Shown here in pieces: positions 1-27,012 of a DNA stretch of 27,012 nucleotides (positions within the stretch are counted from its first letter, which is position 1; every line of letters starts with the position of its first letter). The stretch covers positions 1 through 27,012 of the IMG/VR virus record IMGVR_UViG_3300017748_000106, one strand, 5' to 3'. The notes under the pieces were generated by a model. The model did no database searches. It had not been told where the DNA came from and saw only the letters and a list, made by a program, of their open reading frames with translations. The DNA is from a virus. Made by a program: the position numbers and the translations under genes.

Positions 1-1266
1 GAAATAAAAGATTTTATTTTAAACTATCTTTTAGAAATAGACGACTTAAGTGTTTACAATTATTTTGCTGAACATACTAGGTATTTCAGAGAGGAGTTTT
101 TAACACTTTTATCATCAATCGCAGTGTACTTTATTGAAGACACCAAATCTAGCGCCTATTTATATTATAAAAATTGTGCCGTTAAGGTAACACACGATGA
201 GGTTGTGAAAATTGATTACTTAGATTTAGGTGGTTATGTATGGAAAGATCATGTAATAGACAGAGAGTTTAGTAGTTGTGATAGTGGAGATTGCGATTAT
301 AAGCAATTTGTTTCAAACATTTGCGGAAAAATAGAAAGCAGAACAAATTCTATGCGTTCTACTATTGGCTATCTCTTACACGCTTGGAAAAATTTATCAT
401 ATTGTCCAGCTACAATACTCAATGATGAAGTAATATCAGATAATCCAGAGGGAGGGACGGGCAAAGGTTTGTTTATGAACGCTCTATCTCATATGAAAAA
501 ATTAGTTGTCATAGATGGCAAGTCATTTAATTTTGAAAAGAGTTTTGCATACCAGCTGGTATCTGCGGATACACAAATATTATGTTTTGATGATGTAAAA
601 AAACATTTTGACTTTGAAAGATTATTTAGTGTAGTAACTGAGGGATTAACTTTAGAAAAGAAAAATAAAGATGCAATCAAGATACCATTTAGTAAAAGCC
701 CTAAAGTAACTATAACCACAAATTATGCCATAAAAGGTAAAGGTTCATCATTTGAAAGAAGAAAGTGGGAGTTAGAATTAACACAGTTCTATACTAAGGA
801 CTTTACACCTTTGAAAGAATTTGGCAAACTTATGTTTGGAGAGTGGGATGACTTAGAGTGGTGTAGGTTTGACAACTATATGATAGAGTGCCTACAAATG
901 TATATGAAGTTTGGTTTGATTAAAAGTGAATTTGTAAACTTACGAATCAGACAACTTTCGGCAGAAACTTGCCACGAGTTTTTAGAGTGGAGCGGATTGA
1001 TTGGCGAAGGCGGACAAAACGAGAAACTAAAGCCAGGTGGTAAAATTTATAAAAACGATTTGTATTTAGACTTTTGCGATGACAATCCTGACTTTGCGCC
1101 TAAGTCAAAATTTACCGTATCAAGAACAAGATATTATAAATGGTTGGTTGCATACTCGGTATACAAATATAATTGTAACCCCGAAGAAGGGCGTGATGCT
1201 GGAGGAAGATGGGTGAGATTTAGAAATAAACACGAATTAGAAACAAACGGCTCACTTGAATTTTAA
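1..1266 (+). CDS. SF3 (D5/P4-like) helicase-primase, C-terminal part, cut by left edge
   Basis: The frame is open from base 1, so this is the C-terminal 421 residues of a longer protein; the GTG at 124 is an internal codon, not a convincing start. Visible motifs follow the superfamily-3 helicase order: a Walker A loop NPEGGTGKGLF (bases about 442-474), Walker B ILCFDDV (about 577-597), a sensor stretch VTITTNYA and the arginine-finger-like FERRKWELE. Such proteins unwind DNA as ring helicases, usually with a primase domain N-terminal to the ATPase, which here would lie outside the window. The residue after the Walker A lysine is Gly instead of the usual Ser/Thr. The stop overlaps the next start as TAATG, so translation is probably coupled to the SF2 helicase. 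The ATPase class is clear; a primase domain is inference. Confidence 0.85.
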   Translation, partial: EIKDFILNYLLEIDDLSVYNYFAEHTRYFREEFLTLLSSIAVYFIEDTKSSAYLYYKNCAVKVTHDEVVKIDYLDLGGYVWKDHVIDREFSSCDSGDCDYKQFVSNICGKIESRTNSMRSTIGYLLHAWKNLSYCPATILNDEVISDNPEGGTGKGLFMNALSHMKKLVVIDGKSFNFEKSFAYQLVSADTQILCFDDVKKHFDFERLFSVVTEGLTLEKKNKDAIKIPFSKSPKVTITTNYAIKGKGSSFERRKWELELTQFYTKDFTPLKEFGKLMFGEWDDLEWCRFDNYMIECLQMYMKFGLIKSEFVNLRIRQLSAETCHEFLEWSGLIGEGGQNEKLKPGGKIYKNDLYLDFCDDNPDFAPKSKFTVSRTRYYKWLVAYSVYKYNCNPEEGRDAGGRWVRFRNKHELETNGSLEF

Positions 1267-2495
1267 TGCAGTTTAGGGAATATCAAAAAGAAATAATAAA
1301 TAAAGCATTGCCTCTGTTGAAAAAAGATAAATTTGTTTATCTTGCGATGGAGGTTAGAACCGGAAAGACGCTTACGAGCTTGGGTGTTAGTATGCTTCTG
1401 CCGGTTCAGAACCTCTTGTTTATTACCAAAAAAAAAGCAATTAGTAGTGTTCAAGACGACTACAAACTATTAAACCCATCATATAATCTTACGACTATAA
1501 ATTATGAATCCCTACATAAGGTAGACCCAAGGGGATGGGATATGGTTGTGTGTGATGAGGCTCATGGCCTAGGGGCGTTTCCCAAAAGAAACAAAAGATC
1601 AAAAACGGTCAAGTCTTTAATATCTGAGAACAATCCTTATGTAATTTTTTTGTCTGGCACACCTACGCCAGAATCTTATTCTCAAATGTATCATCAAGTT
1701 TCTGTATTAAACAAAAATCCTTTCTCGGAGTATAAAACATTTTATAAGTTTGCTAAAAAATTTGTAAACATAAAGCAACGTAAAATTAATAGCCTTCTTA
1801 TAAATGATTATAGTCAAGGCTTAGACTCTATTATAGACCAAATGAAACCTCACACAATTTCTTACACCCAAAAAGAGGCTGGGTTTAAAATAAAAACAAA
1901 AGAACACACCCTTGTAGTTGAAATGTCTGAGCTAACTTATAAGTTAACTAATAAATTAAAAAAACATTTGGTGGTTGAAGGCAACCCAAATATAATTTTA
2001 GCAGACACTCCCGTAAAACTTATGATGAAGCTTCACCAAATGTATTCAGGTACAGTAAAGTTTGAGTCGGGTGAATCAATGGTGCTAGACTACTCTAAGG
2101 CAGAGTATATTTATAAAAAATTTAAGCATAAAAAAATAGGAATATTTTATAAATTTAAAGAAGAATACAATGCGTTGAAAGAAGTTTATGGAACACAACT
2201 TTGTAACACACTTGAAGAATTTTGTAACTCAAATAAAAGTATAGCACTACAAATTGTTAGTGGTAGAGAGGGAATATCACTAAAAGATGCTGACTGCTTA
2301 GTGTATTACAATATAGATTTTTCAGCAACCAGCTATTGGCAGTCTAGAGATAGAATGACTACCAAAGAGAGAACAGAAAGTGATGTGTATTGGGTGTTTG
2401 CAAGGGGTGGTATTGAAAGCGAAATTTATAAAGCTGTTACCAAAAAGAAAGATTATACATTAAAACATTTTAAAAGAGATTTATTAACTTTATAA
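1266..2495 (+). CDS. SF2 DEAH-box helicase
   Basis: A 409-residue superfamily-2 helicase/translocase. It begins with a Q-like FREYQKEI segment, then Walker A MEVRTGKTL (residues 28-36), the DEAH box VVCDEAHGLG (94-103) and motif III LSGTPTPES (129-137). The second RecA-like domain carries QIVSGREGISL (329-339, motif V) and YWQSRDRM (357-364, motif VI). The layout resembles compact phage helicases related to the SNF2/UvsW group. It would act on phage DNA during replication or recombination, or remodel protein-DNA complexes; substrate polarity cannot be read from sequence. The start codon shares its A with the stop of the SF3 gene, and the next gene begins 6 bases downstream, so it sits within one operon. 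It lacks any obvious accessory domain. The family is confident, the exact role is not. Confidence 0.88.
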   Translation: MQFREYQKEIINKALPLLKKDKFVYLAMEVRTGKTLTSLGVSMLLPVQNLLFITKKKAISSVQDDYKLLNPSYNLTTINYESLHKVDPRGWDMVVCDEAHGLGAFPKRNKRSKTVKSLISENNPYVIFLSGTPTPESYSQMYHQVSVLNKNPFSEYKTFYKFAKKFVNIKQRKINSLLINDYSQGLDSIIDQMKPHTISYTQKEAGFKIKTKEHTLVVEMSELTYKLTNKLKKHLVVEGNPNIILADTPVKLMMKLHQMYSGTVKFESGESMVLDYSKAEYIYKKFKHKKIGIFYKFKEEYNALKEVYGTQLCNTLEEFCNSNKSIALQIVSGREGISLKDADCLVYYNIDFSATSYWQSRDRMTTKERTESDVYWVFARGGIESEIYKAVTKKKDYTLKHFKRDLLTL

Positions 2496-2501
2496 AATAT
2501 T

Positions 2502-2963
2502 ATGGTAGTAGAATTAGACCCGAAAGAGGTAGAGCTTTGCGAGTATATTGGAGAACTTAGATCAAGTATAGCCAGGCAAAACAATGTGAGGGATGCAAAA
2601 ATAGGAGACCATGATGGGGTAAGCGCAGATATTCAGGGGTTCAAGGCTGAGTATGCGTTTGCTAAACAAAATAATTTATTTCCTGACTTTGGTTTATCCC
2701 CTAGAAGTGGTAGTGCTGATGGAGTAACAAAAAACGGAAGTAGGTATGATATAAAATCTACCAGCCATAGGTATGGTAACTTATTATCTACATTGAAAGC
2801 TAATCAAGATATTGATATATATGTATTAGCTTATGTGGATAAAAATAAAATTGAGTTTATTGGATGGGCGACTAAAGAAGAACTCATTAATAAAAAAAAT
2901 ATTAAAAATTTAGGTCATGGGTCTGGATATTTTCTCAGCCGATACAACCTTCATAAATTTTAA
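2502..2963 (+). CDS. Putative PD-(D/E)XK nuclease-like protein
   Basis: A 153-residue protein whose central part fits a restriction-endonuclease-like fold. The signature is GFKAEYAF with candidate helix-1 glutamate E50, then D73 in GSADGV, followed by RYDIKST where D83-x-K85 makes the (D/E)xK half of the site. The remainder, with alternating strands such as IYVLAYVD and IEFIGWAT, is compatible with the rest of that fold. I infer a Mg-dependent DNA nuclease acting with the flanking helicases and the downstream VRR-NUC protein. No sequence-specific recognition domain is evident, so a replication/recombination nuclease or host-DNA degrading enzyme is as likely as a restriction-type enzyme. It starts 6 bases after the helicase stop, and its own stop is one base before the next ATG. 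The active-site assignment rests on motif inspection alone. Confidence 0.6.
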   Translation: MVVELDPKEVELCEYIGELRSSIARQNNVRDAKIGDHDGVSADIQGFKAEYAFAKQNNLFPDFGLSPRSGSADGVTKNGSRYDIKSTSHRYGNLLSTLKANQDIDIYVLAYVDKNKIEFIGWATKEELINKKNIKNLGHGSGYFLSRYNLHKF

Positions 2964-2964
2964 T

Positions 2965-3204
2965 ATGACAGAACAACAAATACAGAACAAAAGAATCAAG
3001 GAGCTGGAGTTAGAGGGTTACTATGTTATAAAGCTCAAGCTAACAAATAAAAATGGTATACCCGATTTAATTGCTTTGCCTAAAAATTGTAATGTTTTGT
3101 TTTCAGAAATAAAAAAACCAGGAGGTAAGCTTTCAGAGCTTCAAAAGTACAGGATAAAAGAGTTAAAAAAATATGGATTTCAAACCGAAGTATATAAAGG
3201 ATAA
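2965..3204 (+). CDS. VRR-NUC domain nuclease
   Basis: A 79-residue stand-alone VRR-NUC domain. Diagnostic motifs are NGIPDLIAL (metal-binding D34), SEIKKPGGKLS with E48-x-K50, and Q60 in the following helix (SELQKYR), the normal order for this PD-(D/E)XK branch. Stand-alone phage VRR-NUC proteins are structure-selective nucleases, and some cut Holliday-junction-like substrates, so processing of replication or recombination intermediates before packaging is the likely role. I chose the ATG at 2965 instead of the upstream in-frame ATG at 2917. The later start sits just after the previous stop (TAATATG) and gives the usual domain length, whereas the upstream start would lie inside the preceding nuclease gene and add 16 residues unrelated to the domain. 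The next gene overlaps its 3' end in another frame. Confidence 0.85.
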   Translation: MTEQQIQNKRIKELELEGYYVIKLKLTNKNGIPDLIALPKNCNVLFSEIKKPGGKLSELQKYRIKELKKYGFQTEVYKG

Positions 3205-3535
3205 TGGATATGATGTGGCTGACGAATACCTGGAGGCTTTAGATGATATGGATTTTGAGTTGTCATTAATAATATCAAATTATATAGACAAACATGTTAT
3301 AGATATAAAACCAACAATTCATACTACACATGTTATAGGTGGAATAGTTAAGCACAATAATGAGTCTGTGCCATTCGCCTTAGAAATAATAAAAGAAAGA
3401 GGTTCGTTTTTAATTCTATCAGACATATGTTTAATCACAATAAATGAGTACCTTGATTTAATTAATTTAAATTTATACATAAAACAAAATGTTAAAAGCG
3501 ACAAGAAGAAGAAAAATATTAAAACTGTATACTGA
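3173..3535 (+). CDS. Hypothetical phage protein (120 aa)
   Basis: Not recognised. The reading frame encodes up to 120 residues with an acidic N-terminal half (YLEALDDMDFE), a central hydrophobic beta-like stretch (FLILSDICLITI) and a lysine-rich C-terminal tail (SDKKKK). There is no signal peptide or obvious catalytic motif. The start is uncertain. The ATG at 3173 overlaps the VRR-NUC gene by 32 bases, while a GTG at 3215 lies just beyond the VRR-NUC stop and would give a 106-residue product. The 3' end overlaps the following gene by 47 bases in a different frame, a tight packing typical of phage early operons. Its position among DNA-processing genes suggests an accessory to replication or host takeover, but nothing in the protein proves it. 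Confidence 0.55.
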   Translation: MDFKPKYIKDNGYDVADEYLEALDDMDFELSLIISNYIDKHVIDIKPTIHTTHVIGGIVKHNNESVPFALEIIKERGSFLILSDICLITINEYLDLINLNLYIKQNVKSDKKKKNIKTVY

Positions 3536-3836
3536 AAACCCAGAAATTGCTTATGAGCAAATTGCTCTGTTGGCAGATTGTAGCGAAACCTATGTAACGC
3601 AATGCATAAGGAATTATCATATCGACCAAGTTTCTTATTATAATTTTTGCTTAGCACCCAGCCTAGCTGATCCTGATGTTTATTTTTTATTTAGTGATAA
3701 CGGCGTTGAGAAGGTTTTAAAATTTAAAAACAATATCGTGTACCCTCAGCACGAATTAACACCTTTAGAAGAGCTTTATATTAGCTTAAACCTTAGCAGA
3801 AACATAGGGTTCGAGAAAAAAAATTTTTTTATATGA
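3489..3836 (+). CDS. Small helix-turn-helix-like protein (115 aa)
   Basis: The N-terminus is basic (KATRRRKILKLY) and is followed at about residues 17-43 by a segment with helix-turn-helix character: EIAYEQIALLADCSETYV, then TQCIRNYH. The spacing, with a small residue before the turn and SETYV opening the second helix, resembles resolvase/sigma-type or AsnC-like HTH units. The C-terminal 70 residues (FLFSDNGVEKVLKF and onward) are unfamiliar. A DNA-binding regulator or replication accessory is plausible. It is the last gene before the candidate promoter at 3837-3854 and closes the first rightward gene cluster. Its 3' end runs into an A8T7 stretch. The HTH call comes from inspection of a short segment and is moderate at best. 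Confidence 0.55.
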   Translation: MLKATRRRKILKLYTENPEIAYEQIALLADCSETYVTQCIRNYHIDQVSYYNFCLAPSLADPDVYFLFSDNGVEKVLKFKNNIVYPQHELTPLEELYISLNLSRNIGFEKKNFFI

Positions 3837-3854
3837 TTTTTTTTAGTATATTTA
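3837..3854 (+). promoter_or_regulatory. Candidate Bacteroidota-type promoter for the 64-aa/phosphoesterase pair
   Basis: Eight T residues (3837-3844), two bases (AG), then TATATTTA (3847-3854), one base away from the Bacteroidota -7 consensus TAnnTTTG. The arrangement T-tract, two bases, TA-box is the same as at the three leftward TATCTTTG sites in this window. It precedes the 3889 gene with a predicted leader of roughly 28 bases. No TTG -33 element is visible. The final mismatch makes this the weakest of the four sites. Confidence 0.4.
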
Positions 3855-3871
3855 TGACAATGACAATACTA
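3844..3871. repeat. Inverted repeat flanking a tandem ATGACA
   Basis: TAGTAT (3844-3849) and ATACTA (3866-3871) form a perfect 6-bp inverted repeat. Between them lie the candidate -7 box and two tandem copies of ATGACA (3854-3865). It could be an operator or a leader hairpin for the following genes. The arms are short and A/T-rich, so chance is a serious alternative. Confidence 0.35.
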
Positions 3872-3888
3872 TTACGCTCAATGGATTA

Positions 3889-4083
3889 ATGGCTTCTAAA
3901 ATTTCACCGAACGACATTCAAGCTATAAAGCACATAACTTATGTTGCCGATGAAATGCACGACCTCACTAACGAACTCTACGAAGACCTCATGGAAAGAG
4001 ACCATGAAGAAGCAAAAATAAAAGCCACAAATATTATATCCATACTTAATGAGTTAATTTACGCATTAACAGATGAAGTATAA
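3889..4083 (+). CDS. Small acidic helical protein (64 aa)
   Basis: Not recognised. The 64 residues are acidic and look almost wholly helical: ISPNDIQAIKHITYVADEMH, then LYEDLMERDHEEAK and an amphipathic C-terminal stretch IISILNELIYAL. Heptad-like spacing of Ile, Leu and Tyr suggests a small helical bundle or dimer. The gene overlaps the metallophosphoesterase start by 11 bases, so the two are probably translationally coupled and may work together. An ATG at 3881 is in another frame and leads nowhere. The predicted promoter is about 35 bases upstream. A regulatory or host-takeover peptide is possible but unsupported. Confidence 0.6.
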   Translation: MASKISPNDIQAIKHITYVADEMHDLTNELYEDLMERDHEEAKIKATNIISILNELIYALTDEV

Positions 4084-4801
4084 TTTTGACGAAATAAGAC
4101 CAAGGCTATCAGGTAACAAGCGCAAAGCGTTTGAGAATTTAAATAAAAAGGAGCGAAGGATACTCGTAATAGGAGATCTTCACGCTCCTTTTACTTTAGA
4201 GGGATACCTAGAACATTGCCAGGAAGTTTACGCTAAGTTTAATTGTAATCAAGTAATTTACATTGGAGACATTTTAGATAATCACGCATTTTCATACCAT
4301 GAGCCAGATCCGTCTGGGCTTTCGGCGGGGAATGAGCTTAAGCTAGCTAAAAAGTTTGTAAAAAAATGGTACAGAGCTTTCCCGGTAGCAGATGTTTTAA
4401 TCGGAAATCATGACCGTATGGCTGCAAGGAAGGCTATGACCGGTGGTGTGCCTTCAGCTTGGATTAAGTCTTATAATGATGTGTTGGGTACACCTAAGTG
4501 GAATTGGATTGAAACCATAGTTTACGACAATGTTCTTTACGAGCATGGAGAAGGTGGTCAAGCAAAGACTAAGGCAAAAAACAATATGATGTCTAGTGTA
4601 TGTGGGCATACTCATACTGAGTCATACGTTCATTGGTTTGTGGGTAAAAAGTTTCGAGTTTTTGGAATGCAGATTGGCTGCGGCGTTGATGCTAAAAGTT
4701 ATGCAGCAGCTTACGCTCGCAACTTTAAAAAACAAGCTATAGCTTGTGGTGTAGTTATAGGTGGGCATACAGCTATAAACTGCATGATGGATTTAAATTA
4801 A
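4073..4801 (+). CDS. Calcineurin-like metallophosphoesterase
   Basis: A 242-residue protein with the full set of metallophosphoesterase motifs in order: VIGDLHAPF (GDLH, 34-37), YIGDILDNH (65-71), LIGNHDR (GNHD, 111-114), an isolated metal-ligand candidate H158 in YEHGEGG, and CGHTHTES (GHTH, 178-181). These form the two-metal site that hydrolyses phosphomono- or diesters. The length suits a stand-alone phage enzyme without appended domains. Substrate is not readable: phage members have been linked to DNA end processing, nucleotide hydrolysis and protein phosphatase activity. It is the last rightward gene. Its stop overlaps the stop of the leftward 81-aa gene by 9 bases, marking the meeting point of the two transcription units. 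The family call is secure; the role is not. Confidence 0.92.
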   Translation: MKYNFDEIRPRLSGNKRKAFENLNKKERRILVIGDLHAPFTLEGYLEHCQEVYAKFNCNQVIYIGDILDNHAFSYHEPDPSGLSAGNELKLAKKFVKKWYRAFPVADVLIGNHDRMAARKAMTGGVPSAWIKSYNDVLGTPKWNWIETIVYDNVLYEHGEGGQAKTKAKNNMMSSVCGHTHTESYVHWFVGKKFRVFGMQIGCGVDAKSYAAAYARNFKKQAIACGVVIGGHTAINCMMDLN

Positions 4802-5038
4802 GTGAAGGGCCTTGCATTTTGCCCAATGAATTTCAGCACACTTGCTGTAGTCTTCTAATTTTTCAAAATACTCCCTAACATAATCATAAACCCCGTCTTC
4901 CATAGGCACAACTGGAATTGTTGGATTAAAAACAAAGTGAACCTCCTCATCCCTATCGAGCATTTGATGGAAAGTCTCTTTCCCAGTTAATATCTTATAA
5001 CTGTTCATCATACATTTATGTTGGTTAAAACTATTCAT
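4793..5038 (-). CDS. Hypothetical protein at the end of the virion operon (81 aa)
   Basis: Not recognised. The product is 81 residues, begins MNSFNQHKCMM and continues with an acidic centre (DRDEEVHFVFNP) and a helical C-terminus (DYVREYFEKLEDY). It contains three cysteines, two of them in the C-terminal CAEIHWAKCK, but no recognisable metal site. Its ATG overlaps the stop of the 2441-aa gene as TAATG, which strongly implies coupled translation and supports it as a real gene. Whether it is a virion component or a late non-structural protein cannot be decided. Its 3' end overlaps the metallophosphoesterase gene on the other strand by 9 bases, with no clear terminator between the converging units. 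Confidence 0.6.
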   Translation of the reverse strand: MNSFNQHKCMMNSYKILTGKETFHQMLDRDEEVHFVFNPTIPVVPMEDGVYDYVREYFEKLEDYSKCAEIHWAKCKALHLI

Positions 5039-8000
5039 TAGTATTCACTTGGGTCAAAGTCATCTTCTTCAAAGTATTCATCTTCAAAAGAATCGTTTGC
5101 TTGTTCTCTCAGCTCTCTTCTGTATTCAGAGGGGTCTTCTGTTTTTAGATACTCTAAATATTCTCTTCTCTCTTTTTCTCTTTTTGATCTTTTTCTATTT
5201 TTAACATCATCTGCGAAGAAGTCTTTAACAACAGCTCGTCTTATGTCTTTATAAAAAGGTACTAAACCGGAATTACCTAAAAGCTCCAATACCATTCTGT
5301 TGGTTAATTCTTCTTTATTTTTCTCTCTACTTTCTTTTGTTGCATTATTAATCGACCTAAAACCCAGACTAGTCATTCGTTCCAAAGTTTTTATTATCGG
5401 CCCAAACGGCCCAGCTAAAACTCCTACCGCCGTCTTAGTAAGGCCTTTATCTTCTATTTGATCTAAACTTAGCTGGTTATATACTATTGAGTGCTTATAA
5501 GCGTCATAATCTCCCTCTCTTAAACCATCCAATGCTTTTTCATTAAACTGCTCTATCAACATAGATGGAACTAAATTAGGAATATTACCCATACTTTTTC
5601 TAGTCATAAGACTAAGCATAGTACCTACGACTTGTCGTGTTATAATATCTTCAATATCAGACTCATCCTCGGATTCATCATCAACACCAAATAGTTCTTG
5701 ATCAAATGCTTGACTTAATACTGTATACAGAATAGGATACATAGTCATACGCATACCTACACCTGCTAAAATACCTAAAGCTTGAGTTCGACTTATTTCT
5801 CCTTTTCTTTGTAAAGCTCCTACAGCCATTCTTGCGGTGGCATACTCAAATAAACTAAAGTTTGCCATAAATTTATTAGCAGCCCTGTAAGCATTAACCG
5901 CGCCTCCGCCGCCTTTACCTGTTGTTCGATACTGATTTTTAATTACACTATCAAAAGGATTTTTTGATGTACCTATCATGGTAGCGGTCTGGTCAGCTTT
6001 TTTAGTTGCTTTTTCTACGGCAGCTTTATATTTATCCCCTAAGTATTTACTCTCACCTCTCCCTATATCTTTAAGATCTTTAGAAGTTAGCTTGATGCCT
6101 GTTTCAGCCTCAAATGTTGTAGCAAACTTACCATACCACATTGGTATACTTAATGATTTATCTGGAGAAGATATAATTGTTGATGCTATTTTATCTACAA
6201 CAGCTGCGGTTTGTTTAACCCCCATTCTTAATATCACTTGCATTATGTTAGCGACATGGCTACGAGCAGTTCCGTCTGAAGGTGTACTCTGTAAAAACCC
6301 GGTTACATCTGCAAAACGAGAAGACAAACTTCTTGTTTCAAAAAGTCGTGTTGTCATTCTAGAGCCTAAATTATTAAGTATGTCAGTTCCTTCTTTTCTA
6401 CTTAAAAAAGATAATTTTCCAAATTTCGTAAATCCTGTCATGGCGGCTTTAGGGTCAGCTATAATCATTGACATATTTGACTGAATCTCCGACACCATTC
6501 TTGTAACTGAACCAAGGATGGCTTGATACGCAATTCTTTTTACTTTATTACCTATCGAACCTAAAAAACTTACATCTCTTTGTGTCTCTCCAAATGTGAC
6601 TTCTAAGATTTCAGAAACTGATTTATCTAAAGCTGATACCGCTGCTTTCTGTGCGTCAGTACTATTAGGGTCTGCCTGTATTTCAGCAGTGACCTTGTTA
6701 ATTGTTTTCTTGACCCTTCTAACCTCGTTGGTCATAAAATAATCTAAAGCTACACCTGACGCCCCCTTTTCTAATGAATAAAAAGGGTCAAAACTTATAG
6801 GCTTTGCTCCTGATGTTCTAGCTTGGTTAGCCCCACCTTTAGTAGATGCTTGAGAATATTGTTCACCTCTTGTGTTTAAGTCATTTGTCTGTTGAATGTC
6901 TGACATTAAAACTACTCGGTGAGAGTATGAGTTATAAAGCTCAACTCTATTACCCCTCAAAACGGCTGAAGTAAATTTAGACAAGGGCGCTAACTTAGCG
7001 TTTTCAGTGTCTAATATGTTTAAAGCAGCCTTTTCGTTTTTAGTTAAACTTTTTTCTAGTTTATCTAAACTGATTTCTCCATCTACTGTAAACTGGTCAG
7101 ATAATTCTTGAATTATTTTTCCATCTAAAGCTGTTAGTCTGCCCGTACCTTTTTTACTATTTATATCTTTAAGAGTGGCCTCAATAAATTCTACTGGATT
7201 AGGGGCTTTAGGATTAGCTTCTCCATCCACCATATTATTTAAATACTCCCTTGTTAGTTGTATAAGCCTGAGTTTATATCCTTTTTTTACAACTTTATTA
7301 TCCGTATTTCTGCCTCCTAAAATTTTTCTAACTTTATTTACGCCGTCTTTTTCTAATAATGCTCTTGCTGAATCTGACTTTGCTCTCATTTTACCAACAA
7401 ACACATTGTAGCTTTCAAATGTTTTAGCCAGTCTTCCAAAAGTGTTATCATAAATAGTGGTGCTGTTTAAGTTTCCAAAAGCGTTATCGACACTTGTGGC
7501 TACTGATGATCTTATTTTATCTAAAATTAAATTTTTACCAGAACGAGAATTTGTTAGAGCTATCTTTATTGATGAGCTTATGTTTTTAAAGTGTTTTAAA
7601 ATACCATTTTTAGTTACTTTTTTCATCACGCTTGTAACTGGCTTAGAATCTCTGGTACTTAAAATGTCATTTAATATGTTGTTTGTGTCTACATTTACTA
7701 CACCCTGAGTTAAGTTCTGCATAACCACTCTAAGAGTTTCAAGTTTAGAATAATCAAACACACCATCTTTTTCTTGAATTAGAGCGCCTATGTCTTCCTT
7801 TGTGATTTTAGCAAACTGCTTGGCTATTTCTATATCATTATCATCATTAAGCTTACTTAAGTCAGGCTTCTTGCTTTTAATTTCTTTTATGGCTTTTGTA
7901 ACATCATACTCCTTAGTTTTTCTAGGCTTTTTGTCTTTCGCTTTTTTATCTTTTATGTTAATTTCTGTGCCTAACTTTAAAGATTCATCTATAGAATTTA

Positions 8001-11000
8001 AAATATCTAAGCCTACTTCAGTATCACGACCTATGTTTGTAAACTCTAGTTTCCCTGGTTTACCATAAAATTCAAGAAGCTGCACAGCTGCATCCAGTTT
8101 GTTTAGTGGAATATTACTTAGCTCTGTATTTGCTAAAGCTATAAGAGTATTTACTAAAGCATCATTGTTAGCTCCAAATTTTCCCTTTTTAATATTATAT
8201 TTAACACCTCGACCTCTTTTATTCTTAATAGCGTTTTTAATTCTAACCAACTTAGTATTTATAGTAGCGTCATTCATTACTTTAGTAACATATTCTACTG
8301 TGCTATCAACTTGCGAATCTTTAGAAAAATCAGTTCTTAAAATTCTATTTGACATTGCTAGTGCTTGAGAAGATTTAATAATACCTCTAGACTTCAGACC
8401 TGTAATTTTATCTAACAAACTTTTTTGAGCAGCTTTGTAAGCATTTTCAGATTCCCTTGCTGCCTTAGCCTCTAGTTTTATCTGTGTTTTTAATCCATCA
8501 GAATCTATAATTAGGCTTGTTTTTTTCTTTTTGCCTTGGGTAATTCGTTTAGCCGAGGGGCCTCTTTTTTTACCAAATACACCAGGCTCTGAAGCTTGTT
8601 TCTGAAGTTGAGTTTGAGATTGTTTTTGAACATCTACATTAGGTGATCTGTTTGGGTCAATTTTATTTACTAAACTTATATTAGCTTCAGTTGCTGGCAT
8701 TCCTGTCAGCTGTGTAAATTTTTCTCTTAAACCAATTAATGTGTTTGATTCTGCGTCTAGCTTTAGAGCATTCATGGCATCTCTGTTAGGATTTTGCTTA
8801 ATAAACTCTACCACCTGGTCAGGAGTAATTTCTACATCTACATCAATCTGATCGGGGTCAGCAATATAAGATAAATACCCATCTTCTAGACTCACTCCTC
8901 CTCTTTCTTTAGATGCTATCCATATACTTGAAACACCACTTTCTCTAGGCGACAACCCGGTTACTCGTTTCCAGCTTTCTGGAGTAAACTTTACAACAGG
9001 GGATGCACTTTTTTTATCTCTAGATATTAAGCCTTCTAATCCAAACTCTACATCTCTAGATTCTAATTGTGTTTGCTCTTCAGTTTTAACACGAGTTATA
9101 GCGTCCGCTACCTCTTTGGCGTTCTCGGAAGTTTCTATTATTCGTTGATTAACCTCGCTTTCGTTTGTTAAACCCTGTAAATCAGCCGGCTTACCATCGT
9201 TTACATCTATTACTGTTTTTAAAATAAACTTCTCAACCTTCTTCGGTATTTTTTTTAAGGGTCTACCTGTTTTTCTGTTAATAGCTTGTACAGTTCCGTC
9301 TTCATTTAGCTGAACATCTACAGTTCTACTGCCAGGAACTCTAAATACTTGAGGCCCTCCCTTACGTTGAGATGGAGGTATGGTTTGAAAACTTTTAGGA
9401 GTTGTTGGAGTTTTAACTAAAACTGGCAACTCTAAATCTATAGTGTAAGTTTTTTTACCCCTTTTAGATCCTCGCCTTTTTATTTTAACGTCAATCCCTG
9501 GATATGCTTTTTTTATTTTATCAACCTCAGCTTCAGCCTTAGCTTTGTCGTCCGTTTGAAAAGCACTAAAAGCCGCTTCGTTACCCTTCTCTTTTACAGA
9601 TTGTTGCGTTGCATCGCTATACTTTGTTGTTTTTGTAACAACATTACCATCAGCATCTACCTTTTCACTCAAGGTTTTAGACTTATTATATGTTTTTAAA
9701 CCACCTATAGATATAGTGGTTACCTCTATTACTTCTGCTCCGTCTGGTAGAGCGTTTTCCGCCTCAGTAATCATGTTCTTGAAAGCATCTCCGGTAGACT
9801 CCATTTTAGCGGTAAACTGATTTGTGGGTTTACCGTTTTCGTAAACTCTTGTGAAGCCAACAAAATTAGCGGAATCGCCACTGCTACTTATAATAACATC
9901 TAACTCGCCTGTCTGTGGATTATTATATTTAGCCGTTTGTACACCCTTAGAGTCTGGACTTGTTATGTCAGAGATAACAGCTTTACCATAAGGTAGTTTT
10001 TTATCAGTATGGGTTTTACCAAATATTTTTGGAGCTGCATCTATTCTAGCTTTTTTATCTACTTGCGTTTCCGCCTCCTCGGTAGCTTGAACTGCCTCTT
10101 GGGTTTCAACTTCTTGGCTACCCGTTTCGGCAGCTTCTTGCTGGATGTTACCTTCTCCCACTCCTTCGCCATCTTGGGTAGATTCTTGTACATCCAAGCT
10201 CTCTGTGCTTGACTTTTGAATGGCATCTTTTTTCTCTTTAATTAATAATTTTTTTACATTCTCAAACTCTTGGTCTGTATATGTGTCTTTATCTATTCTA
10301 TCTAGTACCTCCTGGTTAGTTACTGATGCTTCAGCTTGTGCCTGTGCCTCAGCTTCTGCTAAAGCTGTTTCTGCTGATCTATCTCTGGATTTTTCTCTAT
10401 CCATGAGAGCTTTTTGCATATCACTTATTTGACGTTGAGTAGGGTCTTCAATACCATTGTTAGCGAGTTCTTTTTTAGCATCACCTTTTGTTACAGTAAT
10501 AACTTCGTTAAAAGTATTTCCGTCCTGCTCTACCGTAACCTCCTCCGTCATGACTTGACTATAGTCGTCTACAATTTCAGATATCCTTTGGTCTATCTGT
10601 CTTTTTCTAAGCTTTGTTGTTTCAGACGCACTATCTGGTAATTTACTTCTTTCTATTTGTAGTTTAATTATTTCACTTTTAGCCTCGCCCTGTGGTATCA
10701 TAGGGTAGGTTTTTTCTATCTCTAAAGCAAATTGAGACTCTGCTTTTATATCAGTAACAACTGCCTTTAAGTCTGGATCATTAGTTATATCTATATCCAT
10801 TTTAGCAATCTGGTCAGGAGTTGCTGTTCCTATGGTTGCTAATATATAATCCTTAGTTACAAAGTCTTTACCAAGTCTGTACTGTGGTGTAATAAATGCA
10901 CCACGCGCCAAAGTTATTGGAGCTGAACCAGCGCCAGCAAACCCCTCTAAACCTATCTCAGCAATATCCATTTCCTGCCCAGCTAAAAGTCTTGCGGTTG

Positions 11001-12363
11001 CCTCACCAAGGCTACCCCCACCAATCTCAACACCTAAACCACTGGCTACTGGAGCTATTCTTTTTCCGTATCTGGCTGCAACTGCAATTCCTTTTTGAAC
11101 AGCGTTTTTAGTTACAGCTCCTTTACCAGCTTTAGCTAACTGTTTAGCAGTTCCTTTGGCTATTGCTTTACCAGTAGTACCTACTATTTTACCTGCAACA
11201 CCAGCTGTTACTGCGTCAATCATACCTATAGCAAGACCTCTGGTTGCCGCCTTGTTTCTTATTCTCTGTAATGCCTCTGGGTCTTCAAGAACCAGTCTTA
11301 TACCTTCTGCATCAAACTTACCTCCTTTCGCCTCAACTTCTTCTTTCATAAATTCAGTATAAGACATACCGAACTCTAACGCTAAAGATGCACCACCAAA
11401 TGCGCCACCAACCGCTCCTGCGCCTGCGCCAAATAAAGCACCTGGCCCCGATACGGCTGTTAGAGTAGCACCTGCCGCTGCACCTGTCGATGCTCCTACC
11501 CCGGCAGCCGCAGCTGACGCAGGATTAAGCATAGATGAAAAAGAATCAATTAATAATTCTGGAGCAATAGATAAATTTGCGCCGAAGCCTAGCATAAATC
11601 CTAAAAATCCACCACCATTTTGCTCATATATTTTTTGAAAACTTTTCATTTCATCTGACTGCACAACACCCTCAGATTTTTTTACGGCCGCTATGTATTC
11701 TTGTAGTTCTGCATCGGTTATGTTTTTGCCCTTGGCGTACAAAGCAATAGCATCATCTACTGATTGTCCTTTGGTAAATCCATTGCCAATAGCACGATAC
11801 ATATCTCCCCAAAAATCAGCACTAAGAACGCCCAAAATAGGCTTGTCATCAAACGCCCAATCCAAAGCTTGACCTAACCAGCTTTCTTCAAGCCATGTTT
11901 CGTCTTCTATCTGTGGAATATTAAATTCTTCAGCTTCGTTTATTGCCTCATCTGTGCCAGATCGGTACAACTCAGTGTCAAAAATCTCTATTTCGTTTGG
12001 GTCATCAACACCTTCTACCACTTCCACATCCTCTTCTATGTTTGGTGTAACAGGAGGGGGTTGGTTTAATGAAGGGTCAGGAGTTTCGACTGGTGAAGTA
12101 TCCAAGGATCCATCCTCCACCGGAGGTATTGTAGTATCTGCATCCGTATCTTCCGTTGGAGAAGTGCCAGGTAATTCTTCCTCTTTTTTTTTTAAGCCTA
12201 AAACATTTGACGCTTCTAGCTCAGCTACATCTTTAAAAGTTCCTTCTTCTAAATAATCAAACAGCCCGTCATAACCTAGAGTTGGAGCCATCTCTAAAAA
12301 CTCCTCTAAACTTTTAAATGCTCCATCTATAGCATAGTCATATAAGTCTTCTAATTCAAACAT
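5038..12363 (-). CDS. Giant internal virion/ejection protein (2441 aa), T7 gp16 position
   Basis: The largest gene here. Residues 1-60 are acidic and helical, and about 60-150 form an acidic Pro/Thr-rich linker. Residues about 250-480 are Gly/Ala-rich with small-residue hydrophobic stretches (ASTGAAAGATLTA, GAGAGAVGGAFGGAS) that could insert in membranes. A Glu/Ala/Gln helical segment (AEAEAQAQAEAS) lies near 670 and a Lys-rich region near 1270-1330. Hydrophobic segments occur around 2190-2290 (YPILYTVLSQAF), and the tail is highly charged and ends DPSEY. It is third in a trio after 202- and 753-aa proteins, the order of T7 gp14-gp15-gp16, so a DNA-ejection channel protein carried in the capsid is the best reading. 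It is nearly twice the length of T7 gp16, and I see no lytic transglycosylase motif and no DxDGD RNA-polymerase motif. A large polyvalent protein is the alternative. Confidence 0.7.
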   Translation of the reverse strand: MFELEDLYDYAIDGAFKSLEEFLEMAPTLGYDGLFDYLEEGTFKDVAELEASNVLGLKKKEEELPGTSPTEDTDADTTIPPVEDGSLDTSPVETPDPSLNQPPPVTPNIEEDVEVVEGVDDPNEIEIFDTELYRSGTDEAINEAEEFNIPQIEDETWLEESWLGQALDWAFDDKPILGVLSADFWGDMYRAIGNGFTKGQSVDDAIALYAKGKNITDAELQEYIAAVKKSEGVVQSDEMKSFQKIYEQNGGGFLGFMLGFGANLSIAPELLIDSFSSMLNPASAAAAGVGASTGAAAGATLTAVSGPGALFGAGAGAVGGAFGGASLALEFGMSYTEFMKEEVEAKGGKFDAEGIRLVLEDPEALQRIRNKAATRGLAIGMIDAVTAGVAGKIVGTTGKAIAKGTAKQLAKAGKGAVTKNAVQKGIAVAARYGKRIAPVASGLGVEIGGGSLGEATARLLAGQEMDIAEIGLEGFAGAGSAPITLARGAFITPQYRLGKDFVTKDYILATIGTATPDQIAKMDIDITNDPDLKAVVTDIKAESQFALEIEKTYPMIPQGEAKSEIIKLQIERSKLPDSASETTKLRKRQIDQRISEIVDDYSQVMTEEVTVEQDGNTFNEVITVTKGDAKKELANNGIEDPTQRQISDMQKALMDREKSRDRSAETALAEAEAQAQAEASVTNQEVLDRIDKDTYTDQEFENVKKLLIKEKKDAIQKSSTESLDVQESTQDGEGVGEGNIQQEAAETGSQEVETQEAVQATEEAETQVDKKARIDAAPKIFGKTHTDKKLPYGKAVISDITSPDSKGVQTAKYNNPQTGELDVIISSSGDSANFVGFTRVYENGKPTNQFTAKMESTGDAFKNMITEAENALPDGAEVIEVTTISIGGLKTYNKSKTLSEKVDADGNVVTKTTKYSDATQQSVKEKGNEAAFSAFQTDDKAKAEAEVDKIKKAYPGIDVKIKRRGSKRGKKTYTIDLELPVLVKTPTTPKSFQTIPPSQRKGGPQVFRVPGSRTVDVQLNEDGTVQAINRKTGRPLKKIPKKVEKFILKTVIDVNDGKPADLQGLTNESEVNQRIIETSENAKEVADAITRVKTEEQTQLESRDVEFGLEGLISRDKKSASPVVKFTPESWKRVTGLSPRESGVSSIWIASKERGGVSLEDGYLSYIADPDQIDVDVEITPDQVVEFIKQNPNRDAMNALKLDAESNTLIGLREKFTQLTGMPATEANISLVNKIDPNRSPNVDVQKQSQTQLQKQASEPGVFGKKRGPSAKRITQGKKKKTSLIIDSDGLKTQIKLEAKAARESENAYKAAQKSLLDKITGLKSRGIIKSSQALAMSNRILRTDFSKDSQVDSTVEYVTKVMNDATINTKLVRIKNAIKNKRGRGVKYNIKKGKFGANNDALVNTLIALANTELSNIPLNKLDAAVQLLEFYGKPGKLEFTNIGRDTEVGLDILNSIDESLKLGTEINIKDKKAKDKKPRKTKEYDVTKAIKEIKSKKPDLSKLNDDNDIEIAKQFAKITKEDIGALIQEKDGVFDYSKLETLRVVMQNLTQGVVNVDTNNILNDILSTRDSKPVTSVMKKVTKNGILKHFKNISSSIKIALTNSRSGKNLILDKIRSSVATSVDNAFGNLNSTTIYDNTFGRLAKTFESYNVFVGKMRAKSDSARALLEKDGVNKVRKILGGRNTDNKVVKKGYKLRLIQLTREYLNNMVDGEANPKAPNPVEFIEATLKDINSKKGTGRLTALDGKIIQELSDQFTVDGEISLDKLEKSLTKNEKAALNILDTENAKLAPLSKFTSAVLRGNRVELYNSYSHRVVLMSDIQQTNDLNTRGEQYSQASTKGGANQARTSGAKPISFDPFYSLEKGASGVALDYFMTNEVRRVKKTINKVTAEIQADPNSTDAQKAAVSALDKSVSEILEVTFGETQRDVSFLGSIGNKVKRIAYQAILGSVTRMVSEIQSNMSMIIADPKAAMTGFTKFGKLSFLSRKEGTDILNNLGSRMTTRLFETRSLSSRFADVTGFLQSTPSDGTARSHVANIMQVILRMGVKQTAAVVDKIASTIISSPDKSLSIPMWYGKFATTFEAETGIKLTSKDLKDIGRGESKYLGDKYKAAVEKATKKADQTATMIGTSKNPFDSVIKNQYRTTGKGGGGAVNAYRAANKFMANFSLFEYATARMAVGALQRKGEISRTQALGILAGVGMRMTMYPILYTVLSQAFDQELFGVDDESEDESDIEDIITRQVVGTMLSLMTRKSMGNIPNLVPSMLIEQFNEKALDGLREGDYDAYKHSIVYNQLSLDQIEDKGLTKTAVGVLAGPFGPIIKTLERMTSLGFRSINNATKESREKNKEELTNRMVLELLGNSGLVPFYKDIRRAVVKDFFADDVKNRKRSKREKERREYLEYLKTEDPSEYRRELREQANDSFEDEYFEEDDFDPSEY

Positions 12364-12371
12364 ATATTTAT

Positions 12372-14633
12372 TTAATTATTTTGGTCAGTAAACAACTTTT
12401 TCATTCTTTGATTATATTCCTGTCTGGATTCACCTTCTCTTCGAGGGTTGGCAGCTCTAATTTCCATTGCACTTAATCTACCACTTGACGCTCTAACTGT
12501 GTTAACTCTGTTAGCTGCCTCATTTAATATTCTAGCTATTTCATTAGTTACATCACTATTTGTGTAATTGTCATTGTCTAATTGGAAAATAGTATTTTTA
12601 CCTGCAATTCTAATCATAATAACTTCATCATCACCATCTCTATTAGGGAATAAACGATTTGTTTCAGCCGCTATCTGTTCTGATGTAGCACCAGATGGAA
12701 GTCTATCTTTTACATATTCTAATACCGCAGCATCTGCTTTCTCATCAGATATCAAAGTCATTTTTACTTTTTCGTCAGGGAATAGCTTAGCAAGGTTTGT
12801 TTTTAAACTTTTCTTCATTGCCTTACGGAATATAGTGGCAAGCTGATTTCTGTCTGTAGTATCTGTTGTAAATATTCCTCCAAGGCCTGTTTCGCTACCA
12901 GGGCCACCGCCTCCAAGCTCATCTTTAACAAGGTCAAATAGAGTTTTCCCCTCTGCATCTATTTTAGTACTATCTGTGTAGTCTGCACTAATTGCTTCTT
13001 GAGTTCCTTTTCCGCTTACAACAATACCGCTTTTTTTCAATACATCTAAATCATATCCTTGTTGCTCTAAAGCTTTTTCTATCTGAACTCTAGTGGCATC
13101 TTTTCCAGTTAATGTTTTATAAAGACTTGTTATTTCATTTAGTAGACTAACTGGATCTTTATCTTTACTATCTACAACGCCATCTTGATTAACATCTTGA
13201 GTAGATTGAGCTGCACGCTCAATAGACACTGGCGGCATCCCGTCTCTAAATATATCTATAGTGGTTGGCTGTATATCGAAATTAGTAATTCTGCCAGCTG
13301 CACCACCCTCAACGTCAGTGTTAAGATCACTTATAAGTGTTTGCATAATAGCAGTAGCGTTAGCTTGGTCTGCTGTAAGTATATCCGCTATTTGACCAGC
13401 TTCTCCACCGATAATATCAAGTTTTTCTGTTTGCGCAGCAGAGCTTGCGTTTTCTTGTTGTCCAGTTTTAAATCCTGCTTTTTCTCGTTTATATCCAACT
13501 TGAGATTCAACTTGTAATCTAACATAATCTCTTGCTGCCTCTATCATGTCTTCAGTATATGTGTAAGTGGGCGGTGTCGTGCCAACATCTACTTTTATAA
13601 AATTATCGATAGAAGAGTTTGGGTAAAGCTGTCTAAACTGCTCTTCACTTTGAGCAAACTTATATAGATTTCCGTCCTTACCTTTAATACCATGTTGCTC
13701 TATAATATTTGCAACATTTGGAATTTGACTATCTCCAACAGCCCCTAGGCCGTCAGTAAGAACAATGCTGTCTACTATGCTTTCTCTTAGAGTATCAAAA
13801 GCTTGATAAGCTTCTCCATTCTCATCTTTAAGAATAGAGTTCATTTGTCTTGCCCCCTCTGTGGTCACTACAGCTCCACCGCCTTCTAACAGCGTGTAGT
13901 CTTCTATGTAGGAAGTTATAAAAGTACCTATATCATCTACATTATTAGCCACCAATGTTTTAACATCATACTTATTGCCATTGTCTTCATAATTTATTTT
14001 GTTATTTATTGAGCTATAAGGAAGGTAGTTTTCAGGGTGAGTATCATAGTCGGGCATAATTTGATTACCGTTTCCGTCATCAATCATCCTAACGCTATAC
14101 ACATTTCCTTTTGGCGACACCCAAGGAACTACATTATTTAAATTACCAAAAGATTGTAATTCATCCTTTATAAATGTTTCAGTTGCAGAAGCAATTTTAA
14201 CACCATCTTCACCAAGCTGCTGTCTTTCTGTGGCTTTAACAAATGAAGCATCCCAATCTTTAGACGCGATACCCCAGTTAGCAATATTATCTTTTGCTTT
14301 TTGTATAAATTGCAAAAATTCAGCAGGCTTCATACCTCCTCTTTTAACAATACCATTTAGTGTGGTAACCTGCTCTCTCATTTGAGTTGCAAGCATATTG
14401 ACTTGATCTCCTAAAGTTTTAGAGTTATAGGCATCTGCCTTTTCAAGTTGATTTAATACCGCATCTGTTTCGTCATCAATCTCTTTCTTTCGAGCCTCTC
14501 TGTCTTCAGCTATTTTATTGAAAGTTTCATTAATACCTCTTGACATTTGATTCCAGTTTACCTGGGTATTTTCCCTACCCTGGTATATCTGATAATCTAA
14601 TGCGGATTCTTTTCTACTAAATTCGTTTGCCAT
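12372..14633 (-). CDS. Internal virion protein (753 aa), T7 gp15 position
   Basis: A 753-residue, mostly soluble protein. The N-terminal 120 residues are strongly helical and charged (FNKIAEDREARKKEIDDETD), suggesting coiled coil. The centre mixes acidic loops with beta-like stretches. DVNQDGVVDSKD at residues 480-491 matches an EF-hand/dockerin-type calcium loop, with acidic or polar residues at 1, 3, 5, 9 and 12. The size and place, between a 202-aa membrane-like protein and a giant protein, correspond to T7 gp15 (747 aa), an inner core protein that enters the host envelope during DNA ejection. Sequence similarity to gp15 is not visible by eye, so the role rests on synteny and length. The gap to the giant gene is 8 bases. 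Its ATG follows a run of A without a Shine-Dalgarno core. Confidence 0.65.
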   Translation of the reverse strand: MANEFSRKESALDYQIYQGRENTQVNWNQMSRGINETFNKIAEDREARKKEIDDETDAVLNQLEKADAYNSKTLGDQVNMLATQMREQVTTLNGIVKRGGMKPAEFLQFIQKAKDNIANWGIASKDWDASFVKATERQQLGEDGVKIASATETFIKDELQSFGNLNNVVPWVSPKGNVYSVRMIDDGNGNQIMPDYDTHPENYLPYSSINNKINYEDNGNKYDVKTLVANNVDDIGTFITSYIEDYTLLEGGGAVVTTEGARQMNSILKDENGEAYQAFDTLRESIVDSIVLTDGLGAVGDSQIPNVANIIEQHGIKGKDGNLYKFAQSEEQFRQLYPNSSIDNFIKVDVGTTPPTYTYTEDMIEAARDYVRLQVESQVGYKREKAGFKTGQQENASSAAQTEKLDIIGGEAGQIADILTADQANATAIMQTLISDLNTDVEGGAAGRITNFDIQPTTIDIFRDGMPPVSIERAAQSTQDVNQDGVVDSKDKDPVSLLNEITSLYKTLTGKDATRVQIEKALEQQGYDLDVLKKSGIVVSGKGTQEAISADYTDSTKIDAEGKTLFDLVKDELGGGGPGSETGLGGIFTTDTTDRNQLATIFRKAMKKSLKTNLAKLFPDEKVKMTLISDEKADAAVLEYVKDRLPSGATSEQIAAETNRLFPNRDGDDEVIMIRIAGKNTIFQLDNDNYTNSDVTNEIARILNEAANRVNTVRASSGRLSAMEIRAANPRREGESRQEYNQRMKKLFTDQNN

Positions 14634-14642
14634 AATTTTTTT

Positions 14643-15251
14643 TTAAACTGTAGAATTATTCATTCTGTCTAGGTAGACGTCATCCGCTTTTGTAGTTTTA
14701 GCACCAAACAAAGGAGCTAAATTAGCTACACCCATAGCAGTGTCTGCTACACCTTGAATGCCTTGCTGTTGAGCAAGAACTGAGGCTTGTGCTGCCTCTT
14801 TTGCCCTTAACTCTTGGTCTTTGGCATAACCTAAATCCATTGCTTTTAAATCTTGATTAATAGCATCTTTAGCATCAGCCTTCATCTTGGCATTTTTTTC
14901 TAAATCTTTTTGCATTAACAACCTTGTTTTCTCTGTGTTTGCATCAGCCGTTTGCTGAACGAGGCCTACGCCGGCAGCTAAATTTCTAGGGTCACCTTCT
15001 TGAAGTGCTTGAATGTTTTGTTGTTGAGCCGCTAAGTTAGATTCCTTAGCAAATTCATAAGCTTCTCTTGAGACTTGAAGCCCTTCGTAAAAATTCTTTT
15101 CTGCTCTTTTTCTCGCCTCCGCCATGGCTTTCTTAGACTCTCTTTCTGCTTTTGCCGCTGCGTCTGCTTGTTTACGAGCTTGACTAAATGAGCCTATCGT
15201 TCCTGCCGCGGAAGACGCCACTCCTACTACTGCTGCTGTTGTAACTGCCAT
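14643..15251 (-). CDS. Internal virion protein (202 aa), T7 gp14 position
   Basis: Residues 2-22 (AVTTAAVVGVASSAAGTIGS) are a short small-residue hydrophobic helix able to enter a membrane. After it comes a long Ala/Lys/Glu/Gln-rich helical region to about residue 165 (KQADAAAKAERESKKAMAEA and onward), then a second Ala/Gly-rich segment (GVADTAMGVANLAPLFGA). This layout, length and position match T7 gp14 (196 aa), the first ejected core protein, which lodges in the outer membrane. Marine and flavobacterial podoviruses usually carry such an Ala-rich protein just before the larger internal proteins. It starts one base before the stop of the acetyltransferase gene and ends 9 bases before the next start, so all are co-transcribed. 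A chaperone or scaffold for the larger core proteins is a weaker alternative. Confidence 0.7.
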   Translation of the reverse strand: MAVTTAAVVGVASSAAGTIGSFSQARKQADAAAKAERESKKAMAEARKRAEKNFYEGLQVSREAYEFAKESNLAAQQQNIQALQEGDPRNLAAGVGLVQQTADANTEKTRLLMQKDLEKNAKMKADAKDAINQDLKAMDLGYAKDQELRAKEAAQASVLAQQQGIQGVADTAMGVANLAPLFGAKTTKADDVYLDRMNNSTV

Positions 15252-15252
15252 A

Positions 15253-15663
15253 TTATAATTTTTTAATCATTTCGGTTGAATAACTTGAAGCTTCTTCATA
15301 CCCCACTTTTTTGTAAACATCAATTAAAGGTTTATTTTTAATTAATGCATATACATATTTTTTATTTAAATTACGAGCTTGCTCAGTAATTGTTTGCACT
15401 AATAAAGCTAACGCTTTTTTTCTGTTTGCCCTATCCTTGTAATGAATATTTGATATAATCCAATCACACCAAACTGCCGTTGAATTTGTTGTGTACATAA
15501 ATCCAGCGCAAATAGGTATCTTACCATCGTACACCATGTATCCGCCTGTTCCGTTTTCGGGTAAAAAATCTTTAGAAGGAGGTGTCCATCTCCAGTCATT
15601 CCACCAATCCACTAATACGGCATCGTAGTCAGTTACTTTTAAAGGCTGTACATTTAATTTCAT
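15253..15663 (-). CDS. GNAT-like N-acetyltransferase
   Basis: A 136-residue protein resembling small GNAT acetyltransferases common in marine phages. The N-terminus has DWWNDWRWTPPSKDFLP, then the strand-rich GGYMVYDGKIPICAGFMY and WCDWIISN (beta-4 like), a basic turn KDRANRKKAL where acetyl-CoA pyrophosphate would bind, and the typical C-terminal YVYALIKNKPLIDVYKKVGY with the GY ending seen in many GNATs. The canonical Q/RxxGxG/A loop is not present, so cofactor binding is inferred from the overall pattern. The substrate is unknown and could be a virion protein, a host protein or a small molecule. It lies between tail-appendage and internal virion genes and has its own predicted promoter only 8 bases upstream, suggesting near-leaderless expression. 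Confidence 0.75.
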   Translation of the reverse strand: MKLNVQPLKVTDYDAVLVDWWNDWRWTPPSKDFLPENGTGGYMVYDGKIPICAGFMYTTNSTAVWCDWIISNIHYKDRANRKKALALLVQTITEQARNLNKKYVYALIKNKPLIDVYKKVGYEEASSYSTEMIKKL

Positions 15664-15670
15664 TTAGTAA

Positions 15671-15685
15671 CAAAGATAGTAAAAA
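15671..15685 (-). promoter_or_regulatory. Bacteroidota-type promoter box before the acetyltransferase
   Basis: Read on the minus strand: TTTTT, AC, then TATCTTTG (15671-15678), an exact fit to TAnnTTTG. It lies in the short gap between the 279-aa tail gene and the acetyltransferase. Only seven bases separate the box from the ATG, so a start about 5-7 bases downstream would yield a leaderless or almost leaderless mRNA. No TTG is visible at the -33 position. Confidence 0.55.
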
Positions 15686-15686
15686 T

Positions 15687-16526
15687 CTATGGATTGCTTT
15701 TCATCACACTACTCCCGACTGAAAATAGTTCTACTGGGCTAGTTGAGTCATTTTCTAATTTAAATTGAAGAAAATAACCTCTAGCCCCATGCGATTCTGC
15801 CGTAGCGTTTTTTATGTACATAATAAATTGCCCCACAACAGGTGTTGCTACCCCTGTTGAGTTGTCTATAACGATACTATTGGCATTGATAGCTGTAACT
15901 ATTCCGGCGAGCTGAGGAGCGCCTGTAGCTGTTGGAGGTGTTCCAGCTAAAGTAACAAAATACACGAAGTCACCTATGGATATTATTGAGCCTGTTGGCA
16001 CAGCAAAATCTATAGTAGTTGCAGCACCCACTACAGTAACTCCAGTAGCAGAACCTAAACCATTGGCAGATCTCATTTGCCAGTTTATCACAGCTGCATT
16101 AGTTCGTATAAAGCTAAACCACTCTCCTTCTTTTTGCTCAAAATAAGTTTCAAGCATACCACCTGGTGTTCCATCCGTTATATCTGTAGCCAGTTCAGTA
16201 CATGCCCATCTCGCTTGAGTGGTATCTACTACTGTAGTATTTGACTCGTATGATAAAGTTTTAAAGAGCTTGATACTTAATGTTGGCTCTGGATTAAATA
16301 CACTTGTAATTGTAGATGGACTAAATTGACCATAGTAAGTGTTTCGAGACTCATTGGTGTTGTGCCTAAAAAGATTGCCACCACTAAAAGAATAAAAATA
16401 ACTATTCATTCCTATCATATATTCAGGAAAAAAAGAATAAAATGAAGGCCACCCACCCTTTCCTTGAGCGTCAATGGTTAGCGGTGCTGAGTCTTGGTTG
16501 TACGATAAAGTGTATTCTGATGCCAT
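15687..16526 (-). CDS. Tail appendage/structural protein, GWPSFYSF family
   Basis: A 279-residue virion protein of a type I associate with flavobacterial and crAss-like podoviruses. Residues 24-58 contain GWPSFYSFFPEYMIGM and FSGGNLFRHNTNES, followed by NTYYGQFSPSTITSVF, KLFKTLSYES (88-95) and EGEWFSFIRTN (134-143). The C-terminus has HGARGYFLQFKLEND and SPVELFSVGSS. In related phages this domain is found in tail or nozzle-associated proteins, so an external tail component is likely. Residues about 171-241 form a beta-rich segment (SIISIGDFVYFV, IVTAINANSIVI, VVGQFIMYIKN) that recurs in two other virion proteins here. The gene follows the 339-aa tail protein after 10 bases and is followed by a promoter, so it ends the main tail gene block. 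Confidence 0.75.
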   Translation of the reverse strand: MASEYTLSYNQDSAPLTIDAQGKGGWPSFYSFFPEYMIGMNSYFYSFSGGNLFRHNTNESRNTYYGQFSPSTITSVFNPEPTLSIKLFKTLSYESNTTVVDTTQARWACTELATDITDGTPGGMLETYFEQKEGEWFSFIRTNAAVINWQMRSANGLGSATGVTVVGAATTIDFAVPTGSIISIGDFVYFVTLAGTPPTATGAPQLAGIVTAINANSIVIDNSTGVATPVVGQFIMYIKNATAESHGARGYFLQFKLENDSTSPVELFSVGSSVMKSNP

Positions 16527-16536
16527 AGTTTATTTT

Positions 16537-17556
16537 TTAAGTTGGGTCACAAGATGTAACATTAATTACAACACCGTTTCTAACAGTAATGACCTGATTG
16601 TTATCCATGACATAGCGTTGCTGTGTAGCAGTGTCATTTAAATATGTTGCTCCGGAAGAATCTGTAAAAACAAAATTACCTACAACTGGCCTTGTGTTGG
16701 TATCAACAGTAAAAGGTAATTGAGTTCCTGTTGCGTTTCTTGCAAAATAATATGTTACAGTTGCGTTAGAACAACCCAAGCCTGTCTGTGCGGGAGAACC
16801 TAAAAAACTAGGCAACGCAACTGGACACGCTAATTCAAGTCTCCAAAGAGTCCCGCACAAAGGTGCGAAAATTTGAAGATTTAAGGATGTGGGGGTAACA
16901 GAGTTTTTTGGTAAAACCAATGTAAACAAAGGGCTGGTAGCTGCCACAGTACCCACTTGGTTATTAACCACATTTGTATTTGTTGTAGTGCCTTGGTCAA
17001 CAAAAGCACCTGAAACATATAAAAAGTTTGATGGAGCGCCGCCGTTTGTTGGGCAAACCTCAGTTCCATCATAAGGGCTGAAATTTATTAGGTTAGCATT
17101 TTGATTTCCTACATATGTAGGTAATCCTGTACCTTGATTATTGAATCCAGCATAATCTACTGAAGTTCCAGCGCCGTCCAAGATAATAGTTCCGTCATTA
17201 CCTTGACAAGTTAACCTGTTATAGTGAGTTCCGTTCCATACCATATCCACTCCATCTGGTATACTAGCTCCCATGTAAAAATAAACAACTACCGCGCCAA
17301 CATCATTAGCCACATCAATGTCTACGCTAAAAATTCCACTATTGCTAATATTTAAATTTAAGCCAGAGCCACAAGGAACTAAACACGCCGAACAAGGCTG
17401 TGCATTAAGTAGTATACCATTTAGCTGTTGCCTAACAATTTGCCCCTGACTATAATATCCGTCTGGTGCTAGTGTTGTTAAGTCGCTACTGGTGTATAAT
17501 GCATAAGCTTGTGCAAATGTATCTCCATCAAAACAAAGAGTTTGTATTGTTGCCAT
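16537..17556 (-). CDS. Tail-associated protein with two GYY/NG/C-type segments (339 aa)
   Basis: The product is Thr/Asn/Gly-rich and beta-like, as expected for a tail spike, fibre or appendage. Residues 2-56 contain ALYTSSDLTTLAPDGYYSQG, then VRQQLNGIL and a closing CSAC. Residues 267-339 repeat the pattern as VVGNFVFTDSSGATYL, VITVRNGVVINVTSC. The same pattern ends the preceding 1604-aa nozzle protein. The middle region has several cysteines (CLVPCGSG, LTCQGND, APLCGTLW), unusual for a cytosol-assembled particle unless they are metal-bound or oxidised after release. The gene begins 10 bases after the nozzle stop and is probably expressed with it. A receptor-binding or nozzle-decorating role is inferred from composition and position; I do not recognise a named family for the full length. 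Confidence 0.65.
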   Translation of the reverse strand: MATIQTLCFDGDTFAQAYALYTSSDLTTLAPDGYYSQGQIVRQQLNGILLNAQPCSACLVPCGSGLNLNISNSGIFSVDIDVANDVGAVVVYFYMGASIPDGVDMVWNGTHYNRLTCQGNDGTIILDGAGTSVDYAGFNNQGTGLPTYVGNQNANLINFSPYDGTEVCPTNGGAPSNFLYVSGAFVDQGTTTNTNVVNNQVGTVAATSPLFTLVLPKNSVTPTSLNLQIFAPLCGTLWRLELACPVALPSFLGSPAQTGLGCSNATVTYYFARNATGTQLPFTVDTNTRPVVGNFVFTDSSGATYLNDTATQQRYVMDNNQVITVRNGVVINVTSCDPT

Positions 17557-17566
17557 AAATTAAATT

Positions 17567-20500
17567 TTAAGTACAAGTTACTAATTCTGTTACTATTCCG
17601 TTTGAGGAACATCTAATATATTTATTGGTTTCTGATTTGTAATATCCCGAAATTAAAGGTACAGCTGTACTGCTGAAGCAATTAGTCGAACTATAAACAA
17701 AGTCACCTACTGCTGGGAATGTTCCAGACCCAGTGTGGTAATAAGTTTGAGTTAGAGGTTGATTACAAATTATAGTAGGGTTGTTCTGCAGTGTGCTGCA
17801 ACTAAACGCCACACATGGAATTTCACATAAACAACAGGCATCTTCCGGGCTGGTTGCGTCATAACAAAATTGCTGACAAGAAGTTTTTCTGTAATCATAT
17901 ATTAAATATAAATACTGATTCCCACTTGGTAAAGACAAGTTAGTTACAGTTGCTTGATAAAGTCCAGTTGATGGGCTTACCACACTACTATTAGGTATAG
18001 TTGTTGCCGCAGCCAATAAAGATGCTATGTCAGGCTGAGTGTTTGCATATAATGTGTTTGATGATAAATATTTAAAATTATCGTCTGGGTATCCCCAATC
18101 ATAATCATCAAAGTTTATTTTATTAGACCTTATTGTTAAGTCGACCCCTGTATAAGGAAAAACACCTAAAGACCTAATTCCTACCTGAGCATCATAAAAC
18201 GAAGCTGTAAGTGGGGAATTTAAAAATTGAACTTGATCGCTGTCTACTGGGCTTATATTTACAGTATCTTCCCAGAAATATTCAGCATGAATAAATTTGT
18301 TTGAATCTTGAGTTGATGCAATAGCCACCTTAACAACCGTAATGGTTTCTTGAGTAGGGCAAGATAGCGTTACAAAGAAAGACGCAGCGGTTTGAGCTGT
18401 AATAGTTACAACCGCATTAACAGGAGTGTTAAGGCTTTTGTTCCATGTAAAGTTTCCAGACCCAGTAAGTGTTCCACTTGTGGTTGTAGTTCCATTCCAT
18501 AAAACACTGATTACAATAGACCCACTCGAAATAGAATAAGGAAACACCACATCGCCAATTACTTGTCCAAAATCAACCGTACTAACTGTACTAGTTCCAG
18601 CGGCAAGCCCTGTTCTATTTATTTGAGTTCCACAACTAATAACAAGTGGAGGTATAGGAACAGGTGTTCCGTTCATACCTAAAACATACTCATCCATATA
18701 AGGGTCATAGCCACCTAGTTTTTGAGTGTTTAAATTTTCAAAAAACCTATCTCTAAACCAAGAACGCATACCTTGGTCAGATACCACTGTCAACCTATCC
18801 GTATCGGGGGTTCTTCCGCTTAATTGAAGTACTGCACCTCTTTTTGTGTCGGTAAAATACATATCGTAACCATAAGCAACAAAACTTTCAGGATTAAAAC
18901 TTATGCCATATTCTTCAATTCTAGCAACTTGTTCTCCTAAAACCTCTGGAACTGAAGTTACAACACCTCCGCCAACAGCATCAGTAAGAATATTTTTACC
19001 AGCAAAAACATAAGTTATTCTATCTTCTTGTAAAGTTAAAATATCTGTTTTTCTGGCGTGTAGCACCTGAATAGGCCCAAACGAAGTTTCGCAATCTTTA
19101 AAATTAACTAACCCTAAATTAAATTCATTTAGATTGTTTGTCCCAGAGTTACTACTAAAAACTCCACTATAAGTAATACCTTCAAATCTATCAGCTTCTT
19201 TGTAGTCTTGGTTAGATACAGCTAAGGTTCTTTCACCTAACTGCATACTTTTTGCAGCCAGCTGATCTTTTATTCTGTAGCTTTCTACACCATTACCAAA
19301 GGTGTAACAGTCACTAAAGTTTAATGTTATAACAGCATCTTGAGTTGCTGTTTGGTTTTGGTCTCCGTTATCTATATCTGTTCCTGATTGGTGAAATCCA
19401 CTTGAATCTATATCATACATTTCACTAGCATCAAAGTAAAGTTCGGCGTTTGCATCTTCAGGTTCGGTTTCAAAAACCATTAAGGTGTTAGCCCTAAAAA
19501 CAACTATATCCATTGTTACACCAGCTTTTCTGTTATTACCAATTCTGTTACAACCTTTTAATCCAGTAGCAGTACCAAAATATAATGGCGAACTAGGATC
19601 TCCAGGAATTGCTTGACAAAACCCTAATTGAGCGCTAAAACCTAAACAGGGTAAATTGGTTGCAAATCCAAAAGGATTGCCTCCTATAAAAGGGCCAAGA
19701 TTAATAGGCGTACTAGGAGTAAAATATTGAGAGTTATAATTAGCAATGTTGTCGTCTTCATTCCACCCTTCATACCCCCCTGGCTCAGCAGTATTTATAT
19801 TTATATTATCGCCATCATACCATCTTTTTAAATCAGCGTAATCTCTTGTAGCGACAAAAGAAGCGCTCCACTCCCATCTTTTTTGCTCACAACTTCTTGA
19901 GCCTGCTCGTCTTCCGCTTGTAATACTCCACCTTATAATTGAGCCTCCGGGTATATCATAGTTTGTAGTAGCCCCGGTATCAGGGTCTGTTGTAAAACAT
20001 GGGTATCCAACATTTCTAAATGCCTGTTGGCTACATCCGCTTGTACTTCCGCTTCTAGCTTCTTGCTTTCCATATGCTATAACAGAATCATCCGGTATTA
20101 CAACATTAAAATTCTGATTTTTAATTTGCATATATAGGCCCGCTAATTGTTTCCCGTCTGTAAAACCCTCTTCTTGGTCTAAAAAATCACTACTTTCAGC
20201 TGTTATATCTAATACCTCGCATTTTTCCACAACTGACAAAGGCCCGTCTACATCCGCCTTTACTATTAAAGTCTCCCCTTTTGTAACTTTATTGGCATTG
20301 TCTCCTTCTATCTTAAAAAATATCATATTATCAGAAGGCCTAACATAATAAAAATTACTAAAAACAGTGTTATACTCCCCTAAACTAGGCTTTACTACAA
20401 ATTTATATTTGCTAGCCCAATAAGGAGCTGTACTGCTTAGTTGAACTTGAATTTTATTTGCATTCACAGAGTCGGCTGGATTTATATAAACTGTATTGTA

Positions 20501-22381
20501 TTCCGATACCAAAACCGTAGAGGCTCTAGCGTACTCGTCCATGTAAACAATTCCTGTTTCATAATCCCTGTTACTGTGAAGACTGGATGTATCTATATCT
20601 GATGTGAACTGTATTTCCCCCAGTACAAATCTAAAATACTCATATAGGTTTGTGGTAACAGGAGGAGTTTGAGTTTGATCCACATTTTGAAAATTCATTG
20701 CTAAAATTTGCAATTCAAAAGTGGTGCTACCTGGTGAAACCCCTGTCAACGCAATACCTTGTTGAGCTGTTGCGTCTGTTATACTGCTATTAAACTTGGT
20801 AAAAGTACAAGTAGTTGTAGGGGAGCTTAAAAAATTATTAAATAAATCTGTAAATGAAGTTCCTGCATCAGCTGTAGCCAAAGGGTTAAATCTCCCGTCA
20901 GCCAAAATCCCTGTACCTATTGCGTCTAAAAACAAAGAAGAAGATAAAAAGTCATAAGAGTTTTGGTAGTCTTGGTCTAGCGTTACACTAAACTGAATAT
21001 CAAAAACACCATTAGTAAACTCATCATTTGCCGTTCCGCAAGGAGCTAAAGCGGTGTCCCCGCCTAATTCAGCGTGTTCTATTCTAAAATTAAAACCTAA
21101 CGCAGCGCCTTGTTTTAACTTTCCGTCTATTTCTGCTAAATCAATAGTTATTTTAGAATTTGTTATACTTACCGATGATCCAGATAAAGTGTAAGCATCT
21201 CCATTACCTGGTAGTCCTCCTGGTAATTCAAGAAACTCTACGCTAAGGGGTAAATAGCTCGTGTTATAATCTAAAGATATGTTTGAGCCTTCAGCCGACC
21301 CTCTAGTAAAATTGTATCCATCTACATAATTACCATATAACAACCTATTGCCCATTATTGTTTGAGCCTTTGCAATCCTAGGAACATTGTCATAAAGCCT
21401 TAAAAGCTCGTCATTACCTATTACCGTATAAATTTTGCTGTTTGTAAAAGTATATGTTTTCTGAGTATCATCAGCCCATCCATAATCTTCTTTTTTAAAT
21501 CTTTCAATTACATAGATAACATTAGAGTTTGTGTCTTTATACAACAAATCAATTTCAGTAACTCTTTTGCTTCCAGTACTAAAAGTTATAACAGCCCCAT
21601 TAAACCTGTTAATCATACCACTGTTTAAGTAGTTTCTAGTGTCAAATGCAAAATCAGATGTAGCAAAGGCTGGAACAGTAAAAAGAGATGTTGCGCTATA
21701 GCCGCCGTTTAAATATCGATACCTATAAGCAAAACATATAAATCTTTCTCTTATGTAGTTTTCTTGCCCTGGCAAACTAACTAGCTGTACGCCAGGGACA
21801 GACAAAGGAATATTTGAGCCAACAGCGTCTTCAAATCCAGGGGGTTTTAAAATAACACTTATATCCTCTTCTTCTATTTGATCAACCAACCCTATAGGAT
21901 AAGGATAACTCTGAACCACATCTATGACTCGAGGAGGATTTTTGTCATCAGTAAAATATAAAAATTTTCCATCTACCAAATCAATACCGGTAATTAAAAA
22001 CTCCGGGTCAAAATTTAAAACAGTAGTAGAAATCACATGATATTGAACAATTAAATTTGTAGTATTAAAAGAAACTATCAAATCTAATTTTCCTGTTTTT
22101 ACAGGATTATTACTATCATGGACAAACCAGTAAATGGTTTCTCTTTGACCATCCTCATAAGCGCCTATGCACTGCGCCGCAGATGATAACGCTTGTCCTT
22201 GAAATTGCAAAGTTGTTAGCTGGTCATTTCCTTTAGAGTTTTCTACCGCACCAATCTCAGTTGTTTCAGTAGCCCCTAAACGGACATTCATTGCGTCTAT
22301 GTATTCTCCTGGCGGAAGAAGTCTTTCGTCAATAGACTTATTCATTCTTCCAGCCACAAAATTTGTAGTAGTTATTGGCAT
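17567..22381 (-). CDS. Tail nozzle/muzzle-type protein (1604 aa)
   Basis: The N-terminus NFVAGRMNKSIDERLLP...GEYIDAMNVRL...GAVENSKGN is typical of the nozzle/stabilisation protein of Bacteroidota podoviruses and parallels the opening of T7 gp12. The central region has strand-rich, propeller-like stretches, including FDPEFLITGIDLVDGKFLYF and, near residue 1170, EEYGISFNPESFVAYGYD, YFTDTKRGAVLQLSG, GMRSWFRDRF and KLGGYDPYMDEYVLG. Residues about 1245-1345 look like a separate beta-sandwich (GTLTGSGNFTWNKS). Residues 1499-1604 are cysteine-rich (SCQQFC, ACCLCEIPC) and end in the GYY...NG...C segment shared with the next gene. The role is the distal tail tube/nozzle that gates DNA. It is about twice as long as T7 gp12, with the extra mass largely C-terminal. 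It lies directly after the two ring/connector genes, as expected for head-to-tail gene order. Confidence 0.82.
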   Translation of the reverse strand: MPITTTNFVAGRMNKSIDERLLPPGEYIDAMNVRLGATETTEIGAVENSKGNDQLTTLQFQGQALSSAAQCIGAYEDGQRETIYWFVHDSNNPVKTGKLDLIVSFNTTNLIVQYHVISTTVLNFDPEFLITGIDLVDGKFLYFTDDKNPPRVIDVVQSYPYPIGLVDQIEEEDISVILKPPGFEDAVGSNIPLSVPGVQLVSLPGQENYIRERFICFAYRYRYLNGGYSATSLFTVPAFATSDFAFDTRNYLNSGMINRFNGAVITFSTGSKRVTEIDLLYKDTNSNVIYVIERFKKEDYGWADDTQKTYTFTNSKIYTVIGNDELLRLYDNVPRIAKAQTIMGNRLLYGNYVDGYNFTRGSAEGSNISLDYNTSYLPLSVEFLELPGGLPGNGDAYTLSGSSVSITNSKITIDLAEIDGKLKQGAALGFNFRIEHAELGGDTALAPCGTANDEFTNGVFDIQFSVTLDQDYQNSYDFLSSSLFLDAIGTGILADGRFNPLATADAGTSFTDLFNNFLSSPTTTCTFTKFNSSITDATAQQGIALTGVSPGSTTFELQILAMNFQNVDQTQTPPVTTNLYEYFRFVLGEIQFTSDIDTSSLHSNRDYETGIVYMDEYARASTVLVSEYNTVYINPADSVNANKIQVQLSSTAPYWASKYKFVVKPSLGEYNTVFSNFYYVRPSDNMIFFKIEGDNANKVTKGETLIVKADVDGPLSVVEKCEVLDITAESSDFLDQEEGFTDGKQLAGLYMQIKNQNFNVVIPDDSVIAYGKQEARSGSTSGCSQQAFRNVGYPCFTTDPDTGATTNYDIPGGSIIRWSITSGRRAGSRSCEQKRWEWSASFVATRDYADLKRWYDGDNININTAEPGGYEGWNEDDNIANYNSQYFTPSTPINLGPFIGGNPFGFATNLPCLGFSAQLGFCQAIPGDPSSPLYFGTATGLKGCNRIGNNRKAGVTMDIVVFRANTLMVFETEPEDANAELYFDASEMYDIDSSGFHQSGTDIDNGDQNQTATQDAVITLNFSDCYTFGNGVESYRIKDQLAAKSMQLGERTLAVSNQDYKEADRFEGITYSGVFSSNSGTNNLNEFNLGLVNFKDCETSFGPIQVLHARKTDILTLQEDRITYVFAGKNILTDAVGGGVVTSVPEVLGEQVARIEEYGISFNPESFVAYGYDMYFTDTKRGAVLQLSGRTPDTDRLTVVSDQGMRSWFRDRFFENLNTQKLGGYDPYMDEYVLGMNGTPVPIPPLVISCGTQINRTGLAAGTSTVSTVDFGQVIGDVVFPYSISSGSIVISVLWNGTTTTSGTLTGSGNFTWNKSLNTPVNAVVTITAQTAASFFVTLSCPTQETITVVKVAIASTQDSNKFIHAEYFWEDTVNISPVDSDQVQFLNSPLTASFYDAQVGIRSLGVFPYTGVDLTIRSNKINFDDYDWGYPDDNFKYLSSNTLYANTQPDIASLLAAATTIPNSSVVSPSTGLYQATVTNLSLPSGNQYLYLIYDYRKTSCQQFCYDATSPEDACCLCEIPCVAFSCSTLQNNPTIICNQPLTQTYYHTGSGTFPAVGDFVYSSTNCFSSTAVPLISGYYKSETNKYIRCSSNGIVTELVTCT

Positions 22382-22382
22382 A

Positions 22383-23306
22383 TTATTTTATCCATTTATT
22401 CTGTCCTCTCATATTCATTAATAATCGGCCAGGATGTATATTGCTTAATCTAATTTTTGCATTTCTAAGCAAAGATGATTTATCTTTTCTTGCTCTATTA
22501 ATCACATATTCTGTTACACCTATTCTTCCGTTTAATATAGAATATTTAATGTAAGCATAAATATATTCTTCAAATAATTTATTAAGATTAATTGCTCCAT
22601 CTGTTCCATTCTCCATACCATCTGAAACATATTCTAAAACTACTGAAGATCCACCAATCATATTGCTAAAGTTTATTACTCCGCCTTGCTTGTTAATAGT
22701 AAATGTAGGGTTTGAATTTGCTGTTTCTGTGTTTAATCCAAACCTAGAACCAACAGCATAATCAAAGTACCAACACCCGTCTATACAACACCCTTCCTGT
22801 CCATGGTATGGGCTGTTCTCGTTTAAATATATACTTCTAGCAGTTGTCGACATTTGATTCAAGTCTAGCTCTGAATCCTGCGGTCTTAAAACATTTCCAT
22901 CTTGGTCAAACAATATATTAGAGTCGTTGTCCTGAAGATAGGCAGAACTCCAATTAGTTTGAATATTTTCAGTTAATGGTTGTAAGATTCCATTCACAAA
23001 TTGAGATATACGAACCCAATTAACATAGTCTTGAGGCAAAATAAAGCGTAACTGATTTGACACATCTAATTGAAGAATTTTAATTTCCTTCATAGCGTCA
23101 TAATTTAGCTCTTGTATTCCTCTTTTTGCATGAAACAAAACTTGATATCTTTCTATATTGTTTATTAGTTCGTGGTTTCCTTGATACATTAACATAAAAT
23201 TATTAACTATATCATTCAATGAAATATATTGGTACGACCCCCAATTTGAATCCGTAGGAGCTGTGCCTGAATTTTCGTAATATGCATAATCTGTAATATA
23301 AGTCAT
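22383..23306 (-). CDS. Head-tail connector/ring protein (307 aa)
   Basis: A 307-residue protein of the connector/tail-tube adaptor type. The N-terminal helical part contains ISLNDIVNNFMLMYQGNHEL and FHAKRGIQELNYDAM (about 53-67), followed by the characteristic LRFILPQDYVNWVRIS (about 86-98), a strand-loop pattern shared by gp11-like adaptors and crAss-like ring proteins. The middle has an acidic loop with FDQDGN and a GCCIDGCWYFDY segment with three cysteines. The C-terminus includes VVLEYVSDGMENG and KLFEEYIYAYIKYSILNGR. It would form a ring between portal and nozzle. The gene starts 10 bases after the 323-aa ring gene and stops one base before the nozzle start, so the three are surely co-expressed. 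The family assignment is from recalled pattern, not alignment. Confidence 0.75.
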   Translation of the reverse strand: MTYITDYAYYENSGTAPTDSNWGSYQYISLNDIVNNFMLMYQGNHELINNIERYQVLFHAKRGIQELNYDAMKEIKILQLDVSNQLRFILPQDYVNWVRISQFVNGILQPLTENIQTNWSSAYLQDNDSNILFDQDGNVLRPQDSELDLNQMSTTARSIYLNENSPYHGQEGCCIDGCWYFDYAVGSRFGLNTETANSNPTFTINKQGGVINFSNMIGGSSVVLEYVSDGMENGTDGAINLNKLFEEYIYAYIKYSILNGRIGVTEYVINRARKDKSSLLRNAKIRLSNIHPGRLLMNMRGQNKWIK

Positions 23307-23316
23307 AATTTATTTT

Positions 23317-24288
23317 TTATTGTTCGTCAATGTTTTCCATTGCTAGTTGCTCTTTTCCAAAATTGTATACATCTGCTTCTCTTATTTCAATTCCTATAAA
23401 TTGACATATTCTGTAAACCAAGGTAGGTTCATCTGACAAGGGTAATTCAAAATCTTGAAAATCTGCCTGCGTAGGATCAAATAAAGGCTCTCCCGCTTGT
23501 AATGTTGCATATGTCCAGTTAGGGTCAAGGGGATATCTCAAGTACTGAGAGTATATTTGACCAGGAGTGGTTATGGTTTCTGGATATACATTAATAGAAT
23601 TTCCTAATGCCCCAACTGTTGCATTTCCTAAAACATAAGCGGGAAAACCTAATGATGGTGTGGTTAGTGGAGATGAGTTGAGATAAAATATTTTACTTTG
23701 TGTGACTCTCTCTACTTCTACAATTCCAGCGCTTGACACAACAACATAAGAGTTTCCAATTGTAGCTGCTGAACCAAATATATCAACAGAAATAGCTAAC
23801 TGAGTATCAGAATTTATGCTTACCACATAAGCACTTTGACCAGCTGTTACGCTAGTGGCTGATGTAGAAGATACAAGTTGCCCAACCGATACAGTAGTTA
23901 AAAAAGTAGCGTTAGCATCAGTTAAAGTAAATGCTTGTGATTGAGTAGTTGTTCCGGTAGCAGTTGTAGTTGGATAATAATTAATTTTATTTATTAAATA
24001 ATAATTTGATGGTAAAGAATATAAATTAACGCCATTGTTAATCAAGGCTTGAGTAGCAGAAAAACTATCTATAACTTCTATTATTCCTTTTGTTATATCC
24101 GCATATCCAGAGCCAGATTGACGCATATTTTCTTGCGTTAATTGACTATTGTATTGGTAGAAATAATTCTCAAACATATCAAGCTGAGCTTGCTTAGCGT
24201 AGAGATTAAAATCTTGAGGCGAAATATATCCATAATTGTTTTTGTTGGCGATTGCCAATACGGTATTTCTTACATCATTAATAGGCAT
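23317..24288 (-). CDS. Head-tail connector/ring protein with beta-rich insert (323 aa)
   Basis: The N-terminus DVRNTVLAIANKNNYGYISP, followed by QDFNLYAKQAQLDMFENYFY, is a hallmark of one ring/connector family of Bacteroidota podoviruses, and a helical adaptor of the portal-tail junction is the expected role. Residues 117-186 form a beta-rich insert: LTDANATFLTTVSVGQLVSS, AYVVSINSDTQLAISVDIF, GNSYVVVSS. The insert resembles segments of the 184-aa and 279-aa virion proteins. The fold then resumes with IVEVERVTQSKIFYL, an IYSQYLRYPLDPNW motif, and LVYRICQFIGIEIREADVY at the C-terminus, typical of the parent family. The gene has its own promoter box about 15 bases upstream, directly after a strong terminator, so the tail block can be transcribed separately from the head block. 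Confidence 0.75.
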   Translation of the reverse strand: MPINDVRNTVLAIANKNNYGYISPQDFNLYAKQAQLDMFENYFYQYNSQLTQENMRQSGSGYADITKGIIEVIDSFSATQALINNGVNLYSLPSNYYLINKINYYPTTTATGTTTQSQAFTLTDANATFLTTVSVGQLVSSTSATSVTAGQSAYVVSINSDTQLAISVDIFGSAATIGNSYVVVSSAGIVEVERVTQSKIFYLNSSPLTTPSLGFPAYVLGNATVGALGNSINVYPETITTPGQIYSQYLRYPLDPNWTYATLQAGEPLFDPTQADFQDFELPLSDEPTLVYRICQFIGIEIREADVYNFGKEQLAMENIDEQ

Positions 24289-24303
24289 AATTTCTTCTTT
24301 TTA

Positions 24304-24323
24304 CAAAGATAGCAAAAAAAAAA
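24304..24323 (-). promoter_or_regulatory. Bacteroidota-type promoter box at the start of the tail block
   Basis: On the minus strand a ten-base T-tract (the terminator's own U-tract), then GC, then TATCTTTG (24304-24311), then TAA. The box is an exact TAnnTTTG. The ring-protein ATG follows 15 bases later, giving a very short leader. The place where a -33 TTG would sit is occupied by the terminator stem, and no TTG is seen. Confidence 0.6.
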
Positions 24324-24348
24324 GAGGCTACTTTTTTTTGTAGCCTCT
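24314..24348 (-). terminator. Intrinsic terminator after the 184-aa gene
   Basis: A perfect 9-bp stem, AGAGGCTAC with GTAGCCTCT, closes an eight-base A loop in the minus-strand RNA and is followed by a ten-base U-tract (24314-24323). No U-tract exists for the other direction. It lies 22 bases beyond the 184-aa gene stop. Confidence 0.9.
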
Positions 24349-24369
24349 CTTAGTTTTGATTAGTTAGTC

Positions 24370-24924
24370 TTAGACTTTAGCAATATCTAAGATTAAACTT
24401 GAAGGCAACCATTCGTCATATTTAACATAAGGCCAATGTTGTAGTAAAGATTCTGTTATTGAATCTTCAAATCCATCTCTCATAGCCTCATCACCTGCTG
24501 CTACTGCTGCATGAGTAATTTTAATTACGATGCCTGATGGCCCACAATACTGAACATTAACTTCACTATTTATTGGGTCAGCAGATGCATTTTCTACAAC
24601 TACTACTCCGTTAGTAGCAACTAATTGCTTAGAAGATACTGTAGCTGAATAGATAATATAATTTTTACCAGTACCTACACCATTTCCTTGCGCTGCTCCA
24701 ATAGCAACTAAAGAGAGTGTGTTTGCGTCCACAACACTTGCGACAGTATACATTCTGTCATCTGAAGTATCATGCACTACATCGCCAACATTAACTACGC
24801 CACCTGTAAAAGTAGCAGCGCCATCCTGTAGCTCAAGGTTTCCTGATTCGTCTACTGTTGTCGTTCCACTTGCGACTGATTTTTGTACTGGAACTTCAAC
24901 ATACTTTTGCATAGCACTATACAT
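24370..24924 (-). CDS. Small virion protein, paralog of its 93-aa neighbour with an insert (184 aa)
   Basis: The ends of this protein match the upstream 93-aa protein. MQKYVEVPV parallels MEKFLQIPV, KQLVATNGVVVVENASAD parallels KQILSILDVKLVEQASTS, and AGDEAMRDGFEDSITESLLQ parallels AGVETYRDEVQNAIVKALAT, followed in both by W, V, D and PS at similar spacing. Between the first two blocks lies a roughly 70-residue beta-rich insert at residues 27-95 (ATFTGGVVNVGDVVHDTSDD, YTVASVVDANTLSLVAIG, GKNYIIYSA) like those in the 323- and 279-aa virion proteins. Position after the capsid and head-associated genes suggests a capsid decoration or auxiliary protein, but that is inference. The start overlaps the neighbour's stop as TAATG, so the pair is translationally coupled. 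A terminator follows the stop. Confidence 0.65.
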   Translation of the reverse strand: MYSAMQKYVEVPVQKSVASGTTTVDESGNLELQDGAATFTGGVVNVGDVVHDTSDDRMYTVASVVDANTLSLVAIGAAQGNGVGTGKNYIIYSATVSSKQLVATNGVVVVENASADPINSEVNVQYCGPSGIVIKITHAAVAAGDEAMRDGFEDSITESLLQHWPYVKYDEWLPSSLILDIAKV

Positions 24925-25205
24925 TAGGCTATAGATATACCAGTAACGGCATTGCTTGGAATGTAGTCCACAGCCACATTAGTCCACCCTGTCGCAAGAG
25001 CTTTAACGATAGCATTTTGAACTTCATCTCTATAAGTCTCTACTCCTGCGTCTAAAGCATCAGTATAGGTTATAGTTGCAACTTTTCCTGAGCCATAAGA
25101 CAAAGAAACCGTAGAAGTAGAAGCTTGTTCTACTAATTTAACATCCAGAATTGACAAAATTTGTTTTTGTTCATTTGTAACTGGAATTTGTAAGAATTTT
25201 TCCAT
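24924..25205 (-). CDS. Small virion protein, short paralog of the 184-aa neighbour (93 aa)
   Basis: A compact 93-residue alpha/beta protein with MEKFLQIPVTNEQKQIL, VKLVEQASTSTVSLSYG, the helix YRDEVQNAIVKALATGW and the C-terminal strand-like VDYIPSNAVTGISIA. The same scaffold, with an extra domain, makes up the next gene. Small paralogous proteins in this place, downstream of the capsid gene, are common in Bacteroidota podoviruses and may decorate or stabilise the capsid; crAss-like phages often carry two IHF-type proteins nearby, but I see no HU/IHF signature here. It is the first gene after a terminator-promoter pair, so expression can be set apart from the capsid gene. The leader from the predicted promoter is about 30 bases and A/T-rich. 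Confidence 0.65.
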   Translation of the reverse strand: MEKFLQIPVTNEQKQILSILDVKLVEQASTSTVSLSYGSGKVATITYTDALDAGVETYRDEVQNAIVKALATGWTNVAVDYIPSNAVTGISIA

Positions 25206-25235
25206 AATAATAATAATTTATGAGTTAATAAAGTA

Positions 25236-25254
25236 CAAAGATACTAAAAAAAAA
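25236..25254 (-). promoter_or_regulatory. Bacteroidota-type promoter box before the small paralog pair
   Basis: On the minus strand a nine-base T-tract shared with the terminator, then AG, then TATCTTTG (25236-25243) and TAC. It is an exact TAnnTTTG, with the 93-aa gene ATG about 30 bases downstream. No -33 TTG is visible. Confidence 0.6.
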
Positions 25255-25273
25255 GCCGCCCTTTTGGGCAGCT
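25246..25273 (-). terminator. Intrinsic terminator after the head-associated protein gene
   Basis: In minus-strand RNA, AGCUGCCC pairs with GGGCGGCU over eight positions, one a U-G wobble, closing an AAAA loop and followed by nine U (25246-25254). On the other strand the wobble becomes a C-A mismatch and no U-tract follows, so it works leftward only. It lies 20 bases past the stop. Confidence 0.88.
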
Positions 25274-25293
25274 AATTTATAGTTGGTTAAGTT

Positions 25294-26058
25294 TTACTTT
25301 TTATTTTTTAACTTATTTTTTAATAATTTAAAAACTTCTAAACCTTCATCCGACTGCATGAAAGAACCTATTATATAATTAGGGTCTTCTCCATAAGGAA
25401 TGGTTAGCATTTTTTTCTTATTATTAGGTAAGTTGTAATATACATCTTTGTTTGCGTTTCTGTAAGATATAAATCCTGCCATAAAAAACTGATGGACAGT
25501 ATCCATTAATTCTAACATTGGATCATTTATGGTATCCATAAAATCCTCTGGTCTAGATTTAGCATAAAGCAAGATGTCTCTTTTTAATTCAGGTATAGTC
25601 ATTTTATCAACTCCATTACCCATCAACACTCGGCATACCGAAGTCAATTTTTGAACATCTTTAGTTATTGCTTTAGCTTCAAGCTGAGCCTCAAGCTCTG
25701 CCTCAACCCATTCCAACTCTTGAGCCGCATCTCTTTCAGAATTAATTTCTTCAAACACCATTCCGTTGCTTGGATGATAATGTAGAAATTGCTGTAAAGA
25801 TTGATTTTGTTTTTCTACCAACAACATTCCGTCTTCAAAAACTATTGGCTCTAATATAGCGTTCCCATCTTGCTCGTCTTCAAACGGGCTTTTTTGATTT
25901 CTCGCATATCGTAAAGGTCTGTTTGTTCCTTGTTCTTCATCAAAGTATAGTAAAGGAGATCTAGATGAATGTCTAGAAGCCAACATATAAGATAGTGGCT
26001 GATGGTCTTTTAAAAGTCTATAGGCTTTATTCTGGTAAGTTTTTTTTTGATTTTTCAT
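25294..26058 (-). CDS. Head-associated protein downstream of the capsid gene (254 aa)
   Basis: The N-terminus is basic and polar (MKNQKKTYQNKAYRLL), followed by RPLRYARNQKSPFEDEQDGN and VFEDGMLLVEKQNQSLQQFL with HYHPSNG, a pattern I associate with head proteins encoded beside the capsid gene in marine phages. A Glu/Ala-rich coiled-coil-like stretch (RDAAQELEWVEAELEAQLEA, about residues 108-127) precedes MTIPELKRDILLYAKSRPED and a C-terminal part with VYYNLPNNKKKMLTIPYGED and the Lys-rich end. The coiled coil could suit scaffolding or head completion, but scaffolds usually lie upstream of the capsid gene, so I leave the role open. It follows a terminator 24 bases upstream without a recognisable -7 box in between, so it probably depends on read-through from the capsid transcript. 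Confidence 0.6.
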   Translation of the reverse strand: MKNQKKTYQNKAYRLLKDHQPLSYMLASRHSSRSPLLYFDEEQGTNRPLRYARNQKSPFEDEQDGNAILEPIVFEDGMLLVEKQNQSLQQFLHYHPSNGMVFEEINSERDAAQELEWVEAELEAQLEAKAITKDVQKLTSVCRVLMGNGVDKMTIPELKRDILLYAKSRPEDFMDTINDPMLELMDTVHQFFMAGFISYRNANKDVYYNLPNNKKKMLTIPYGEDPNYIIGSFMQSDEGLEVFKLLKNKLKNKK

Positions 26059-26081
26059 TATAATATAATTTAATTTGATTT

Positions 26082-26112
26082 AAAAAATAAAAAGGGGGAA
26101 GTTAATCCCCCT
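26082..26112 (-). terminator. Intrinsic terminator after the major capsid gene
   Basis: In minus-strand RNA, AGGGGGA pairs with UCCCCCU over seven positions around a six-base loop and is followed by UUUUUAUUUUUU (26082-26093). It lies 18 bases past the capsid stop. It probably trims most capsid transcripts while letting some polymerase through to the next gene. Confidence 0.85.
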
Positions 26113-26130
26113 AATTAATACTACTAATTG

Positions 26131-27012
26131 TTATGCATCTTGAAATAAGAAGAAGTTGTTTGCACCTAAAGTACATACAGCTCTTTCGCTCAAGAAGTTA
26201 ACCTCCATTGCATCAAGATCATTAGTTCTTGCACCACCAGCAGAACCGGTAATCCAAGTTTTGTAACGTCTGTCTTCAGTCTCAGAAGCTCTGTAACGAA
26301 CATGAAGGAAAGGTCGCTTAGCGTTCTTACCTAAAATTTGGTCGTATACAGTTGTAGAACCAGCTGGAACTAAAAGTCCATTGATTGCACCTGCTTCAAG
26401 ACCTCCACGCATTGTTGGGTCGTTTAAGTATTTCCAGTCAGACTTGTAAAAGTCATATCCTCTACGGAATCCTGTAAATCCTAAATTAAGAGCCATGTCC
26501 TTATCGTTGTCAAATAAACCATAAGAAGTACCACCTGCTCCGTAAGAGTTTTGTGATGCTAACATATCGTCAATATCAAACGAGAATTGTCTGTTTACGA
26601 AAATTACATTTTCTTCAATAGCTCCTTGCTTATCAAGTCTTTGAATAACATTATCAAACTGAGCTAATGCAACTGGGTTTCCACCACCGAATACATTTCC
26701 TCTTGTTGATACGCTAAAGAAAATACCATCAGAACCAGAAAGGTTAGCCGCACCTGCACCCACACCTACTCCTTGTAGGAAGTCTGCTGCACCTGATGCC
26801 GCCTCAGCAGGAACTGCTTCAACCATCGCTGTTTCTAAGTAATCTTCAAATCTTAATCTTGTGTCGTGTTCAGACTTTAAATACCATAAGTATCCGCTTA
26901 CGCCATCCTCACCTGTAACTTCAATCCATCCAATCTGAGCCATATCAGAACCAGAAACAGTGTATTTGTCTTTGATAATAATTGGCTTGTTGTCAAAAAT
27001 AAAGTCATCAGC
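26131..27012 (-). CDS. Major capsid protein, C-terminal part, cut by right edge
   Basis: The frame stays open to base 27012, so the 5' end is outside the window; the Met at 26943 is internal, because the 23 preceding codons are open and read into it (YTVSGSDMAQIGWIEV). The visible 293 residues contain GYLWYLKSEHDTRLRFEDYL, a Gly/Ala-rich loop, FDNVIQRLDKQGAIEENVIF, SYGAGGTSYGLFDNDKDMAL, FYKSDWKYLNDPTMRGG, TTVYDQILGKNAKRPFLHVR and the final LDAMEVNFLSERAVCTLGAN. This arrangement is the major capsid protein pattern I know from Bacteroidota podoviruses; it would adopt the HK97 fold, though the fold itself cannot be seen. It heads the leftward virion operon in this window and is followed by a terminator, consistent with the excess of capsid protein needed. 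Assignment rests on recalled family pattern and position. Confidence 0.85.
   Translation of the reverse strand, partial: ADDFIFDNKPIIIKDKYTVSGSDMAQIGWIEVTGEDGVSGYLWYLKSEHDTRLRFEDYLETAMVEAVPAEAASGAADFLQGVGVGAGAANLSGSDGIFFSVSTRGNVFGGGNPVALAQFDNVIQRLDKQGAIEENVIFVNRQFSFDIDDMLASQNSYGAGGTSYGLFDNDKDMALNLGFTGFRRGYDFYKSDWKYLNDPTMRGGLEAGAINGLLVPAGSTTVYDQILGKNAKRPFLHVRYRASETEDRRYKTWITGSAGGARTNDLDAMEVNFLSERAVCTLGANNFFLFQDA

Follow-up and report, generated by a model that had tools for sequence, protein, structure and literature searches.

Does the same small domain sit in several virion proteins of one phage and, if so, what might it do there? The question is raised by a window (the whole stretch of DNA analysed here) of 27,012 bases, the IMG/VR virus record IMGVR_UViG_3300017748_000106, which holds the block of virion genes of a short-tailed phage related to crassviruses; the hosts of its nearest cultured phages are Flavobacterium, Cellulophaga, Maribacter and Tenacibaculum. 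A sequence-only reading had proposed that one mobile beta-barrel was inserted into three of its proteins, all encoded on the minus strand: residues 27-95 of a 184-aa protein (24640-24846), residues 117-186 of a 323-aa protein (23731-23940) and residues 171-241 of a 279-aa protein (15804-16016). These coordinates are exact. The follow-up revealed a domain of about 75 residues that is inserted in several unrelated virion proteins of one marine clade of such phages; by computation, these barrels are homologous between host proteins, are true insertions with empty sites in relatives, occur in tandem copies and cluster by host protein and site.

The 184-aa protein and its neighbourhood

The order of the genes in the block is: the end of the major capsid gene, a 254-aa gene in the scaffold position, the 93-aa and 184-aa genes, the 323-aa ring gene, a 307-aa gene (a second structural protein, matching phrog_13977), the muzzle gene, a 339-aa gene and the 279-aa gene. 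The features of its first part are the following:

26131-26943, cut by the contig end: major capsid protein, C-terminal part (270-aa ORF), matching positions 197-446 of 452 of phrog_13704
24924..25205, minus strand: 93-aa protein, the host fold without a barrel (empty-site paralogue; BLASTP, relatives)
24370..24924, minus strand: 184-aa protein, paralogue of its 93-aa neighbour with one inserted barrel (BLASTP, AlphaFold)
24634..24873, minus strand: inserted barrel of the 184-aa protein, about residues 18-97 (joined to the ring insert by HMM and HHalign)

BLASTP aligned residues 99-182 of the 184-aa protein with the 93-aa protein at 34% identity (E 4e-7), and a second, short N-terminal match covered residues 5-19. 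On this comparison the 184-aa protein is a 93-aa-type host protein with a barrel segment between its two halves. The AlphaFold model of the 184-aa protein (pLDDT 87.3, pTM 0.80) shows the segment as a six-stranded barrel, and the VIA-align rows cover residues 15-97 of the model. The same locus in relatives forms a stepwise series, in which products of 92-109 aa hold no copy of the barrel, those of 182-186 aa one, those of 277-283 aa two and those of 316-318 aa three. Moreover, the BFVD entry A0A516LGE6, unnamed, matched the 184-aa model by structure only (TM-score 0.87-0.91, 27% identity), and the same collection also holds unnamed entries of 91-94 aa, the size of the barrel-less form (e.g. 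A0A516LJI9); these structure matches show that the 184-aa and 93-aa proteins occur in other viral sequences. The assignment of the 184-aa protein to the capsid, made from the letters alone, found no support: no library names this protein, and its gene is placed in the stretch from the scaffold-position gene to the ring gene.

Two observations concern the host part itself. In two relatives (L104, 5614-6414, and L107, 2-682) the 184-type protein has an extra and different C-terminal insertion, GTGYTVGDVVTVTGG-like, Gly-rich and about 80 aa long, near the end of the host part, which suggests that this host takes up unrelated inserts too. In five others (L028, L029, L026, L007 and L125) two tandem barrel-less 93-type genes (97-101 and 113-115 aa) stand before a two-barrel gene, between the scaffold-position gene and the ring gene; such barrel-less pairs suggest that the 93-type gene was duplicated more than once.

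One barrel family in several host proteins

The further features needed here are those of the ring and of the muzzle:

23317..24288, minus strand: 323-aa protein, assigned to the tail-barrel ring family phrog_14543 (E 1.2e-41), with one inserted barrel
23728..23967, minus strand: inserted barrel of the ring protein, about residues 108-187 (profile matches, homologue alignment)
17567..22381, minus strand: 1604-aa muzzle protein (crAss_MUZ), without a barrel

The match of the 323-aa protein to phrog_14543 falls into two stretches flanking the insert, and its gene precedes that of the muzzle, in synteny with MW202828, elemoA and phi13:2. Judging from the family match outside the insert and from gene position, the 323-aa host is a crassvirus-type tail ring protein; in phi13:2, R3/R4 has been described as the sole ring gene. 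The ring proteins of four cultured or complete phages, elemoA (240 aa), MW202828 (256), Panino (230) and phi13:2 (234), align with it from end to end, with a gap at the barrel segment, and a further 79 metagenomic ring ORFs of a second scan, all complete and of 230-270 aa, have no barrel. Within the window's own clade all the complete ring genes of the first scans carry it. No PDB sequence was found to match the ring family.

In relatives, an iterated profile placed barrels at three sites of the muzzle (about residues 570, 1015 and 1300), all of which are empty in the muzzles of the window, MW202828 and phi13:2. Whole virus records, searched with profiles, then added a fifth host (counting first the 184-type, ring and muzzle proteins and, by fold only, the 279-aa protein), a small MAYPK-type protein that carries the barrel in relatives: proteins of 88-103 aa have none, those of about 156-190 aa one and those of 240-270 aa two. 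Among solved structures, this host resembles only head-spike bases, weakly and mainly in its C-terminal half: 8cjz (E 0.03), which we take to be the head-spike base of phage R4C, and 6tb9 (E 0.04-0.16), the spike base of RcGTA. The PHROGs label its family as tail fibre protein. The complete genome MW202828 harbors a barrel in this fifth host and none in its ring or muzzle, which argues that the acquisitions were separate.

The barrels of ring, 184-type, muzzle and fifth-host proteins belong to one homologous family, since the profiles of the different host classes find each other. Indeed, an HMM of ring segments alone retrieved the 184-aa segment of the window (E 3.9e-10), the 184-type HMM retrieved ring proteins of relatives (E about 1e-6), and HHalign joined the 184-type and ring barrels at 97% (E 4.8e-11); leaving out one host at a time, the ring, muzzle and fifth-host barrels were each joined at 99% (E 1e-20 to 1e-23). 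A barrel shared between virion proteins is in this way supported for two of the three proteins originally named and extends to further hosts in relatives (muzzle and spike-base-like protein). The domain has a conserved turn, 'D-x-x-A-x-F ... V-x-V-G-D-x-V', and from 0 to 3 copies are found per host protein. Between single sequences the likeness is weak, Smith-Waterman comparisons against shuffles giving p values of 0.0035 (184/323), 0.04 (184/279) and 0.54 (323/279). A regular expression written from the originally proposed motif matched exactly the three proteins, with 0 matches expected in shuffles; this counts for little because the expression was built from the same three proteins and, among the 86 homologues of the 279-aa protein, only 6 contain it.

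Neither Pfam nor PHROGs gave a family for the barrel (best E 0.0096, for one member); 19 barrels run against Pfam matched no Ig-like family at E 0.1 or better and did not match the BACON profile. A consensus barrel found nothing in cultured phages by tblastn at E 1e-3, and the barrel profile reached PDB sequences at E 0.17 or worse only. A scan of bacterial genomes returned one contig, in a Flavobacteriaceae MAG, and the open-licence papers searched contained no description of the domain.

Among the matches listed by VIA-align, the best ones of the 184-aa model were six-stranded barrels, with a best Z of 8.4, which is middling (another fold beyond those listed is possible). They include barrels of many functions, e.g. 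that of F1-ATPase. Barrels of the F1/V-ATPase N-terminal type gave Z of about 7.0 over 67-72 residues with the 184-aa model and Z 7.9 over 78 residues with the 279-aa model, values of a middling size that is common. Foldseek also returned endosialidases (E 2.8e-4 to 0.014); these were discounted as a sign of glycan binding, since their TM-scores were 0.25-0.30 with an rmsd of 14 and none appeared within the top 50 of VIA-align.

Inheritance of the barrel and its possible role

The tree of 81 barrels (92 columns, with many forks unresolved) grouped them by host protein and site, with 10 label changes where shuffles needed 40. Ring barrels form essentially one group and muzzle barrels one group per site, while the tandem copies 1, 2 and 3 of the 184-aa locus fall apart from each other, a pattern that points to ancient duplications or to independent arrivals. 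The grouping of barrels by host and site indicates that their movement was old and occasional. According to the tree, the mobility first proposed would hold as rare transfer followed by inheritance, not as a present-day process.

Concerning the pace of change, in the ring protein the barrel has a median identity of 66% and the host part 83%, with dN/dS of 0.24 and 0.10, respectively; in the 184-aa protein the barrel (0.16) is no faster than its host (0.21). All these values are purifying, far under 1, and give no hint of an arms race.

In our opinion, with a probability of roughly one half, the best explanation is that the barrel is an accessory surface module, whose most likely benefit might be weak multivalent adhesion to cell-surface polysaccharide or exopolysaccharide. 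According to this model, each insertion site would be a loop or hairpin at the surface, with its two ends close to each other, so that each host protein could tolerate a barrel; by analogy with the ring and muzzle of phicrAss001 and with the RcGTA spike bases, the barrel would be located outside the particle. The hosts would be oligomeric and a single insertion would therefore display many copies (phicrAss001 has 12 ring subunits and 6 muzzle subunits, and RcGTA spike bases are pentameric). The many exposed barrels might then adhere weakly and multivalently to cell-surface sugars, as has been proposed for the Ig-like and BACON domains of phages. The phicrAss001 muzzle has been reported to vary by insertions able to affect its surface. 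The looser constraint on the ring barrel, compared with its host part, speaks for this explanation; against it stand the rate of the 184-aa barrel, no higher than that of its host, the dN/dS values without a hint of an arms race, and the middling structure matches, spread over many functions.

The same purifying rates would fit a structural brace, i.e. inserted barrels that touch adjacent subunits or proteins and make head, ring and muzzle more rigid while binding no host molecule, similarly to the capsid I-domains of crassvirus and P22. Core residues, F, L and G for example, make up most of the conserved positions of the barrel, and in phicrAss001 the I-domain barrels of the capsid and an auxiliary protein do form a surface lattice. 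However, a brace that was needed should hardly vary between 0 and 3 copies at one locus among relatives, many of which have no barrel at any site, and we regard this possibility as rather unlikely. Less probable still, in our view, is a near-neutral accretion, in which an easily folded domain would have been recombined into tolerant loops and duplicated in tandem with no selected role; the scattered distribution and copy number and the several unrelated hosts might be explained in this way, but not so readily the purifying selection and the fact that, within a broad clade, no complete ring gene of the first scans has lost the barrel.

Ig-like and BACON domains are the main known cases of promiscuous accessory domains in phages. 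The behaviour of the barrel is of this known kind, which also includes the I-domains, while its sequence has no counterpart among the families of Pfam and PHROGs. The Ig-like domains of tailed phages (mentioned in PMC10684548 and PMC13370021, the former also for domain mosaicism) are, like the barrel, small and all-beta, found within one phage group in structural proteins that are unrelated to each other, variable in copy number and borne by exposed hosts, an exposure that for the barrel is presumed; the barrel differs in its fold, predicted to be a six-stranded barrel and probably not an Ig sandwich, in matching no Ig profile and in being inserted internally, in tail ring, muzzle and spike-base-like protein. 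The BACON repeats of crAss-like gut phages (PMC6949934) share with it the tandem arrangement of a beta domain, the variable copy number, the link to tail proteins and the occurrence in phages of Bacteroidota, whereas the barrel is of another sequence family (no Pfam match) and is spread over several hosts, with carbohydrate binding being putative. The I-domain of P22 and crassvirus major capsid proteins (PMC10172136) is likewise a small beta-barrel placed in a loop of a core protein of the virion, but has one host family and defined contacts with the auxiliary protein, in contrast to the several hosts of the barrel. Finally, the OB-like insertion domains of Dit in RcGTA and T5 tails (PMC10276861), compared with the barrel by description only, are small barrel-like domains protruding from a tail protein; they are proposed sugar binders and have a single host protein, Dit.

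The barrel would represent a second, unnamed promiscuous barrel family, present in core tail parts (ring and muzzle) and in a spike-base-like protein. Its clean empty sites and the series of 0, 1, 2 and 3 copies provide a natural series for testing the function of accessory domains. Two of the hosts have published barrel-less relatives in cultured flavobacterial phages and MW202828 has the barrel in one host only, so that natural proteins with an empty site are available as a comparison for the added domain.

The barrel of the muzzle C-terminal protein

The third protein of the original proposal comprises two features:

15687..16526, minus strand: 279-aa muzzle C-terminal protein (crAss_MUZ_C, E 1.4e-11)
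15804..16079, minus strand: ancestral barrel of this protein, residues 150-241 (AlphaFold, all homologues examined)

The 279-aa protein passes the curated cut-off of PF25729 crAss_MUZ_C (45.1 bits; cut-off 27), and no PDB sequence was found to match its family. The muzzle of the window is split, its C-terminal part being this separate gene (15687-16526), two genes downstream of 17567-22381; in elemoA the 279-aa family is fused to the muzzle C-terminus (residues 1238-1471; L189, 9579-13991). An alignment of metagenomic homologues (86 distinct, of which 37 representatives were looked at) contains the segment, and so do the proteins of Panino, phi13:2, MW202828 and elemoA. Because every homologue examined has it, the segment is a fixed domain and not an insert. 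The claim that the barrel is inserted, with the host pattern resuming on both sides, consequently stands for the 184-aa protein and the ring and fails for the 279-aa protein.

The beta-barrel fold, in turn, is supported by the models of both the 184-aa and the 279-aa protein, the latter predicted with pLDDT of about 90 or more over residues 160-240 and poorly in the remainder. The two models agree in the order of their strands and in where the Gly-Asp turn falls, and thus the comparison of topologies brought up no difference that would set the segments apart. Both models also align to residues 389-472 of 24qj (Z 8.1 and 7.4) and to near-identical residues of 3vr5_F (1-78 and 1-75).

As for sequence, HHalign scored the 279-aa segment against all barrels at 38% (E 3.3e-4), the top of 55 windows (next best 8%; reversed control 0.5%), and, by host class, at 43% with the fifth host, 31% with the 184 locus, 16% with the muzzle and <1% with the ring; iterated HMMs of the barrel never found it. 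The proposal of one segment in three proteins is borne out for the 184-aa and 323-aa proteins, and the profile searches that joined these two and added new hosts left the 279-aa segment borderline. A common descent of its barrel with the inserts is possible on this borderline evidence.

It is very improbable that the barrel was inserted in all three proteins, the 279-aa segment being just another mobile copy: the agreement of the two models and the scores with three of the four host-class profiles speak for it, but no homologue has the segment as an insertion, the ring profile and the iterated HMMs miss it, and small barrels with a Gly-Asp turn are common. The reverse relation, with this muzzle-tip barrel as the ancestor of the mobile copies, reused on ring, muzzle body and head vertices for attachment to a shared glycan, is also quite doubtful, though less so; if it were true, head and tail would bind the same glycan and the particle would stay attached in any orientation on its way through the capsule.

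Other genes of this tail block can be mentioned. A 136-aa acetyltransferase-like gene (15253-15663) adjoins the 279-aa gene, and MW202828 has an annotated acetyltransferase at the equivalent place. The 202-aa protein (14643-15251) weakly matches internal virion proteins of the T7 gp14 type (PHROG E 3e-6 and 0.001; Pfam E 0.0012, under the cut-off of that profile). The 339-aa protein (16537-17556), between muzzle and 279-aa gene, has no library match; its counterparts in relatives are between about 150 and 660 aa long, fragments among them, and this variation in length suggests that it, too, may consist of variable modules.
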